64,000 nucleotides of DNA from Paenibacillus donghaensis. GTDB taxonomy: Bacteria > Bacillota > Bacilli > Paenibacillales > Paenibacillaceae. This document shows, piece by piece, positions 1 to 64,000 of this stretch. The stretch is taken from contig NZ_CP021780.1 in assembly GCF_002192415.1 (NCBI RefSeq), positions 6,572,001 through 6,636,000 of the forward strand. The letters run 5' to 3'. A program made the position numbers and the translations under genes. Position 1 is the stretch's first letter. Every line of letters begins with the position of its first letter. A model generated the notes under the pieces. It had not been told where the DNA came from. It worked only from the letters and a program-made list of their open reading frames with translations, and made no database searches.

Positions 1-469
1 GGGAGAGCTTGGCATCCTCCGAGACCGCCATAATAATCCCGCCGATCATCATCATAGGCGCACCGACCATCATCCGCAGCATCATGGTAAGTACAGTCTG
101 TACCTGTGTAATGTCATTGGTGGTGCGGGTAATCAAAGAAGCGGTACCCAGCTTGTCGAATTCATGCAGCGTGAAATTCTCTACATGGCTGAACATGCGT
201 GAGCGGGTATTCTGGCCGAAACCGGCTGCGACTTTGGCCGATAAATAACTGGCAATCACGGAGAAGAGCGCGCCTGCTCCTGCAACCAGCAGCATGAAGC
301 CGCCGATCTTCCAGATATAGCTGCGGTCCCCCTGGACAATCCCTTTGTCTACTATGTCGGCCATTAGCGTAGGCAGGTAGAGATCGCCCATGGACTGCAG
401 AAATACGAGTATTAATATAGCCGCGATAGCCAGCTTAAAAGGCTTCAGTTGTTTCATTAATTTAATCAT
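1..469 (-). CDS. ABC transporter, fused permease/ATPase exporter (partial, N-terminal part)
   Basis: The visible N-terminal ~156 residues (starting MIKLMKQLKPFKLAIAAILI) hold transmembrane segments and the hydrophilic loop of a type I ABC exporter membrane domain, with the family features 'GDLYLPTLMADIVDKGI' and 'RTTNDITQVQ'. The ATPase part lies beyond the window start. Known relatives are homo- or heterodimeric multidrug or lipid exporters of the YheI/YfiB/MsbA type. The ATG at 469 overlaps the 3' end of the MarR gene upstream by 8 bases (ATGATTAA), so the two are probably translationally coupled. A MarR repressor directly in front of such an exporter usually controls it in response to drug-like ligands. 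The substrate cannot be read from the sequence. Confidence 0.85.
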   Translation of the reverse strand, partial: MIKLMKQLKPFKLAIAAILILVFLQSMGDLYLPTLMADIVDKGIVQGDRSYIWKIGGFMLLVAGAGALFSVIASYLSAKVAAGFGQNTRSRMFSHVENFTLHEFDKLGTASLITRTTNDITQVQTVLTMMLRMMVGAPMMMIGGIIMAVSEDAKLS

Positions 470-974
470 GCTTCTCATCTCCGTTCATTTGTAGCCCATC
501 CAGATTGGGCGGCGGATTGTTCTCTACGAACTCATGAACCCTTAGCAGCAGCTCTGCAAGCATGTTACTCTCTTCTTCGCCCAAATATTCCACCAGCCTG
601 TTCAATGTGGTGTCCATGTGATGCTTGGCCTGGCGTGTAACGACCTTTCCTTGCTCCGTAAGCTTGATGCGCACCACTCTGCGATCGGAAGGGTCTGCCT
701 GTCTTTCCACCATACCCTTCGCCTCCAGGCTGTTGATCAGCTGGGTAATCGTAGGAGGCGTCAGATCGAGGAAGCGGCTGATTTCGGATACCTTCAATCC
801 CTCCTTATCGGGAGCGTTTCTTTTGGCGATACATATTAATAAAGTCAGCTCACTTGGCTTATGCCCTTCCACTGAATGGTGCCAGTGCGCTTTGCGCAGC
901 TGCCGGAGTGCTGCAAACAGCTTATGGCCAACTGAATTGGATGAGGAATTATTGTTGCTATCTATTATAATCAC
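462..974 (-). CDS. MarR family transcriptional regulator
   Basis: The 170-residue protein contains a winged helix-turn-helix of the MarR type: 'LKVSEISRFLDLTPPTITQLINSLEAKG' is the recognition region and 'DPSDRRVVRIKLTEQGK' is the wing with the typical D-x-R-D/S-R-R signature. MarR proteins are dimeric repressors released by small ligands. It is first in a two-gene unit with the ABC exporter, which it overlaps by 8 bases. The start used is GTG at 974, but the GAGAGGGG purine run lies directly against this codon, so a slightly downstream non-ATG start is possible. A TTAG-N5-CTAA palindrome lies just upstream and could be its own operator. The function as local repressor is inferred from this context. 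Confidence 0.85.
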   Translation of the reverse strand: MIIIDSNNNSSSNSVGHKLFAALRQLRKAHWHHSVEGHKPSELTLLICIAKRNAPDKEGLKVSEISRFLDLTPPTITQLINSLEAKGMVERQADPSDRRVVRIKLTEQGKVVTRQAKHHMDTTLNRLVEYLGEEESNMLAELLLRVHEFVENNPPPNLDGLQMNGDEKHD

Positions 975-986
975 CCCTCTCTATAG

Positions 987-999
987 TTAGGTCGTCTAA
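987..999. promoter_or_regulatory. Candidate MarR operator palindrome
   Basis: TTAG-GTCGT-CTAA forms a 13-bp inverted repeat 13-25 bases upstream of the MarR start, followed by very AT-rich sequence with related TAATTAG/CTAATTA steps to about 1035. Size and position suit an autoregulatory MarR site; binding is inferred only. Confidence 0.35.
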
Positions 1000-1108
1000 T
1001 AATTAGTTACTTTATTAATTTGGCTACCTAATTATATTTGCGGATAAAAGCTTTGTCAATTGTTGAATCCGCTCTCAAATATTACGATTTCAAGAACGAA
1101 CAACAGCA

Positions 1109-1137
1109 TAAAAAAACCCTGCCGTTAGGGCAAGGTT
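1109..1137 (-). terminator. Rho-independent terminator of the XRE/TPR gene
   Basis: On the minus strand ACCTTGCC and GGCAGGGT pair around a short loop and are followed by seven T residues. It sits just past the stop of the gene ending at 1150. Confidence 0.75.
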
Positions 1138-1149
1138 ATGCTTATACTT

Positions 1150-2550
1150 TCACATGATTCCGAAATGCCTGTTCTCATTCGCGGCAGCAATCGGATGCTG
1201 CTCCATCCCTTTTACAATATCCCCGTATTCCATCCGCTGAGCAGCGTCCGCATATTCACGGTTGGTTTCGAACAGGATCACGACCTTAATCAGCTCCTTG
1301 CCGTTGTTCAGCCGGATCGCCAGCTTCAGACTCTGGAGCACCAGCCGAACCGCTTGTTGGTACTGGTTATGGCTGGTTAGATACAGCGCCGTCTGATAAC
1401 TTAGCCTGTACAGGCGGTCGACATTGATAGGGTCCTGAAACTGCTCAAACCGCTGGATCTCCCTTGAGAACCGCGCCAGTATCGCATCGGCCTTAAAGCC
1501 GTAGCGGTTGGCAGCCTGCATGATAATAATCAGGCCGGCCAGAATCTCACCAGGGTTCTCTGCCAGAAAGGCAGTATAACCGGGCAACACCGAGATGTTC
1601 CCACCAAGCAACTCCAGAGCGAAGCTGTTGGCTGCCGCATACATGGATAATTTCTCCACCGCAAGTCTTCCCTCATCATCAAGCAGCCTAAACCAACTAA
1701 GATCAGCATAACCTGCCGTGTATTTCTTGGCCTCTGCATAATGGCCTTGTTTGGTCAGTGCCATAGCCTTGATTAAATATCCATGACCATAATAAAAAAC
1801 AAGCGGACGCTCCATCCCCAGCATCTCTGCACGTTTGCTGCCGGACTTGACCGGTTCCTGCTGATAGATCCCCTGAGCCAGCGCTCTAAGCTCATCGCCA
1901 TATCCCTCCATCTCTTCCCATCTGTGTAGATGGAAGCAGACCTTGGCCAACCTCAGCAACCCCTCCAGCTGTAACGGCTCGGGAAGACGGCCTCTAAACG
2001 GCTCAAACACAATCAGGGTGCGCAGCCTCTCCTCCATATCCACGATGGCCTGCTGGGAGATGAAGATATGGAATTGGCTGATGGCAAGACGTTCGGAATA
2101 GCGGTCCGTCTCATTCTCGGCAACAATTCTGTAGAAGGCAACCGACTCCTGAACCTTCCCGCTGCAGAACAGCTTCTCTCCTACCGAATAGACAATATCC
2201 AAGGCCTTGGCGGATTCAAGCAGCCTGCCGAGAATCTCATCGATGCAGGATTGTTTCCCCAGCTCTGTACAGCGGATCAGAAATGGCTCCAGCCTGCGGC
2301 GCGAAATCTTGCGCTCGCTGAAGCATTCCCCCACATAAAGCGGGTAGAGCCAGCCTTCGGGGAATCCGAGCGACTTAGTGATGGCATCCAGCTGGCCCAA
2401 GGAAATCGGCTTGGGCGGATTGCCATGCAGGATGGCGCTGAGACTGCCCCGGTTTAGACCCGACAGCTTGGCAAACGAAGCGAGAGTATGGCCCGAACGG
2501 GACAGCTGCTTCTCAATCTCTGAACGTATCGTAGTCAAGTTCCCCTCCAC
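1150..2550 (-). CDS. XRE-type HTH regulator with long TPR-like helical domain
   Basis: Residues ~5-65 form a Cro/C1-type helix-turn-helix ('HTLASFAKLSGLNRGSLSAIL...PISLGQLDAITKSLG'). The remaining ~390 residues look all-helical, with repeated 34-residue-like pairs such as 'SVGEKLFCSGKVQESVAFYRIVAENE' and 'GYLIKAMALTKQGHYAEAKKYT', as in TPR regulators of the RRNPP class and the large paralogous set found in Paenibacillus. RRNPP relatives respond to short peptides, but no adjacent secreted-peptide gene was seen here, so a peptide ligand is speculation. Length 466. Start is uncertain: GTG at 2550 has no good ribosome site, whereas TTG at 2538 lies 5 bases after GGAGG. The gene is monocistronic with its own terminator. 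Confidence 0.75.
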   Translation of the reverse strand: MEGNLTTIRSEIEKQLSRSGHTLASFAKLSGLNRGSLSAILHGNPPKPISLGQLDAITKSLGFPEGWLYPLYVGECFSERKISRRRLEPFLIRCTELGKQSCIDEILGRLLESAKALDIVYSVGEKLFCSGKVQESVAFYRIVAENETDRYSERLAISQFHIFISQQAIVDMEERLRTLIVFEPFRGRLPEPLQLEGLLRLAKVCFHLHRWEEMEGYGDELRALAQGIYQQEPVKSGSKRAEMLGMERPLVFYYGHGYLIKAMALTKQGHYAEAKKYTAGYADLSWFRLLDDEGRLAVEKLSMYAAANSFALELLGGNISVLPGYTAFLAENPGEILAGLIIIMQAANRYGFKADAILARFSREIQRFEQFQDPINVDRLYRLSYQTALYLTSHNQYQQAVRLVLQSLKLAIRLNNGKELIKVVILFETNREYADAAQRMEYGDIVKGMEQHPIAAANENRHFGIM

Positions 2551-2702
2551 CCCGTTCTATCCTCTGCTTCTATACTTTAGGATTCTAATAAATGACATTA
2601 TAGGGTAAGGCTGCCGCAACCATAACAAAAGGAGGAGCTCCCGCTCCCCTCTTGATTCTGAACCTACCATCTATAGCTGTATACAGGAGGAGACCTGCTC
2701 CC

Positions 2703-2984
2703 TTATTGACTGATGGTTATGGAATGATTGCGCGAACTGCCAGGGTAGGAGGCTGTTCCCGCCTTGTGGCTGCGCAGCTTGTCCATCATCCGGTTCTGGG
2801 CCATGACAATGTAACCGTCCAGCCGCTCACTAAGCTCCAGCACCACACGGTCGCTGAGACTGCGCTCCTGAGCCACCTCAAGCAGTTCACTTCTAAGGCT
2901 CTCTATGGTCAAAAATAACTCATCTTCTCTATAATCTCTTCTATGATCGTCCCGGGATGAAGCCTGATGAACCATCACGATCAC
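2703..2984 (-). CDS. Spo0E-like aspartyl-phosphate phosphatase
   Basis: This 93-residue protein has the compact two-helix hairpin of the Spo0E family with the signature S-x-x-L-D-x-x-I seen as 'LSERLDGYI', preceded by the amphipathic helix 'LFLTIESLRSELLEVAQE'. Known members dephosphorylate Spo0A~P and so restrain entry into sporulation; the Asp of the motif is the functional residue. Family length is usually 55-90 residues, which fits. Several GTG/ATG codons are clustered at the start (GTG ATC GTG ATG) behind AGAGAGGTG, so the exact N-terminus is uncertain by 2-3 residues. The gene stands alone. The presence of this gene supports a spore-forming host. Which response regulator it acts on cannot be told. 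Confidence 0.8.
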   Translation of the reverse strand: MIVMVHQASSRDDHRRDYREDELFLTIESLRSELLEVAQERSLSDRVVLELSERLDGYIVMAQNRMMDKLRSHKAGTASYPGSSRNHSITISQ

Positions 2985-3121
2985 TCACCTCTCTATCCAC
3001 TTCACTTTTACCTCTTTCTTTATCATAAATCATGATGCCAAAAAAACATAATTAGAAAATAAAGAAAAATATGTAGATTTAACACGAGATAGCGGCGCCG
3101 TCCTTTTTGAGACCCTATCCG

Positions 3122-4045
3122 CTAATCGGCAGCCCCATTCTCCCAGCCGGAGACCGGATATTGCTCACCCAGCAGTCCCTTGGCAAAAGTGATCCATTCC
3201 CGCGCCGCAAAGGATAAATAGCGGTCTCTGCGCCAGATCATGCCCAACTGCCAGGGAATAGCAGGCTCCGCAAGTGCAATGACCCCAATCCGGGAACGGT
3301 CCATGTCACGGCAGATGGTCTCCGGCAGCAGCGCAATGCCCATCCCTGCGGCCACCATCCGGCTGATGAGGTCCCATTGCGAGCTCTCATAGACCACCTT
3401 GGGCTGGAAGCCCGCCTTGACGCAGGCAGTAATGATTCGGTCATGGAGCGCGAAATCCTCACGAAACAGCACGAATTCCTCCTCGGCCAGCTCGGCGAGC
3501 GGTACCTGGTCCACACCGGAGAGCCGGTGTCCGGCGGGCACCAGCAGCTGCAGCTTCTCTTCAATAAAGGTGAAACAGTGAAATTTGGCCTTGTTGACTG
3601 GCAGCACCACAACTCCGATATCCAGCAGCCCGGTCTCTACATCGTTCTCCACCTTTTTGGCTCCGTCCTCATGCAGCCGGATCGTCACCTCGGGATAACG
3701 TCTGTGGAACTGGCCGATAACGGCCGGGAAGAAGCTCGCCCCAACCATCGGCGGCAAGCCGATACGGATATGGCCTTGCTCCAGATTACGCAGACTGTCC
3801 AGCTCCGAGGACAGGCTGGAGAAGGATTCAACAATGTTCTGCGCTTTGGGGAGCAGAATCTCGCCCGCATCCGTCAGGCGGATGCTTTTGCCTTCCCGGT
3901 AGAACAGATCCGCCCCGAGTTCAATCTCCAAATTGCGAATCATTTTGCTGATTGTGGGCTGTGTAATATATAGAGACTCAGCAGCTCTGGAGAAGCTGCT
4001 GAGTCTGGCGGCCTGAACGAAATATTCCAGTTGTCGGACTTCCAT
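3122..4045 (-). CDS. LysR family regulator of the cidAB-type operon (CidR/YwbI-like)
   Basis: The 307-residue protein has an N-terminal winged HTH at residues ~1-60 ('MEVRQLEYFVQAARLSSFSRAAESLYITQPTISKMIRNLE') and a periplasmic-binding-like co-inducer domain ('GHIRIGLPPMVG...'). It is divergent from two genes encoding CidA/LrgA- and CidB/LrgB-like membrane proteins, with 111 bp between start codons. The same arrangement is known for ywbI-ywbHG of Bacillus subtilis and cidR-cidABC of Staphylococcus aureus, where the regulator activates the operon during overflow metabolism. Regulation of the neighbours by this protein is inferred from position. The start ATG at 4045 follows a GGAGGGG site. Confidence 0.85.
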   Translation of the reverse strand: MEVRQLEYFVQAARLSSFSRAAESLYITQPTISKMIRNLEIELGADLFYREGKSIRLTDAGEILLPKAQNIVESFSSLSSELDSLRNLEQGHIRIGLPPMVGASFFPAVIGQFHRRYPEVTIRLHEDGAKKVENDVETGLLDIGVVVLPVNKAKFHCFTFIEEKLQLLVPAGHRLSGVDQVPLAELAEEEFVLFREDFALHDRIITACVKAGFQPKVVYESSQWDLISRMVAAGMGIALLPETICRDMDRSRIGVIALAEPAIPWQLGMIWRRDRYLSFAAREWITFAKGLLGEQYPVSGWENGAAD

Positions 4046-4156
4046 ACGAACCCCTCCAATGCATAGACAGATGGAATGTTAGTTATTCAATCTATTCATT
4101 TTACCTATGTAAGAAACTAATGTAAACTTTCATTAACATGAAAGGGGCGGAGACTT

Positions 4157-4525
4157 ATGAAAAAACTTGCACTGGGCTTGCTGCAGGTGGCGGGACTGAT
4201 GGTGTTCTCCCTGTTGATCAATGCCTTGACTTCATTCTTGCATATTCCCATTCCCGGAAGCATCATCGGCATGGCCTTATTGTTTCTGCTGCTTGAATCC
4301 GGCATTCTCTCTCTGAACTGGGTGGAGATCGGGGCAACCTGGCTGCTGGCCGAGCTGCTGCTGTTCTTTATCCCTTCTGCCATAGGCGTAATGAACTATT
4401 CCAGTCTGATGGAAACCTCAGGGCTGCAGGTGCTGGCCGTCGTGCTGATCGGCACCTTCGCTGTCATGGCCTGCTCGGGACTGCTGACAGGCGCTATTTA
4501 TAAAGTGAAGGAGCGTCGGAGCTAA
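4157..4525 (+). CDS. CidA/LrgA family holin-like membrane protein
   Basis: A 122-residue protein with four predicted membrane helices and the family signature 'HIPIPGSIIGMALLFLLLESGILSL...WLLAELLLFFIPSAIGVMNY'. CidA/LrgA proteins oligomerise in the membrane in a holin-like manner and are linked to cell lysis, pyruvate/acetate overflow and biofilm development. Start ATG at 4157 is preceded by GGGGCGGAG. The stop TAA shares its last base with the ATG of the next gene (TAATG), a typical translational-coupling overlap. The divergent LysR gene probably controls the unit. Confidence 0.9.
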   Translation: MKKLALGLLQVAGLMVFSLLINALTSFLHIPIPGSIIGMALLFLLLESGILSLNWVEIGATWLLAELLLFFIPSAIGVMNYSSLMETSGLQVLAVVLIGTFAVMACSGLLTGAIYKVKERRS

Positions 4526-5208
4526 TGCTAATCGGATCGCTGTTCTTCGCGCTTACCATTGCCGTCTATCTGGTGTCCAAGCGGATCTATACTGTCCGCG
4601 CCAAAGTGTATGCTTCCCCGCTGATCATTACGCCCTTGCTGATTATCAGCTTCCTGCTCATGACAGGGGTCTCATACGAATCCTACAATGCGGGAGGCAA
4701 ATGGCTGACGGATCTGCTGCAGCCGGCAACCATAGCCTTTGCAATTCCCTTGCATAAAAACTTCAAGGTGCTCAAAAAACACGCCGCCGAGATTGCGGCA
4801 GGCGTGTTGTCCGGTACGGTGATTGCGGTGATCTCCTCCATGCTGCTGGCCAAATGGCTGCACTTAAGCGCCGATCTGGCCGCCAGCCTGGTGCCGCGGT
4901 CGGTTACTACGCCGATTGCCATGAGCATCTCGCAAAGTATCGGCGGCATTCCCAGCATTACAGCGGTCTTCGTGATTATGACCGGCGTGCTGGGTACGCT
5001 GATGGGCCCTACAGTGCTTCGGCTCTTCCGCATTGACAATGAAATTGCGCGCGGTGTATCGCTGGGAACCGCTGCGCACGGAACCGGAACGTCCAAGGCT
5101 TTCGAGCTGAGCTCATTGACCGGAACCATCTCCAGTATCGCGATGATCCTGACGGCGCTGCTCACCATTGGCGTTGCTCCGGCTATGCTCGCGGTTTTCC
5201 TCCACTAG
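4525..5208 (+). CDS. CidB/LrgB family membrane protein
   Basis: A 227-residue, strongly hydrophobic protein with about six to seven membrane segments and the LrgB signature region 'LVPRSVTTPIAMSISQSIGGIPSITAVFVIMTGVLG' plus 'GTAAHGTGTSKAFE'. It is the partner of the CidA-like protein upstream; together such pairs modulate murein hydrolase activity or transport of small organic acids (YsbA/PftAB-like pairs in B. subtilis move pyruvate). Which of these roles applies here is not determined by the sequence. A strong terminator follows directly, so the operon has just two genes. Confidence 0.9.
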   Translation: MLIGSLFFALTIAVYLVSKRIYTVRAKVYASPLIITPLLIISFLLMTGVSYESYNAGGKWLTDLLQPATIAFAIPLHKNFKVLKKHAAEIAAGVLSGTVIAVISSMLLAKWLHLSADLAASLVPRSVTTPIAMSISQSIGGIPSITAVFVIMTGVLGTLMGPTVLRLFRIDNEIARGVSLGTAAHGTGTSKAFELSSLTGTISSIAMILTALLTIGVAPAMLAVFLH

Positions 5209-5230
5209 GCCGCCCCGGCTTGGGCCAAGG

Positions 5231-5269
5231 CATGGCGCTTCCTGATCTACAGAAGCGCCATGTCTTTTT
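5231..5269 (+). terminator. Terminator of the cidAB-type operon
   Basis: CATGGCGCTTC pairs perfectly with GAAGCGCCATG across a 10-base loop and is followed by TCTTTTT. It separates the plus-strand operon from the convergent oxidoreductase gene. Confidence 0.9.
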
Positions 5270-5273
5270 GCTA

Positions 5274-6248
5274 TCACAAATGAAGCTTCACCGGTAATCC
5301 GTTCTGGGCGGAATCATAAGCTGCACAGGTCACCTTAAGCGTCTTGTACCCGTCCTCATAATCGCTGAGAATACGCGAACGGTCGCCCGTCCGTACCGCA
5401 TGCAGGAAAGCCTCGCTCTCTTCTAGATAAGGATTGCCCGTGTTGTTGTATTCGGTGCTGTCCCCGCTTCGCACCTCGAGCAGACGCTCCGGGTTCCAGT
5501 CCAGCAGGCCGCGGTCGTTATAGAAGCTGAGATTAATCCGTCCTATCTCTCCCGGCAATACGCAGGTGTTGGAGATATTGGCCACAATTCCGCTCTCCAG
5601 CTTCAGGGAGACTGTGCCCACATCGGAAACCGTGACATCCTCATGCTGCTCATGCATAATCCGGTTGCCGAACATCCCGTACACCTCCACCACTTCGCCG
5701 GCCAAATAACGCAGCAGATCAACAATATGTGTCGTCTGCTCTGTGAATTGCCCGCCGGATTGCTCCTGATTGCGCCACCAGGCCACACCCGGCATGCCGC
5801 CCATCCACTGGCCGACAATCATCCCTACCTTGTCTCCGCTCAGTGTCTCCTTCAACCGCCGGATATTCTCCTGGTAGCGGAAATGATAGCCCACCGAAGT
5901 CAGCAGATTACGCTCCTTGATATCCTGCAGCAGACTTGCCGGAATAGCCGTACTTGCGGCCAATGGCTTCTCTATGAAAAAAGGAATACCCCGCTTAATC
6001 AGCGAACGCTCAATCGCTCCATGAGACTGCGGCGGGACGCAGATGTACACCGCATCGAGCTTATGGGCGTCCAGCATCTCGGTCACATCGCCGTATCCGG
6101 CCGCACCGTATGCCTGCGCCATCTCTTCGCCTTTGGCCCGGCTGCTGCCGCAGACCGCCACCAAGGCAACATCCTCCATTCCTGCCAGCAAGTCCGCATG
6201 GACCTTAGAGAACCAGCCTGTTCCTATTATCGCGAGCTGAAGTGTCAT
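5274..6248 (-). CDS. Gfo/Idh/MocA family NAD(P)-dependent oxidoreductase
   Basis: The 324-residue protein opens with a Rossmann fold ('LAIIGTGWFSKVHADLL', GxGxxxxxH) and has the family cofactor motif 'FFIEKPLAAS' (EKP) near residue 95. The C-terminal half is the alpha/beta substrate domain containing 'GGQFTEQTTHIVDLLRYLAG', where the TxHxxD residues match the catalytic His/Asp region. Relatives oxidise or reduce sugars, inositols or their derivatives. The gene is a single transcription unit with an AGGAGG site 8 bases before the ATG. The sugar substrate cannot be assigned. A second member of the same superfamily lies at 29.4-30.4 kb but is not a close copy. Confidence 0.85.
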   Translation of the reverse strand: MTLQLAIIGTGWFSKVHADLLAGMEDVALVAVCGSSRAKGEEMAQAYGAAGYGDVTEMLDAHKLDAVYICVPPQSHGAIERSLIKRGIPFFIEKPLAASTAIPASLLQDIKERNLLTSVGYHFRYQENIRRLKETLSGDKVGMIVGQWMGGMPGVAWWRNQEQSGGQFTEQTTHIVDLLRYLAGEVVEVYGMFGNRIMHEQHEDVTVSDVGTVSLKLESGIVANISNTCVLPGEIGRINLSFYNDRGLLDWNPERLLEVRSGDSTEYNNTGNPYLEESEAFLHAVRTGDRSRILSDYEDGYKTLKVTCAAYDSAQNGLPVKLHL

Positions 6249-6309
6249 AAATATACCTCCTGATGATGTCAGTTGAATGCCTTTTCATAGATTATACGCG
6301 TTTATGGGT

Positions 6310-8613
6310 TTAGAAGGTAGTTCTCCACTCCTCGGGCAGCAGGGAGTAATAGGGCTGCTGCAGGAATCGGTCATCGGCCAGCACGATAATTCCTGTGTCC
6401 TGCTCGCTGCGGATCAGGCGCCCTCCGGCCTGCAGCACCTTGCTCATGCCCGGGTAGACGTAGGCGTAATCGAAGCCGTTCTTGCCTTCATCACTGAAGT
6501 ACCGGCGCAGCAGATTGCGTTCGAATCCCAGTTGCGGCAGCCCGACGCCGACGACCATCACGCCATTCAGCCGGTCCCCCGGCAGATCCACCCCTTCAGA
6601 GAAGATGCCGCCCATTACGGCAAACCCAAGCAGCGTATCCGGGTTGTCCGGCCGGAAGGCGGCCAGGAAGGCTTCCCGCTCCTGCTCGCTCATGCCTGTT
6701 CCCTGCACCAATACCGGAACCTCCGGGTGCCTGTCGGCAAAGACCTCGTACACATTCTGCAAATAGAGGTACGAAGGGAAGAACACCAGATAGTTGCCTT
6801 GGCGGGACACCATCTCATGCAGCGCCTCACTGAGCGGTTGCAGCGATGCCTCCCGGTCCCTGTAGCGTGTGGAGACAGGCAGCACCGACACCTTCCACTG
6901 CTCTTTCTCGAATGGAGACGGGACGCTTAAGCTGTAGTCCTCTTCCTCAGCCCCAATCATATCGCGGTAATAAGACAGCGGCGATAACGTGGCCGAGAAC
7001 AGAATCCGGCTGAGGAAGCTCTTCGACATCTGGCGAAGCAGCTTGGACGGGTCCAGATTGAACAGCTTCAGGTACACATCTCCGCGCCTTACCTCCGCAT
7101 AGGTGATGTACCGCTCATCGTACAGCTTGAAGGTGCGCAGCATCGCCTGTACCGCATAATAGGTGTCCAGCAGACTGCCTTCCTCTTCATTATCTGCGGA
7201 AGCTGCGATGAAAGAAGCCTGGATCAGCTCCTGCTCGGCCTCAACCGCGAACGTCTCGAGCAGGGAGGGAAGCTCAGCCGGATATTCGTTCCAATGCCGC
7301 TCTCCCTCCTCCCCGCAGCTTTTGCGCAGAGCAATGAAGAAGCGGTTAACCGCTTTGGCCGCATGGGCCAAATTTCCGTTGTGGACCTTATACCTGCGCT
7401 GCAGACTCAGAAAAGGCGCCTTCTCAAGCGACGCGGAGAACATCTCGCGGCCGCGGTCCACCAGATTATGCGCTTCATCCACCAGCAGCACGAGGCCGCG
7501 CTTGCGCTCCTCGGGCAGCCGCTTCAGACTGATGCGGGGATCATAAATATAGTTGTAGTCACAGATCACAGCATCACAGGCATAGGCTATATCCAGCGAG
7601 AATTCAAACGGGCAGACTTGATGTTTCCGCGCATAACGGGCAATAATCTCTCTGCTCATCAGCGTCTCTTCGGCCAGGATATCGAGTATCGCCGCATTGA
7701 TCCGGTCATAGTAGCCGTCCGTATAGGGACAATAATCAGCAGTACAGGGACCTTCTTCTCCCTTGAAGCAAGCCCTCTCCTTGGCGGTCAGCGTAACGGC
7801 GTGCAGTGTCAGGCCACCGGCCACCAGCAAGGCCAGCGCCTCCTCGGCTGCAAGCCGTGTTACCGTCTTGGCGGTCAGGTAGAACAATCCCTTGGCCCGT
7901 CCTTCGCCCATTGCCTTCAGGACGGGAAACAGAGTGGACATCGTTTTGCCAATGCCGGTCGGAGCCTGCACAAACAGACTGACCCCTTCCGAGACCGATT
8001 GGTAGACCGCACCGGCCATATGCCGCTGGCCCTTGCGGTAGACGGCAAACGGGAAGGCCAGCTGCCGCAGGCTCACATCCCTGCGTTCGGTATGCTGAAG
8101 CATCAGCTCGGCATAAGGCGCATACCGGGCCACTGTCTCCGCAGCGAAGGAACTCAGCTCTTTCAGGGTTGCCGTCCGCTGCAGACTGCGTGCTTCCTCC
8201 CCGCCTCGGCGGACATAGGTAAGCCTAACCTCTATAGCAGAGAGCTTCTCTTCCAGCGAGATCATATAGGCATACATCAGCGCCTGAGCCCAATGCACCT
8301 CCCGGCCTTCTCCGATTTCATCCAGCGGACTTACGGTGGATTTAATTTCCTCTACGATAAAGCTCCCCGTTTCCGAGACCAGCAGGCCGTCACAGCGGCC
8401 ATCGACAAGGAATACCAGCTCATTATGGAGAATCTCTGTCTTCAGATAGACCTCCTTGCGGTCCCCTTCCTTATATTGCTGCTGGATCTTCTGGTGAATG
8501 CGGGTCCCTTCAGCCATGGCACTTGCACTGCGGAAGCCCGGCTCTATGCTGCCGCTAGCATAGGCATATTCGACCAGTGAACGGACCGACAGGGCAACGG
8601 GCTGTTGTAACAT
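6310..8613 (-). CDS. PD-(D/E)XK nuclease / XPD-DinG family helicase fusion
   Basis: About 767 residues from the preferred ATG at 8613 (AAGGAGG 7 bases upstream; the open frame extends 18 codons further without a ribosome site). Residues ~1-170 resemble a RecB/Cas4-type nuclease: 'EGTRIHQ' (His), 'VDGRCDGLL' (Asp), 'IVEEIKST' (ExK) and 'WAQALMYAY' (QxxxY). The rest is a superfamily 2 helicase: Walker A 'APTGIGKTMS', DEAH box 'LLVDEAHNL', a set of Cys residues ('ACFKGEEGPCTADYCPY...HQVCPFE') suited to the XPD/DinG 4Fe-4S cluster, and C-terminal motif VI 'QAGGRLIRSEQD'. Known relatives unwind 5'-3' and act in DNA repair; a nuclease module in the same chain suggests coupled unwinding and end processing. 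All catalytic motifs appear intact. Confidence 0.85.
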   Translation of the reverse strand: MLQQPVALSVRSLVEYAYASGSIEPGFRSASAMAEGTRIHQKIQQQYKEGDRKEVYLKTEILHNELVFLVDGRCDGLLVSETGSFIVEEIKSTVSPLDEIGEGREVHWAQALMYAYMISLEEKLSAIEVRLTYVRRGGEEARSLQRTATLKELSSFAAETVARYAPYAELMLQHTERRDVSLRQLAFPFAVYRKGQRHMAGAVYQSVSEGVSLFVQAPTGIGKTMSTLFPVLKAMGEGRAKGLFYLTAKTVTRLAAEEALALLVAGGLTLHAVTLTAKERACFKGEEGPCTADYCPYTDGYYDRINAAILDILAEETLMSREIIARYARKHQVCPFEFSLDIAYACDAVICDYNYIYDPRISLKRLPEERKRGLVLLVDEAHNLVDRGREMFSASLEKAPFLSLQRRYKVHNGNLAHAAKAVNRFFIALRKSCGEEGERHWNEYPAELPSLLETFAVEAEQELIQASFIAASADNEEEGSLLDTYYAVQAMLRTFKLYDERYITYAEVRRGDVYLKLFNLDPSKLLRQMSKSFLSRILFSATLSPLSYYRDMIGAEEEDYSLSVPSPFEKEQWKVSVLPVSTRYRDREASLQPLSEALHEMVSRQGNYLVFFPSYLYLQNVYEVFADRHPEVPVLVQGTGMSEQEREAFLAAFRPDNPDTLLGFAVMGGIFSEGVDLPGDRLNGVMVVGVGLPQLGFERNLLRRYFSDEGKNGFDYAYVYPGMSKVLQAGGRLIRSEQDTGIIVLADDRFLQQPYYSLLPEEWRTTF

Positions 8614-8800
8614 TTCAGCGCCTCCTTCCATGTAATAAGCGGAGCCTTTCCAGAAATTGTTATACATACTATCCTTAATTTTGACATTCTACCACCAGCG
8701 TAGCATAATAAGTGCTATTACTATGGATGTTTTATGTCCTGACGCTGTTTCCTCCCAGCCGGGAAGCAGTGTTTGATCATTATAGAAAGAAGGCGAAGCT

Positions 8801-10690
8801 GTGTTCTCCATTCGTTTTAAGCAGTGGATCGTTAGACCCTTCGTGTTTTTCACTCTGATTTTTGTGCTTAAGAGCATGTTGGCGTGGGGGGTTATCTTTG
8901 GAGATCTATTGCCATGGAAATCAATATTAACTGAAATTCCTTTTGTGTGGGCGCTCTTCTGTCTGATTGAACGTTTCGCCTCCAAGCGCAAGCTTGGATA
9001 CTATATGACTGTTAATCTGCTGTTGACCGCGATCTTCTTCGCCGCCATTATGTATTTCAAATATTATGGAGTTATTGTCACTTACCATGCGGCAGAGCAG
9101 GTGAATCAGGTCACCGCCGTCCGCAACAGCGTGTTCTCGCTCATGGACCCTTATTATCTGCTGATCTTCACCGACATTATTGTCCTGGGATTCTATTTCC
9201 TCTTCAACAAGAACGGACGCAACTATAAAAAGGATAAGATTAACCGCAGCCATATCAACGGCAACGGACGCACCGGTGCCAAAATGAAATACAGCCTGCT
9301 GTTCGCTGTCTCACTGGGGCTATGCCTGTTCAATATTCTGCCCAACAAGGCGAGCATGAATGAAATCAAAAAGGCGCAGGAAATGGGCATCCTCAATTAT
9401 GAGGCTTACACGATCTTTGCTCAAGATGAACCTGTGCTGGTCAATGCGCGCGATATCACACAGGATGCCGTCAATACGCTGAAGGGCATCGATACCGCTG
9501 CCGTCTCGCCCTATCAGGGTGCCGGCAAAGGCAAGAACCTGATTATTATTCAACTGGAGTCCTTCCAGAGCTTCCTAATGGGTCTTAAGCTGGATGGCCA
9601 GGAGGTCACGCCTAATCTCAACAAGCTGGTTCAGGACAGTCTCTATTTCTCCAATTTCTATCAGATGGTTGGCCAGGGCAACACCTCCGACGCAGAATTT
9701 GTAGTGAATACTTCTTTCTATATTCCGCCGCGTGGAGCAGCCACTATGTCTTATGTAGACCGGGTGCTGCCAAGTCTGCCGCGCCTGCTGCACGAGAATG
9801 GCTACGAAACCGCCACCTTCCATACCAATGATGTCGAGTTCTGGAACCGGAGTGAGCTCTACGAATCTCTCGGCTGGGACCACTATTATGACCATAAATT
9901 CTTCGGTGATGAGGATGTCTTCTTCTTCGGAGCTTCCGATGATGTGCTGTACAGCAAGACGGCAGGCAAGCTTCAGGAGATGAGTACATCAGGCAACCCT
10001 TTTTACGCTCAGGTTATTTCCATGTCGGCCCATCATCCGTTCACGATTCCCGAGGAGAAATACCGGATGAAGCTGCCGGAGCGGTATGAAGGTACTTTCG
10101 TAGGAGATTATATCCGTTCCCAGAATTATGCCGATGAAGCCTTCGGGAAGTTTGTCGAGGAGCTGAAGGCCAAAGGAATCTGGGACAACAGCATCATTAT
10201 GGTCTACGGCGACCATATGGGACTGCCGATTTATTCACTCGACAATGATGACAAGGAACTAATGACCGAAATATATGGCAAGGATTACAGCTATGAGCAC
10301 ATGCTTAATATTCCGTTGATTATTCATGGCGCAGGGAACAGTGGTCCGCAAACGATGGAGCAGGTGGGCGGCGAGGTCGATATTCTGCCAACTGCGGCCA
10401 GCCTGCTGGGAGTGTCGCTGGAGAACCAGCTGCACTTCGGCCAGGATCTGCTCAGCCAGACATACAATTTGCTGCCGGAGCGGTATTACCTTCCGTCCGG
10501 GTCCTTCATTGCCTCCTCGGGCCTGCTGATTCCCGGGAACAGCTTCGAAGACAATACCCAATATCCGATTGCATCGGGTCTTCAGCAGCCTGCCGCGAGC
10601 GAGGATGAATACAACCGGGCACTGAAGCTTCTGCAGCTGTCGCACAGCTATGTGTCCCAGCTTCCCGAGAAAGCTCCACAAGCGGAATAA
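8801..10690 (+). CDS. LtaS-type lipoteichoic acid synthase / sulfatase-fold phosphoglycerol transferase
   Basis: The 629-residue protein has about five N-terminal membrane helices followed by a linker and an extracellular sulfatase-fold domain from ~residue 245. Catalytic features of LtaS are visible: 'IIQLESFQSF' (metal Glu), 'GQGNTSDAEFV' near residue 294 (nucleophile Thr) and 'MVYGDHMG' near 471 (metal Asp-His). LtaS enzymes transfer glycerol phosphate from phosphatidylglycerol to build lipoteichoic acid. The closing ~60 residues extend past the core. Start is GTG at 8801 with AAGAAGG seven bases upstream. It is monocistronic. Whether it is the main synthase or a primase/stress paralogue such as YvgJ or YfnI cannot be told. 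Confidence 0.9.
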   Translation: MFSIRFKQWIVRPFVFFTLIFVLKSMLAWGVIFGDLLPWKSILTEIPFVWALFCLIERFASKRKLGYYMTVNLLLTAIFFAAIMYFKYYGVIVTYHAAEQVNQVTAVRNSVFSLMDPYYLLIFTDIIVLGFYFLFNKNGRNYKKDKINRSHINGNGRTGAKMKYSLLFAVSLGLCLFNILPNKASMNEIKKAQEMGILNYEAYTIFAQDEPVLVNARDITQDAVNTLKGIDTAAVSPYQGAGKGKNLIIIQLESFQSFLMGLKLDGQEVTPNLNKLVQDSLYFSNFYQMVGQGNTSDAEFVVNTSFYIPPRGAATMSYVDRVLPSLPRLLHENGYETATFHTNDVEFWNRSELYESLGWDHYYDHKFFGDEDVFFFGASDDVLYSKTAGKLQEMSTSGNPFYAQVISMSAHHPFTIPEEKYRMKLPERYEGTFVGDYIRSQNYADEAFGKFVEELKAKGIWDNSIIMVYGDHMGLPIYSLDNDDKELMTEIYGKDYSYEHMLNIPLIIHGAGNSGPQTMEQVGGEVDILPTAASLLGVSLENQLHFGQDLLSQTYNLLPERYYLPSGSFIASSGLLIPGNSFEDNTQYPIASGLQQPAASEDEYNRALKLLQLSHSYVSQLPEKAPQAE

Positions 10691-10726
10691 CGGCAGTACT
10701 TCAAGGGTAAAGACTATAATTGACAT

Positions 10727-10774
10727 ACACAAATGGCGTGCAAATTGACAACCAATTTGACACGCCATTTGTGT
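10727..10774. terminator. Long inverted repeat between convergent genes, probable bidirectional terminator
   Basis: Arms ACACAAATGGCGTG + CAAATTG pair with CAATTTG + CACGCCATTTGTGT, giving 21 base pairs with a single bulged A and a 5-base loop. It lies between the convergent ltaS-like and marR-like genes, whose stops are within 40 bases. No long T tract follows on either strand, so intrinsic termination is likely but not certain. Confidence 0.6.
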
Positions 10775-10775
10775 G

Positions 10776-11234
10776 TTACCTAATGTGTGAAGGGATTTCC
10801 GGCGGACGCTGCTGGCTCTCCAGGATCTGGTAGCATCTGGCGAAGCACTCCAGCTCCCCCGGCTCCAGAATCGCCAAATGTTCGGCCAGCAGCAGCTTGG
10901 AGCGGTATTCCGCCTCTTTCAACAGCTCTTCGCCTGGGGGAGTAATCGTGACCACAACTGCCCTGCGGTCACATTCATCCGGCTCGCGCTGTACCAACCC
11001 GAGCAGCTCCAGACGGTCCAGCATGACCGTAACCGCACTGGACTTCACCTCCAGCTTCTCAGCCAGCTGTACTACACGCGACTTCTTCTCCTGAGCAATC
11101 ATCCGCAGTAAGCCAAACTGGGGGACGGTAAGACCAAGCTCCTGATGCAAGGACATCTGGGATATGATCCTGCGCTGTACTCTCCACATTGACAAGCCGA
11201 TACTCTCCATCAACGGATCCAATGGTTGCGGCAT
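10776..11234 (-). CDS. MarR family transcriptional regulator
   Basis: About 152 residues from ATG at 11234, which follows GGAG by 8 bases; the frame is open 14 codons further upstream but without a better site. The winged HTH is 'SRVVQLAEKLEVKSSAVTVMLDRLELLGLVQREPDECDRRAVVVTITPPGEEL', including the D-x-C-D-R-R-A wing signature. Such proteins dimerise and repress neighbouring or distant operons. It is convergent with the ltaS-like gene and 245 bp from the chemotaxis receptor transcribed the other way, so a target cannot be assigned from context. It is not a close copy of the MarR protein at 0.5-1.0 kb. Confidence 0.85.
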   Translation of the reverse strand: MPQPLDPLMESIGLSMWRVQRRIISQMSLHQELGLTVPQFGLLRMIAQEKKSRVVQLAEKLEVKSSAVTVMLDRLELLGLVQREPDECDRRAVVVTITPPGEELLKEAEYRSKLLLAEHLAILEPGELECFARCYQILESQQRPPEIPSHIR

Positions 11235-11478
11235 TTCTTCAGCTCCAGTCCGTTTGAGATAAATTAAGCGTACCACTATTTGCCGCCACGCTTCAATGCT
11301 TTATCCAACACCGCCCGCACTATGCGGATTATAAGACCTTTAGCCTATTTCTCCCGGCAATTTCCGACACAAAAAAACTATATTCTAGCTAATGCTCTGC
11401 ACACACTCATGCGCTATAATCGTAGCAGTGAGAAGAGATTTCACTGAAAATAAACATTGGGTCAGGGTTGGTGAAAAG

Positions 11479-13182
11479 ATGAAATTGGCAACAAAATTAA
11501 CTTGGATGATGCTGGTCGTGCTCCTGCTCGTAGGCTCATCCATTGGATTGTTCGGTTACCGGGCCGCATACAAGCAAATTGATGAGGCAGCCGGCATAGA
11601 ATTGGTGGGGTGCGCCAATATAACCACCGGCTTGATTGATCCGGCAGACATCGCCGCCCTTGTCGCAGGGGACCAGAGCAACCTTGCAGCAATTGAGGAA
11701 CAGGTTGGCTGGATCTATGATCACAAACCTGTGTTCAAGGAAGCCTTTATCCTGTCGCTTGACGGCAAAATCCTGGCGGCAGACGCCAAAATGAAGGAAC
11801 GGGGTTATAAGGCAGGCGACAGCTTCTATTTCAATCAAAAAGATAAAGAGATGATCCTGTCAATGGGAATGAAACATGATGATGTCTACTCCAAAGTTTA
11901 TACATACGAAGGAACCTCACTCAAGACCGGTTATGGCCCAATCTATCAGGATCATGATCCCTCCAAACCTATTGTTGCACTAATGGCAATCAATTTCGAC
12001 GGACCTCTAATTCAGGAACGGACTATGGATATTATTGTACAGCCTTTTATTATTGGAGCCTCCATTCTGGTGCTGGCTATCCTGGCTGCCTATCTGGTGA
12101 TCCGCCGCATGATCCGCCCGCTTACCAGCCTTTCCCAATCCGTTAATCTGGTAGCTAAGGGAGACCTCACCCAAGAACCTATCCTGCTTAGCAACAAGGA
12201 TGAGATCGGCTTGCTGGCGCGTGATTTCAATGAAATGACCCTGAATCTGCGCAACCTTATCACCCAGGTTAATGATACCTCACTGCAGGTGGCGTCCTCC
12301 TCGCAGGAGCTGTCGGCCAGTGCCCAGGAAACCAACCGGGCAGGAGAACACAGCGTGAACGTAACCATTGATCTTGCCGACGGCGCACACTCACAGCTGC
12401 AGAATCTTGAGGCCAGCTACAAGGCAGTTCAGGAGATGTCCCGCTTCATCAGCGTTATAGCAGGGACTGCCGGCACTGCGGTGGAGCATGCCAACATCAA
12501 TACAGAGAAAGCCCGGACCGGCCGGGAATCGATGGATTCCACCACAGAGCAGCTGATGGTAATGAGCGGCAGCATCAGCATGCTCTCGGGAATCATCAAT
12601 CGGCTGTCCAGCCACTCCAAGGAAATTGAGAGTATTGTCAGCGTGATTGCCAGCATTGCAGAGGAGACCAACCTGCTGTCACTGAATGCCGCAATAGAAG
12701 CCGCCCGTGCCGGCGAGGAAGGACGCGGATTCGCCGTTGTGGCCCAGTCCGTGCGCAAGCTGGCGGAACGTTCCGCCAAGTCGGCCGCCCAGATTGGCTC
12801 GCTGATCGAGATGATTGTCCGCCAGATGGACAAGGCCACTGAGATGATGGCTTACTCCTCACAGGAAATGGAGCAAAGCACGGCGCTGGTTGATACCGCA
12901 GGGGTATCCTTTGCCGAGATTGAGGAGTCGGTATCCGGCATGGCTGTCCAGAGCCAGCAGATTTCTGCGACGGTAGGCGAGTTGTCCGAACTGGCTGGCG
13001 GATTGGTCACGGCGATTCAGCATATTGTCGCCGTCTCCAACCAGACCGCCGAAGGCGCCGAGACCTTGTCGGCAGCCTCGCAGGAGCAGCTGGCCGCGAT
13101 GGAGGAAGTGGAATCTTCCGCCGCATTCCTGTCGTCCATGGCCGACAAGCTGCAAATGCTGGTCGAACGATTTAAGGTGTAG
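11479..13182 (+). CDS. Methyl-accepting chemotaxis protein
   Basis: About 567 residues from ATG at 11479; the open frame begins 29 codons earlier, but a TATAAT hexamer at 11415-11420 lies inside that stretch, arguing for the later start. Order: membrane helix ~10-28, extracellular ligand domain of ~165 residues, second membrane helix ('[20 protein letters not shown]'), HAMP ('[14 protein letters not shown]...[13 protein letters not shown]') and the cytoplasmic signalling hairpin with the near-invariant tip '[20 protein letters not shown]'. It would sense an external compound and control CheA. The short sensor domain resembles a single-Cache type, but the ligand is unknown. The receptor is alone, away from other chemotaxis genes. 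Confidence 0.9.
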
Positions 13183-13225
13183 AATCCTTATCATAGGTTC
13201 GTGCCGTTGATATAGTTGCACAAGT

Positions 13226-13520
13226 GGCGACTACTTAGGTCCCATTGAGGATTCAGAATGCTGCACTAGAGCCTTCAGAGAAATTAGATGCGAAAGTGCA
13301 TCTAATTTCAGTTGAAACTCCTGATATCGGGCAAATAAGTGCGAATCTGCAACTATTTTCGCGTAAATCGACTCTTTAGCGCTCAGAACCCAAAATTAGA
13401 TGCGCTTTCGCACTTATTTGCTCTAAAACGGAAAAACCCGCCGAATTAGATGCAGATTCGCAACTAAATCCGTGGGATGTTTATGAAACTAATTAATTCC
13501 CACTCGAACTGACGGACCCA
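13226..13520 (+). repeat. MITE-like intergenic element, copy A (right end lost)
   Basis: This gene-free stretch begins with GGCGACTACTTAGG, one end of a repeat family found also at 41.9, 60.5 and 60.9 kb, and carries four ordered imperfect palindromes at 13281-13308, 13333-13358, 13393-13419 and 13443-13470. The first has perfect 11-bp arms (AAATTAGATGC / GCATCTAATTT). The matching right end CCTAAG..GTAACC was not found; similarity fades around ACGGACC. Left flanking sequence is TAGTTGCACAAGT, which resembles the palindromes themselves. No coding frame of note. Confidence 0.75.
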
Positions 13521-13545
13521 TGCAAAGAGCCAAGCTTACTTTATA

Positions 13546-13587
13546 CCAAAAACCAGAAACTACCCGCAGGTGGTTTCTGGTTTTTGG
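13546..13587. terminator. Bidirectional terminator hairpin
   Basis: CCAAAAACCAGAAAC pairs perfectly over 15 bp with GTTTCTGGTTTTTGG around a 12-base loop. T-rich tracts occur on either strand within and after the stem, so it can stop the minus-strand GGDEF-EAL gene ending at 13636 and readthrough from the chemotaxis gene. Confidence 0.8.
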
Positions 13588-13635
13588 TGTTCCATGGCTA
13601 TGGTCCCTTGTCCTGCTCATAGGTTCTGCATCCGG

Positions 13636-15648
13636 TCAGGCTGTATTCGCTATGAACCATTCTCCCAGTTCATGAACAGGCATGGGCTTGCCGTAATAAT
13701 ACCCCTGCATGACATTGCAGCCAAGCGACTGCAGCAGCTCAATCTGCTCCGAAGTCTCTACTCCCTCAGCCACAACCTCCATGTTCAGATTGCTGGCAAT
13801 GGCAATGATATTGCTGATAATGGCTTTCTTCGAGTGCATCTTGCTCTTGCGGATAAAGATCTGGTCAATCTTAAGGGTATTGACCGGAATCTCATCAAGA
13901 TTGCCCAGCGAGGAGAAGCCGGTTCCGAAATCATCAAGGGAGACTCTGACCCCAAGCAGCCTCAGCTTGGACAGTTGGGCGACCGTCTCCTCCATATTGT
14001 TCATCGCAATCGATTCGGTGATCTCAAGCTCCAGGAAATGCGGCTCCAGACCCGCCCGTATCAGTGCTTCCTCGACTATCTCATACAACCCTCCGCCCTC
14101 AAACATCCGGGCCGACATGTTGATGGATACGGCAACATTCACCACCCGCTCCCGGTGCCAGAGCATATTCTGGCTGCATACCTCATGCAGCATCCAATAG
14201 GTGATCGGGACAATCAGTCCGGTCTCCTCCGCAATCGGAATGAATTCTACCGGCGAGATGATTCCATGCTCCGGATGCCTCCAGCGCAGCAGTGCCTCCA
14301 GGCCTACCGTAACATTCATCAAAGAATCCCACTTGGGCTGATACACGACCATAAATTCGGAGCGGGCCAGCGCTTTGCGCAGATCCTTCTCCAGAGACAT
14401 CCGGCGCAGCTGATGCCGGTTCATCTCCTGGTCGAAGATGCTGAACTTGTTCTTGCCCGAATCCTTCGCTGTATACAATGCCGTGTCTGCGGCTTTCATT
14501 AGAGAGGATCGGTCCGTCCCGTGCAGCGGTGCCATGCTGATGCCGAGGCTTGCCGTTACATACAGCTCATTCTGCTCTATGCTGTAATATTTCTTAAGCT
14601 CCTGCAGCAGGTTCAGCGCCTCATCCTGCGCCCGCTCCACCGTGCAGTCCGGCAGGGCAATCAGAAATTCGTCACCGCCGAGCCGGAACACCTTCCCCCT
14701 GCCGTCCACACCTGCCCTGAGGCGCCGCGCAACCTCCTGCAGCAGCATATCGCCAATGTCATGACCCAATGTATCATTAATCGATTTGAAGCGGTCCAGA
14801 TCAACAAAAAATACCGCTCCGGTCGTTTTGCCAAAGAAATCCTGGTTGAAATAACGCTCCAGACCATGACGATTGGGCAAGCCGGTCAATGGATCGTGAT
14901 AAGCCATCCTCTCCAGCACATGGCGATCCAGCAGCACAGCTCCCCCGGAGACCGCCAGCATAAACAGGGTGATCATCGACACGCCGACCAGCAGGATCAC
15001 ATCGGTCTTCATCAAAGGGAGGCCTGGCTCCAGCCAGCCGGAGTAGCTGAATTCACTTCCCCTGATACTTGCGTAATGCATGCCCGTTACAGATAGACCT
15101 ATTAACAAGGCCGATAGCAGCTTCCAGAGGCTGAACCCGGAGTTCATTCTGAATCTGCGCAGCTGCAAGATCCCCAGACAAACAAAGAGCACGGCGAATA
15201 ATACAGCAGCTCCCTGATAGAACAGATTGTAGTGGATGGTGGCCTGCATTTCCATCGCGGACATCCCGATATAATGCATCCCCGACATCCCCCCGCTCAG
15301 CAACAGTCCGGCTGCAAGCAGACGCAGCGGCTGCACACGTGAAGCCGAGGATGCAAGCCCAAGTGCCAGATAGCACAGCACGATGCTGACCAGCAGCGAC
15401 AGGGCCGTCCGGCCCGGGTGATAGCTGACTTCAACCGGCAGGCGGCTTGCCATGATGCCGACAAAATGCATGGCCCATACGCCGCTCCCAAGCACACTGG
15501 CTCCAGAGAGCAGCCATAGCCGCCGGACCCTGCCCGCCGAACGAAAGACCTGCGATATTAGATTAAGCGCCGAATACGCTGCGGTTACAGCAATCGCAAA
15601 AGATAGTAATACAATCCATATGTTGTAGTGGATTCCCATTTGATCCAT
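13636..15648 (-). CDS. MHYT-GGDEF-EAL cyclic-di-GMP signalling protein
   Basis: About 670 residues from ATG at 15648, seven bases after AAGAGG (the open frame extends 18 codons upstream). The N-terminal ~240 residues form the seven-helix MHYT sensor with three copies of the motif ('WAMHFVGI', 'GMHYIGMSAM', 'GMHYASI'), thought to bind copper or a diatomic gas. A diguanylate cyclase domain follows with intact 'RLGGDEFLIAL', then an EAL phosphodiesterase domain with 'LEALLRWRHPEHG', 'LEITESIAM' and 'DDFGTGFSSLGNL'. Both catalytic motifs look complete, so the direction of activity cannot be predicted. One of four cyclic-di-GMP enzymes in this window. Confidence 0.9.
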   Translation of the reverse strand: MDQMGIHYNIWIVLLSFAIAVTAAYSALNLISQVFRSAGRVRRLWLLSGASVLGSGVWAMHFVGIMASRLPVEVSYHPGRTALSLLVSIVLCYLALGLASSASRVQPLRLLAAGLLLSGGMSGMHYIGMSAMEMQATIHYNLFYQGAAVLFAVLFVCLGILQLRRFRMNSGFSLWKLLSALLIGLSVTGMHYASIRGSEFSYSGWLEPGLPLMKTDVILLVGVSMITLFMLAVSGGAVLLDRHVLERMAYHDPLTGLPNRHGLERYFNQDFFGKTTGAVFFVDLDRFKSINDTLGHDIGDMLLQEVARRLRAGVDGRGKVFRLGGDEFLIALPDCTVERAQDEALNLLQELKKYYSIEQNELYVTASLGISMAPLHGTDRSSLMKAADTALYTAKDSGKNKFSIFDQEMNRHQLRRMSLEKDLRKALARSEFMVVYQPKWDSLMNVTVGLEALLRWRHPEHGIISPVEFIPIAEETGLIVPITYWMLHEVCSQNMLWHRERVVNVAVSINMSARMFEGGGLYEIVEEALIRAGLEPHFLELEITESIAMNNMEETVAQLSKLRLLGVRVSLDDFGTGFSSLGNLDEIPVNTLKIDQIFIRKSKMHSKKAIISNIIAIASNLNMEVVAEGVETSEQIELLQSLGCNVMQGYYYGKPMPVHELGEWFIANTA

Positions 15649-15876
15649 AGTCAACCTCTTCACCGGTTTTAAATATCGCAATCGCTGCCGCGTAATTCTC
15701 AAGTAAACATCAGTACACGAGTATCAGAAGAGGAAAATATGCGTAAAGATTTTAGGTTATCCTGAAAAGCAACTTCAGGTGTATTTTACCTTGTAACGGT
15801 CAGGCTGTCTAAGTAAATACTGGAACTTGAACCCTTTTTTCGAACTGTGCAAACAATGTCCATATTTGCTTTAAAC

Positions 15877-17538
15877 TTATCCCCGCAGCTGGGTAAATCC
15901 GCCGGAAGTCATTGACTTATGAGGAAAGATCATGCGCCAGAGCAGCGTATTGACGATTACCAGAACTGCCAGATAGATGTAAGAACCAGCAGGAATTAAG
16001 GTAAACAGATAATGCACCGCAGCCATGACCATCAGAATCAAGAGCAGGCCAAACATTTTTAAGGAGAAATCGCTCTGCTTGGACGCCTCATATTTCTCCG
16101 AGAAGGGCAGTGATTTAGGGAATATCTGGAAACAAATGACGGCATAGATCATTTGAGCGAAGAATACGGCCACCAGATCAGGGATGATGCGAACGCCATA
16201 TAACCAGGTAAACACCACAGCCATCACGGCGAATGTCGGCACAACCAGCCTTAGCACAGCCGCCTTCAGCATTCCACGGTGGATCGGCGCAGTCTCAGGC
16301 AGCGGAATCACTCTGTAGATCCATGCCCCTTTGTAACTGGCGGAATAACGCAGCATATGGACCACAGTGGTCAGCAGCATGGCACTGAAATAGATAAACA
16401 GATAGGTTTTGGATGCTCCCATTCCAGCCTGAGTCCCGTCCCACACCTGATTAAAGATAAACAGAAAAGGAAACACGAGCGAAAGCCCCACAGTAGGATA
16501 TACCTTCAGCTTGAAATCACGCTCATTGCGCATCATCGACCAGGTGAACCGGAAGAACATCCCTTCTATAGGGTTACGGCAGACCAAGCGCGAGAGCCAG
16601 GCGGCCATCCTGCCGCTGTCTTTGCCCCCCACTCCTTGCTCAGCGAGTTTCTGCAGGCTTCGTTCAAACAGCGGCATCACGCGAACATATACGACCATCA
16701 GCACAATTGGAAGCACCACGGCACACGCTGCCAGCAGCAGCAGACCCAGATCCCTTGCTCCGCCCAGCAGCACCTCAAAGACAGACGCAAACCAGATTGG
16801 AGAGATCAGATACTGCCACCAGGCCGGCTTAAAGGCTATACTCAGCTCTACTACATCAAATAGCCGGATCACCAGCTGATTGCCGACCGTGATGCCAACG
16901 GTTAGCATAATCTGCATATAGTTGATGATATCTTTAATCTTCTCTCCGTCAAAAAACCGCATGATCAGCAAATACAGCAGCGCTGTAATCACCAGAATGA
17001 AGCAGTCCATCAGCACAATGAGCACCGCATAAATCAGGAAGAACAGGATGCCCTGCTTGAAGAGAGAGAATATCAGCGAAGGCCCCATCAGCGAGAAGGT
17101 CAGGATAAATAAATAGATCAAGATATGAATGGACTTCGCCATATTCAGCGTGCGGCGGTCCACAGGCTTGGAGAACAGGATATCCTTATCCCGCAAATCG
17201 AGCATTACCGAGGAGAAATCAGAGACCAGGGTGGTCGTGATCATAAACATCGCGAAGCCGAACAGCATACTCATGGACAGCATGTAGCTTCCCCCCACAA
17301 ACATTAGAGGAGTCATCATCAATCCAATAAGAACATAGAACCACTGCACACCCAGCGGCGAACCTTCCTTCTTCTCCTTTCTCTCCTTCTTCTGTGACAC
17401 CAGCAGCGTGGGCGTTCTTCTGCCATCCATCAAAAGCTTGACCTGAAGGATGCTGCGCATCATCCGGTAGTCAACGCCCCCCCTAGTAAATGCCCCTTCC
17501 AGCTTGTCCAGCAGCTTCAGCACAGGATTATCCTTCAT
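15877..17538 (-). CDS. ABC exporter permease, large multi-helix type
   Basis: About 553 residues with roughly twelve hydrophobic segments. The preferred start is ATG at 17538, preceded by AAGGGG and overlapping the stop of the ATPase gene by 11 bases (ATGAAGGATAA); the frame is open 19 codons upstream within that gene. No domain motif was recognised beyond the general ABC-2-like permease character. The tight coupling to an ATP-binding protein of the 'CcmA-like' exporter class makes it the membrane partner. Substrates of such pairs in Paenibacillus and Bacillus (for example the YthQ/YthP type) are unknown, with lipids, peptides and antibiotics all possible. Confidence 0.75.
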   Translation of the reverse strand: MKDNPVLKLLDKLEGAFTRGGVDYRMMRSILQVKLLMDGRRTPTLLVSQKKERKEKKEGSPLGVQWFYVLIGLMMTPLMFVGGSYMLSMSMLFGFAMFMITTTLVSDFSSVMLDLRDKDILFSKPVDRRTLNMAKSIHILIYLFILTFSLMGPSLIFSLFKQGILFFLIYAVLIVLMDCFILVITALLYLLIMRFFDGEKIKDIINYMQIMLTVGITVGNQLVIRLFDVVELSIAFKPAWWQYLISPIWFASVFEVLLGGARDLGLLLLAACAVVLPIVLMVVYVRVMPLFERSLQKLAEQGVGGKDSGRMAAWLSRLVCRNPIEGMFFRFTWSMMRNERDFKLKVYPTVGLSLVFPFLFIFNQVWDGTQAGMGASKTYLFIYFSAMLLTTVVHMLRYSASYKGAWIYRVIPLPETAPIHRGMLKAAVLRLVVPTFAVMAVVFTWLYGVRIIPDLVAVFFAQMIYAVICFQIFPKSLPFSEKYEASKQSDFSLKMFGLLLILMVMAAVHYLFTLIPAGSYIYLAVLVIVNTLLWRMIFPHKSMTSGGFTQLRG

Positions 17539-18331
17539 GGGATTCCCCTTCAACCACCGCAACGAATTCACCGGCAATATCAAGGTATTTATCAAACCCT
17601 GTCAGCTCATTAAAAATACCCTCCAGCGAGCCTTCTCTGCTCATCTCCTTAAGCTCCGTGAAGCTGCCGTCGGCAATGATGTCCCCGCCGCTGAGCAGGA
17701 TAATCCGGCTGCTGATCTTCTCCACGACATCCATAATATGCGAGGAGTAGAAGATCGTCTTCCCTCTGGCGGCAAGCGAAGCAAAGATCTCCTTCACCAC
17801 CATAACGGAGTTGGCATCCAGTCCGCTCAGCGGCTCGTCCAGAAATAGAATATCCGGATCATGCAGCATGCTGGAGATCAGTAGCACCTTCTGCTTCATA
17901 CCTTTGGAGTAAGACACGATACGGTTGTCAAAAGCCTTGTCCAGCCCCAGCAGAGCCGCCAGCTTCTCTGCTTTGCCTGCGGCATCGCTGCGCTCCATTC
18001 CATATAACTCACCGATAAAGGTCAGATACTCCCTGGCAGTCAGACTGTCGTACAATTCGGCAACTTCCGGCACATAGCCAATTCGCCGCTTGTAGGCCAC
18101 ATCTCCGCTGGAGATATCTTGGCCGAAGATTTCAACGGTTCCGTTATACCCTTCCACAAGACCGAGCATAATCTTGACAGTCGTGCTTTTGCCTGCCCCG
18201 TTAGGGCCTATGTATCCAATGATCTGACCCCGGTATACCTTAAGGTCAATCCCTCTGAGCACCATTCTGTCGCTGTAATTCATCCATAAGCCGGAAATGG
18301 AAATTACCGGTTCTTCTTCTGTTAAGCCCAT
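17528..18331 (-). CDS. ABC transporter ATP-binding protein
   Basis: About 267 residues from ATG at 18331, which has AAGGGG eight bases upstream. Walker A is 'GYIGPNGAGKST', the ABC signature is degenerate ('SYSKGMKQKVLLISSML' in place of LSGGQ), Walker B is 'PDILFLDEPLSGLD', and a His switch follows ('YSSHIMDVVEKIS'). A degenerate signature of the form YSKGMKQK is common in the exporter subfamily that includes CcmA- and BcrA-like proteins and does not imply inactivity. It is first in a two-gene operon with the permease that overlaps its stop codon. Confidence 0.88.
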   Translation of the reverse strand: MGLTEEEPVISISGLWMNYSDRMVLRGIDLKVYRGQIIGYIGPNGAGKSTTVKIMLGLVEGYNGTVEIFGQDISSGDVAYKRRIGYVPEVAELYDSLTAREYLTFIGELYGMERSDAAGKAEKLAALLGLDKAFDNRIVSYSKGMKQKVLLISSMLHDPDILFLDEPLSGLDANSVMVVKEIFASLAARGKTIFYSSHIMDVVEKISSRIILLSGGDIIADGSFTELKEMSREGSLEGIFNELTGFDKYLDIAGEFVAVVEGESHEG

Positions 18332-18437
18332 ATGTATAACCCCTTCCATATTTTTCATTCTATTCATAGTTATCTTATCAAATATTCCAACAATTTACAC
18401 TTCGCAAAAGTTAGTCCGTGTGTCCGATTAATGCAGC

Positions 18438-18481
18438 AAGAGGTGCCGTCAGCCATTTCGCGGCTTGCTGGCACCCCTCTT
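18438..18481. other. Imperfect hairpin in intergenic DNA
   Basis: AAGAGG-TGCC and GGCA-CC-CCTCTT flank an inner GCC/GGC pairing. It lies between the ABC ATPase start and a small minus-strand reading frame and could terminate that frame, but there is no T tract on the minus strand. Confidence 0.4.
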
Positions 18482-18533
18482 CTCTTCATACTTATTCAAA
18501 ATCACTAAGTAGCGGTTAGCGTGGGCGCTCTAG

Positions 18534-18713
18534 TTATCGGCCTGGGTAAACCCCACAGCGGTACATACTAACGAACTCAATTCCCCAGACGATAACCACT
18601 TGTATAAGCATTTGCCGTCCTTCATTAGATTTCAGAAAATCCACAGTACGGCGAACAATATGTTCGATGCTTGTCCACATTTTGCGAACAGTAATTTCCA
18701 GTAGCATCTTCAT
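18534..18713 (-). CDS. Small protein of unknown function
   Basis: A 59-residue frame from ATG at 18713, behind a strong GGGGGAGG purine run with a 4-base spacer; the frame is open 30 codons further upstream. The protein has an amphipathic/basic N-terminal half ('MKMLLEITVRKMWTSIEHIVRRTVDFLKS') and one hydrophobic stretch ('MLIQVVIVWGIEFVSMY'). No family was recognised. The ribosome site is the main support; codon use is not distinctive. It lies at the edge of an AT-rich accessory region and could be an acquired or decaying gene. Confidence 0.4.
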   Translation of the reverse strand: MKMLLEITVRKMWTSIEHIVRRTVDFLKSNEGRQMLIQVVIVWGIEFVSMYRCGVYPGR

Positions 18714-18911
18714 CAAGCCTCCCCCTGTCTTCTCAGCTGCACCCACCCCAATATAAGCAGAGCAACCAAGATATTCATCAATAAGGGTGTATCTGGACAC
18801 CATTAATAATGAAAGTAGATAATTGGCTTATTCATATAATATAGTGTATTGTTACGAAATATAAATCTGCAACTTTTTTCCATTACATGCGTCAATAATA
18901 CATATATATAA

Positions 18912-19499
18912 AATGGGCAGTCTGTACAAATGGATAGTGAAGCCAATAACTACAACGGACGTTTGATGGTTCCTGCCCGGTTTGTTAGTGAAGCCTTTGG
19001 CTATAGTGTGTACTATGAAGGAACTCGCGGAATACTATTTGTAAAAAGTAAGGATTACACACTTGATTCAACTAAAATTACATCAAGCAATGTACAAGAA
19101 GCTCGTGTAGCAGCTATTTCTTTACCTATACAATATTCTTTCAAATCAAATAGCTTAGCAGAAAGTGATCAAAAATTAAATTACACGTACATCTTCGCTG
19201 CAAATGATGCCACGCGCTATATATATGATAACGGCTCAGTATCCACTGTAGTTGAAATCAAGGATAATAAGGCGAATGCAGTCTGGCAATTCAGCACTAA
19301 TGGTATCCCTGGCTATGATTTATATACAACTTTAGGAGGCCAACAACCCAGCTATATAGCTGAAATACTCGATGACCATTTCGAGCATTTCCAAGGGAGA
19401 TATAAAGCCTATTACAAAATTTCAAATGGATCTACAAAATCTTTCACTTATCAGCCTAAGAACTATGGAGAATTAATTCAACCTATTCCCCTCCAATAG
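18912..19499 (+). pseudogene. 5'-truncated stalk-domain (copper amine oxidase N-terminal-like) protein
   Basis: The segment 'NGQSVQMDSEANNYNGRLMV' followed by 'PARFVSEAFGYSVYYE' matches the repeat of the copper amine oxidase N-terminal (stalk) domain that is abundant in secreted Paenibacillus proteins. Homology-like sequence starts six codons before the first ATG (18930) and is cut by an in-frame TAA, there is no ribosome site before that ATG, and there is no signal peptide. The remaining ~150 residues are an unrecognised beta-rich region. The gene has therefore lost its 5' end, including the export signal, and is probably not functional. Base composition is markedly more AT-rich than the flanking core genes. 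Confidence 0.65.
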
Positions 19500-19581
19500 T
19501 CGAGCGTATACAGACTTCCTGTTTTTCTTCAATCAACTTAATTACGGTGTTGGAATCATAAATTGTGTAAGTGTTCCAAAC

Positions 19582-19620
19582 AAAAAGCGGCAGTCCGATT
19601 TTTATGGACTGCCGCTTTTT
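19582..19620 (+). terminator. Rho-independent terminator
   Basis: AAAAAGCGGCAGTCC pairs perfectly with GGACTGCCGCTTTTT around a 9-base loop. It lies 83 bases after the stop of the truncated stalk-domain gene. Confidence 0.85.
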
Positions 19621-19764
19621 ATTACATGCAGCTAGAGTCACTTGATTTCGTCCAGCTTGTGATAAGACAATGAATCTATTGGTTAGGACGTTTCATCAAA
19701 GCGCACCAAAAACGCTTAATAGCCAAGATAAAAAGGATGAAGGTTGAAGTCGCAACCCTTTACT

Positions 19765-19814
19765 ATACGTTTTAAACTCCGGTTAGTTCTAACGGGATTT
19801 AAAACGTATTTTTT
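19765..19814. other. Long hairpin with T tract, no associated gene
   Basis: ATACGTTTTAAA and TTTAAAACGTAT (12 perfect pairs) enclose a further GTTAG/CTAAC stem; six T residues follow. It looks like a terminator but there is no recognisable gene between it and the terminator at 19582. The rest of 19500-19924 holds nothing else that I can identify. Confidence 0.5.
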
Positions 19815-19881
19815 CCTCTTCGGCTCTTTTCTGATCATCCTACAGTTCCTGAAGACTCACACCTTTCTAGATTGTACACGG

Positions 19882-19922
19882 AAAAAAGGCATCTCTAGAT
19901 CTAAACTAGAAATGCCCTTTTT
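19882..19922 (-). terminator. Terminator of the 19.9 kb lipoprotein gene
   Basis: Read on the minus strand, GGGCATTTCTAG and CTAGAGATGCC pair with one mismatch and run into TTTTTT. It lies immediately after the stop at 19925. Confidence 0.85.
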
Positions 19923-19924
19923 CT

Positions 19925-20677
19925 TTAAAGTATATTTAAATCCACTAAATAGTTGTCCAATTCATTAAGATCTTGAACTGTAAAGGATATTACTTGAAGG
20001 CTATTATCAAAGGCTAAGTAAAGTTCCAAGTTTGTACGCTCTTCTAAATCAAATACTAATACCTGGCCTAATTTAATACCTTTTTTTTCTAAAAAAGTGA
20101 TTATGGCATCTGCTCTTCCTTTGTTATCTTGAAGTCCTTTAAGTTCATATATCTTTATATCGATATTCTCCTTTTGAAATTCCAAAAGAGTGTTATTTAA
20201 AATAAACTGATTCTTAGTAATTTCCTTTCTATTAATTTCACCTTCAACACCAAAACGAGATAAAATTTTGGTGTCCTCTAAAAGTTGTTTTCCTTCACTA
20301 TTAGAATAAGAATAATAGAGATCATGTACAGTATGAAGCCCGGAAAGCTCCTTTTGGATACTATAAGCGTCTGATCGGTATAGATCTAGTGAATAACTTG
20401 TAGAAGATATTCCATACACCATTTCAAGCGGTCCAACATTAGGATCGTATTCTGGAAGAATATATGATCTATCTCCAAATACGGTCTTAATTTTCTGCAC
20501 CCACTCTTGATATGCATCATCACCAGGCTTAGCGACACCATTCTCTGGATTTTGTGAACATGCTGATAAAAAAACCACTAAGCACCCTATGATAATCGAT
20601 AGACGTAAAATCTTAATATTAACCACCCGCAATCTTATAATTATGAACCTTACACTAATATACCAATGCATATTCAT
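19925..20677 (-). CDS. Putative lipoprotein of unknown function
   Basis: The N-terminal region contains a basic stretch, a hydrophobic core and the lipobox 'FLSAC', followed by a polar linker ('SQNPENGVAKPGDD'), so the mature protein should be lipid-anchored outside the cell. The mature part (~200 residues) is mixed alpha/beta and contains 'NRKEITKNQFILNNTLLEFQ' but shows no motif I recognise. The ATG at 20677 lacks a ribosome site and is far from the hydrophobic core, so a start nearer 20620 is likely. AT-rich codon use sets it apart from core genes. A second, unrelated lipoprotein lies at 23.1 kb in the same island. Confidence 0.65.
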   Translation of the reverse strand: MNMHWYISVRFIIIRLRVVNIKILRLSIIIGCLVVFLSACSQNPENGVAKPGDDAYQEWVQKIKTVFGDRSYILPEYDPNVGPLEMVYGISSTSYSLDLYRSDAYSIQKELSGLHTVHDLYYSYSNSEGKQLLEDTKILSRFGVEGEINRKEITKNQFILNNTLLEFQKENIDIKIYELKGLQDNKGRADAIITFLEKKGIKLGQVLVFDLEERTNLELYLAFDNSLQVISFTVQDLNELDNYLVDLNIL

Positions 20678-20700
20678 ATTTTACACTAAATTCCATAAAA

Positions 20701-20731
20701 TAAAAATAGAGAAGGGGTAAGTCCCCCTCTC
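20701..20731 (-). terminator. Terminator of the transglycosylase-like gene
   Basis: On the minus strand GAGAGGGGG and CCCCTTCTC form a stem with a 5-base loop followed by TATTTTTATTTT. Confidence 0.75.
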
Positions 20732-20753
20732 AATTTAACGGCTGTTTTAATGT

Positions 20754-21425
20754 TTAAACGTTTTGACCGACAGCTTTTCGATAAGTCGTTGTGAAAGATA
20801 CATCAGACAGTTGATTGCTGTACCATGGCGATGTACCGCACCATGCACTGGCATAATTCATTAAATTATAAACGTTTTGTCCATAGCAACTATAAGACAA
20901 TCTAGTGGCCCGTGTTGTCGTAGTTCCCCCATTTTCCGCTGTGAACGGGATGAAATTCATAACCTCTCCGCCACAGATACTTCCGTTCCAGTTCGTAGTA
21001 GAATGTTTAATCAGATTTTCATTGGTATACGTATCAGTAGCTCCATCCAATGTTCGGATCAATCTTGAAATAAACTCTGCGAAGATTTTAATCGCTAGAC
21101 CTCCCGCTGCGTTCTCAGTCGTAATCAGACTGCCATTACCACGCAAATCGGCAGTGGTATAGTTTGTGTTCTTCGCTTTGTTGTACGTACTAAGCATATC
21201 AGTACCAATTTGTGTTAAGCCATAGTACGGTCCAGCAGACACGATACCTCCTGATTCAATACTTACTATTGCGAGCAACAAACCTGGATTCATACTATAC
21301 GCACTTCCGTAAACATTCGCGTAGTAGAGCCATTTCCTAACTGCGCTATTACGGATGTCATGCATATCATACCCTTGAGCATTACACGGAGGACATACTT
21401 CTACTTTGAAAGCCATATTGTTCAT
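20754..21425 (-). CDS. Lysozyme-fold (transglycosylase-like) protein without signal peptide
   Basis: The region 'MNPGLLLAIVSIESGGIVSAGPYYGLTQIGTDM' has the hallmarks of a soluble lytic transglycosylase: a catalytic Glu in 'IESGG' followed by 'YGLTQIG'. Such enzymes cleave the MurNAc-GlcNAc bond of peptidoglycan. About 223 residues from ATG at 21425; ATGs at 21416 and further upstream are alternatives, and the ribosome site GAAAGG is poorly spaced for either. No signal peptide or membrane segment is present, unusual for a wall enzyme and more like a phage lysin or a protein released by lysis. A 54-bp perfect palindrome lies upstream, similar to one upstream of the DUF1906 gene at 22.3 kb. Confidence 0.65.
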   Translation of the reverse strand: MNNMAFKVEVCPPCNAQGYDMHDIRNSAVRKWLYYANVYGSAYSMNPGLLLAIVSIESGGIVSAGPYYGLTQIGTDMLSTYNKAKNTNYTTADLRGNGSLITTENAAGGLAIKIFAEFISRLIRTLDGATDTYTNENLIKHSTTNWNGSICGGEVMNFIPFTAENGGTTTTRATRLSYSCYGQNVYNLMNYASAWCGTSPWYSNQLSDVSFTTTYRKAVGQNV

Positions 21426-21536
21426 CAACCTTTCATCCATTGAATTTTTGAAGAATAACTTACAATGAGAATAGAGATTAATGGGGTTGTAACAACACAC
21501 GTGAACCCCTCACCTGTATTGTTCACTTCAAAGCTC

Positions 21537-21590
21537 TAACTATAGAATATCATATTGCGTAGCGTAACGCAATATGATATTCTATAGTTA
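21537..21590. promoter_or_regulatory. Perfect 54-bp palindrome between divergent genes (site 1)
   Basis: The 24-base arm beginning TAACTATAGAATATC and ending ATATTGCGT is repeated exactly in inverted form around the centre AGCGTA. It lies between the transglycosylase-like gene (minus) and the small gene at 21620 (plus). The core TTGCGT-N6-ACGCAA with AATATCAT outside recurs at 23016-23046. Position and symmetry suggest a repressor or activator site serving both directions; a terminator is unlikely upstream of both genes. Confidence 0.65.
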
Positions 21591-21619
21591 ATAACTTTCC
21601 ATTCTAAGGAGGTCTACAC

Positions 21620-21859
21620 ATGATTTGCCGCGATCAATTACTTAAAAGTATTCAAGCCGTTCATTTAGCTGTTGTCTCATACGCTAACTGCGTCTGTGAG
21701 GAAATTGACGAACAGGAGAGAGAAATGCTGTTTGCATCTGGGCTTGAGTTATCTAACCAGCTTGCCGAACTTCGAAAGATGTACATTAAGCAATACAACG
21801 TCGATCCAATCACAGGGTTTCGTCCAGTTAAAATTTCATACGGTTGTAAAAAAAAATAA
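21620..21859 (+). CDS. Small protein of unknown function
   Basis: A 79-residue protein with a very strong ribosome site (AAGGAGG, 8 bases before ATG). It is mostly helical ('CEEIDEQEREMLFASGLELSNQLAELRKMYIKQYNVD') with four Cys residues and a basic tail ending 'GCKKK'. There is no signal peptide or membrane segment. No family was recognised. It is divergent from the transglycosylase-like gene across the 54-bp palindrome, so the two may be co-regulated. Confidence 0.65.
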   Translation: MICRDQLLKSIQAVHLAVVSYANCVCEEIDEQEREMLFASGLELSNQLAELRKMYIKQYNVDPITGFRPVKISYGCKKK

Positions 21860-21953
21860 AGGAGCCTTAGAGGACCCTCCCATCATGCACTTGGACCTTG
21901 CTCCGTGCGGGGTATAAAGCGAGGCACAAAATCTGAAGCCCCCACAGCGTTTC

Positions 21954-22002
21954 GTACCGGCTCTTAGGAGGCCGATCCTGCGACCTTAGAGCCGGTACTT
22001 TT
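21954..22002 (+). terminator. Hairpin terminator downstream of the small gene
   Basis: GTACCGGCTCT-TAGG pairs with CCT-TAGAGCCGGTAC around a 15-base loop and is followed by TTTT. The remaining gene-free sequence 22003-22222 contains no gene or repeat I could recognise. Confidence 0.65.
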
Positions 22003-22222
22003 CGAGACACTGAATCTTCCTCTGGATATTACTCTGGCCCATCCGCATTCCCCCGAACATGCATAATACCCGATTGCTCATAGAATATAGGAAATTTGTT
22101 CCAAGGAGCCTTGTTACTTGTCTTCTTTGGTCGAGCTGCGGTGGGCGGCCAAACTCGGCCGGATTACAAAGAGCAGGGTCCGATAGCACGGGCTTTAGAC
22201 CATCGTCGCAATGATTGTTTTT

Positions 22223-22277
22223 AAAAAAACAGGACTACTGTTTGAAGGTTTTTTCCTACCTTCGATCAGTAGCCCTG
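22223..22277 (-). terminator. Terminator of the DUF1906 gene
   Basis: On the minus strand CAGG-CTACTG pairs with CAGTAG-CCTG, with an inner GAAGG/CCTTC stem, and a run of seven T residues follows. Confidence 0.8.
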
Positions 22278-22299
22278 CAAAATATTATTATGCTAAAAA

Positions 22300-22905
22300 T
22301 TAAAGTTTCCAGCCTCCGAATGACCCAATGCTTTCTACTTTATCCATTGTAGAAGAACAGATAGCAGTGTTATGTGTATATTGGTATAATCGACGGCTAG
22401 GATCGGCCTGTCCATTACTCCAAGAGTCTGTTTGGAAACGATAGATACTTGGAATAGCAGCTCCAACTGTAATCGTCGTTCTATATCCTCCATAAACGCC
22501 CAACTGATAACCATAGCTATCCAAGTAGGTTTTCACGATCTTAAAGTAAGGAACAATGATGTTACTCAAGTCACTAGCAGTAGCATCATAGTCAACCGCA
22601 AAATAGATAGCCGTTCCCGTTGGTTGTCCAGCGGCTACAGCTTGATTCACAGCAGTTGCCCCATCTGTATGTGCTTGTGCACTTGTAAAGGATGCTGTAC
22701 TTCTTGCATCATATTGATAAATTGAAAAGATGGACATGCCCGCGTTAGAAATGGTTTGAGCTTCTGGTTTTTGGAGCCGATCTTCATACGAGCCAGCAAC
22801 TGACGGTTTGTAATAACGCCCCACAAAGGTTAAACCGCTAGAAACCATGCAAGATGCTTTCGTGGTTGTATTAACTCTAATTCCGGTGGATACACCTGCT
22901 GCCAT
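22300..22905 (-). CDS. DUF1906 (Rv2525c-like glycoside hydrolase-like) protein
   Basis: The 201-residue protein matches the DUF1906 / glycoside-hydrolase-like TIM-barrel fold: 'GLTFVGRYYKP' near the start, 'GMSIFSIYQYD', 'GTAIYFAVDYDA', 'LGVYGGY' and a C-terminal 'RRLYQYTHN'. The acidic pair in 'FAVDYDA' corresponds to the putative catalytic region. Relatives are found in actinobacterial secreted proteins and in phage or Gram-positive lysins. No signal peptide is visible. The ATG at 22905 has GGAGG nine bases upstream. A palindromic site like that next to the transglycosylase-like gene lies 110 bases upstream, so both wall-directed proteins may belong to one regulon. Confidence 0.8.
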   Translation of the reverse strand: MAAGVSTGIRVNTTTKASCMVSSGLTFVGRYYKPSVAGSYEDRLQKPEAQTISNAGMSIFSIYQYDARSTASFTSAQAHTDGATAVNQAVAAGQPTGTAIYFAVDYDATASDLSNIIVPYFKIVKTYLDSYGYQLGVYGGYRTTITVGAAIPSIYRFQTDSWSNGQADPSRRLYQYTHNTAICSSTMDKVESIGSFGGWKL

Positions 22906-23015
22906 AATATTCTACCTCCGATATTATAATATTGTGTCCAAGGCAGCTGGGATAATTTGCGGTAAGGTGTATCCCTCACACTTACCGTAGAAACTGCTTA
23001 CTGGCACACTTATAT

Positions 23016-23046
23016 AATATCATATAGCGTTACGTTACGCAACATA
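23016..23046. promoter_or_regulatory. Palindromic site 2, related to the 21.5 kb palindrome
   Basis: AATATCATATAGCGT then TACGTT then ACGCAACAT: the GCGT-N6-ACGC core and its outer AATATCATAT flank agree with site 1 at all but about five of 31 positions. It lies ~110 bases upstream of the DUF1906 gene and 44 bases downstream-side of the lipoprotein gene end, so it most likely serves the DUF1906 gene. Confidence 0.6.
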
Positions 23047-23089
23047 AAAAATGAATCACCTTTGTTAGATATCCTTATAGAAGCGCACT

Positions 23090-23662
23090 CTACTCAAGTG
23101 GTATCATCGATCGGGCTGAAGCTTCAAAGTCTTGTTCAAAAAATGGTTTACTTGAATAATATTTGACATATGTTTTATCTAATTTAAAATATAAAAAATT
23201 TACGCTACTTCCCTTTTCTGCTGGAATCCATTTGCCGTTAACTGTATCGTTAAGTTGCGCTGTTTTTCCATCGCCTACTTCTTCACTAGGCTTAATTTCT
23301 TCCGCAGATTCAGCAATAGCCTGACGTACAAATTTAAGAATTAACGTATTCCCATCCACCTCAACCAAATTCAAAGAGTCATCTGGCCCAGCGCCAATCG
23401 TTGGAATATATACTGTTTTCAGTCCAGCCTTTTGAGCTGCTATTAAAATATCCTTCTTCTGTTGATCGGTATACGTCAATTTGGTGAGTTCGTCCTCAGT
23501 TACCCCACCAACAGGTCCGGTTGCCACTTCAGTAATGGTTGGAACAGTGGACGAAGTTGGCGAAACCGAATTAGCATCTTTAGACACATTACTACATCCC
23601 CCCACTACCATTACTGTTAAACAGCTCACCATAAGAATTTGTCTTGTTGTATATTTCATCAT
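23090..23662 (-). CDS. Putative lipoprotein of unknown function
   Basis: A 190-residue protein starting 'MMKYTTRQILMVSCLTVMVV' with lipobox 'VVGGC' and a Ser/Thr-rich linker, so it should be lipid-anchored outside. The mature domain has 'LTYTDQQKKDILIAAQKAGLKTVYIPTIG' and later 'NGKWIPAEKGSSVNFLYFKLDKTYVKYYS'; no family was recognised. GGAGG precedes the tandem ATG codons with normal spacing. It lies 184 bases upstream of the DUF1906 gene on the same strand, with palindromic site 2 in between. AT-rich composition matches the rest of the island. Confidence 0.7.
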   Translation of the reverse strand: MMKYTTRQILMVSCLTVMVVGGCSNVSKDANSVSPTSSTVPTITEVATGPVGGVTEDELTKLTYTDQQKKDILIAAQKAGLKTVYIPTIGAGPDDSLNLVEVDGNTLILKFVRQAIAESAEEIKPSEEVGDGKTAQLNDTVNGKWIPAEKGSSVNFLYFKLDKTYVKYYSSKPFFEQDFEASARSMIPLE

Positions 23663-23740
23663 TATTCCTCCAGACTTTATAATTGTTTCTATTTTAGAAG
23701 TATAGACTCCAAAAAAACCTAATAAGTTTCATAATGTTAA

Positions 23741-24090
23741 TTTATTGATTTTGACCAATACAAAAAAAGCTTTTTCGACGATGATATTATTTCCAAGTTC
23801 AAAGGTAATATTGAAGCTGTGGTGGAGCAGGATAAAGAAAAATTTAATGAGAATCTACATGAAGGCTCTCGTGGTGAAACACTCTTTTTCAGTGAAGAAG
23901 ACGTTCAGTTTATGTTTTATGATCTAGATCTTCTGGAGAAACTCACAGTTAATGGGCGTGAACAAATTCGAGTGGGCGTTCAATATGCCAAAAAAATAAA
24001 ATTGCGGATGGAACTATTCAGAATCAAGGTATTACCTACTTCTTTACTAAAAACGAATCAGGAGAATGGGGTATTGAAAATATAGATTAA
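23741..24090 (+). pseudogene. Frameshifted, 5'-truncated remnant of an unknown protein
   Basis: One frame reads 'FIDFDQYKKSFFDDDIISKF' and on to 'REQIRVGVQYAKK', then a stop is met soon after; the next frame continues smoothly with 'KNKIADGTIQNQGITYFFTK' to 'EWGIENID' and a TAA at 24088. The switch falls in a run of seven A residues (23990-23996); one more A would restore a single frame. Upstream an in-frame TAA with no start codon shows that the 5' end is lost. The protein family was not recognised. Confidence 0.55.
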
Positions 24091-24101
24091 AACCCATACA
24101 C

Positions 24102-24145
24102 AAAAACAAGGCGACTCCCTCATGCAGGAAGCCGCCTTGTTTTTG
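24102..24145 (+). terminator. Rho-independent terminator
   Basis: AAAACAAGGCG and CGCCTTGTTTT pair, with a further inner CT-CCT/AGG-AG stem, followed by T residues. It lies just after the frameshifted remnant and before the convergent FtsX-like gene. Confidence 0.8.
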
Positions 24146-24232
24146 CTCAAGTAAAAGAAAACTAATCCTCTCCTTCTATGCCTTCATACAGATCCGTCAA
24201 ATAGTGCTGTGTAGCTAGAGCGGTAAAAATGG

Positions 24233-26629
24233 TTACGGCAGATGAGACTGCAGCCGTTCCACCACCGTCTGTCTGGCTATAGACATTCGGACGAATTGAA
24301 TAATCCCGTATTGCATAAGCAGAATCACGGATACATACGTAAGAATCACACTGGCTGGAAATTGATAGCGGATATAGGAGAGCCCGCCGACATTGCCTAT
24401 AACCCTACTAATCCAATACCCTAATCCATTGCCGGCAACAAGCGCAACCGCGAAGCTGCCCACAATCAAGAATCCTGTTTCATAGCCGAGCATTGCCCCT
24501 ACCTGCAGACGGGTCATCCCGATAGCCTGCATGATGCCAATCTCTGCTCTTCTGGATGAAATGGTGGTAATTATCGTATTCATCAGATTAATTACAGCGA
24601 ATAATGCTATAAAAATCATAAAACTGTAGATCGTTACCCGAATGGTATGAAAGGCTATTCTGTTCGTTTCCACCAGTTCGGAGAAGGAGACCAGCTTCAG
24701 GGTGCCTTCACTGGAAATGAGCTTCACCAGCTCCTGCTTAACCAGCAGCTCTTCCGAGGGACTCACCACCACTTCATAACTTAGATTAGAGTTAAACGGC
24801 ACCAGCGATTCCATGACACCCGAAGGCAAATAGAACAGCGCACCTGAATTCTTATCGCGGATATCTCCAACGATTTCGAATTCCTGTGTGAGCTTGTGCT
24901 GATCATTGCCGATCGAGAGCGAAACATGATCTCCTACCGCGTAATGGAGCCCATGTCCCTCTAATACACTGCTGAGGCTGTTCATCAGAATATGGGATGG
25001 ATCCGAGGAGCCGGCTTCAGGCATTACGCGATCAGATGGCTGTTCTCCCAGCAACTGGTTATTCTGTACCATATTCTCTACTCCTACTATGATGTTGCCC
25101 TCCTCCGGATTTGTACCCTCCAGAGCGGCCTCAACATAACGGTGATCAATCACACGTTCTACTCCATCAATAGACAGGATCTTTTCTTTCAGCGAACCGG
25201 ATAATTGATTCTCCGCTTGCAGGTCGCTTAGAGCAACCGTTTCAGAATACAGCTCATTGTTAATCTGGATATCATATTGCCCATTGTTCGGAAAATTAAG
25301 TTTCGCTTTGGCCACCGGATCGGCGGAATTCAGCAGGGTGGCGAAGGTGATAAACAGTATGCCGCTAAAGATTAATGAACTGAGCGTCAGGATCGTTTTT
25401 TTCTTGCTTCGCAGCAGATTCAAGGCTGCCAGCGTGAAGGAGGTTAAGCGCTTGGAGCTTTTCCGCTCTTTTCCACTCCAACTATCCGTTCCATTATGTC
25501 TAATGGCTTCTACAGGAGCTATTCTTGCTGCGAATTTGGCGGGGGTATTGATGGAGATTCGGACGGTCAAATAAGCAAATAATCCTGCTGTCAGGGCCAG
25601 AAACAGGTCGGGAACCAGGTTCCAGCTGCCTGGACTCATCAGCCAACTGACCCAACCGCCGAGCACCACTCCTGGAGGGATGTAGCGCAATGAGAGCGTT
25701 TTTCCTTCACATAACACCAGTTTCTTGATTTGCTTCCGGGTCGCTCCTATTGCCCGTAACTGCCCATAGTGTCGGATTCGTTTCGAAATGGAGATATAGA
25801 AGATATTATAGATGACCAGCCAGCAAGCCCAGACAATAACCAGCATAATTGAGGCCAGGGTTAGCATAGTGCTGCCTGTTAGATTGTTGGTATCCACATT
25901 GACATTATTAATCTGGACCTGCTGTTCGGATAACTTAATCTGTTGTCCCAAGCCTTCGATCAGCGACCTCAGCTCTGCATTGGAGTAACTGCCGGCATCG
26001 TTAATATTAAGGGCAGCGGAATAATTCACCTGTGAAAGATGGCGGTCTGCTTCAATAAAAGCCTTGGATACCAAGGCGCTATATCCCACTCGCTGATCCT
26101 CTCCGGTTGCTGTTGTCCGTAGAAAACCTGAAATCACAAAATCGGCGGTTTGGATTTCTTTACTGGCGGCATTTCTGAATTCCAGCGTGATCCGCTCGCC
26201 AAGCTTGGGGGAATGGGCTTCATCAGCTATGTATTGTTGCTCAATCGCAATCTCATTGGCTGCAGCCGGGAACGCTCCTTGACTGATGCTGGCATTGGAT
26301 AAGGCCATCATGGTCTGATCTGTGTACAGCATCGACAAGGATCGGCCATCGTTTCGGGCTTGGCCTGCTTCTTTATAGAGTCCAAGCTTGCTGATCTCTC
26401 CCATTTGGCTTAGCTGCCGGACTTGATCCGCATTGACCTCACTGAAGATGGACTGGAAATCCGATTGATTCCTCAGACTGGCGGATGAATTATAACCAAA
26501 GATTAGCACAACCGTTAACAGGAACGCTGCTGCAGCAATCACAATGCCCACAAAGTAATTTTTTTCTTTTTCTGCTTTTAAATTGGCTTTTGCGATTCTG
26601 GACAGGACTGTCGTATTCGATTTGGACAT
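24233..26629 (-). CDS. FtsX/MacB-type ABC transporter permease
   Basis: The 798-residue protein has one N-terminal membrane helix (~26-46), a large extracellular domain, three helices around residues 255-365, a second extracellular domain and a final three-helix FtsX domain ('AFHTIRVTIYSFMIFIALFAVINLMNTIITTISSRRAEIGIMQAIGM'). Each half carries the FtsX-type 'RRAEIGIMQAIG' or 'RIRHYGQLRAIGATRKQ' segment. Such proteins are mechanotransmission permeases that work with a LolD/MacB-type ATPase, here the directly adjacent gene. In Bacillota they often confer resistance to lantibiotics or peptide antibiotics or serve lipoprotein/peptide export. No two-component system was seen nearby, so the trigger is unknown. 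Confidence 0.85.
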   Translation of the reverse strand: MSKSNTTVLSRIAKANLKAEKEKNYFVGIVIAAAAFLLTVVLIFGYNSSASLRNQSDFQSIFSEVNADQVRQLSQMGEISKLGLYKEAGQARNDGRSLSMLYTDQTMMALSNASISQGAFPAAANEIAIEQQYIADEAHSPKLGERITLEFRNAASKEIQTADFVISGFLRTTATGEDQRVGYSALVSKAFIEADRHLSQVNYSAALNINDAGSYSNAELRSLIEGLGQQIKLSEQQVQINNVNVDTNNLTGSTMLTLASIMLVIVWACWLVIYNIFYISISKRIRHYGQLRAIGATRKQIKKLVLCEGKTLSLRYIPPGVVLGGWVSWLMSPGSWNLVPDLFLALTAGLFAYLTVRISINTPAKFAARIAPVEAIRHNGTDSWSGKERKSSKRLTSFTLAALNLLRSKKKTILTLSSLIFSGILFITFATLLNSADPVAKAKLNFPNNGQYDIQINNELYSETVALSDLQAENQLSGSLKEKILSIDGVERVIDHRYVEAALEGTNPEEGNIIVGVENMVQNNQLLGEQPSDRVMPEAGSSDPSHILMNSLSSVLEGHGLHYAVGDHVSLSIGNDQHKLTQEFEIVGDIRDKNSGALFYLPSGVMESLVPFNSNLSYEVVVSPSEELLVKQELVKLISSEGTLKLVSFSELVETNRIAFHTIRVTIYSFMIFIALFAVINLMNTIITTISSRRAEIGIMQAIGMTRLQVGAMLGYETGFLIVGSFAVALVAGNGLGYWISRVIGNVGGLSYIRYQFPASVILTYVSVILLMQYGIIQFVRMSIARQTVVERLQSHLP

Positions 26630-27301
26630 TTAGCTCACCTTGTTTCTTCCGTCTTCGATATGTACAATCCGGTCAGCCATGCCGGCAATATCCGAATTGT
26701 GCGTAATCATAATCAGGGTTTGATTAAATCTTGTATTGCTCATCCGCAACAGCTCCATCACTGCCTTACTTGTCTTGCTGTCCAGATTCCCGGTCGGTTC
26801 ATCCGCCAGAATCACAGCCGGTTTGGTAATCAACGCTCTTGCAATCGCTATCCGCTGCTGCTGTCCGCCCGATAATTGATTCGGATATTTGGTTTGCTTG
26901 TCGTCCAGATCGAGCATCACCAGAATGCTGTGGAGATACGCTTGGTCCACTTTCTTATTGTCCAGCTCCACGGGAAGAATAATGTTCTCATAGACATTCA
27001 GATTGGGAATCAAATTATAATTCTGAAAAATAAAGCCGATGTTGCTTCTTCTAAATAAGGTGAGCTGATCATCATTAAGCTGAGAGAGCTCACATCCATT
27101 CAGGACCACCGTCCCTTCCGTCGGAGAGTCCAGACCGCCGATCAGGTTCAGGAGCGTAGACTTCCCGCTTCCCGAGGTCCCAACGATCGCCACAAATTCC
27201 CCGCTCTCCACAGATAGATCGACTCCGTCCAGCGCTTTGGTCTGGCTGGCTGCCGCTGATCCATACACTTTCTTCAACTGCCTCGTTTCCAAGATGGCCA
27301 C
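26630..27301 (-). CDS. MacB/LolD-type ABC transporter ATP-binding protein
   Basis: About 223 residues from GTG at 27301, behind AAAGGATG; the frame is open 21 codons further upstream. Walker A '[11 protein letters not shown]', Q-loop '[21 protein letters not shown]', ABC signature '[19 protein letters not shown]', Walker B '[12 protein letters not shown]' and the switch His 'ITHNSD' are all intact. This is the ATPase partner of the FtsX-like permease that starts one base after its stop. Family members power MacB-like mechanotransmission rather than classical substrate passage. Confidence 0.9.
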
Positions 27302-27396
27302 TTCATAACATCCTTTCATGCATAATTTGGTCCAATATCCGCCAGGCAACAAGCGATTCCACAATAAGTATAATTTTTACTTTATTGGGATGCAAT

Positions 27397-27445
27397 AAGG
27401 GGTTGCCCCGCCAGTAGATATCATCTACTGCTGAGGCAACCCCTT
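27397..27445. other. Strong imperfect hairpin in a divergent intergenic region
   Basis: AAGGGGTTGCC and GGCAACCCCTT enclose CAGTAGAT / ATCTACTG. It lies upstream of both the ABC operon (minus) and the symporter gene (plus), so a terminator role is unlikely and there is no T tract on either strand. It could be an untranslated-leader structure or a mobile-repeat remnant. Confidence 0.45.
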
Positions 27446-27525
27446 AAGGTGAAGATTGAACACAGATTCTACTACGGGCAACACATATCCTAGAGAGTGT
27501 ATTCAAACCTAATCGGATAGAGGAC

Positions 27526-27555
27526 GAATTTAGTTGCAGATTCGTATCTAATTTC
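27526..27555. repeat. Solitary palindrome of the MITE-like family (copy E)
   Basis: GAATTTAGTTGC and a partner ATCTAATTTC flank AGATTCGT, matching the single palindrome unit of the elements at 13.2, 41.9 and 60.9 kb. No element ends (GGTTACT..TTAGG) are present, so it is a fragment or a solo unit. The remainder of 27302-27743 otherwise holds only the hairpin at 27397 and a promoter. Confidence 0.5.
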
Positions 27556-27664
27556 TAAACGCAACAATTGCTCTTCTGTTGAATCTCTGGCGATCCAGTG
27601 GATTCTCCTATTATTTATTCCAATCGATTTAATGGGCATTAAAGATTTTAGTAATAAAATTTCA

Positions 27665-27693
27665 TTGACAATAGTATAAATTCTATATATATT
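27665..27693 (+). promoter_or_regulatory. Sigma-A type promoter for the symporter gene
   Basis: TTGACA, a 17-base spacer and TATATT lie 51-79 bases upstream of the symporter ATG. The match at -35 is exact and the -10 differs at two positions. Confidence 0.6.
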
Positions 27694-27743
27694 TTATTTC
27701 ATTAATCTGATCAACTTAGTTGGTTTAGGAGGAGTAATCATTC

Positions 27744-29114
27744 ATGAACAATATTGACAACAATCTGCTTACCGCGATCCAGACAAACGGGTACGGCTTC
27801 ATCGCCTCCATTATTGTATTCGGCATCCTGTACTATTTGGCACGCAAACGGGTAGGCTTCGGAACAAGAGTGATGATCGCCCTTGGAATCGGGCTGCTTG
27901 CAGGCATCCTGTTTCAGAATCTGGAATGGGAGACCAAGGCAATCAGCACCTTCGGCAGCATCTATGTCAGCCTGATCCGCATGCTCGTCGTACCGCTGGT
28001 ATTCGTACTGGTGCTGAACAGCATCTCTTCCTTAACCAATCTCGAATATTTGCGCAAAATCGGGATCAAAACCTTCGCCTGGTTCCTCGGAACCACCGGA
28101 GTTGCTTCCATTATCGGCCTCACCATCGCCTTGCTGTTTAACCCGGGCCAGGGCATTCAGCAGACTGTGCCTGAAGACTTCGCCGCCCGTGAGATCCCGA
28201 CCTTCTCGGAGGTTATCCTTGAGCTCGTGCCTTCCAATCCCGTTAACGAAGCGGCAACCGGCAAGGTAGTTCCGCTGCTGATTTTTGCCATCTTCCTGGC
28301 GGTAGCGATCATCAAGGTCGGTTCCAAGAAGCCGGAGGCCGTGAAGCCTGTGCGTGATCTGATTGAGTCGCTGGCCACCGTGCTGCATCAGGTGATTAAA
28401 TTCGTTATGCGTCTGACCCCTTATGGTGTATTTGCCCTGATTGCCGGAATTACCGCACGGTATGGGTGGGAAACGCTGCAGGAGCTGGGGAGCGTCATAA
28501 TCACTTCTTATGTAGCGCTGATTCTGCATTTTGTACTGGTCTTCGGCGGCCTGGTGCTGCTGGTAGCCAAGGTTAATCCCTTCCGCTTTTTCCGCAAAAT
28601 CTATCCTATGATCACCGTCGCCTTCACCACCAGAAGCAGCTATGCCACGCTTCCGGTCAATCTGGAGGTCATTACGAAACGACTGCATGTCTCTCCGCGT
28701 ATCGCCAGCTTCGTGGCTCCGCTGGGCGCATCCGTTAACTTCAATGGCTGCGGCGGGGTTTGGCCGGCAATCGTGGCTGTCTTTACAGCCCAGGTCTTCG
28801 GCATTGATCTGGGATGGACCGATTATGTAACACTGGTGCTGGTCAGCATTATTTCTTCCATTGGTGTAGCCGGTGTACCGGGTCCGGCAGTAATCTCCAC
28901 AACTGTAGTCCTGACTGCTCTGGGTCTGCCGCTGGAAGGCATCGCTATCGTTGCCGGTGTGGAAGCGCTGATCGATATGGGCCGTACCGCAGTAAATGCG
29001 ACCGGAACCACGGTCACCGCATTGCTTGTGGCGAATTCCGAAGGTGAATTTGACCGTAAGGCCTTCAACAATGATAAAGACGGAGAAGACGATCTGCTCG
29101 TTAATCCCGCCTAA
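27744..29114 (+). CDS. Dicarboxylate/amino acid:cation symporter (DAACS family, TcyP-like)
   Basis: The 456-residue membrane protein shows the family's ordered features: 'SLIRMLVVPLVFVLVLNSISSL' in helix 3, 'TPYGVFALIAGITA', the Ser-rich re-entrant hairpin 'VAFTTRSSYATLPVN', 'LGASVNFNGCGGVWPAIVAVF' and 'IDMGRTAVNATGTTVTALL' with the Asp/Asn residues that coordinate cation and substrate. The RSS-A-P-N spacing and overall layout resemble Bacillus TcyP (L-cystine uptake) more than the glutamate carriers. The transported compound is therefore inferred only. AGGAGGAG precedes the ATG and a sigma-A-like promoter lies upstream. The gene is monocistronic. Confidence 0.85.
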   Translation: MNNIDNNLLTAIQTNGYGFIASIIVFGILYYLARKRVGFGTRVMIALGIGLLAGILFQNLEWETKAISTFGSIYVSLIRMLVVPLVFVLVLNSISSLTNLEYLRKIGIKTFAWFLGTTGVASIIGLTIALLFNPGQGIQQTVPEDFAAREIPTFSEVILELVPSNPVNEAATGKVVPLLIFAIFLAVAIIKVGSKKPEAVKPVRDLIESLATVLHQVIKFVMRLTPYGVFALIAGITARYGWETLQELGSVIITSYVALILHFVLVFGGLVLLVAKVNPFRFFRKIYPMITVAFTTRSSYATLPVNLEVITKRLHVSPRIASFVAPLGASVNFNGCGGVWPAIVAVFTAQVFGIDLGWTDYVTLVLVSIISSIGVAGVPGPAVISTTVVLTALGLPLEGIAIVAGVEALIDMGRTAVNATGTTVTALLVANSEGEFDRKAFNNDKDGEDDLLVNPA

Positions 29115-29171
29115 ATACAGCCCGCTCGCATAGCGGTGGGGTCTCCACATATACATTCTTATATTTCAAGT

Positions 29172-29290
29172 AGAAACGGCTTCGCTGCCCTCAGCAAAGC
29201 GTATGCTCCCGAAGCAGCGATACTACGTATCGCTTTCAGGCATCCGTTTCTGCGGGAAATAGAAGGATAATTCATGGCGTGAAACCTATA
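29172..29290 (+). repeat. Structured ~120-bp dispersed repeat, copy 1
   Basis: Begins AGAAACGG and pairs with CCGTTTCT at 29244-29251; inside lies AGCGATAC-TAC-GTATCGCT (29216-29234). The ~57-bp core ending CCGTTTCTG is identical to the copy at 55360-55480 except for one base, and a looser 30-bp 3' part (GAAATAGAAGGAT ... CGTGA-ACCTAT) is shared too. It lies 57 bases after the symporter stop. Confidence 0.75.
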
Positions 29291-29305
29291 CATTCTTATA
29301 TTTTC

Positions 29306-29349
29306 AAAAAACCTCCACACCCTGCATTAGCAGCGGCTGCGGAGGTTTT
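29306..29349. terminator. Terminator between symporter and convergent oxidoreductase
   Basis: AAAACCTCC and GGAGGTTTT pair at the ends of a structure with an inner GC-rich stem (GCAG..GGCTGC region). A and T tracts on both sides permit termination in both directions. Confidence 0.7.
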
Positions 29350-29361
29350 CGATGTCCATAA

Positions 29362-30357
29362 TTATCCCATAACGATTCTCTGCCGCTGCTTCGCGGAAGC
29401 CAGACAGGTCTCGATCAGCGTCATATTGCGGATGATATCAGACGGCTCAACCAGCGGTTTCTGGCCAAACACCGCCGCCGCGAAGTCATCAGCCTGCCGG
29501 GTATACGGATTGGCCCCGATGGCATCCACACGCCGCATGCCGCTGTCACTGTATACGAAGAACTCAGCGTCTTCTTCCCGGGCATTAAACGGCATCGGCA
29601 GCTCAATCCGGCCTTGCGTGCCCAGAATCTCCAGCAACTGGCGGTTGAACGCCCACATGCCGCAGTCAAAGATCAGGCTCACGCCGCCGGGGAATTCCAC
29701 CAGCCCGGAGGCCATCATGTCCACATGGTCATGTTCGGGGGAGAATAGGGCCTGTACCGTTACCGCCTCCGGCTCAGCGGCGCACAGCAGCCGTGCCGCG
29801 CTTAGCGGGTAACAGCCCACGTCATAGAGGGAGCCTCCGCCCCATGCGGACTTAAAGCGGATATTCGAAGTGTCTTCCGCATCATTATAAGTAAATGTGC
29901 CCCGGATCGAGCGAAGCTCCCCGATCTCGCCGGAAGCGATCACTGCCTGCACCTGGCCCATCCGCGGATGGTGGCGGTACATGTAGGCCTCAGCCAGATG
30001 TACGCCCGCACGGCTGCAGGCTTCCACCATCTGAAGGGCCTCCCGGCTGTTCAGCGCAATCGGCTTCTCGCACAGCACATGCTTGCCTGCCTCGGCGGCG
30101 CGGAGCACCCACTCCAGATGTAGGTGATTAGGCAGCGGGATATACACCGCCTCAACCTGCGGGTCGGCCAGCAACTCCTCATAGCTGCCATAGGCCTGCT
30201 GCACTCCGAATGCTGCGGCTACAGCCGCACTTTTATCGAGATCACGGCTGGCAATAGCCTGGATGATACCGCTCGTCGACTCTGCAATAGCCGGCATAAC
30301 CGAGCCTGTTGCAATCTGCGCAGAGCCCATGATCCCCCAGCGAAGTTTCTGTGTCAT
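29362..30357 (-). CDS. Gfo/Idh/MocA family NAD(P)-dependent oxidoreductase
   Basis: 331 residues. The Rossmann fold starts 'LRWGIMGSAQIATGSVMPAI' (GxGxxA with Ser in place of the second Gly), the cofactor-proximal Lys motif is 'GKHVLCEKPIAL' near residue 95, and 'WGGGSLYDVGCYPLSAARLLCAAEPEAV' matches the glucose-fructose oxidoreductase / dimeric dihydrodiol dehydrogenase subgroup with its catalytic Tyr ('DVGCYP'). Such enzymes act on sugars or 1,2-diols with NADP. AGAGGTG precedes the ATG. The menA-like gene on the same strand ends 38 bases upstream, so a shared transcript is possible, though no functional link is evident. Confidence 0.85.
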   Translation of the reverse strand: MTQKLRWGIMGSAQIATGSVMPAIAESTSGIIQAIASRDLDKSAAVAAAFGVQQAYGSYEELLADPQVEAVYIPLPNHLHLEWVLRAAEAGKHVLCEKPIALNSREALQMVEACSRAGVHLAEAYMYRHHPRMGQVQAVIASGEIGELRSIRGTFTYNDAEDTSNIRFKSAWGGGSLYDVGCYPLSAARLLCAAEPEAVTVQALFSPEHDHVDMMASGLVEFPGGVSLIFDCGMWAFNRQLLEILGTQGRIELPMPFNAREEDAEFFVYSDSGMRRVDAIGANPYTRQADDFAAAVFGQKPLVEPSDIIRNMTLIETCLASAKQRQRIVMG

Positions 30358-30394
30358 AGCTGCACCTCTTCCATGAGTTGGTTAACGTCTATAT

Positions 30395-31354
30395 TCAGAT
30401 TAGCACACTCAAGAGCACAGCTGCACCCATAATGACAATCCGGGCCGTGTTCATGACAATAAAGTTCTGCACCGCCAGAATGAAGGTGGTGGCCTTCTCC
30501 TGCTTCTTCGTAAAGCGTGCTATGTTTCTCCTCAGCGGAATCAGTGTCAGCAGAATCAGCAGCACCAGCACCGGATGAACGCCCAGCATCAGCAGGACGA
30601 CAAGATCCAGATAGGAGACGTAATAGAGCAGCTTGTACAGTGTCAGGGCATTGGCACGTCCTATGTAGACCGGCAGAGTATACCTGCGGTTCTCGATATC
30701 ATCATCGATATCGCAGATATTGTTCGCCAGCATAATCGCCGCAATCCCAAGAATGGCTGGCACAGAGAACCAGAAGAGGTATAACACTTCCAGGATGCTG
30801 ATATGCAGGCTGACCCAGCCATTTTCAATGACAAGCCCTACCACACTGGAATCTGTATGAATGTAAGCCGAGATAAAAATAATTACAAAGCCCATAAACA
30901 GCCCCGAGAACAGCTCGCCAAGCGGCATCCGCGAAATCGGGATTGGACCAAACGAATACAGAATACCGATCAGAAACGACAAGCCGCCCAGCAGAAAGAC
31001 GAGCAGTCCAGTCTGGGTAACGAGCGCGATCCCGCCGCCTGCCGCCAAGGCCAGCAGAAGAATTATGGTGAATACCGCCGTGCTCTCCTTCAGTTTGTAG
31101 CGGACGATGGCGTTATGGGTTTCATAGCCGTAGCCCTCGGTCTTGGATGCTTTTTTGAAATCATAATAATTGTTGATTGCCGTTGTCGCCATATCGAAGC
31201 TAAGCAGCGACACGAACATCAGCACGAACCGCAGCACATAGAAATCGTCATACCGATACAGGGCGTATAGCGTCCCCATCAGAAAAGGAATCATGCTGGC
31301 TGCCTTAGTGGGCAGCTCAACAAATTGCAGAAAGCTTTTTACGTTCACAGCCAT
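30395..31354 (-). CDS. menA: 1,4-dihydroxy-2-naphthoate polyprenyltransferase-like protein (MenA, UbiA family)
   Basis: The 319-residue protein has about eight to nine membrane helices and the two Asp-rich motifs of UbiA prenyltransferases: 'NNYYDFKKASKTEGYGYE' near residue 60-80 and 'NNICDIDDDIENRRYTLPVYIG' near 210-230. MenA attaches the polyprenyl chain in menaquinone biosynthesis. Length and motif spelling agree with MenA of Bacillota, although other UbiA members look similar; the gene stands apart from other men genes, as is usual. ATG at 31354 has AAGGATG upstream. The divergent region toward the c-di-GMP gene contains a Fur-type box. Confidence 0.8.
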   Translation of the reverse strand: MAVNVKSFLQFVELPTKAASMIPFLMGTLYALYRYDDFYVLRFVLMFVSLLSFDMATTAINNYYDFKKASKTEGYGYETHNAIVRYKLKESTAVFTIILLLALAAGGGIALVTQTGLLVFLLGGLSFLIGILYSFGPIPISRMPLGELFSGLFMGFVIIFISAYIHTDSSVVGLVIENGWVSLHISILEVLYLFWFSVPAILGIAAIMLANNICDIDDDIENRRYTLPVYIGRANALTLYKLLYYVSYLDLVVLLMLGVHPVLVLLILLTLIPLRRNIARFTKKQEKATTFILAVQNFIVMNTARIVIMGAAVLLSVLI

Positions 31355-31535
31355 ACATCCTTATGTGTCAGATATGCCTTGCCTTATTGGTGGATGAAAT
31401 ATTCCTTCCCACATATATGCTCCAACTGTTCCGAGTACAATGGGGAATAAACATGACGGGAAAAACGCCGAATCGTGAAGCTTTTTTTACAAAATCCACT
31501 TGTTCATCTATTGCTTTCCGCCTTTAATTATTATT

Positions 31536-31550
31536 TGATAATTATTATCA
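31536..31550. promoter_or_regulatory. Fur-type box (7-1-7)
   Basis: TGATAAT-T-ATTATCA is a perfect copy of the 15-bp 7-1-7 Fur consensus known in Bacillus subtilis. It lies 127 bases upstream of the CHASE4-GGDEF-EAL gene and ~180 bases upstream of the menA-like start. The rest of 31355-31676 is AT-rich with no gene. Confidence 0.6.
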
Positions 31551-31676
31551 TTAATTATTATACATCAATTTTCGACAAATTGGTTAGATTCACAATGCAA
31601 AATATTGCCTATTCATGGTACACTAATCTGGTTGGAACTTATTACCTATTAGGTCTTATAATTTAAGGGGATCAAC

Positions 31677-34028
31677 ATGAAGCTGCGCAAAAAAATTGTC
31701 ATATTCATAAGTGTTGTAGCCAGCATTGCTCTGATTTCCACCTACCTGCTGCTGCATTTGTTTCTGCTCAACCGCTTCGACAAGCTGGATCAGGATGCAA
31801 TCCACTCCAAGCTGAAAGAAGCTGTCTATGCCTACCAGGTAGAACTGCAGAGCATGCAGTCCAAGCTGATGAATTATTCGGTTTGGGATGATACGTACCA
31901 GTTTGCCGCCGTCTCACCGGAGACAGCTGCGGAGGATCCTTACATTAATAACAACTACATTAAATCAACCTTCGAAATCAATCACTTTGATATGGTAGCC
32001 TTGCTGAATAATGCGGGTGAAGAACTGTATGGCGGCAGCTACAATTCCCAGACACGGACCATTGATCCACTGCCTGAAGAGCTGCATACGCTGGTTGGGC
32101 GGATACACAGCAGCTTACAGGCTTCACCGGATCTGAAGAACGGCAAGGCTGGCATCGTGCTGCTGGATCAAGGACCCATGCTGATTTCCCTCGCTGCTAT
32201 CGTCAATAATGATATGAGCCAGCCTTCGAGAGGAATAGCCATTGCGGGCAGACTGCTGCGGGACGATGAGATGAAGCAGATTAACCAAGGGACTTCCTCC
32301 ATCCTCCGGATCACCCGCATCTCCCCGGCACAGCTTCAGGCGGCAAATAACCGGGAATTCTGGCTGACCACCGGTGAAGACAACTCTACGGCGATCCATA
32401 AGGTTGTCAATAATTTGTTCGGCGAACCGGACGTAGTAATCAGCGTGAAGCAGCCGCGCCGGATTTATGAAAGCGGCCTGGAATCCATTTTCAGCTTCTT
32501 GCTTTTTTTCTTTCTGCTCACCGTGCTGATCTTTATCGTCTGCCTGATCTTTGTGAACCGTGCCATTCTGCAGCGAGTGGTCTCGCTGGTAGACAATATC
32601 CGTACCATTGCCAGTAGCCAGCATCTCTCGATCCGTATCAACAGCTCCGGCAAAGACGAGTTCAGTGAGGTGGAGCATGAATTCAACCGCATGATGTCCT
32701 CGCTGGAGCACAGCCAGGAGGAGCTGCAACTGCAGTCGATGCTTGATCCGTTAACCAAGCTGCCCAACCGCTCCTTGTTCTTCACCAGGCTGAATGAAGC
32801 TATTGAAGCTGCCCAAGCCAGCGGAAGGAAGATTGCACTTGTATTTATCGATCTGGATCACTTCAAGACAGTCAATGATACGTTCGGACATGAGTACGGA
32901 GATACACTGCTGAAAGAAATTTCTGATCGGATGTTATCCGTTGTCGGCAACCAGGATGTGGTTTCCAGGTTGGGCAGTGATGAGTTCACCATCCTGCTGG
33001 CCGACCTGCCCGATGCGCACAGCATCGAGCTTCAGCTGGCCCGGGTACAGGAGGCGCTGCTGGCTCCGCATCTGATTCATGGACATGTGCTGCATAATAC
33101 GGCTAGCATCGGCGTCAGTGTGTTTCCTGACAACGGCATGGACGCGGACATTCTGGTCAAACAGGCTGATTTAGCCATGCTCTATGTGAAGGAATCCGGC
33201 CGCAACCATATGTACCAATATTCCGAGGCGTTGGAGGAGAGTGTCCGCCGCAACAAGATTCTTGCCCTGGAGCTGCTGTCTGCGGCAGACAATCATGAGC
33301 TCGAGGTCTACTATCAGCCTATTCTATCTTCCGACACAATGAAGGTATCCAAAGTAGAGGCCTTGCTGCGCTGGACCAGCTCCACCTACGGCGCTGTGCC
33401 GCCCTCGGAGTTCATCCCGCTGGCGGAGAGCAGCGGGTCCATTGTCGCTATCGGCAGCCACGTGCTGCGCCAGGTATGCGCCGATATGGTCAGCTTCCGC
33501 AGCGAAGGCTTTATGCTCAGCGCCGCGGTTAATATCTCGGCAGTACAGCTGATGCAGCCCGGTCTGCTGGAGATTCTGCTGGAGCTGCTGGAGGAATTCG
33601 CTCTGCCTGCTTCCAGTCTGGAGCTGGAAATTACCGAAAGCGTGCTGGTCTCGGGCGACAACATTTCCCAGTCCCTGCAGCAGCTGAGAGAACACGGCTT
33701 CCGGATCTCGCTGGATGATTTCGGCACCGGCTTCTCTTCGTTAAGTTATCTGCGGCGTTTTCCTGTCGATGTGATCAAGATTGACCGCTCCTTCGTTTCC
33801 GAGATTACACTAGAGCAGCCCGATGACGTACTGGTCAAGGCCATCATTGAGCTAAGCCATAATCTGGGCCTGCGAGTGGTGTCTGAAGGCATTGAGCTGA
33901 AGGAGCAGTTCGACCTGCTGCGCCGTCTGGGCAGTGATGAACTGCAGGGCTATTACATCAGCAGACCGATCCGGGCGGCTGAGATCCCGGCTTTTCTGGC
34001 CCAGACTACTCCTAATTACGACAAATAA
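31677..34028 (+). CDS. CHASE4-HAMP-GGDEF-EAL cyclic-di-GMP signalling protein
   Basis: 783 residues. Membrane helix ~8-30, extracellular CHASE4-type sensor ('LMNYSVWDDTYQF...') to ~255, membrane helix ~262-290, HAMP to ~345, diguanylate cyclase-like domain ~355-510 and EAL domain ~525-775. The cyclase signature reads 'RLGSDEFTILL', with Ser at the second position of GGDEF, so synthesis is probably weak or lost and the domain may only bind GTP. The EAL half is intact: 'VEALLRW', 'EITESVL', 'DDFGTGFSSLSYL', 'KIDRSFV', 'VSEGIE'. The likely net activity is hydrolysis of c-di-GMP. A perfect Fur-type box upstream suggests iron control. AAGGGG precedes the ATG. Confidence 0.88.
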   Translation: MKLRKKIVIFISVVASIALISTYLLLHLFLLNRFDKLDQDAIHSKLKEAVYAYQVELQSMQSKLMNYSVWDDTYQFAAVSPETAAEDPYINNNYIKSTFEINHFDMVALLNNAGEELYGGSYNSQTRTIDPLPEELHTLVGRIHSSLQASPDLKNGKAGIVLLDQGPMLISLAAIVNNDMSQPSRGIAIAGRLLRDDEMKQINQGTSSILRITRISPAQLQAANNREFWLTTGEDNSTAIHKVVNNLFGEPDVVISVKQPRRIYESGLESIFSFLLFFFLLTVLIFIVCLIFVNRAILQRVVSLVDNIRTIASSQHLSIRINSSGKDEFSEVEHEFNRMMSSLEHSQEELQLQSMLDPLTKLPNRSLFFTRLNEAIEAAQASGRKIALVFIDLDHFKTVNDTFGHEYGDTLLKEISDRMLSVVGNQDVVSRLGSDEFTILLADLPDAHSIELQLARVQEALLAPHLIHGHVLHNTASIGVSVFPDNGMDADILVKQADLAMLYVKESGRNHMYQYSEALEESVRRNKILALELLSAADNHELEVYYQPILSSDTMKVSKVEALLRWTSSTYGAVPPSEFIPLAESSGSIVAIGSHVLRQVCADMVSFRSEGFMLSAAVNISAVQLMQPGLLEILLELLEEFALPASSLELEITESVLVSGDNISQSLQQLREHGFRISLDDFGTGFSSLSYLRRFPVDVIKIDRSFVSEITLEQPDDVLVKAIIELSHNLGLRVVSEGIELKEQFDLLRRLGSDELQGYYISRPIRAAEIPAFLAQTTPNYDK

Positions 34029-34084
34029 TGATTACATCATTATAGGCAAGTCCAAGGACGATATGATATGATAGGCAAGCCTAT

Positions 34085-34107
34085 AACAGCGCCAATTTGG
34101 CGCTGTT
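34085..34107 (+). terminator. Hairpin after the CHASE4-GGDEF-EAL gene
   Basis: AACAGCGCCAA and TTGGCGCTGTT form an almost loopless palindrome with AATT centre. The following T tract is weak, so termination efficiency is uncertain; an operator for the next gene is the alternative. Confidence 0.5.
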
Positions 34108-34150
34108 GTCATGAGCGAACACTTTTAGAATATTGGAGGCTCTTATTGTA

Positions 34151-34774
34151 ATGTCAGCGCAATCCCCTTCCACACAGTCCATCAAAGTCGTCACTGCCGA
34201 TCCAAGCGCCATCGGCCTATTCGGACTGGCTATCGTCACCTTGATCGCATCTTCACAGAAGCTTGAGATCACCACCGGGCTTAGCTACGCGATTCCTTGG
34301 GCCATCTTCCTTGGCGCCTTCGCCCAGCTGTTCGCCGCCATTCAGGATGCCAAGCACAACAACACCTTCGGAATGACCGCTTTTGCCGCTTATGCCTTCT
34401 TCTGGTTCGGCATGGGTGCCAGCTGGCTGATCAAACTGGGCGTATTCGGTACCGTGCTGGCCGCCGGTGTAGATCCCAAACAACTTGGTTTTGTATTTCT
34501 GGGTTACCTGATCTTCACCTTGTTTATGACGATCGGTGCCGTAGAAGCCAACCGCGTTCTGCTGATTATCTTTATATTAATTGACTTCCTTTTCCTGGGT
34601 CTTACCTTTGATGCCTTCGGCATTGCTCCTGAATTCTTCCATAAGCTTGCTGCCTGCTCGGAGCTTGCGATTGGTATCGTCTCCCTGTATGGCTGCGGTG
34701 CTTCGGTACTGAATGCTCATTTTGGCCGTACATTCCTGCCTGTCGGCGCACCGCTCGGCATCTTCAAGAAATAG
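34151..34774 (+). CDS. GPR1/FUN34/YaaH (SatP) family acetate transporter-like protein
   Basis: About 207 residues with six membrane helices. The family signature near the N-terminus ('ADPSAIGLFGLAIVTLIASSQKLE', compare N-P-[AV]-P-[LF]-G-L) and 'NNTFGMTAFAAYAFFWFGMGASWL' are clear. Characterised members (E. coli SatP, yeast Ady2) carry acetate and succinate by proton symport. The chosen ATG at 34151 lies 11 bases after GGAGG; a TTG at 34133 would place the ribosome site inside the gene. It sits between two c-di-GMP genes but has its own terminator, so it is probably transcribed alone. Confidence 0.85.
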   Translation: MSAQSPSTQSIKVVTADPSAIGLFGLAIVTLIASSQKLEITTGLSYAIPWAIFLGAFAQLFAAIQDAKHNNTFGMTAFAAYAFFWFGMGASWLIKLGVFGTVLAAGVDPKQLGFVFLGYLIFTLFMTIGAVEANRVLLIIFILIDFLFLGLTFDAFGIAPEFFHKLAACSELAIGIVSLYGCGASVLNAHFGRTFLPVGAPLGIFKK

Positions 34775-34782
34775 CTCGCACC

Positions 34783-34834
34783 AACGGATAAGTACAAACT
34801 CGCCTGTGAGGGCGGAAGTGTGCTTATCCGTTTT
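34783..34834 (+). terminator. Terminator of the acetate-transporter-like gene
   Basis: AACGGATAAG and CTTATCCGTT form a perfect 10-bp stem with additional inner pairing, followed by TTAATT. Confidence 0.75.
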
Positions 34835-34986
34835 AATTATAGGCGAAATTCCCCCATGTTTTTCCTTGCGCATTGCTTCCAATCGTGACATGCTATATCC
34901 ATCACCTGCGACATATCTCGACATTTGCTATGACTCGGGGACCGCTCGCTTTGAAATATTGAATCATTAGATATCGGAGGCACCCG

Positions 34987-37128
34987 ATGGCTTTCATCCC
35001 TAAAAAGCCCCTATTCCTTATCCTTGGCTTCCTAGCCGCCCTTCAAATTACGTTGTTCTCCTATTATTCACTAGCGGAGAAGCGCGAAACCCGGGCCGAA
35101 TTGGCCGACCTGTCCTCACAGGCGGTGATGCTGAGCGCAAGCATTGAAGAAAGGGCCTCCATTGTGAAGGGTATCAGCTCTTTTGTGCAAACGGTCGGCT
35201 TCAATGCTGCTCCTGAACTGTATAATAATTACTTGGTTACAGCCTACGGCAACGCCAGCCACGTGCTGAACCTGATGATTGCTCCAGACGGCCTGATCCG
35301 CTACCTCTATCCTCTCACCGGCAATTCGGCAATTCTCGGCAAAAGCATCTTTCTCGATCCTGCGCTTTCCTCACCCGGCTTAATTCAGGAAACGATACGA
35401 TCCCGCCAGATCACTATTGATGGTCCGCGCCTGCTGGCTCAGGGCAGCTATGGCATAGTTATCCGCCAAGCTATTTATGATGGCGATTCCTTCAGCGGAA
35501 TGGTCTCCGCCACTCTACTGATTGATGATATTGTCAGCCAATTCCAGCTGAAAGATTCAGCGGTCTATGTAACTGCGGCCAATCGCACTTTCTTGTTCGG
35601 CAGCCCTGTGCCCCAGGAGGGCACACAGATCACAGCACCGCTGAAGATCTACAACCAGAACTGGATCATAGCTTCGCCCCTGCATCCGCATAAGAAATGG
35701 GAGTCGCTGAGAAGCGTGCTGTGGATTGACCTTGCTACACTTCTGATCCTGGGCTTTATCCTCTACATCATTTGGCACCAGTCCCGCTTCAACCGTGACC
35801 TCGAGCGTGTGGTCAACATCCGTACCCAAGAGCTGCGTGTTTCGCAGCAGCTATATGAACGGCTGGCTCATTTCGACAGCCTGACAGAGATCCCGAATCG
35901 GCGTTATTTCATGGAGCAGCTGGAAGGTCTGCTGCAATCGGCAGAGCCGTCACAAACGTATACGCTGTTCTTTTTCGACCTCAACCGCTTTAAGGAAATC
36001 AATGATACGCTGGGGCATTCCACTGGCGATCAGGTTATCCGTGCTTTGGCGGGACGCCTGAAGCATAGGGATCTGCCCTATAAGCTGTTCGCACGGACAG
36101 GCGGCGATGAGTTCGTCATGCTGTTTGAGGATATGCCGGTTGATCACATCCCGCTGATAGCAAGGCAGATCAGTGACTGCATCTCCGAGGCACTCCATAT
36201 CTCCGGCGCGCAGCTAAGTCTCTCCACCAGCATCGGGATCGCGCTCTATCCTGAACATTCGCTGGATAAAGAGGATCTGCTGAAATTTGCCGATTTCTCG
36301 ATGTATGAGGCCAAGCAGCGGGAGGAACGCAACTATTTCCTGTTTGACTCCGATCTGCGCGAGCGGCTGCAGCACAAACGGCTAATCTCCAAATATCTCC
36401 ACTCCGCTCTGGAGCGGGAGGAATTCGTGCTGTATTACCAGCCTCAGGTCAACGCCGTTACAGGCGAGCTGATCGGTCTGGAGGCACTGATCCGCTGGAA
36501 TCATCCGGAGAAGGGGCTGATTGGACCTGGAACCTTCATCGCTGCTGTCGAGGAGGCCGGGCTGATGATTCAGCTTACGGATTGGGTGCTGCGCGAGGTA
36601 TGCCGCCAGCTCTGCGAATGGAGGCAGGACGGCATGAAGCTGCTGCGCACATCGATCAACATCTCCAACAGCTGGTTCTACAACCGCAACCTGATGGAGA
36701 ATCTATTTGATATCCTGCAGGAATACCAGTTGGAGACGGATGTGCTTGAATTTGAGATTACCGAGAGCACAGCGCTGCTGGAGGAGCATTATCCGCTGCT
36801 GCAGCAGATGCGTGACTGCGGAATTGTAGTCTCGATTGATGATTTCGGCACCAAATATTCCTCACTGAATTATTTGAAGCATTTTCCCGTGAACAAAATT
36901 AAAATTGACCGCACCTTTATCACAGGCATCGGCATCAGCTCCATTGACGAGACGATCATAGAGTCGATCGTGTTCGTGGCCTCCCAGCTGGGCTACGATC
37001 TGATTGCCGAAGGGGTGGAAACTGCCGCGCAGGCGGAATTCCTGGTGCGGCATGATTGCCCGTATATCCAAGGCTTCCTCTTCTTCCCGCCGCTGCCCGC
37101 AGCGGAGATCCGAAGATTGGCTTCATAA
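34987..37128 (+). CDS. CHASE-GGDEF-EAL cyclic-di-GMP signalling protein
   Basis: 713 residues. Membrane helix ~8-27, extracellular CHASE-like sensor containing 'ASIEERASIVKGISSFVQTV' (~45-230), membrane helix ~240-262, cyclase domain with intact 'RTGGDEFVMLF' near residue 376 and EAL domain from ~470. EAL residues are present ('LEALIRWNHPEKG', 'FEITEST', 'KIKIDRTF', 'IAEGVE'), but the loop-6 motif reads 'DDFGTKYSSL' with Lys replacing the usual second Gly. This could alter phosphodiesterase activity. The cyclase half looks complete. GGAGG precedes the ATG. It is the second membrane GGDEF-EAL sensor within 5.5 kb; the two share architecture but not their sensor type. Confidence 0.88.
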   Translation: MAFIPKKPLFLILGFLAALQITLFSYYSLAEKRETRAELADLSSQAVMLSASIEERASIVKGISSFVQTVGFNAAPELYNNYLVTAYGNASHVLNLMIAPDGLIRYLYPLTGNSAILGKSIFLDPALSSPGLIQETIRSRQITIDGPRLLAQGSYGIVIRQAIYDGDSFSGMVSATLLIDDIVSQFQLKDSAVYVTAANRTFLFGSPVPQEGTQITAPLKIYNQNWIIASPLHPHKKWESLRSVLWIDLATLLILGFILYIIWHQSRFNRDLERVVNIRTQELRVSQQLYERLAHFDSLTEIPNRRYFMEQLEGLLQSAEPSQTYTLFFFDLNRFKEINDTLGHSTGDQVIRALAGRLKHRDLPYKLFARTGGDEFVMLFEDMPVDHIPLIARQISDCISEALHISGAQLSLSTSIGIALYPEHSLDKEDLLKFADFSMYEAKQREERNYFLFDSDLRERLQHKRLISKYLHSALEREEFVLYYQPQVNAVTGELIGLEALIRWNHPEKGLIGPGTFIAAVEEAGLMIQLTDWVLREVCRQLCEWRQDGMKLLRTSINISNSWFYNRNLMENLFDILQEYQLETDVLEFEITESTALLEEHYPLLQQMRDCGIVVSIDDFGTKYSSLNYLKHFPVNKIKIDRTFITGIGISSIDETIIESIVFVASQLGYDLIAEGVETAAQAEFLVRHDCPYIQGFLFFPPLPAAEIRRLAS

Positions 37129-37227
37129 GCCGTAAGGCCCGGCCAACCCTGATTAATCGGTGGATGAAAACGGTATCATCGATTATAATACAAGGGAAGA
37201 ACAGACTATCCGAAAGGATTGGGAGAC

Positions 37228-37545
37228 ATGTGGTTATCCAACGCGGAGCTAGCTGGAACCTTGCTGTTTGCGCTGATTCTGGCAGGACTATCCTTCCTGA
37301 TTATTCGCAGCATGCCGAAGATGGGCCTTAATATTACCGCATTCCGCAAACGGACGCTGGTCTGGACCCAGGTGGCCCTGGTGCTGACCGTACTACAGCT
37401 TAATTTCAAGGCCGGCGATTGGCGGTTTGCGATTATTCTGGGGATGATTGTCCTGTTTACAGGCAGTATCTGGCTGTCCGCCCGCCGCTATGATCAGCTT
37501 CTGCCCACAGCACCGGACGCCGAAGGCGCCCCATCCGAGCAATAA
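37228..37545 (+). CDS. Small membrane protein of unknown function
   Basis: A 105-residue protein from ATG at 37228 with AAAGGA nine bases upstream. Three hydrophobic segments are evident: 'LAGTLLFALILAGLSFLII', 'LVWTQVALVLTVLQLNF' and 'FAIILGMIVLFTGSIWL', with a short basic loop between the first two and a polar Pro/Ala/Glu C-terminal tail. No family motif was recognised. It is followed by a strong terminator, so it is a single-gene unit or the end of readthrough from the c-di-GMP gene 99 bases upstream. Confidence 0.65.
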   Translation: MWLSNAELAGTLLFALILAGLSFLIIRSMPKMGLNITAFRKRTLVWTQVALVLTVLQLNFKAGDWRFAIILGMIVLFTGSIWLSARRYDQLLPTAPDAEGAPSEQ

Positions 37546-37552
37546 ACGTTCG

Positions 37553-37598
37553 CACAAGCGGATACCGTCCCTCAGGGGACAGTATCCGCTTGTGTTTA
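37553..37598 (+). terminator. Rho-independent terminator
   Basis: CACAAGCGGATAC and GTATCCGCTTGTG form a perfect 13-bp stem with a further GTCCC/GGGAC pairing inside, followed by TTTATTT. Confidence 0.85.
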
Positions 37599-37680
37599 TT
37601 TAAGGAGGTTGCTCAGGCATACTTTTGACTCCGGCATCCATACTAGGGATATTCAAATTTTGATAATGGAGGGATGCTGT

Positions 37681-38157
37681 GTGGACAAGAAACTGAATCT
37701 GCTGATGTTCAGCGGGGAATATGACAAGGCCATGGCCGGACTGATTCTGGCGAATGCAGCCAGGGACATCGATCTGGAGGTCACGATGTTCTTCTCCTTC
37801 TGGGGGCTGTTTCTGGTGCGTGACCCGGAAACCATGACGCTGGAGGACAAAACAATCTATGAGAAGCTGATGGATGTGATCACCCCGAAAGGTCCGCAGC
37901 AGTTGCCCCTGTCGCACCTAAATTTCAGCGGGCTGGGGCGGATGATGCTGGAGGAGATGATGGAGGAGCAAGGCGCGCCGAAGCTGATCCACTTCCTAAA
38001 AGGCGCCCGCAAAAAAAACATCAAATTCTACGCCTGCAAGCTGTCGGTGGAGATTATGGGCTTCAAGCCAGAGGAGCTGCTGCCGGAGGTGGAGATCATC
38101 GATGCTGCCGCTTATCTGAAGGATGCGCTGGAAAGCGACATCCAGCTGTTTATTTAG
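37681..38157 (+). CDS. DsrE/DsrF/DrsH-like family protein
   Basis: About 158 residues from GTG at 37681, eight bases after GGAGG. The Rossmann-like DsrE fold is indicated by 'LNLLMFSGEYDKAMAGLILANAARDIDLEVTMFFSFWGLFLV' and the conserved Cys in 'IKFYACKLSVEIMGF' near residue 120, the position that carries persulfide sulfur in sulfur-relay proteins. Known relatives in Bacillota accompany rhodanese and TusA-like proteins. The next gene, 158 bases downstream on the same strand, encodes a cysteine-desulfurase-like enzyme, which supports a role in sulfur transfer. No TusA or rhodanese gene was seen here. Confidence 0.8.
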   Translation: MDKKLNLLMFSGEYDKAMAGLILANAARDIDLEVTMFFSFWGLFLVRDPETMTLEDKTIYEKLMDVITPKGPQQLPLSHLNFSGLGRMMLEEMMEEQGAPKLIHFLKGARKKNIKFYACKLSVEIMGFKPEELLPEVEIIDAAAYLKDALESDIQLFI

Positions 38158-38315
38158 CTTCGGAGGCACCCCTCCGAGGGTGGGCTTTAACCTATTCCCT
38201 GCAGCGGCATATACTGAGCCATAGAAACTACTGGCACACCGCCAGCCCGAAGCCGCTTGCTCTCCCCCCGGCGCTTCAGGTTATGCAGGCGCTGTTCCGG
38301 CTGGAGGGATTATCC

Positions 38316-39824
38316 GTGCTGAGTACTATTCCCGCCTCTGCCGCCGAAGCTCCCGCTTCGCTGCAGGAGCACTTCGCTTACTTCCGAGAACACACCGTTG
38401 GTATAGGTCATCAAATCTCCACACCCTATGGCAGGCAGCCCTTGCTCTACGCAGACTGGACAGCAAGCGGAAGGCTCTATGAGCCGATTGAGCGCCGGCT
38501 GCTGGAGCTGTTCGGCCCTTATGTCAGCAATCCGCATACCGAATCCAATACAACAGGCCTTACCATGACCCTGGCCTATGAAGAGGCGCGGTCCATCATC
38601 AAACAGCATGTCCATGCCGGTCCACAGGATGCACTGATCTTCTGCGGCAACGGGACGACCGGAGCCGTGAACAAGCTGCAGCGTCTGCTGGGGCTGAAGC
38701 TGCCGGAATGGCTGAAGGAATGGCAGCCCCCCGCCGGGGAACGGCCGGTCATCTTCATCAGCCATATGGAGCATCACTCCAACCTGCTGCCCTGGCAGGA
38801 GGGGATCGGCGATGTGGTGACCGTTCCACCCGCAGCGGACGGCAATACCGATCCGGTGCAGCTGGAGGCGCTGCTGGTGGCGTACCGCCACCGCCGCTTC
38901 AAGATCGGCTCGTTCACGGCCTGCTCCAACGTGACCGGCATTCAGACCCCGTACGGGCGGCTTGCCGCTCTGATGCACCTACATGGCGGGGTTTGTTTTG
39001 TCGATTTCGCCGCCAGTGCGCCTTACGCGCCCATTGATATGCACCCGGCTTCGCCACTGGAGAAGCTGGACGCGATCTTCTTCTCGCCGCATAAGTTTCT
39101 TGGCGGGCCGGGCACGAACGGTGTCCTGGTGTTCGACACCGCCCTGAGCCGGTGCCGCCTGCCGGATGAGCCGGGCGGCGGCACCGTAGTCTGGGTGAAT
39201 CCTTGGGGCGAACGCCGCTATATCCCTGACACGGAGGTCCGTGAGGACGGGGGCACGCCCGGCTTCCTGCAGGCCTTCCGCACCGCGCTCTGCATCCGCC
39301 TGAAGGACTCGATGAACGGACGCGGCCAGTATATGTCGCTGCGCGAGCAGCAGCTGTGCTCCCTGCTCATGGAAGGACTGCGCAGCATCCCTGGACTCAC
39401 CCTGCTTGCAGGCAACCACAAGCAGCGTCACGGTATTGTCTCCTTCAACCTGCGGGACATCCATTACAACCTCGTCGTCCAGCTGTTGAATGACCGTTTC
39501 GGCATCCAGTCGCGCGGCGGCTGCTCCTGCGCCGGCCCTTACGGGCATTTCCTGCTCGGGCTGGGGCCAGCGCTCTCCGCACAATTCATCGATGCGATCG
39601 ATGCCGGCGACCAGTCGCTGAAGCCGGGCTGGGTCCGCCTCTCCTTGCATCCCATCATGACTGAAGCAGAGGTCAAGCGGATGATCGACGCGGTCCAGGG
39701 CATCACACAGCACATCAAAGAGTGGCAGCAGGACTACCGCTACCACTCGGCTACCAACAGCTGGGTTCACCTGCACCATGCATCTCCAAGCCCGGCAGAG
39801 GTGCGTGAGCTTTTTACAATGTGA
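38316..39824 (+). CDS. Class V aminotransferase-fold enzyme, cysteine desulfurase/selenocysteine lyase-like
   Basis: About 502 residues from GTG at 38316, seven bases after GGAGGG (the frame is open 11 codons earlier without a ribosome site). The PLP-binding features are 'NGTTGAVNKLQRLLGL' (phosphate loop), 'FISHMEHHSNLLPWQE' (stacking His), 'CFVDFAASAPYAPIDMH' (Asp) and 'FFSPHKFLGGPGTNGVLVF' (Schiff-base Lys near residue 264). The C-terminal 'SRGGCSCAGPYGHFLLG' supplies Cys residues where desulfurases have their persulfide Cys. It is larger than IscS or SufS (~400) by an N-terminal extension and C-terminal helices. Likely substrate is cysteine or a related thiol amino acid; context with DsrE supports this. 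Confidence 0.82.
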   Translation: MLSTIPASAAEAPASLQEHFAYFREHTVGIGHQISTPYGRQPLLYADWTASGRLYEPIERRLLELFGPYVSNPHTESNTTGLTMTLAYEEARSIIKQHVHAGPQDALIFCGNGTTGAVNKLQRLLGLKLPEWLKEWQPPAGERPVIFISHMEHHSNLLPWQEGIGDVVTVPPAADGNTDPVQLEALLVAYRHRRFKIGSFTACSNVTGIQTPYGRLAALMHLHGGVCFVDFAASAPYAPIDMHPASPLEKLDAIFFSPHKFLGGPGTNGVLVFDTALSRCRLPDEPGGGTVVWVNPWGERRYIPDTEVREDGGTPGFLQAFRTALCIRLKDSMNGRGQYMSLREQQLCSLLMEGLRSIPGLTLLAGNHKQRHGIVSFNLRDIHYNLVVQLLNDRFGIQSRGGCSCAGPYGHFLLGLGPALSAQFIDAIDAGDQSLKPGWVRLSLHPIMTEAEVKRMIDAVQGITQHIKEWQQDYRYHSATNSWVHLHHASPSPAEVRELFTM

Positions 39825-39896
39825 GGATGTGACGATTAAGGCGATGCGAGAACTGTGAACCACAGACTTCGCTCCGTGCAGCTTCAGGACATTTCC

Positions 39897-40505
39897 TTAC
39901 TTCTGCCCTGTCCCTATTCTGGCAAACCGCGCTTCAATCGCCTTCACGCCCCATAAGGAAAGACCGATAAACAGCAGCACATAGATGATCTCCCACGGCT
40001 GCCGGAGGAAGCGCTCCAGATCGTTGCCGATATAAGTCACTGCGAACACCATAATTGCCTTGCCCGCGCAAAGCGCCAGCAGATAGGAACGCAGCCTCAT
40101 CCCGGCCAGTCCGGCCGCCATATTGATCACCACAAACGGACCGACCGGAAACAGGCTAAGCAGAAAAACATAGCTGAATCCGCTCTGGCGCACCCACCTC
40201 ATCCCCCTCTCGACCTTGGGCCGCTCCGCCCATTTCGCCAGCAGCCGGTGGGAGGCCACCTTGCGGATGATCAGAAACGCCGTCAGGCAGCCGGCCACCA
40301 GGCCAATCCAGGAATAGAGGAACCCCAGCCATAAACCATATACGGCCCCATTCAAGCCAACAATTGCAATCGTCGGCAGCGGTGGGACAAAGGACTTCAT
40401 AAATGTCAGCCCAACCCCAGGAAGGGGGCCGAGCGAACGGTATTGCTCCAGCAGCTGCCGCAGATTGTCCTCGGTCAGCCATGAGATTGTATTTAACAGA
40501 AACAT
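39897..40505 (-). CDS. TVP38/TMEM64 (DedA/VTT superfamily) membrane protein
   Basis: The 202-residue protein has five to six hydrophobic segments and the VTT-domain signature 'SFVPPLPTIAIVGLNGAVYGLWLGFLYSWIGLVAGCLTAFLIIRKVA' followed by 'FSYVFLLSLFPVGPFVVINMAAGLAGMRLRSYL'. VTT/DedA proteins include lipid scramblases and undecaprenyl phosphate flippases (UptA, PopT); the F/G-rich re-entrant loops are visible here. GAGGAGCG precedes the ATG. It is convergent with the class V aminotransferase gene, and no specific partner is suggested by context. Confidence 0.85.
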   Translation of the reverse strand: MFLLNTISWLTEDNLRQLLEQYRSLGPLPGVGLTFMKSFVPPLPTIAIVGLNGAVYGLWLGFLYSWIGLVAGCLTAFLIIRKVASHRLLAKWAERPKVERGMRWVRQSGFSYVFLLSLFPVGPFVVINMAAGLAGMRLRSYLLALCAGKAIMVFAVTYIGNDLERFLRQPWEIIYVLLFIGLSLWGVKAIEARFARIGTGQK

Positions 40506-40688
40506 TGCTTGCCGCTCCTCATCCCGGTTATAATTCTTAATACCTGAGACTCAAGTATACAATACTTTCCCGGCTGTCATTACTATGGCCTGAAGGATTT
40601 TCGCCGGTGATGGACTGCCGCACAGGGCGGGGTAAATATAATTATCTCCGGTTAAGCAGGGAGACCAATAAGAGAAGAGGAGCTGGCC

Positions 40689-41237
40689 ATGATGGAATCC
40701 TTTCGAACGGACAAGCAGCAGGAACACGTCGTGACCTTATGGCTACACGATGACGGCATGCTGCCGAACAATGCGCAGCTACCCGTGCTAATCTATCCAG
40801 GTGCACTGGCTGAAGCCCCGCAGGAAATAGAAGCCCGGTTCAACCGCAACGGCTGGGGCAACAGCTGGCAGAACGGGGTCTTCAACTATCATCATTATCA
40901 CAGCAATTGCCATGAGGTGCTTGGAGTGATCCGCGGCTCGGCAGCCCTGCAGTTGGGTGGCGATTCGGGAGAAACCTTACATGTTGGTGCAGGTGATGTA
41001 CTGGTGCTTCCAGCCGGGACCGCACACAAGCGGCTTCACAGCAGCGCTGATTTCTCGGTGGCTGGTGCCTATCCCGCCGGTATGGACTATAACCTGCGCA
41101 GGGATAACGCCGCTGACCGGGTGGAGGCGCTGAAGGAAATTCCCGGCGTTCCGTTGCCTGCAACTGATCCTGTGTACGGCGGGGATGGACCGTTGCGGGC
41201 CCATTGGCAGGCAGCTAATTCCAGAGGAGAGGGCTAG
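40689..41237 (+). CDS. Cupin domain protein (YjlB-like)
   Basis: The 182-residue protein has a single cupin barrel: motif 1 'YHHYHSNCHEVLGVIRGSAALQLG' (His ligands and Glu) and motif 2 'VGAGDVLVLPAGTAHKRL'. The opening 'FRTDKQQEHVVTLWLHDDGMLPNNAQLPVLIYPGAL' is characteristic of the B. subtilis YjlB group, whose function is unknown. GAGGAG precedes the ATG. The protein is probably a small metal-dependent enzyme or sugar/acid-binding protein in the cytoplasm. It lies 100 bases upstream of an acetyltransferase gene on the same strand and may share a transcript with it. Confidence 0.85.
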   Translation: MMESFRTDKQQEHVVTLWLHDDGMLPNNAQLPVLIYPGALAEAPQEIEARFNRNGWGNSWQNGVFNYHHYHSNCHEVLGVIRGSAALQLGGDSGETLHVGAGDVLVLPAGTAHKRLHSSADFSVAGAYPAGMDYNLRRDNAADRVEALKEIPGVPLPATDPVYGGDGPLRAHWQAANSRGEG

Positions 41238-41337
41238 GGTTTGCCCGTAGGCTCCCACTACTCCGCAGAGCAGACAAGCGCTGCGTTTCAGCGCCTCTTG
41301 GACTATAATATAGGACATGATAAAGGAGGCGCTGACT

Positions 41338-41835
41338 ATGCTAATTCAATCGGATGTAATGGACATACGCAGAACTGCCGTGGAGGACTTGGATTTCGTA
41401 CTGGAGGTGGAGCAGGATGAGCTTAACCGTCATTATGTGGCCCAGTGGAGCCGCGGGCAGCATAAGGCATCGCTTACAGATGGGGATTTCCTGCATCTGA
41501 CAATGCTGGAGAAGACGGGCGAACGTCTGGGTTATGTGCTGATCAGCGGACTTCAGGACCGCAACCTCGCCGTCTGTCTAAGAAGAATTGTTATTCAGAC
41601 CAAAGGACAGGGCTACGGTACCGCCCTGCTGCCGCTTCTTACGGAATGGATCTTCACACAGACCGAGGCCCACCGGCTATGGCTTGATGTTGTTATACAT
41701 AATCACAGGGCACAGCATGTGTATCAAATGGCCGGTTTTACGCTGGAGGGAACCTTGCGTGAATGCCTGAAAATGGGCGAGACCTATGAGACGATGCAGA
41801 TTATGTCTCTGCTGCGGCATGAGTATGAAAGCTAG
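41338..41835 (+). CDS. GNAT family N-acetyltransferase
   Basis: About 165 residues from ATG at 41338, eight bases after AAAGGAGG (an upstream in-frame ATG lacks a site). GNAT features: 'IRRTAVEDLDFVLEVEQDE' at the start, the acetyl-CoA pyrophosphate loop 'RRIVIQTKGQGYGTALLPLLTEW' (QxxGxG/A) and 'LDVVIHNHRAQHVYQMAGFTLEGTLRE' (motif B). This last part resembles the RimJ/SpeG-like branch acting on protein N-termini, ribosomal proteins or polyamines. The acceptor is unknown. A MITE-like element lies 40 bases downstream. Confidence 0.85.
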   Translation: MLIQSDVMDIRRTAVEDLDFVLEVEQDELNRHYVAQWSRGQHKASLTDGDFLHLTMLEKTGERLGYVLISGLQDRNLAVCLRRIVIQTKGQGYGTALLPLLTEWIFTQTEAHRLWLDVVIHNHRAQHVYQMAGFTLEGTLRECLKMGETYETMQIMSLLRHEYES

Positions 41836-41874
41836 TGGTCAATAAGTTCTAAACCATGATTTAGTTGCACATTC

Positions 41875-42195
41875 GGTTACTATTTAGGTCTCAGCGAAGA
41901 TTTAGAATATTACTCCGGAACTTTCAACGCAAATAGATGCAGAAGTGCAACTAATTACAGCCGAAACCTCTATCAGGAGGTGATTAAGTGCGATACTGCA
42001 ACTAATTTCGAGAAAATCAAGTCTTCTACGCTCAAACTCTGGAATTAAGTGCCTATTTGCAACTATTTGCTCCAAAACGTAAAAAATCAGCTAATTAGAT
42101 GCACTTTTGCAGCTAATTCAATGGCTCGGATTTAACGGACCACTACGAAGTTAAATATTCTATATTCTCATCATACGGATGCCTAAGCAGTAACC
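41875..42195 (+). repeat. MITE-like intergenic element, copy B (complete)
   Basis: Begins GGTTACTATTTAGG and ends CCTAAGCAGTAACC (12 of 14 positions pair as inverted ends). It is 321 bp and colinear with copy A: four palindromic units of the AATTAG/AAGTGC type near 41931-41956, 41993-42009, 42041-42067 and 42091-42117. Flanks are ACATTC and ACTTTC, a possible diverged 6-bp duplication. An outer pair TAGTGGTC (41833) / GACCACTA (42138) also exists. It fills the gap between the acetyltransferase and the pyrimidine operon end. Confidence 0.8.
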
Positions 42196-42220
42196 ACTTT
42201 CCCAGCTATCTGCACCAGCA

Positions 42221-42460
42221 TCATAATACGGCAGTGGATTGCACATCCGCCGCACGGCCCGACAGCAGCACAGTGGTTACATACTTCCGACCATCCGCCG
42301 TCAGCAGCAGCAGCTCCACGGCAGCAGGTGCCGGCTCGCTTCTGGCGAAGGTGATGTGCGCCCCGTCCAGATCCTCCAGGATACCGGCGACCCGGTATCC
42401 CTTGAACAGCAGCTCATCCACCTCCTGCCGCTCCTTGGCAAACTCCTCATAAGCCGACAT
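42221..42460 (-). CDS. Small protein coupled to dihydropyrimidinase, unknown function
   Basis: 79 residues: '[20 protein letters not shown]' forms a charged helix, then a short alpha/beta segment '[20 protein letters not shown]' and '[21 protein letters not shown]'. The ATG overlaps the dihydropyrimidinase stop (TAATG), so it is the last gene of the pre/hyd operon and translationally coupled. No family was recognised. There is no signal peptide or membrane helix. Its consistent coupling suggests an accessory role in the pathway, but this is inference from position alone. Confidence 0.6.
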
Positions 42461-43890
42461 TAGCTCACCCCTCCACTGATTTCCTTACGCGCCGGAAGCG
42501 GGGACGCTTCTGCTGCGAACCGTTTGCGGTGCAGATACTGCCCGGCCCCTGCGGAACCTACAAATGCCCGGTCACGAATGACGAACTCGCCGCGGCTCAG
42601 TACGGAAACCGGCTCACCGGTAATCTCCATCCCCTCGAACGCATTATAATCCACCTTCATATGGTGGGTTGCAGCCGACAAGGTCCGTGTAACCGCCGGA
42701 TCAAAAATCACAATATCCGCATCACTGCCCACGGCAAGTGTGCCTTTCTGCGGAAACAGCCCAAACAGCTTGGCGCTGGAGGTGGATATGATATCAACGA
42801 ATTTGTTCAGCGATATCCGGCCCTTCTGGACCCCCTCCGAGTACAGGATGCTGAAGCGGTCCTCAATTGTTGGCCCGCCGTTGGGAATTTTGGAGAAATC
42901 ACCGCGTCCCAGCTCCTTCTGCCCCTTGAAATCAAAGGAGCATTGATCCGAGCCGATGGTCTGCAGAGAGCCGTTCCACAGCGCATCCCACAGCACATCC
43001 TGGTTCCACTGCTCGCGCAGTGGAGGCGACCAGACATATTTGGCCCCCTCGAAATCCGGCTTCGCCAGTGCCTCTACATCCAGCACCAAATACTGCGGGC
43101 AGGTCTCGCCGTAGACCCGCAGCCCTTTTTTGCGCGCTTCGGCAATCTTCCAGGCGGCTTCCGCACAGGTCACGTGGACTACGTACAGCTGTGAATCCGT
43201 CAGCTCTGTCAAGTATGCAGCCCGGCCTGTAGCCTCACCCTCCAGCTCCGGCGGACGGGTCAAGGCATGATAGATCGGATCGGTATTCCCGGCGGCCAGC
43301 GCCTGCTCTACCAGGTATTCAATGACATCGCCGTTCTCGGCGTGGACCATTACCAGCGCGCCTTCTTGTTTGGCCGTCTGCAAGGTTTTGTACAAGGTGC
43401 CGTCATCAGCCTGGAAGGTATTCTTGTAAGCCATGAACACCTTCAGGGAGGTGATGCCTTCATCCTCAATGATCTGGGGCAGCTCGCCCAGCACCCTGTC
43501 GCTGAGCTCCGACACCATCAGGTGGAAGCTGTAATCGATCACCGCCTTATCCTGCGACTTCGCATGCCAGGTGTCCACGGCCTGCTGCAGCGGCTGGCCT
43601 TTGGTGGTTAGACAGAAATCGATGACTGTGGTTGTTCCGCCATAGGCGGCCGCTATCGTCCCGCTCTCGAAATCATCGGCGGTCACCGTTCCTCCGAACG
43701 GCATATCCAGATGGGTATGCGGATCAATGCCGCCCGGGAATACATAACAGCCGGACGCATCAATCACTTCCGCATCCTGTGCGTCAATCTGCAGCCCAAT
43801 CTGCGCAATTACGCCACTCTCAATCAGCATATCTCCTGTATACGTATCCGCTGCGGTAACAATGATTCCGTTCTTGATCAGCTTCTTCAT
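42460..43890 (-). CDS. hydA: Dihydropyrimidinase / D-hydantoinase
   Basis: The 476-residue amidohydrolase has all metal-site features: '[16 protein letters not shown]' (HxH near residue 58), '[11 protein letters not shown]' (carbamylated Lys near 150), '[10 protein letters not shown]' (His), 'VVHVTCAEA' (His) and 'GSDQCSFDF' (Asp near 315). Dihydropyrimidinases open dihydrouracil and dihydrothymine to N-carbamoyl-beta-amino acids. Its place immediately after preTA supports the pyrimidine role rather than broad hydantoin hydrolysis. Start ATG at 43890 is two bases from the preA stop with GAGGTG upstream. Cytoplasmic, probably tetrameric as in the family. Confidence 0.92.
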
Positions 43891-43892
43891 CC

Positions 43893-45182
43893 TTACATCA
43901 CCTCTGCTTCAGAATAAGTGCCGTTCAGTGATTGAATGACCTTCTGCCGCTCATTCCAGGTCAGGGGAGCCGCCCCGTTCTCCAGCGGAATCATATCAAT
44001 GGCGCCATCGGCCGGACAAACAATGGAACACAGGTTGCAGCCTACACAGTCTTCTTCGCGGACCTGAAGTACCGCCTTGCCTTCGGCATTGGTCAGCATA
44101 TCGATACATTGATGCGAGGCATCCTCGCAGGCAATATGGCATTTATTGCAGTTGATGCAGTTCTCTTCGTTGATTCGGGCGACAACCTGATAATTGAGGT
44201 CCAGATCCCCCCAGTTAGAATACCGCGAGACCGATTTACCAATCAGCTCGGTGACTGAGGCCAGCCCCTTGTCATCCAGGTAGTTGTTCAGCCCGTCGAT
44301 CATCTCCTCTACAATCCGGAAGCCATGATGCATCACGGCGGTGCAGACCTGAATGCCGGTAGCGCCCATCAGCATAAACTCAACCACGTCCTGCCAGGTG
44401 GAGATCCCGCCGATTCCCGAGATCGGCACCGTCACCGCACGGTCGCGGGCACATTCCGCCACCATGCTCAGCGCAATAGGCTTAACGGCCGGTCCGCAAT
44501 AGCCACCATGCGCGCCTTGTCCGCCGACATGCGGGATCGTATTCCAGCTATGGATGTCTACTCCGGCCAGGCTGTTGATTGTGTTGATCATACTGATTGC
44601 ATCCGCTCCACCCTTGACCGCATGACGGGCAACCACTGTGATATCGGTGATGTTCGGTGTCAGCTTCACAATGACCGGCGTGGTCGCCACCTCCTTCACC
44701 CAAGCAGTCTGAGCCTGCACCAGATCAGGCTGCTGGCCGGAAGCCGCCCCCATCCCCCGCTCCGCCATACCGTGCGGACAGCCAAAGTTCAATTCCAGCC
44801 CGTCTACACCGACGGCCTCCACGCGTTTGACAATTTCATGCCATTTCGCCTGTGAAGGCTCCACCATCAGGGAAGCGATAATGGCGTGATTGGGGAACCT
44901 CTTCTTGGTTTCATAGATTTCCTTCAGGTTCACCTCCAGCGGACGGTCCGTGATCAACTCAATATTGTTGAACCCGGCTACCCGCTGTCCGTTGAAATGC
45001 ACCGCCGCAAACCGTGAAGAGGTATTGATAATCGGATCGCCGAGTGTCTTCCACACCGCGCCTCCCCAGCCGGCCTCAAAAGCCCGCTGCACCTGATAGC
45101 CTGTGTTGGTAGGCGGGGCCGAAGCCAGCCAGAATGGATTGGGGGACTTGATTCCTGCCAGGTCAATACTCAAATCTGCCAT
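43893..45182 (-). CDS. preA: NAD-dependent dihydropyrimidine dehydrogenase subunit PreA
   Basis: The 429-residue protein has an FMN-dependent dihydroorotate-dehydrogenase-like barrel ('SPNPFWLASAPPTNTGYQVQRAFEAGWGG', 'LELNFGCPHGM' with the active-site Cys loop) and a C-terminal two-cluster ferredoxin domain with 'CINCNKCHIACEDASHQCID' and 'CVGCNLCSIVCP'. In E. coli PreA works with PreT to reduce uracil and thymine to the dihydro forms using NADH. Order preT-preA-hydA on one strand matches the known catabolic layout. GGGAGGG precedes the ATG. Confidence 0.93.
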   Translation of the reverse strand: MADLSIDLAGIKSPNPFWLASAPPTNTGYQVQRAFEAGWGGAVWKTLGDPIINTSSRFAAVHFNGQRVAGFNNIELITDRPLEVNLKEIYETKKRFPNHAIIASLMVEPSQAKWHEIVKRVEAVGVDGLELNFGCPHGMAERGMGAASGQQPDLVQAQTAWVKEVATTPVIVKLTPNITDITVVARHAVKGGADAISMINTINSLAGVDIHSWNTIPHVGGQGAHGGYCGPAVKPIALSMVAECARDRAVTVPISGIGGISTWQDVVEFMLMGATGIQVCTAVMHHGFRIVEEMIDGLNNYLDDKGLASVTELIGKSVSRYSNWGDLDLNYQVVARINEENCINCNKCHIACEDASHQCIDMLTNAEGKAVLQVREEDCVGCNLCSIVCPADGAIDMIPLENGAAPLTWNERQKVIQSLNGTYSEAEVM

Positions 45183-45221
45183 ATGATTCCCTCCCTGATA
45201 TTGGTTTGCTTCCCCGGTGGA

Positions 45222-46613
45222 CTAGACTGCCGAGCCGATGATACGGCCGCGCTGCTCCAGGAATTGCTTCGCAATGGCATGAGCCGCGGCTTTGCCTTGC
45301 TGGGCAGCGGATACGACCATCGCTTCGCCTGCACCAGAGCCAAATACGATATCACCGGCAGCATAAATTTGTGGATCAGACGTTCTGCAGGTCTGCTCAT
45401 CCATCTGCACAATGCCACGCACATGCTCAAGGCCAAAGGCCTCAATGAGATCGATCCGCCGCTTCTGGCCGATAGCCACCACCACCGCATCGACGGGCAT
45501 AATGAACTCGGAGCCTTCCACCGGCATAGGGGCAAGCCGTCCGTCCGCACCAGTCTCGCCAGTCAGCTTCATCTGCACACATTCAAGGCCTATGACGTTG
45601 CCCAGCTCATCGCCGACAATCCGCTTCGGCAACGTCAGCCAGCTAAACTCCACGCCCTCCTGCTTGGCGAATTCATATTCGAAATCATAAGCCGTCATCT
45701 CGCTGCGCGTCCGGCGGTAGACCATCTTCACGTTGGCTGCGCCAAGCCGTACCGAGCAGGTAGCGGCATCAATCGCCGTATTTCCTGCTCCGATCACCGC
45801 GACCCTGCTGCCCATCAGCTCCAGCGTAGGAACAGCTGTCTTGGTTGTCTCCACCAACTCGATTGCATCGTATACACCAGAGAGCTTCTCGCCCTCGATG
45901 CCCAGCGGGGGCACATAACCCATGCCTGCGGCCAGCACGATAGCCTCATATTCGGCCTTCAGCTCCTCTACCGAGACATCCACGCCCACCTTCACTCCCG
46001 TGCGGATCTCCACGCCCAGCTTCTCCACCTGCTCCACTTCCCAGAGCGATACCGACTGCGGCAGCCGAAACGAAACAATCCCATGCGTATCCAGACCGCC
46101 GGCCAGCTCTTTGGCCTCATAGATCACGGCCTGGAAGCCTTCGCGCGCCAGCTCCCTTGCCGCCGATAGTCCAGCCGGACCGCCGCCGACAATGGCTACC
46201 TTCATGCCATTGCTCTCTCCCGCTGTGAACAAGGTGACGCCGCTCTTCATCGCCCAATCCGTGGCATAACGCTGCAGTAGGCCAATCTGGATCGGAGCTG
46301 AAGCCTCATTCAGCACGCAGGCCCCTTCGCACAGCTCCTCTGTGGGGCAGACACGCGCACAGCTGGCCCCTACCGGGTTCGAGTCCATGATGGTATGCGC
46401 GGAGCCCTTCAGGTTGTCGGTAGCAATTCTTTTAATGAAGGAAGGAATATTAATACTGGTAGGACAAGCTTTGATGCAGGGAGCGTCATAGCAATACAGG
46501 CAGCGGTTGGACTCTTCCATCGCCCCTTGGCGGGATAACCCCGGCTCAGCCTCGGCGAAATTGCGCATGAACATATCTGGTGTAAACAGGCTTGTCGGTG
46601 AGGGTTGATTCAT
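45222..46613 (-). CDS. preT: NAD-dependent dihydropyrimidine dehydrogenase subunit PreT
   Basis: 463 residues in the glutamate-synthase small-subunit fold. N-terminal Cys motifs 'CLYCYDAPCIKACPT' and 'GASCARVCPTEELCEGAC' hold Fe-S clusters; 'VAIVGGGPAGLSAARELA' binds FAD and 'VAVIGAGNTAIDAA' binds NADH; the C-terminal 'IYAAGDIVFGSGAGEAMVVSAAQQGKAAA' completes the FAD site. It passes electrons from NADH to PreA. It is the first gene of the operon, divergent from pucR. A 17-bp perfect palindrome lies 38-54 bases before its ATG. AAGGAGG is positioned nine bases upstream of ATG. Confidence 0.93.
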   Translation of the reverse strand: MNQPSPTSLFTPDMFMRNFAEAEPGLSRQGAMEESNRCLYCYDAPCIKACPTSINIPSFIKRIATDNLKGSAHTIMDSNPVGASCARVCPTEELCEGACVLNEASAPIQIGLLQRYATDWAMKSGVTLFTAGESNGMKVAIVGGGPAGLSAARELAREGFQAVIYEAKELAGGLDTHGIVSFRLPQSVSLWEVEQVEKLGVEIRTGVKVGVDVSVEELKAEYEAIVLAAGMGYVPPLGIEGEKLSGVYDAIELVETTKTAVPTLELMGSRVAVIGAGNTAIDAATCSVRLGAANVKMVYRRTRSEMTAYDFEYEFAKQEGVEFSWLTLPKRIVGDELGNVIGLECVQMKLTGETGADGRLAPMPVEGSEFIMPVDAVVVAIGQKRRIDLIEAFGLEHVRGIVQMDEQTCRTSDPQIYAAGDIVFGSGAGEAMVVSAAQQGKAAAHAIAKQFLEQRGRIIGSAV

Positions 46614-46650
46614 TAATGATTCCTCCTTCTGAGCAATTGGAGTACATTTA

Positions 46651-46667
46651 TGTTATATAATATAACA
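46651..46667. promoter_or_regulatory. Perfect 17-bp palindrome upstream of preT
   Basis: TGTTATAT-A-ATATAACA, 38-54 bases before the preT start. It overlaps where a -10 region would be expected and could be a repressor site or contain the -10 itself. Confidence 0.45.
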
Positions 46668-46821
46668 CTATTCTAAGAAACGTCTTATTATTTTACTTAC
46701 TTTTGCGGTCGGTTGTAGTAAAATAGGCAATAATTCAAGAAATTCCACTACCTTCTCCCTGCATAAGTCATATATTCTGACATATCATATTCACACTATA
46801 GCTATTTCGAATTTTCGTTAC

Positions 46822-46840
46822 ATTAGACACTTTGTCTAAT
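46822..46840. promoter_or_regulatory. Palindrome in the preT-pucR divergent region, candidate PucR site
   Basis: ATTAGACA-CTT-TGTCTAAT has perfect 8-bp arms and lies 94-112 bases upstream of the pucR start. A CTAGACAATTAG sequence with the same TAGACA half-site lies upstream of the transport operon at about 55302. The rest of 46614-46933 is AT-rich and gene-free. Confidence 0.45.
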
Positions 46841-46933
46841 ATGCAAACCGGATTTTTTACGTGTGAGAATGGAACCGGGAAACCGCGGGAGCCAGAATGC
46901 CGGCAGCATGCCGAGCAAGCGAGGGGGACAGCT

Positions 46934-48622
46934 ATGGATTGGGAACTCGTATTTACGATTCGGGATGCACTCAAACGGCCGTTATTTGCAGAATCGGAAG
47001 TCGTCGGCGGCAGAAATGGCATGAACCGGGCCATCCGCTGGGTACATGTGCTGGAGAGCGCCAGCTTCGAAAGTCTGATCCACGGGGAAGAAATGATCCT
47101 GACCACCGGTATGGGCATAGGCATGGACCTGCCCTCCTCCCTGGCCTTTATGCAGAACCTGATCGACAAGAACGCCGCCTGCCTCTGCATCGAGCTGGGC
47201 ACCTACTTCAATGCCGTCCCACAGGAGATGGTGCAGCTGGCGAACAGCCACAACTTCCCGCTGATTATTTTTCCACGCACCGTGCGGTTTGTGGATATTA
47301 CCCTTGATCTGCATTCCCTCATCATCAACCGCCACCACCGGATGCTGCAGGAGCTGGAGAGCATCTCCCGTGAATTCCACCGGCTGACCTTAACCTCACA
47401 AGGCACACTGAAAGTGCTGCAGCTCTTATGCAAAAGCACCCGCACGCAAATTGTCTACATGCAGCTGCAAGGCAAACCCTTATTCTTCCCGGCGCTCTCT
47501 CCGGAAGAGCAGAGCCCGCTGCTCAGCTTCTTCACTTCCTACAGCGAGGAGATGGACGGCGTCCAGCCGGATGCCGCTCCCATCTTCAGGGAATACGGCT
47601 CCAGAACCATTGCCATGAAGCCTGTCGGAGCGCTTGATCAGACCTGGGCCTATATCCTAATGGTCTGCAACCACAAGCCACAGGAATTCGACTGCATGCT
47701 GCTCGACTCCGCTTCCCTCTCCATCGCCCAGGAGCTGCTCCGTACCCGGTATATGGAAGAACGCAAGCTGTTCTCCGAGAACCTGTGGGTGGAGGAGCTG
47801 ATCAACGGGCGGATCGAAGATGACAACCGGCTTAAGAGTCTGATCGGCCCTGACTTCAACGCAGTCAATGAGCTGCCCTACCGCGTCTGTCTGATCGAAA
47901 TCGAGAATCCGCGCGATGTGAAATGGAACAGCTCGGAGCATGAATGGGAATCAATCACCTTCCACCTGTCGCTGATTCTCCGCTCGATTTTTGAGAAATA
48001 TTCACTGCGGCCGTTAATTACACTTAAGAACAATCGGCTCACCGTCATCGCCCTGGATATCCAATCCAAGCTGCCCGGGAAGCTGCGGCTGCAGCAGGCA
48101 CTCGATTCATTGCAGCATATCCGTTCCGATGAGAAATTGAAGGACCTGCAGCTCGTGATCGGAGTCAGCAAGTCCCACAAAGGCCTGAAGCACGCCCATG
48201 CCGGCTATCAGGAAGCCGTACAGGCACTCTCACTCTATACTTGTTATCAGAAGTCACTGCTCTTCTATGAAGAGCTTGGCGTGTTCCAGCTGCTGCTGAG
48301 CCTGAACGACGGCAGCACGCTGCAGAATTTCATCCGCAGCTACCTCGGACCGCTGATCGACCATGACCAATCGAAGGGCAGCGAGCTGCTGCTCACCCTG
48401 CGCGTCTATCTGGATCATGACGGCTCCAAGCAGATTGCCGCCCGCAATCTGTTCATCGTGCGGCAATCACTCTACTACCGGCTGGACAAAATCACCGAGC
48501 TGCTGGGCGAAGACTTCATGCTGCCGGAGAACCGTATCTCCATCCAGGTAGCCTTGCGTGCCTACCAGTTCCTGTACCCGGAGAAATTCGCTATGCCCAG
48601 CTCCCGTTCAGCACAGCTGTGA
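46934..48622 (+). CDS. PucR family transcriptional regulator of pyrimidine catabolism
   Basis: About 562 residues from ATG at 46934 (GAGGGGG upstream; the frame is open 34 codons earlier). The N-terminal PucR sensor domain is at ~5-130 ('MDWELVFTIRDALKRPLFAESEVVGG...ASFESLIHGEEMILTTGMGI'), and the C-terminal HTH_30 domain ends the protein ('KQIAARNLFIVRQSLYYRLDKITELLG'), with a GGDEF-like middle segment typical of CdaR/PucR proteins. Members respond to purine or pyrimidine catabolites. Its position between the preTA-hydA operon and the aminotransferase operon suggests it controls both. Its 3' end overlaps the aminotransferase gene by 32 bases on the opposite strand. Confidence 0.88.
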   Translation: MDWELVFTIRDALKRPLFAESEVVGGRNGMNRAIRWVHVLESASFESLIHGEEMILTTGMGIGMDLPSSLAFMQNLIDKNAACLCIELGTYFNAVPQEMVQLANSHNFPLIIFPRTVRFVDITLDLHSLIINRHHRMLQELESISREFHRLTLTSQGTLKVLQLLCKSTRTQIVYMQLQGKPLFFPALSPEEQSPLLSFFTSYSEEMDGVQPDAAPIFREYGSRTIAMKPVGALDQTWAYILMVCNHKPQEFDCMLLDSASLSIAQELLRTRYMEERKLFSENLWVEELINGRIEDDNRLKSLIGPDFNAVNELPYRVCLIEIENPRDVKWNSSEHEWESITFHLSLILRSIFEKYSLRPLITLKNNRLTVIALDIQSKLPGKLRLQQALDSLQHIRSDEKLKDLQLVIGVSKSHKGLKHAHAGYQEAVQALSLYTCYQKSLLFYEELGVFQLLLSLNDGSTLQNFIRSYLGPLIDHDQSKGSELLLTLRVYLDHDGSKQIAARNLFIVRQSLYYRLDKITELLGEDFMLPENRISIQVALRAYQFLYPEKFAMPSSRSAQL

Positions 48623-49955
48623 AGGTATCCACGATAAACTGGATGTCTTCGTCCGTGGAGGATAGCGGAGGCGCGAACGTCAGCACATTATTGAAGCCTG
48701 CTACCGTGTCTCCATTCTTGCCAATGATCAGACCTTTGGATTTACATTCGGCGATAATGCCCTTGACGATATTCAGATCGGCAGGCTTCTTGGTAATCTT
48801 GTCTTCTACCAGTTCTATGCCAAGCACCAGCCCGAAGCTGCGGATATCACCCACAAGCTTATGTCCCAGCAAGCCGGAGAATTCACTATATAACCGTTTA
48901 CCCAGCATATCGGCACGCTCGACGAGATTCTCCTGCTCCAGGATCTCCAAATTGCGCAGCGCCAGCGCGCAGGCCGCCGGATTGCCGCCGAAGGTGTTCA
49001 CATGGCGCAGATACCCGTAGCCGTCGCTGTTATCCTTGAAGGCCTCATAAATATCCTTGCGGACTGCCGTGGCCGACAAGGGCAGATACGCGCTGGTCAA
49101 TCCTTTGGCCATCGTTACAATGTCCGGCTTCACTCCGTAATTGTGATGCCCGAACTTCCGCCCGGAGCGGCCAAAGCCGCAGATCACCTCATCGATGATC
49201 AGCAGCACCCCGTGCCGGCTGCAGATCTCCTGCACCCGGTCCAGATAGAGCTGATGAGGCACTATAACACCGCCGCCGGTAATCACCGGCTCCATAATCA
49301 CCGCCGCCACCGTCTCGGCACCTTCCCAGACGATAGTATCTTCAATGGCCTGTGCGCTCTGAAGATTAAATTCCTCCACCGATATGTCTGCCGGACGGCG
49401 GTAGCTGTCCGGCGGAGCCACATGCAGGAAGCCGCCGCCGAGCGGCTCATATTTATATTTGCGCTGCGCCTGGCCGGTTGCCGACAGCGCGCCCAGCGAG
49501 CTGCCATGGTACCCGCGGTAACGCGCAATGAACTTGTGCCGGTAATGCTGGCCGATCTGCTGCTGGTACTGGCGGGCCATTTTGAAAGCTACTTCGTTGG
49601 CCTCCGAGCCGCTGTTGGAGAAGAAGATCACATAGTCGCCTTCCAGCCATTCATTCAGCTTCTCGGCCAGCGCAATGGCCGGCAGATGGCTCTGTGTCAA
49701 CGGGAAATACGGCAGGCTCAGCAGCTGATTGTAAGCCGCCTCGGCCAATTCCTTCCGTCCATAGCCCACATTCACGCACCACAGGCCGGACATGCCGTCC
49801 AGAAACTTGTCACCGTTGATATCTGTCACCCATGACCCGCTGGCCGAAGCGGCAATCATCGGCGGACTGCTCTCACTATAAGGTGTGATATTATGCCACA
49901 GATATTGCTGATCCTTCTTCAGAGCAAGCTCGCCTTCAGTCCCCAGATTAAGCAC
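48591..49955 (-). CDS. Class III aminotransferase, probable beta-alanine:pyruvate transaminase
   Basis: 454 residues with the class III (omega-aminotransferase) pattern: 'FFSNSGSEANEVAFKMARQY' (PLP phosphate loop), 'YRGYHGSSLGALSATG', 'LLIIDEVICGFGRSGRKFGHHNYGVKPDIVTMAKGLTSAYLPLSA' with the catalytic Asp and Schiff-base Lys. In this operon the expected reaction is transfer of the amino group of beta-alanine (or beta-aminoisobutyrate) to pyruvate or 2-oxoglutarate, giving malonate semialdehyde for the dehydrogenase encoded next. GTG start at 49955 is eight bases after AGGAG. The substrate is inferred from context. Confidence 0.88.
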   Translation of the reverse strand: MLNLGTEGELALKKDQQYLWHNITPYSESSPPMIAASASGSWVTDINGDKFLDGMSGLWCVNVGYGRKELAEAAYNQLLSLPYFPLTQSHLPAIALAEKLNEWLEGDYVIFFSNSGSEANEVAFKMARQYQQQIGQHYRHKFIARYRGYHGSSLGALSATGQAQRKYKYEPLGGGFLHVAPPDSYRRPADISVEEFNLQSAQAIEDTIVWEGAETVAAVIMEPVITGGGVIVPHQLYLDRVQEICSRHGVLLIIDEVICGFGRSGRKFGHHNYGVKPDIVTMAKGLTSAYLPLSATAVRKDIYEAFKDNSDGYGYLRHVNTFGGNPAACALALRNLEILEQENLVERADMLGKRLYSEFSGLLGHKLVGDIRSFGLVLGIELVEDKITKKPADLNIVKGIIAECKSKGLIIGKNGDTVAGFNNVLTFAPPLSSTDEDIQFIVDTFTAVLNGSWA

Positions 49956-49985
49956 AGCATTCTCTCCTCTCGATTATCCGTCTCG

Positions 49986-51449
49986 CTAATAACGGGCTGT
50001 GATCATTTTTTTGCGGGTATAGAATTCAACACCATCGCGTCCATTGGCGTGCAGATCGCCATAGAACGACTTCTTGTAGCCCGAGAACGGGAAGAAAGCC
50101 ATCGGGGCAGGCACCCCCAAATTCACACCCAGCATACCGGCATCAATCTCCTCACGGAACTCGCGGATCGCCTTCGCGCTGTCCGTATAGATACAGGCCC
50201 CGTTCGCGAACGGCGATTGATTCGTAACCTCAATGGCTTCAACCAGACTGCCCACCCGGATTACAGCCAGTACCGGCGCAAAAATCTCGTCATTCCACAG
50301 CGTCATTCCGGTCTTCACATGATCAAAGATCGTCGGCCCGAGGAAATAGCCTGCACCTGCTGCCGCGCCATCCTGCCTGCCATCCCTCACCAGCCGCGCA
50401 TCCTCCCGCTCTCCGGTCTCGATATAGGCCAGGGTACGCTCCTTGTTGGACTGGCGGATCACCGGTCCGAGGAACACCCCGTCCTCCATCCCGTTGCCGA
50501 TCTTCAGCTCATCCGCAGCGGCAACCAGCCGCTTCACCAGCTCATCTGCCACCGCCTCATGCACAACAACAACAGAACAAGCCATGCAGCGCTCACCCGC
50601 CGAACCAAAAGCAGCGGCTATGATATTCTTCACCGCAGCGTCAAGCTCGGCATCCGGCAGCACAATGGAATGGTTCTTGGCTCCGGCCAAGGCCTGCACC
50701 CGTTTCCCGTGCGAGGTTCCGGTTCTATAGACATATTCTGCCACCGGCTGTGAGCCTACGAACGACACCGCCTTCACTCGGCTATGCTCCAGCAGGCCAT
50801 TGACCACATCATGTGCGCCGTGCACAATGTTCAGCACCCCCGGCGGGAAGCCGGCTTCGGCAAACAGCTCTGCCAGCCGGTTCATCAGCAGCGGTGTACG
50901 TTCCGAGGGCTTCAGCACGAAGGTATTGCCGCAGGCAATCGCCAGCGGGAACATCCAGCAGGGCACCATCATCGGGAAGTTGAACGGGGCGATGCCACCG
51001 ATCACACCCAAGGGATAACGGTACATCCCGGATTCTATGCCTGTGGCGATATCCGGCAGCTGATTGCCCATCATCAGGCTGGGGATGCCTGCAGCGAACT
51101 CCACACATTCAATGCCGCGCTGCACCTCTCCCCTGGCTTCTTCCAGGTTCTTGCCGTTCTCCAAGGTAATCAGCTGTGCCAGCTCCTCCGCATGCTGTAC
51201 CAGCAGCTGCTGGTACTGGAAGAAATAACGCCCGCGTCTTGGCACAGCCACCTTCTTCCATAGCGCAAAGGCCTGCCATGCCGCTTCTACCGCCACATCC
51301 AATTCTTCCCTCCCCGAGATGGGAACATAGGCGATCACTTCACCTGTTGCCGGATTAAAGACCTCCTCATCCCGTCCGGAGGAGGATTCCACCCAGACTC
51401 CATTGACGTAATTCTTCACCCTTCCGGTCTGCACCGCCAGCAAAGTCAT
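49986..51449 (-). CDS. CoA-acylating (methyl)malonate-semialdehyde dehydrogenase
   Basis: About 487 residues from ATG at 51449 behind GAGGAGCGAGG. It is an aldehyde dehydrogenase of the MmsA/IolA type: '[32 protein letters not shown]' and the catalytic Cys in '[17 protein letters not shown]' near residue 284. These enzymes convert malonate semialdehyde to acetyl-CoA and CO2, or methylmalonate semialdehyde to propionyl-CoA. In this locus it would complete uracil or thymine degradation. It has no inositol genes beside it, so the IolA role is unlikely. Confidence 0.9.
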
Positions 51450-51484
51450 GATCCTCGCTCCTCTCCGCACTCTCTTTGGTTGTC

Positions 51485-52588
51485 TTATTGCGCCGCCATC
51501 TCGACAATTTCATTCGTGTACGCTTCGTCTACCTTGGAGGCTTCCTTTATTACGCCAAACTGCAGGGCGATATCCGCTGTCTGCTGGAAAGCCGCGGCAT
51601 CGGTATATCCCATCTTGGCACTGTCGAAGCCTTCCGGAAGAATCAGCTTGGAGACCTCTTCCATCATCTTCAGCTGATGCTCTGCCGTCGTGCTGCCGTC
51701 TTCAGCCAGCTTCATCACACTGTCCACCGCAGCCGACGGATCGGCAATCGCATCCTTCCAGCCCTTCAGGGAAGCGCGCACGAACTTCGCAGCCGTCTCC
51801 TTGTTGTCTGCCAGCCATTCCTTGTTGGCGAACAGATTATCCTCCAGCATAGCTACACCCTCGGCATTCATGTCAATAACATTCAAATCTTCAGCCTGGA
51901 TGCCAGACTCCAGCACCACCTGATATTCGTTGTAGGTCATTGCCGATGCCACATCAATATCGCCGCCGAGGAATTGGTCCATCGTGAAGCCCTGCTTGGT
52001 GAAATTCAGATCCTTGTTGGAATCCAGCTTGTATTTATCAAACAGCGCCAGAATTTCGAACTCGTTGCCACCCATCCAGTTGCCGACTTTTTTGCCTTTC
52101 AGGTCGGCCGGGGCACTGATGCCGGATTCTTTCTTGGAGACGAGCACCAGCCCGCTCTTCTGGTAGATCTGGGCAATCTGCACCAGCGGCATTTCCTGCT
52201 CCTGGCTGGTCAGCAGGCTCGCCACCCAATCCACGCCAATCTCGGCTGAACCGCCTGCCACCTGCTGCTCCGGCACAATATCCGGGCCGCCGGGCAGAAT
52301 CTCCACTTCCAGCCCTTCTTCCTTGTAATAGCCCTTATCCTGGGCCACGAAATAACCGGCAAATTGCGCCTGCGGCACCCATTTGAGCTGCAGCCTGACC
52401 TTAACCGCTTCTGCTGCAGGTTCAGTTGTTGCCGCTGCAGCCGGAGAAGCCGCGGCATCAGGGGCAGCCGTTGCCTCTGCCGCCGAATTTCCATTGTTGC
52501 CTCCGCAGCCTGCAATCAAGGAGATCACCATCATCATTACAGCCATTAGCAGCAGGCTACGAAACCGGTTTGTTTGCTTGTTCATCAT
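51485..52588 (-). CDS. NMT1/THI5-like ABC transporter substrate-binding lipoprotein
   Basis: 367 residues with a signal peptide and lipobox 'SLIAGC', an Ala-rich linker, and an NMT1/THI5-fold domain: '[39 protein letters not shown]', '[20 protein letters not shown]' and '[15 protein letters not shown]'. Related proteins ThiY and RibY bind thiamine or riboflavin precursors containing pyrimidine rings. Here the cluster with pyrimidine breakdown genes suggests uracil, thymine or a related base as ligand. Together with the two permeases and ATPase upstream it makes a complete importer. GGGGGAG precedes the ATG. Confidence 0.88.
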
Positions 52589-52656
52589 AAAGAACTCCCC
52601 CTACTCTGGTATAAGTGTTCCTTGCAGACAGCTACCCTACATTGAAGTAACGGCAC

Positions 52657-53559
52657 TTAGGCCCGCTCAGACGGGTGCCACTTGATGAACAGCTTCTCTA
52701 GGCGTTCAACCGCCAGGTAGAAGATTACACCGGCAATGGCAGCCAGCACGATGCAGGACCAGCCCAGCGGCATCTTGGCCACTTTGATCGAATTGGAGAG
52801 CAGGTAACCCAGCCCGCGTGAAGAGAAGAAGAATTCCCCGACAATCGCCCCGATCATACTGGCGGTAGCGTTAATCTTCAGCGCGGTAAAAACATAAGGC
52901 AGGCTGTTCTGGATCCGCAGATAGCGGAACACCGCCCGTTTGCTTGCTGCGTAGGAGTGCATCAGATCCAGCGCCAGCGGGTCAACAGCGGCCATACCCT
53001 TATAGGCATTGATTGCCATCGCCGCCATGGTCGTCGCCGTGACAATCGCCACCCGCGAGCCAATCCCGTCGCCGAACCATAGATTCATAATCGGGGCCAG
53101 CGCCACAATCGGCACTGCGTTAAGCGCAGCAACCAACGTCAAACTGCCACCACCCCAGCGGGGCCAGGCTGTGGCGCAGAGGGCGACCAGGAAGCCGCAG
53201 GCCGACCCGGCCAGCATACCCAGCACAGCTTCCGTCAAGGTGTAGCCGGTGTAGGAGAGCAGCAGGCTGAAATTGTCCCGCATTGCCTCCGCGATAGCCG
53301 ATGGCAGCGGCAGCTGGTATTTCTTCAGATCAAACAGCTTGTGGAATACCTGCAGCTCCCAGAGGGCGAGAAACAGGACGCCTGCCAGCAGCGGCAGTAA
53401 CAACCCGCTGCCGGACAGCTTCGGAACCCGCCGGTCCTGCCGGCCCGGAGCGGCCAGAGGTTTCCGCTTGACCCCGGGAGTCTGTCTATCGCCCGCTGCC
53501 GGGGCGGCACTTCCGTCTTGACTAGCCGAGGCCAGTTCGGCTGCAGAGTTGCTTGGCAT
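52657..53559 (-). CDS. ABC transporter permease, predicted pyrimidine importer
   Basis: 300 residues with five to six membrane helices and the cytoplasmic coupling loop 'AAVDPLALDLMHSYAASKRAVFRYLRIQNSLPYVFTALKINA', the EAA-type motif of the TauC/SsuC/ThiX family. The first ~50 residues form a polar Ala/Pro/Arg-rich extension not usual in this family, so the true start may be further in, although the ATG at 53559 overlaps the preceding stop (TAATG). It pairs with the second, non-identical permease, implying a heterodimeric channel. Confidence 0.87.
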   Translation of the reverse strand: MPSNSAAELASASQDGSAAPAAGDRQTPGVKRKPLAAPGRQDRRVPKLSGSGLLLPLLAGVLFLALWELQVFHKLFDLKKYQLPLPSAIAEAMRDNFSLLLSYTGYTLTEAVLGMLAGSACGFLVALCATAWPRWGGGSLTLVAALNAVPIVALAPIMNLWFGDGIGSRVAIVTATTMAAMAINAYKGMAAVDPLALDLMHSYAASKRAVFRYLRIQNSLPYVFTALKINATASMIGAIVGEFFFSSRGLGYLLSNSIKVAKMPLGWSCIVLAAIAGVIFYLAVERLEKLFIKWHPSERA

Positions 53560-54371
53560 TAGCGGCTGCCTCCTTTCGGGCGAAATTCCGGCTGCCAGGG
53601 CGCTGCCAGCCGCTCCGCCAGACTCATCAGCCCATAGCTGGCGATGCCAAGCAGCGCGCCGACAATCACCGTGGACCAGAACATATAGGTATGGGATGGA
53701 CCATAGTAGAGATTGCGCAGCATAATGACTCCAATCCCGTGCTGCGCTCCCATCAGCTCCACCAGAATGGCGCCCGTCACCGCCAGCGGAGCGGCAATCT
53801 TAAGCCCGCTGAACAGGCCGGGCAGAGCTGCCGGGAAACGAAGCTTCCAGTAGACGGCCCAAGGCTTGGCGGCATAAGAATGCATTAATTCCAGCGCAGA
53901 GGGTTCGACACTGCGCAGACCGCGCAGCATATTAAGCGATACAGGGAAAAAGGTGATGTATCCGGCGATAATAATCCGTGAAATCTGTTCATCGCGTACA
54001 ATGCCGTAAATGATCGGGGCCAGCCCCAGAATGGGAATCATCTGCGAGGCTATCGCATAGGGGAAGGCCAGCCGCTCTATGATGCGCGAGAGGCTCATCA
54101 ACACCGCAAGCGCCACTCCTGATACAGCTCCGATCAGAAAACCCACTCCGGCATTGCCGAAGGTTGCCGCCCCTTCCTTGATCAGCGTGCCTCCATACTT
54201 CCAGAGGGTTGCCACAACCTCATGGACATAGGGCAGCTTGGATTGGGCCAGCGGCGTCTCCAGCACATGCAGCAGCAGCCAGGACGCCCCTTCCCAGACC
54301 AGCAGCAGGCCGAAGATCCATACAAACAGCGGGAGCAGCCGGCTGCGGGCAAACACATTTTCCGCCTTCAT
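53559..54371 (-). CDS. ABC transporter permease, predicted pyrimidine importer
   Basis: 270 residues, about six membrane helices, with the EAA-type loop 'SVEPSALELMHSYAAKPWAVYWKLRFPAALPGLFSGLKIAA'. It belongs to the same TauC/SsuC/ThiX family as the following permease but is clearly a separate sequence. Its ATG is one base after the ATPase stop, and its stop overlaps the next ATG, so all four transporter genes are tightly coupled. Confidence 0.88.
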   Translation of the reverse strand: MKAENVFARSRLLPLFVWIFGLLLVWEGASWLLLHVLETPLAQSKLPYVHEVVATLWKYGGTLIKEGAATFGNAGVGFLIGAVSGVALAVLMSLSRIIERLAFPYAIASQMIPILGLAPIIYGIVRDEQISRIIIAGYITFFPVSLNMLRGLRSVEPSALELMHSYAAKPWAVYWKLRFPAALPGLFSGLKIAAPLAVTGAILVELMGAQHGIGVIMLRNLYYGPSHTYMFWSTVIVGALLGIASYGLMSLAERLAAPWQPEFRPKGGSR

Positions 54372-54372
54372 C

Positions 54373-55155
54373 CTACACCCCTTCGAAGCTGTCGCGGATG
54401 CGGGCGATCAGCTCGAAGAACTGCGGGCTGTTGCGCATCTCTGCTGTACGCGGACGGGGCAAGGGAATCTCCACGATGGCCGAGAGGCGGCCGGGATGCG
54501 GAGAGAGCACAAACACCCGGTCCGACAGGAAGATGGACTCAGGAATGCTGTGTGTAACGAAGACAATCGTATTCTGCACCTTGTTCCAGACGGAGAGAAG
54601 CTCTTCATTCAGGCGTTCACGGGTGAACTCATCCAGCGCAGAGAATGGTTCATCCATCAGCAGGATTTCCGGCTCCATCGACAAGGCTCTGGCGATGGCC
54701 ACCCGCTGCTGCATCCCTCCGCTCAGCTGCCAGGGGAATTTGTCGGCGAAGCCCTGCAGGCCTACCAATTCCAACAGCTCCATTGCCTTCTCCTCGCGGA
54801 CGGATTTCTTGACACCCAGCAGCTCCAGCGGGAGGGCGATATTATGTTTGACCTTCCGCCAGTCGTAGAGCACCGGACTCTGAAAGACGATTCCGTATTT
54901 CTGGGCCAGCCGTGCTTCCCTGGCGCTTTTGCCCGCTACGGTAATATTGCCGCCGGTTGGCGTGATCAGATCCGCCATCAGTCTTAACAGAGTCGTTTTG
55001 CCGCAGCCCGAAGGTCCAAGCAGGGAAACAAACTCACCTTTGGCAATATTCAGACTCACCTGATGCAGCGCAAGCACATCCGCAGTCTCCGTCTGATAGC
55101 GCATTTCCACATTGTCGAGCTGAATTTCCGGAATTTGTGCTGCCGCTAATGACAT
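54373..55155 (-). CDS. ABC transporter ATP-binding protein, predicted pyrimidine importer
   Basis: 260 residues of the TauB/SsuB/ThiZ type: Walker A 'LLGPSGCGKTTLLRL', Q-loop 'GIVFQSPVLYDWRKVKHNI', signature 'LSGGMQQRVAIARAL', Walker B 'ILLMDEPFSALD' and 'FVTHSIPESIFLSDRVFVL'. It is the first gene of the operon that continues through both permeases, the binding protein, the semialdehyde dehydrogenase and the aminotransferase, so import and the last catabolic steps are probably co-transcribed. Upstream lies a gene-free AT-rich stretch with a TAGACA-containing sequence at ~55302 like the palindrome near pucR. Confidence 0.9.
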   Translation of the reverse strand: MSLAAAQIPEIQLDNVEMRYQTETADVLALHQVSLNIAKGEFVSLLGPSGCGKTTLLRLMADLITPTGGNITVAGKSAREARLAQKYGIVFQSPVLYDWRKVKHNIALPLELLGVKKSVREEKAMELLELVGLQGFADKFPWQLSGGMQQRVAIARALSMEPEILLMDEPFSALDEFTRERLNEELLSVWNKVQNTIVFVTHSIPESIFLSDRVFVLSPHPGRLSAIVEIPLPRPRTAEMRNSPQFFELIARIRDSFEGV

Positions 55156-55359
55156 ATCCGCTTCCCCCTTCTTTCTTATAACAATTCCGAATTATTTAAC
55201 TTACGTCAACTAAAATGACATAATTTCAAAAAAAATAGTTGAATTTCATCCATCGTGTTCGATTAACTAACATATTACACGTTACACTCGCTCCCCACAC
55301 TAGACAATTAGTAACACAGCTCACATAAAATTCCGTCGTTTTGTCCAGAGACCGCAAGA

Positions 55360-55480
55360 AGAAACGGCTTTTGCCGTCCTCTGAAAAGCGTATGCTTCCG
55401 AAGCAGCGATACTACGTATCGCTTTCAGGCATCCGTTTCTGTGAGAAATAGAAGGATGCATTTATAGCGTGAGACCTATG
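55360..55480 (+). repeat. Structured ~120-bp dispersed repeat, copy 2
   Basis: Same order of features as the copy at 29172: AGAAACGG, GCGTATGCT, AGCGATAC-TAC-GTATCGCT, CCGTTTCT, then GAAATAGAAGGAT and CGTGAGACCTAT. The ~57-bp core differs at a single position (C/T), although the flanks are unrelated. It lies 107 bases upstream of the diguanylate cyclase start; the remaining 55156-55359 is AT-rich without recognised features except a TAGACA half-site. Confidence 0.75.
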
Positions 55481-55586
55481 AATTTCACTGCGCTAATTGA
55501 CAAATGTTATCTACCGGGATGTATGGTACTATTTAACTATCTAAGTTCAATTTTCATATCTATCTTGTGCACGGAGGCCTTAGCCT

Positions 55587-57173
55587 ATGGAGATTTCGAA
55601 TTATATTGTCATTGTGTCCATCTCCGGTGTATTGAGCGCGATTCTGGGACTCTTTGCCTACTATATGAAAACCGATTTTGCCGGAACCAAAGCCTTCATC
55701 ATCAGTTCCTGGGCCTCCGCAATTTATACCTTTGGATTTGCACTCGAGTTGTCGGGGAGCACACTTGCGGAAATCAGCTTCTGGATTAAGGCCGAATATT
55801 TAGGGATGCCTTTCATAGCGCCGTCCAGTCTTATTATGGTGCTGCATTTCGTCGGTCTGGAGCGGCTGGTTACCCGAAAAAACATCATCAGACTCTACAC
55901 CATTCCCGTTCTCACGACGTTAATAAGCTGGACCAATGACTATCATCACTGGTTCTATCACTCTATCTATCTCCGCCCGGATGCCCCTTCTCCTGTGGTC
56001 GACATCATCATGGGCCCCTTCTATATCGTGCACGGCAGCTTCACCTTCGGCTGCTTGCTGGCTGCAATCATGCTGATTCTCTGGCAATGGAACCGGTTCA
56101 AGCGGGTATACCGCAGGCAGATGGTAACCATTATCATCGGTTTGGCTTTGCCGGCCCTTAGCTCTTTCCTCTATCTGATGGGACTTACGCCTTACGGGAT
56201 GGATCTGGTTCCGCTCATTATGAGCCTAACCTCCACCCTGTATATCTGGGCCATTCTCTCCAGAGGCATGCTGACAGCAGCCCCGATTGCCCGTGAGAAC
56301 CTGTTCGAGAGCATGCGGGACGGCGTACTGGTCATGGACCGGTCCGATATGCTGGTGGACTATAACCGCGCCGCTGCAGAGATGATGCAGGGGCTTGATT
56401 CCTCTGCCATTGGCAAGCCGCTGGCCCAGCTATTCCTGAGTGCAGGCAAGGAAGCCGTCTCTTACGTGATGAATGCCGATCCCCAGCATAGCGAGGAACG
56501 GGAGCTGGCTTGGCTTAAGGACAATGAAACCTATTATTATCAGGTCAGATCTTCCCCTGTGGTGAAGCCGGGCGGCCATTCGGCGGGCAGGATGATTATG
56601 CTGATTGATATAACGGAGCGGACTCTGCTTCAGGAGAAGCTGCGCCAGCTGGCCACCTATGACAGCCTGACCGGAATCTATAACCGCACCCATTTCATGG
56701 AGGTTAGCAGGGAAGTGCTTGCCTCGGCAGTTGCGGGAGCTTCGCCCTTGTCCATCATCTTGATTGATATTGATTTCTTCAAAAGCATTAACGATCGGCA
56801 CGGGCACAAATATGGCGATTCGGCGCTGCAGCATATAGTCAATGTGTGCAGCAGACATCTGCGGGAGAATGACTTGTTCGGGAGGTATGGCGGAGAGGAA
56901 TTTGTGATGTGCCTGCCGGATACCACCCTTGAGGAAGCCGGAAGACTGTCTGATTTCATCCGCCGGGACATTGAACAGAGCAGCATCCAGACTCTGCACG
57001 GGCCTGTCACGATAACTGCCAGCTTCGGTGTGGCGGAATCGGGCGGCCCGGAGATTTCCCTGGAGGACCTGCTCTCTGAGGCCGACCATGCGCTGTATAC
57101 CTCCAAGCGCAACGGACGCAACACTGTCCATCTCTCCAGAGGATCATCAATCACTCATTTCAGCTCTATCTAG
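55587..57173 (+). CDS. Diguanylate cyclase with 7TM sensor and PAS domain
   Basis: 528 residues. The N-terminal ~220 residues have seven hydrophobic segments like the histidine-kinase N-terminal 7TM domain ('WIKAEYLGMPFIAPSSLIMVLHFVGLE'). A PAS-like domain at ~235-345 ('ENLFESMRDGVLVMDRSDMLVDYNRAAAEMM') leads to a cyclase domain with intact 'RYGGEEFVMCLPD' near residue 432 and 'LIDIDFFKSINDRHGHKYGD'. An RxxD-type inhibitory site is not obvious. There is no EAL domain, so it should only synthesise c-di-GMP. GGAGG lies nine bases before the ATG. Confidence 0.9.
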   Translation: MEISNYIVIVSISGVLSAILGLFAYYMKTDFAGTKAFIISSWASAIYTFGFALELSGSTLAEISFWIKAEYLGMPFIAPSSLIMVLHFVGLERLVTRKNIIRLYTIPVLTTLISWTNDYHHWFYHSIYLRPDAPSPVVDIIMGPFYIVHGSFTFGCLLAAIMLILWQWNRFKRVYRRQMVTIIIGLALPALSSFLYLMGLTPYGMDLVPLIMSLTSTLYIWAILSRGMLTAAPIARENLFESMRDGVLVMDRSDMLVDYNRAAAEMMQGLDSSAIGKPLAQLFLSAGKEAVSYVMNADPQHSEERELAWLKDNETYYYQVRSSPVVKPGGHSAGRMIMLIDITERTLLQEKLRQLATYDSLTGIYNRTHFMEVSREVLASAVAGASPLSIILIDIDFFKSINDRHGHKYGDSALQHIVNVCSRHLRENDLFGRYGGEEFVMCLPDTTLEEAGRLSDFIRRDIEQSSIQTLHGPVTITASFGVAESGGPEISLEDLLSEADHALYTSKRNGRNTVHLSRGSSITHFSSI

Positions 57174-57217
57174 ACCTAGGGTTATGGCAGGTTCACCTCA
57201 CTGCGCGCTGCCAGTTT

Positions 57218-57242
57218 GTTTAAATTGTAACGCAGAGGGTAA
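57218..57242 (+). promoter_or_regulatory. Sigma-B-like promoter of the CsbD gene
   Basis: GTTTAA, a 13-base spacer and GGGTAA lie 55-79 bases upstream of the csbD ATG. The Bacillus sigma-B consensus is GTTTAA-N12-14-GGGTAT; csbD is a known sigma-B gene in B. subtilis. Confidence 0.55.
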
Positions 57243-57296
57243 AGTAATAATACGAACATGAACCAACCCAATTCTACTTAGAGGAGCTGAAAGATA

Positions 57297-57470
57297 ATGG
57301 CAGATACAAACGGACTCAGCGATAAAATCAAAGGCGGCGTGAACAAAGCCAAAGGTGAAGTTAAAGATCAGATTGGAAATGCCACTAACAATAAATCGCT
57401 CCAGGCAGAAGGCAAGAAGGATAAGCTAAAGGGCGAAGTTCAGCAGAAAATCGGTGAGTTGAAGGATTAA
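57297..57470 (+). CDS. csbD: CsbD family stress protein
   Basis: A 57-residue, highly charged, Lys/Glu/Gly-rich protein 'MADTNGLSDKIKGGVNKAKG' ... 'GEVKDQIGNATNNKSLQAEG' ... 'KLKGEVQQKIGELKD'. The twice-repeated K-G-x-V/E-x-(K/Q)-x-(K)-G-E pattern and 'KSLQAEGKKDK' are diagnostic for CsbD. Members are abundant general-stress proteins of unknown molecular role. It has GAGGAG upstream, a sigma-B-like promoter, and its own terminator. Confidence 0.9.
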   Translation: MADTNGLSDKIKGGVNKAKGEVKDQIGNATNNKSLQAEGKKDKLKGEVQQKIGELKD

Positions 57471-57519
57471 GCTTTAGCTTATGCAGCCAACTGGCGGCAC
57501 CCGTCCTGCACCAATAAGC

Positions 57520-57553
57520 AACTCCCAAACCGTTATACAGTTTGGGAGTTTTT
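57520..57553 (+). terminator. Terminator of the CsbD gene
   Basis: AACTCCCAAAC and GTTTGGGAGTT form a perfect 11-bp stem around a 9-base loop, followed by TTT. Confidence 0.85.
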
Positions 57554-57637
57554 GCTGCGTGATGCGCAGCTAATTCTAATTGACTGCCAGACACGGCCCC
57601 TGAACAGGCCAAATCTGCCCATCCAAGGGAGGAGCCT

Positions 57638-58483
57638 ATGATCACAATCGGATTAACCGGATTCGGCGACCATGAAGAGCTATATGGCAAGCTGCCTGCC
57701 GGAGACCGCCTGCCCGCCTACAGCGCCCATTTCTCCATCGTCGAGATTGACAGCTCTTTCTACGCCGTTCAGCCTGTACGCAATTATGCCAAATGGGTCA
57801 GCCAGACCCCGGACGGCTTCCAATTTATTGTAAAAGCCTATCAGGGGATGACCGGACATCTGCGCGGCAAGAAAAATTACTTCGACACCACAGCAGAAAT
57901 GTTCAACGCTTTTCACGCTTCCATTCAGCCTGTAAGAGAAGCCGACAGGCTGGCTATGACCCTTTTTCAATTTCCGTCCTGGTTCGACTGCACCAAAGAA
58001 AACGTGGAGCTGCTCCGCACCGCCAAGGCGCTAATGCTGGATGTTCCTTGCGCTCTGGAGTTCCGCAATAACAGCTGGTACAGTCCGGAGATGCGCGAGC
58101 GGACCCTGCAATTCCTGGAGCGTGAAGGCTGGATTCATACGGTCGTCGATGAGCCTCAGGCAGGGACAGGCTCTATTCCGATCGTAGCCGTCGCCACCTC
58201 TGCGGAGAAGACCTATGTCCGGCTGCACGGCCGGAATGCCGGGGGCTGGAACCAGAGCAGCCATCCGGACTGGCGCAAGCTGCGGTACCTGTACCGCTAC
58301 AGCACCGAGGAGTTGACCGAGTGGCGCGACCGGCTGCTTGCGTTAAGCAAGTCCACCCGCGAGCTATATGTGGTGTTTAATAACAACTCAGGCGGCGACG
58401 CTACAGACAACGCCAAAGAGCTGCAGGAGCTGCTCGGACTGGACGGAGGACTGGCCCCGCGCCAGCTGGACTTATTCTCCTAG
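57638..58483 (+). CDS. DUF72 family protein (YecE/YunF-like)
   Basis: 281 residues with the TIM-barrel-like DUF72 features: 'IGLTGFGDHEELYG', 'FSIVEIDSSFYAVQPVRNYAKWVSQTPDGFQFIVKAYQGMTGH', 'ALEFRNNSWYSPEMRERTL' and 'YVRLHGRNAGGWNQ...YRYSTEEL...LYVVFNNNSGGDATDNAKELQELLG'. The family is widespread, with no settled reaction. GGGAGGAG precedes the ATG. It lies upstream of the amylase gene, 191 bases apart. Confidence 0.87.
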   Translation: MITIGLTGFGDHEELYGKLPAGDRLPAYSAHFSIVEIDSSFYAVQPVRNYAKWVSQTPDGFQFIVKAYQGMTGHLRGKKNYFDTTAEMFNAFHASIQPVREADRLAMTLFQFPSWFDCTKENVELLRTAKALMLDVPCALEFRNNSWYSPEMRERTLQFLEREGWIHTVVDEPQAGTGSIPIVAVATSAEKTYVRLHGRNAGGWNQSSHPDWRKLRYLYRYSTEELTEWRDRLLALSKSTRELYVVFNNNSGGDATDNAKELQELLGLDGGLAPRQLDLFS

Positions 58484-58674
58484 CGCAAGTTGGGCATAAT
58501 GGCAGACATAACTTTTTTAAATGATGATTAGCCGGAGTATCCCGAAGGTTATTAAAAGATTAGGAAACTTGAACCGATTTGTGAATTACATATCAAGCTC
58601 TTCATTTTCCTTATACAGCAGCTTTGCCGGAGATCTATCGCTATATGCCCTAAGTCACGAAGGAGGCTACAAGG

Positions 58675-60189
58675 ATGAAGAGAAATCATACGATGATGCA
58701 GTTTTTTGAATGGCATGTAGCTGCAGACGGCAACCACTGGAAACGCCTTGCAGAAAAAGCGTCCGAGCTTAAGGCTATGGGCATTGACTCGGTCTGGGTC
58801 CCCCCGGTAACCAAAGCGGTCTCCCCGCAGGATAACGGCTATGGGGTATATGACCTATACGATCTGGGCGAGTTCGACCAGAAGGGCGGCATCGGAACCA
58901 AATACGGCAACAAGGAAGAACTGGTGGAAGCGATCGCCGAATGCCAGAAGAACGGCATTGCCGTATATGTAGACCTGGTTATGAACCATAAAGCGGGTGC
59001 GGATGAAAAAGAGGTGTTCCAGGTGATCGAGGTCGATCCCAATAACCGTACCAAGGAAATCTCGGCGCCTTTTGAAATCGAAGGCTGGACGAAATTCACT
59101 TTTCCTGGGCGCGGAGATCAATATTCCTCCTTCAAATGGAATCACAACCACTTCAACGGTACGGACTTCGATGCCAAATCAGACCATAGCGGCGTCTTCC
59201 GTCTGGTGGGAGAGAATAAAAGCTGGAATGAGAATGTGGATGACGAATTCGGCAACTATGATTATCTGATGTTCGCCAATATTGATTACCGCCACCCTGA
59301 GGTCAAGCAGGAAATGCTGGAATGGGGCAAATGGCTGGTGGATACACTGCAGTGCAGCGGGTACCGGCTGGATGCGATCAAACATATCAATCATGAATTC
59401 ATTAAGGAATTTGCGGCGGAGATGACTCGCAAACGCGGCGAGGACTTCTACATTGTCGGCGAGTTCTGGAAATCGGATCTGGAGACATGCCGGGAATTCC
59501 TGAACACAGTTGATTTCCAGATCGATCTGTTCGATGTTGCCCTTCATTACAAGCTGCATGCCGCTTCGATGGCGGGCAAAAGCTTCAATCTGACCCAGAT
59601 CTTCAACGACACGCTCGTTCAGACTCATCCAACCCATGCCGTAACGTTCGTGGACAATCACGATTCACAGCCTCATGAAGCCCTGGAATCCTGGGTAGAG
59701 GATTGGTTCAAGCAAAGCGCCTATGCACTCACCCTGCTGCGCCGCGATGGATATCCGGTTGTTTTTTACGGAGATTATTACGGCATTGGCGGACCATCTC
59801 CAGTGGAAGGCAAACAATCGGCGATTGATCCCCTGCTCTATGCCCGCGTAAATAAGGCGTACGGAGAGCAGGAGGATTATTTCGACCATCCCAACACCAT
59901 TGGCTGGGTCCGGCGCGGCGTGGAAGAGATCGAGCGCTCGGGCTGCGCGGTGGTCATCTCCAACGGAGACAACGGCGAGAAGCGGATGTTCGCAGGTAAG
60001 CAACGGGCTGGAGAGACATGGATCGACTTCACCCATAACCGCGGCGAGGAGACCGTTGTAATCGGCGAAGACGGCTGGGCCGTGTTCCCCGTAAACGGCG
60101 GCAGCGTATCTGTCTGGGGACTTGCAGACCCCGTCCAAGAGGAAGCACCGGTGCCTGCGAAGGAGCCGGAGATACCGAAGCAGGCTTAG
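58675..60189 (+). CDS. Cytoplasmic alpha-amylase (GH13)
   Basis: 504 residues starting 'MKRNHTMMQFFEWHVAADGN' with no signal peptide, as in cytoplasmic amylases related to AmyS/AmyA (GH13 subfamily 5). Conserved GH13 regions: 'YVDLVMNHKAG', 'GYRLDAIKHI' with the nucleophile Asp near 231, 'FYIVGEFWK' with the acid Glu near 261 and 'VTFVDNHDSQ' with the third Asp near 329. It cleaves alpha-1,4 bonds in maltodextrins or glycogen inside the cell. The last ~20 residues are Pro/Glu-rich and lie outside the fold. AAGGAGG precedes the ATG; a strong terminator follows. Confidence 0.92.
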   Translation: MKRNHTMMQFFEWHVAADGNHWKRLAEKASELKAMGIDSVWVPPVTKAVSPQDNGYGVYDLYDLGEFDQKGGIGTKYGNKEELVEAIAECQKNGIAVYVDLVMNHKAGADEKEVFQVIEVDPNNRTKEISAPFEIEGWTKFTFPGRGDQYSSFKWNHNHFNGTDFDAKSDHSGVFRLVGENKSWNENVDDEFGNYDYLMFANIDYRHPEVKQEMLEWGKWLVDTLQCSGYRLDAIKHINHEFIKEFAAEMTRKRGEDFYIVGEFWKSDLETCREFLNTVDFQIDLFDVALHYKLHAASMAGKSFNLTQIFNDTLVQTHPTHAVTFVDNHDSQPHEALESWVEDWFKQSAYALTLLRRDGYPVVFYGDYYGIGGPSPVEGKQSAIDPLLYARVNKAYGEQEDYFDHPNTIGWVRRGVEEIERSGCAVVISNGDNGEKRMFAGKQRAGETWIDFTHNRGEETVVIGEDGWAVFPVNGGSVSVWGLADPVQEEAPVPAKEPEIPKQA

Positions 60190-60249
60190 GCCATTGCTGA
60201 GTGTTGCTGGAAGGAGTATATTCATGCTGCTCCTAGCCGCTGGCGGTAA

Positions 60250-60304
60250 ACAGAAAGGAGCTGTCCCACAGGCCATGGTTATGGCTGGGACAGCTCCTTT
60301 CTGT
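60250..60304 (+). terminator. Strong terminator of the amylase gene
   Basis: ACAGAAAGGAGCTGTCCCA pairs perfectly over 19 bp with its inverted copy TGGGACAGCTCCTTTCTGT around a 17-base loop. A T tract is included in the 3' arm rather than after it. Confidence 0.75.
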
Positions 60305-60479
60305 AAGTATGGATGGGAGTGTTGATCCTGCAACTCATCTACCTCGCACGCTTGCGTACAAGCCTAAAGTGACAAGAATCGTTGTACTTTCGCTAACTAC
60401 ATCATCCAACTTAATTCCCAGTGGGGATTAAGAAGATTGCCCTGGAGCGTTCCGGTTCGGAGCAAATAGATGCGAAACT

Positions 60480-60780
60480 GGTTACTACTTAGGCCCGCTA
60501 GCCCTCTTCGCTCGTAACCCTCACTTCGATTTCAGACGGTTGCGGACTCAGGAGCCTCTATTTGCTGTACATAGGCCGTTTTGCAGGATTAACGGACCCA
60601 GGAGCCTCTATATCACAGAAAACCCTCGCTTTTGAGCCTGTTTTGACGACTTAGGGGCTATACGGTCCGTAAGACTTCAAAATATCGCTGATAGGAGGAA
60701 ATAGGGGCTATACGGTCCGCTAGAATGCAGGTTACCTAGTTACAAGGGCTTGGAGTCTCGCAGGGTCCTAAGTAGTAACC
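60480..60780 (+). repeat. MITE-like element with same ends but different interior (type II)
   Basis: GGTTACTACTTAGG and CCTAAGTAGTAACC are perfect 14-bp inverted ends of a 301-bp insert in the first palindrome loop of the older copy; AAACT lies on both sides (60475-60479 and 60782-60786, with one extra C on the right). The interior is unlike copies A, B and D: two direct CAGGAGCCTCTAT units (near 60548 and 60599) and two AGGGGCTATACGGTCCG units in inverted relation (near 60653 and 60703), which can pair as AAATAG-GGCT...TCCGC arms. Confidence 0.7.
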
Positions 60781-60897
60781 CAAACTGCAACTAATTTCGG
60801 ATAAATCAGGCCTCTCACGCTCAAAACTCCGAAATAGATGCCTTTTCACACTTATTTCTTCCAAAACGCAAAATTCCCACCATTTAGATGCACTTTT

Positions 60898-61207
60898 GGT
60901 TACTACTTAGGACCCCATAGGAAAGGAGCATCAAATTTTGATCGCCACATCAGTCCAATCACGGAATTAGTTGCGAATCTGCACCTAATTCACCGATTTT
61001 CCCCGTTTTGAAGCAAATAAGTGCCATAATGCACTTAATTTCCGATTCTGAGCGCTGAACAAGCAATTTACTCGTAATTAGTTGCATATTCGCACTTATT
61101 TACCCTCTAACAGCCGTTTGCGTTGAAATTAAGTGCGTTTTCGCATCTAATTTCTTTGAAAGGATCTAGTGCAGCATTCACATCCTCAGTAGACCTAAGC
61201 AGTAACC
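60898..61207 (-). repeat. MITE-like element, copy D (complete, 6-bp target duplication)
   Basis: 310 bp with ends GGTTACTACTTAGG and CCTAAGCAGTAACC (13 of 14 pair). A perfect ACTTTT direct repeat flanks it (60892-60897 and 61208-61213). Removing the element and one repeat restores an uninterrupted palindrome ATTTAGATGC-ACTTTT-GCAACTAAAT. Read on the minus strand it is colinear with copies A and B, including CTGCACTAGA, four palindromic units and GCGCTCAGAA. Confidence 0.8.
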
Positions 61208-61405
61208 ACTTTTGCAACTAAATTCTCCTTCGAAAAAACATTCATTGCGGAGTCGGGATTATCGGTTACTTGTTGCGATTGGCTGCGGATGATGAGATGC
61301 AGTATGCAATGGTTTGGAAATTATTAGTTTAGAGATCACGTCAGTTGTTAGCCCTATCGGTTGGCGGCTGGGTTTAGTGGTGTCCGTGGCGGTTAGGCCG
61401 CGGCA

Positions 61406-62017
61406 TCAGCGGCTGGCCGGAGTCTCTTCCTGACTGCCCCATCCACCGGTGTCACTGTTTAAGATACGCTCGATAGGATATACTCTCCACACGGCTGCGG
61501 CAACGGAAGCGCCCAGCAGCGATTTGACGATATCACCCGGCAGGAACGGCCACATGCCGGCGGTCAGAGCCTTGGATACCGTGTCGATGCCCGGAACGGA
61601 ATGCGCCAGCCAGCTCACGCCTCCAGGATAAACGAGCAGCACACCGAAGATGAGATTAACGCCGGCGAGCTTAAAGAACGTATATTTATTCTGCTTCATC
61701 CGCTGCGCACACCAGCCGATAAACAGGGCTGCAAAAGGCATCGAAAAAATATATCCGGCGGTTGGTCCCACAAGCACAGCCAACCCTCCCTGTCCGCCCA
61801 TGACTGGAAATCCGGCTGCGGCCAGTCCAATTACGATCAGTATCGCCAGCGTGCCATAACGCGCTCCGAGAATGGAGCCTGCCAGCATCACAGCCAGAGT
61901 CTGCAGGGTAATCGGCACCGCGGAGAAAGGCAACGTGAATTTCAGATAACTCATGGCGATCATCACTCCGGCAAATAAGGCGCTGAAGATCAGGCCGCGG
62001 GTCGTCCATTTATTCAT
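61406..62017 (-). CDS. bioY: BioY, biotin-specific S component of an ECF transporter
   Basis: 203 residues with six membrane helices and the BioY features 'SALFAGVMIAMSYLKFTLPFSAVPITLQTLAVMLAGSILGARYGTLA' and 'GGLAVLVGPTAGYIFSMPFAALFIGW', and 'GMWPFLPGDIVKSLLGASVAAAVW' near the C-terminus. BioY binds biotin in the membrane. It is divergent from two ECF-type ATPase genes 125 bp away, giving a likely BioMNY-like transporter. GGGGG(T) lies before the ATG. No convincing BirA operator was found upstream. Confidence 0.92.
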   Translation of the reverse strand: MNKWTTRGLIFSALFAGVMIAMSYLKFTLPFSAVPITLQTLAVMLAGSILGARYGTLAILIVIGLAAAGFPVMGGQGGLAVLVGPTAGYIFSMPFAALFIGWCAQRMKQNKYTFFKLAGVNLIFGVLLVYPGGVSWLAHSVPGIDTVSKALTAGMWPFLPGDIVKSLLGASVAAAVWRVYPIERILNSDTGGWGSQEETPASR

Positions 62018-62141
62018 TACAGGTTTACCCCCATTTTTTTAGGAACAATATATCATCCATTACCGGATACAGCAATCTTTAAATTTTTGTTATAATCGTT
62101 AGAATTATTGATTACAGCTGTGGTGGAAAGCAGGCACGAGT

Positions 62142-62954
62142 ATGATTGAGGCAAAAGATCTGACACTCTTCTTCAGGGATGGCCAGCGGAAGCTGCCGGT
62201 TCTGCAAGGAGTTACAATACATATTGGACGGGGGGAGTGGGTCGCTCTCACCGGCTCGAACGGCTGCGGTAAATCATCGCTAATCCGCACGTTTAACGGG
62301 CTGAACCTACCGGCCTCCGGCAGTCTGATTGCCGCAGGTCTTGATCTGCGCGAGCCGAAGAACCGCATGGCGGTCAAACAGCAGATCCAGCTGGTGTTCC
62401 AGAACCCGGAGGCGCAGACTGTCGGCTCTACTCCGTTCGAGGATGTGGCCTTCGGCCTGGAGAACCGCGGCTACCCGCAAGCAGAGATGGGAAAGCGCAT
62501 CAGGCAGGTGCTGCGGCAGGTAGGCTTGGAGCATAAGGCGGACGAGTCTGTGTCCACGCTCTCCGGCGGTGAACGGCAGCGGCTGGCTATCGCCAGCTGT
62601 TTGGCTTTGGAGGCGGAGATGCTGATTTTTGACGAGGCCACCTCCATGCTGGACCCGGCCGGTCGGCGGGAGATCGCTGCGCTGGCCCATGAACTGTGGA
62701 AGCAGGGCACCACGGTGCTCTGGGTGACACAGCGGATGGAGGAATTGGCGCAGAGCCCGCGTGTTGCCGTGATGACAGCTGGCCGGCTGGTGTTCGATGG
62801 CGAGCCGCGCAAGCTGTTCTATAGCTCCGACTTGCCGCAGGCCTTGGGCTGGCAGACTTCCACCGCCGTTCAGATCGGACAGCTTCTGCTGGAACAGGGC
62901 TGGCCTGAGCAGCAGTTGCCCCTGACGGAAGCAGATCTGGAGGCGCTGTTATGA
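62142..62954 (+). CDS. ECF transporter ATP-binding protein (EcfA/CbiO-like), first subunit
   Basis: 270 residues: Walker A 'LTGSNGCGKSSLIRTF', Q-loop with the ECF signature 'FQNPEAQTVGSTPFEDVAFGLEN', ABC signature 'STLSGGERQRLAIASCL', Walker B 'MLIFDEATSMLDP' and a switch region 'VLWVTQRMEEL' in which Gln replaces the usual His. That substitution is notable for an EcfA protein and may change hydrolysis in this site of the heterodimer. The stop TGA overlaps the ATG of the second ATPase (ATGA). The neighbour bioY suggests a biotin carrier. Confidence 0.88.
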   Translation: MIEAKDLTLFFRDGQRKLPVLQGVTIHIGRGEWVALTGSNGCGKSSLIRTFNGLNLPASGSLIAAGLDLREPKNRMAVKQQIQLVFQNPEAQTVGSTPFEDVAFGLENRGYPQAEMGKRIRQVLRQVGLEHKADESVSTLSGGERQRLAIASCLALEAEMLIFDEATSMLDPAGRREIAALAHELWKQGTTVLWVTQRMEELAQSPRVAVMTAGRLVFDGEPRKLFYSSDLPQALGWQTSTAVQIGQLLLEQGWPEQQLPLTEADLEALL

Positions 62955-64000
62955 GTATTCGGATTCAAGATGTAACTTTCCGGTATGACGGCAGGACCGC
63001 TCTGGACACAATCTGCCTGGATCTTCCCGAGGGCGGACTGACTGTACTCTGCGGAGTTACCGGCAGCGGCAAATCCACGCTGCTGCGCGTGATCTCCGGA
63101 CTGGTGCCGCCCGCTGCGGGAAGTGTAACCTATGGAGACGGGCCAAGAGACCCAGGTGTGGTTTCAATTGTGTTCCAGCAGCCCGAAACCCAGCTGTTTG
63201 CAGGCACCGTCTATAAAGATATTGAATATGGTCTGGAGCAGCGCAAGGTGCCGAAGGCGAGCCGCCCGGAGCTGATCCGAAACGCTTTGGGCAAAGTGGG
63301 GCTTGCCTATGAGGAGTTCAGCGAACGTTCGCCCTTTCTGCTAAGCGGAGGCGAGAAACGACGGCTCTGCATCGCCGGAGCTATTGCCGCGAATCCGCAG
63401 CTGTTGATCCTGGACGAGCCAACAGCCGGCCTCGATCCCCAGGCCGCCCAATCGCTACTGGAGATGATTGCCGGGCTGAAGCAGAACGGACTAACTGTCG
63501 TAGTCGGCACCCATGATCTGGAGAGCTTCTTCCCGCTGGCCGATCAGGTGGTTGTGATGTCGCAGGGCTCCGTCTACTACAGTGGCCCCGCAGGTCCGCT
63601 CACCGCTGACCCTGCGCTGCTGGGCACAGCCGGGCTGGAGCTGCCCGCCTATGCGCGGATCGGCAACACCCTGCGGCAGCGCGGGCTGCTGGCCGGCCAA
63701 CCCGGCAGCACGGCGGAGCTGCTCGCCGCACTGCGCGAGCAGCCAATTCCGCGCACGGCTGCTGCCGGGACGCCCCCTGCAGCGGTCCGTTCATCGTCCG
63801 CTGCGGACAGCCTTGCCTCTGCTCCTGCTTCGGTACCGACACCGGCATCTGCATCGGTGACTGCTTCGGCAACTGCATCTGCTCCTGCTTTGGCATCCGC
63901 ACCATCAGCGGCATCTATACCTGCTTCAGCATCTGTACCGGCATCTGCATCGGTGACTGCTTCGACAACTGCATCTGCATCAGCTTCAGCATCCGCACCG
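62951..64000 (+). CDS. ECF transporter ATP-binding protein, second subunit, with Ser/Ala/Pro-rich extension (partial)
   Basis: The frame is open for 350 codons to the window end. Residues 1-~230 are a complete EcfA: Walker A '[15 protein letters not shown]', 'FQQPETQLFAGTVYKDIEYGLEQ', signature 'FLLSGGEKRRLCIAGAIA', Walker B 'LLILDEPTAGLDP' and switch 'VVGTHDLES'. After residue ~275 the sequence becomes almost only Ala, Ser, Thr, Pro and Val for at least 70 residues, with a near-exact 42-base direct repeat 96 bases apart (63841 and 63937). EcfA proteins normally end near 280-290 residues. The extension could be a linker to a fused membrane subunit (EcfT), which is otherwise not seen in the window. 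Confidence 0.85.
   Translation, partial: MSIRIQDVTFRYDGRTALDTICLDLPEGGLTVLCGVTGSGKSTLLRVISGLVPPAAGSVTYGDGPRDPGVVSIVFQQPETQLFAGTVYKDIEYGLEQRKVPKASRPELIRNALGKVGLAYEEFSERSPFLLSGGEKRRLCIAGAIAANPQLLILDEPTAGLDPQAAQSLLEMIAGLKQNGLTVVVGTHDLESFFPLADQVVVMSQGSVYYSGPAGPLTADPALLGTAGLELPAYARIGNTLRQRGLLAGQPGSTAELLAALREQPIPRTAAAGTPPAAVRSSSAADSLASAPASVPTPASASVTASATASAPALASAPSAASIPASASVPASASVTASTTASASASASAP

Follow-up and report, generated by a model that had tools for sequence, protein, structure and literature searches.

We propose that the nest of repeats in the window (the whole stretch of 64,000 nucleotides that was analysed, positions 6572001-6636000 of the 8,542,333-bp chromosome of the host, Paenibacillus donghaensis) very probably consists of non-autonomous copies of an IS66-family transposon of the single-gene, ISGst1-like kind, which target P palindromes. 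A transposon and its preferred target, which are usually met apart, would thereby be joined in one family.

Organization of the nested elements

The nest sits between the convergent alpha-amylase and bioY genes. It comprises two elements with inverted ends, A and B, both of which lie inside an older copy, as the original prediction had it. The window contains seven matches to these ends (at most two mismatches), as compared to a mean of 0.12 in shuffles, and the pieces of the older copy can be aligned to intact copies of the P kind (77% over 137 bp; 37/37 positions around palindrome 1). The features are as follows (coordinates of the window):

60411..61235, + strand: older P-type copy with decayed ends, interrupted by elements A and B and lacking one ~51-bp unit (outer limits set by eye)
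60466..60473, no strand: left arm (ATAGATGC) of the older copy's split palindrome, whose right arm is at 60787-60794
60473..60480, no strand: left 8-bp flank of element A, CGAAACTG, agreeing with the right flank at 7/8 positions and mapping to palindrome 1 of the older array
60481..60779, + strand: element A, an A-type MITE with 13-bp inverted ends at 60481-60493 and 60767-60779
60540..60561, + strand: A-type palindromic site 1 of element A, degenerate
60590..60611, + strand: A-type palindromic site 2 of element A
60651..60672, - strand: A-type palindromic site 3 of element A
60701..60722, - strand: A-type palindromic site 4 of element A (site spacing 50/61/50)
60780..60787, no strand: right 8-bp flank of element A, CCAAACTG; maps to palindrome 2 of the older array
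60834..60855, no strand: palindrome 3 of the older copy, degenerate, uninterrupted
60884..60891, no strand: left arm (TTAGATGC) of the older copy's palindrome 4, whose right arm is at 61214-61221
60891..60898, no strand: left copy of the 8-bp target duplication of element B, CACTTTTG, 8/8
60899..61206, + strand: element B, a P-type MITE with 13-bp inverted ends at 60899-60911 and 61194-61206
60967..60988, no strand: P palindrome 1 of element B, an intact target site
61017..61038, no strand: P palindrome 2 of element B
61078..61099, no strand: P palindrome 3 of element B
61129..61150, no strand: P palindrome 4 of element B (spacing in element B 50/61/51)
61207..61214, no strand: right copy of the 8-bp target duplication of element B, CACTTTTG, 8/8
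41876..42194, + strand: third P-type MITE of the window, with palindromes at 41933, 41984, 42045 and 42095 and flanks CACATTCG / CACTTTCC (6/8)
13227..13500 (about), + strand: fourth P-type copy of the window, with a decayed left end (GCGACTACTTAGG) and palindromes at 13284, 13335, 13396 and 13446 (right limit set by eye)

Both elements were predicted to have fallen into the loops of palindromes. A palindrome arm does stand on each side of each element, and element B is a clean insertion, whereas element A probably is not. The direct repeats ACTTTT and AAACT (5-6 bp) had to be redrawn, as the duplication spans 8 bp and the end 13 bp; ACTTTT is only the middle of CACTTTTG, which is repeated at 8/8 positions around element B (60899-61206).

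An Rfam search of the window returned no family, plasmids gave no DNA match to the nest, a protein scan of the genome contigs found nothing and the phage comparison of the nest yielded a single protein match, at 28%. On the 3' side of the amylase gene, a perfect 19-bp inverted repeat with a 17-bp loop (60250-60304) is probably the terminator of that gene.

A mobile family of about 265 copies

Elements A and B belong to one mobile family with ends GTTACTACTTAGG (13 bp) and an 8-bp target duplication, of which the 8.54-Mb genome holds about 265 copies. This number follows from the search of the host genome called for by the original prediction: the exact 14-bp end matched 106 + 113 times (0 + 0 for the reversed control), and 308 + 311 times when two mismatches were allowed (42 + 47 for the reversed control). 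The near-equal exact counts (106 forward, 113 reverse) led us to drop the idea that nearly all the elements lie in one orientation. The exact 14-bp end occurs in only 4 of 60 genomes searched, including that of the host (G000), the other three having one match each.

Close reading covered 40 stretches, 30 loci and the window, i.e., 867,538 bp after merging or about 10% of the genome, a sample picked around known ends and not at random. Its 88 left-right pairs of ends comprise 44 A, 26 P, 14 E and 2 IS66 copies and 2 singles. The 8 bp next to the 13-bp end are identical on both sides in 34 of the 88 pairs (1.5% with shuffled partners), and the ninth base is not common to both sides. The 8-bp frame is also kept outside P palindromes, at 67358 (ATAAATCC), 1407871 (TAAGACTC) and 74496 (CAAGATAC), all 8/8. 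The short copies can be called MITEs, as they have the ends and the duplication of the IS66 copies without a transposase gene.

The resident IS66-type transposase

The absence of a transposase, noted in the original prediction, is true locally, but three intact IS66-family copies with the same ends, none of them with a stop codon, occur elsewhere in the genome. All three have an 8/8 duplication, a length that is usual for the IS66 family, and all three lie in the middle of a palindrome of the P type. The two sampled ones (1605 and 1629 bp), which answer the proposed search for a transposase gene bordered by these ends, are each filled by one open reading frame (501 and 509 amino acids) that ends 5 bp or less before the right 14-bp end; the transposase genes lie at L069, 5678-7207, and L038, 5248-6753. 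Both proteins, when scanned, matched PF03050 (E = 1.9e-49 and 6.3e-50) and NF033517 (308.8 and 315.7 bits, for a cut-off of 180). The accessory genes tnpA and tnpB, which are typical of many IS66 members other than the single-gene kind, are absent from both elements, and this fits the single-gene kind only (that of ISGst1, subgroup ISBst12). From the common ends, duplication and target, the MITEs are apparently moved by this resident IS66-type transposase.

Other candidates were considered as the autonomous partner, namely the 1.7-2.2 kb copies with IS256, IS4 or IS110 genes. They were rejected, as they group with the E or A MITEs in clustering, and their genes were apparently brought in later by unrelated elements that inserted into the following MITE copies:

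L037, 5945-7673: IS256 (frame broken, two open reading frames)
L062, 2855-4688: IS4
L032, 4319-6513: IS110

Two inverted arms around a 6-bp spacer resemble the core site of a tyrosine recombinase, and such an enzyme might have made the insertions, with a 6-bp duplication. We give this reading next to no chance, and dropped the 6-bp duplication, because the elements with these ends are filled by a gene for an IS66 DDE transposase and the 8-bp duplications are present outside palindromes too. No recombinase gene bordered by the ends was found, the open reading frames of the five long copies being IS66 (two), IS256, IS4 and IS110.

Palindrome arrays and target choice

Each of the three kinds of MITE, P, A and E, contains imperfect palindromes of about 22 bp. 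The P site reads WTARNTGC-N6-GCANYTAW and occurs four times per P copy; there are 834 intact sites (matches per strand) in the host genome and 0-7 in each of the 59 other genomes searched. The sample holds 29 full P arrays, spaced 51/61/50 in 27 (counting both directions) and 50/61/50 in two, and other P sites in runs of one (41), two (14) and three (10). The A site, TAACGGAC-N6-GCCYCTAT, likewise occurs four times per A copy, in the order ++-- and spaced 50/61/50 (six full runs), while E sites, approximately ATAGGGAA-N6-CCRCTAAT, come singly, in pairs or in threes, about 52 bp apart. At three A-type sites of the host genome (2037940, 7146432 and 7146624), AGCGTGTCGATTC or AGGCTGTCGATTC stands in place of one arm; these sites are either a variant form of A or the product of another insertion.

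Both arms of a P palindrome stand at the right distance around 40 of the 47 sampled copies with a 7-8/8 duplication, as compared to 0.05% of random positions. By kind, these are 26/27 A, 8/9 E, 2/2 IS66, 4/8 P and 0/1 unclassified copies. The remaining seven copies keep one arm, and four of them, outside P arrays, show by eye a frame resembling TA.. / ..CTA. Since four of eight P, one of 27 A and one of nine E copies lack one good arm, the palindrome is preferred and not required.

In the sample, P arms adjoin a transposon end in 146 cases, each end being counted separately, and 215 P sites are intact, whereas A arms never do so (0 junctions, 146 intact A sites) and E arms do so at one doubtful junction, near 762956 (50 intact E sites). 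From this we conclude that the transposase tells palindromes apart by sequence. The proposal that the elements target the palindromes they themselves carry thus stands for the P kind (element B and the older copy) and fails for the A kind, whose palindromes receive no insertions in this genome. The target arms agree with the transposon ends at 71/135 positions (46.8 in shuffles), a likeness that is only a lead, as the 15 arms were picked and their register was set by eye.

All the sites used are palindromic, with the break in the spacer, which is what would be seen if the transposase recognised a DNA or RNA hairpin or cruciform as a structure and inserted into its loop. We consider this quite improbable, for the following reasons. 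First, the 29 full P arrays show no arm covariation and no variable arm position that pairs clearly above shuffled arms. Second, some arm positions are mostly unpaired: positions 4-5 pair in between 0 and 9-10 of the 29 arrays, except position 4 of palindromes 1 and 4. Third, the A and E palindromes, although built on a plan just as palindromic, receive no insertions (junctions: A, 0; E, 0 or the doubtful one). A two-fold-symmetric duplex site fits these data better. We propose that a transposase dimer would dock on both arms, reading the outer TA-R / Y-TA and the inner TG|C...G|CA, and would make cuts staggered by 8 bp around the middle of the N6 spacer, where the element would be joined.

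Almost all A, E and IS66 copies have the flanking palindrome halves, which could for this reason be taken for outer ends of the element itself, with no target involved; the original prediction had likewise left room for a longer terminal structure. This alternative is extremely improbable. First, 834 palindromes stand intact without an insert, at fixed places of the arrays. Second, the flank is the rest of a P-type array, of which the 867,538-bp sample contains the 29 full, four-palindrome and insert-free examples; within the host genome, such uninterrupted P copies serve as stand-ins for empty sites. Third, the 8 bp next to the end vary among copies and yet agree between left and right. Fourth, other flanks are found beside the same ends, both in the relatives and in the host genome, where some P and E copies lie in other sequence with the same 8-bp duplication.

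With the palindromes as targets, each landing of a P MITE would bring four sites, i.e., landing places for the next arrivals, from which nests would grow. A family carrying four of its own targets could expand where it already lies at little cost to the host, and may restrain itself through the supply of targets, which can be tested. None of 72 element clusters lies in an open reading frame of at least 150 amino acids (as called by a crude finder). The neighbours of the clusters are convergent in 29 cases, tandem in 32 and divergent in 5 (n = 66), as compared to 96, 235 and 92 of the intergenic gaps of the same stretches (n = 423). This intergenic setting may reflect either target choice or selection.

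Unequal flanks and array collapse

The flanks of 86 copies were mapped to 27 reference arrays, 39 of the 86 remaining unmapped. Among copies with a duplication of at least 6/8, the two flanks fall in the same palindrome in 31 cases, in different palindromes in 5 and on opposite strands in 1 (21 unmapped); with less than 6/8, the numbers are 2, 7 and 1 (18 unmapped). Both flanks thus lie in one palindrome in 31/37 mapped copies with the better duplication and in 2/10 with the poorer one, which indicates that many unequal flanks belong to elements whose two sides lie in different palindromes of one array, the outcome expected of recombination between two inserts. Such exchange between inserts sharing an array would delete units of ~51 bp. 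Element A is one of the five copies with a good duplication and flanks in different palindromes; it is probably not a clean insertion, and one ~51-bp unit is missing from the older array.

Comparison with known systems

The family resembles ISGst1 of the Geobacillus plasmid pGS18 in its DDE_Tnp_IS66 domain, single gene and 8-bp duplication, and the ISGst1 ends (GTAACTATTCAG..) resemble GTTACTACTTAGG. Unlike the host family, the ISGst1 copy and two Planococcus copies have no visible palindrome at their site. As compared to MITEs in general, the host MITEs are alike in being short and gene-free, with transposon ends, a target duplication and hundreds of copies, and differ in holding an array of the family's own target site.

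REP, BIME and REPIN sequences are intergenic, palindromic and multi-copy, and are paired in inverted order; REPs and REPINs have an associated RAYT (Y1) transposase and a conserved GTAG head. The host arrays differ from them in being ++-- tetrads, spaced 50-52 / 58-62 / 50-52 bp, with a genome-specific spelling.

Several insertion sequences, IS1397, ISKpn1, IS621, ISPa11, ISPpu9/10 and ISRm19/22, are described as inserting specifically into abundant intergenic REP palindromes, the transposase being thought to pick the target (PMC1525189). REP-directed insertion is known for other IS families (PMC1525189). The host family likewise uses a fixed insertion point in an abundant intergenic palindrome (the 40/47 copies and 0/72 clusters above). 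The REP-targeting elements described belong to the IS3, IS110, IS4, IS256 and IS5 families, whereas the host family is IS66, of which the main text of that paper makes no mention; nor, as far as that text goes, are its REPs described inside the element's own MITEs, unlike the P palindromes (PMC1525189). Sequence-specific targeting of palindromes in an IS66 lineage, palindromes that change with the lineage while the ends stay constant, and MITEs bearing their own target array look new, the literature side of this statement being weak.

Relatives in other genomes

Relatives of the transposase (E <= 1e-60) occur in 18 of the 394 genomes of the bacterial family searched, including G000. In other genera, at 47-50% identity, they retain GTTACTACTTAGG-like ends and 8-bp duplications. 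All the copies of G069 (7/7) and G103 (4/4) have a TG arm on one side and a CA arm on the other, from local palindromes that read AATAACTG..CAGTTATT and AAATACCTG..CAGGTATTT, respectively. A looser palindrome pattern occurs 859 times in G000, 113 in G069, 9 in G103 and 0-4 in the other 15 genomes. In G064, G070 and G060, some copies sit in palindromes of tandem arrays of period 51, a period returned by TRF for 4/4 loci chosen because repeats had already been seen there; one of the two G060 copies shows neither array nor duplication. No clear palindrome is present at the insertion sites of G313, G268, G241, G312, G327 and G027, which are seemingly arbitrary. In a tree of 33 rows, G060, G064, G070 and G074 form one supported clade, G000 stands alone on a long branch and the G069 and G103 copies fall outside that clade. 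Constant ends together with target palindromes that vary between lineages offer material to find the target-reading part of the IS66 transposase, and a basis for site-directed integration tools for laboratory strains.

Of 13 MITE loci in the relatives, six have a clear internal period of ~51-52 bp (three in G064, two in G074, one in G070), three in G313 have palindromes ~52 bp apart with a weak overall periodicity and four have no array (L176 and L177 of G070, L192 and L193 of G027); the spelling of the palindromes differs in each genome. These loci bear on the possibility that the four internal palindromes are a transposase-recruiting enhancer of MITE mobility, their target role being a side effect. 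In its favour, the spacings come close to 5, 6 and 5 helical turns, which would put the sites on one face of the helix, and arrays recur in MITEs of other genera. This enhancer role is nevertheless unlikely, because A and E copies have moved though the resident transposase does not target their palindromes, and because the four loci just mentioned lack a clear array. For an array of targets, spacings near whole helical turns would likewise place the four sites on the same side of the DNA.

A-type sites were found in 139 of the 394 family genomes and E-type sites in 78 (one mismatch allowed, counts of 1-2 being near the control level). Tetrads of the ++-- order (50-52/58-62/50-52 bp) also occur free of ends, at L197-L216 (G069), L229 (G099), L222-L228 (G111) and L230-L241 (G003, G263), with a spelling that differs from genome to genome. 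No transposon end (at most two mismatches) lies within ~1.2 kb of any of the 20 array loci of G069 or of the 20 in G111, G099, G003 and G263, and four G003 tetrads that were compared show by eye no similarity beyond the outer palindromes. In G111, the cores TAACGGAC / GTCCGTTA stand at 50 and 61 bp in 5/7 arrays, the full A-type pattern being present in 0/7, with right arms that differ. These end-less arrays indicate that the arrays do not depend on the transposon ends.

The phased arrays are probably an independent and older repeat class of the bacterial family, which would have been enclosed in IS66 ends in the host lineage; a MITE could have arisen by enclosing an array, for instance between two inserts of one array. 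More widely, we tentatively suggest, giving it somewhat less than an even chance, that the tetrads (two direct and two inverted sites of ~22 bp, at ~5/6/5 turns) are an undescribed class of intergenic repeats serving as docking arrays for one lineage of IS66 transposases. Each lineage would read its own inner bases while the ends stay constant; where the array is packed between transposon ends, as in some genomes, it would be a self-propagating landing pad steering copies away from genes, and the A and E arrays would be pads for transposase specificities that are absent.

The target duplications of G064 (L178-L180) and G070 (L169-L175) are, by eye, 9 bp and not 8, and the stagger may differ between lineages. 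At L169, a MITE with an array of period 51 (1161-1440) stops at a palindrome half of a second array of period 51, the next palindrome of which holds an IS66 copy (1441-3310), a nest resembling that of the window in another genus.
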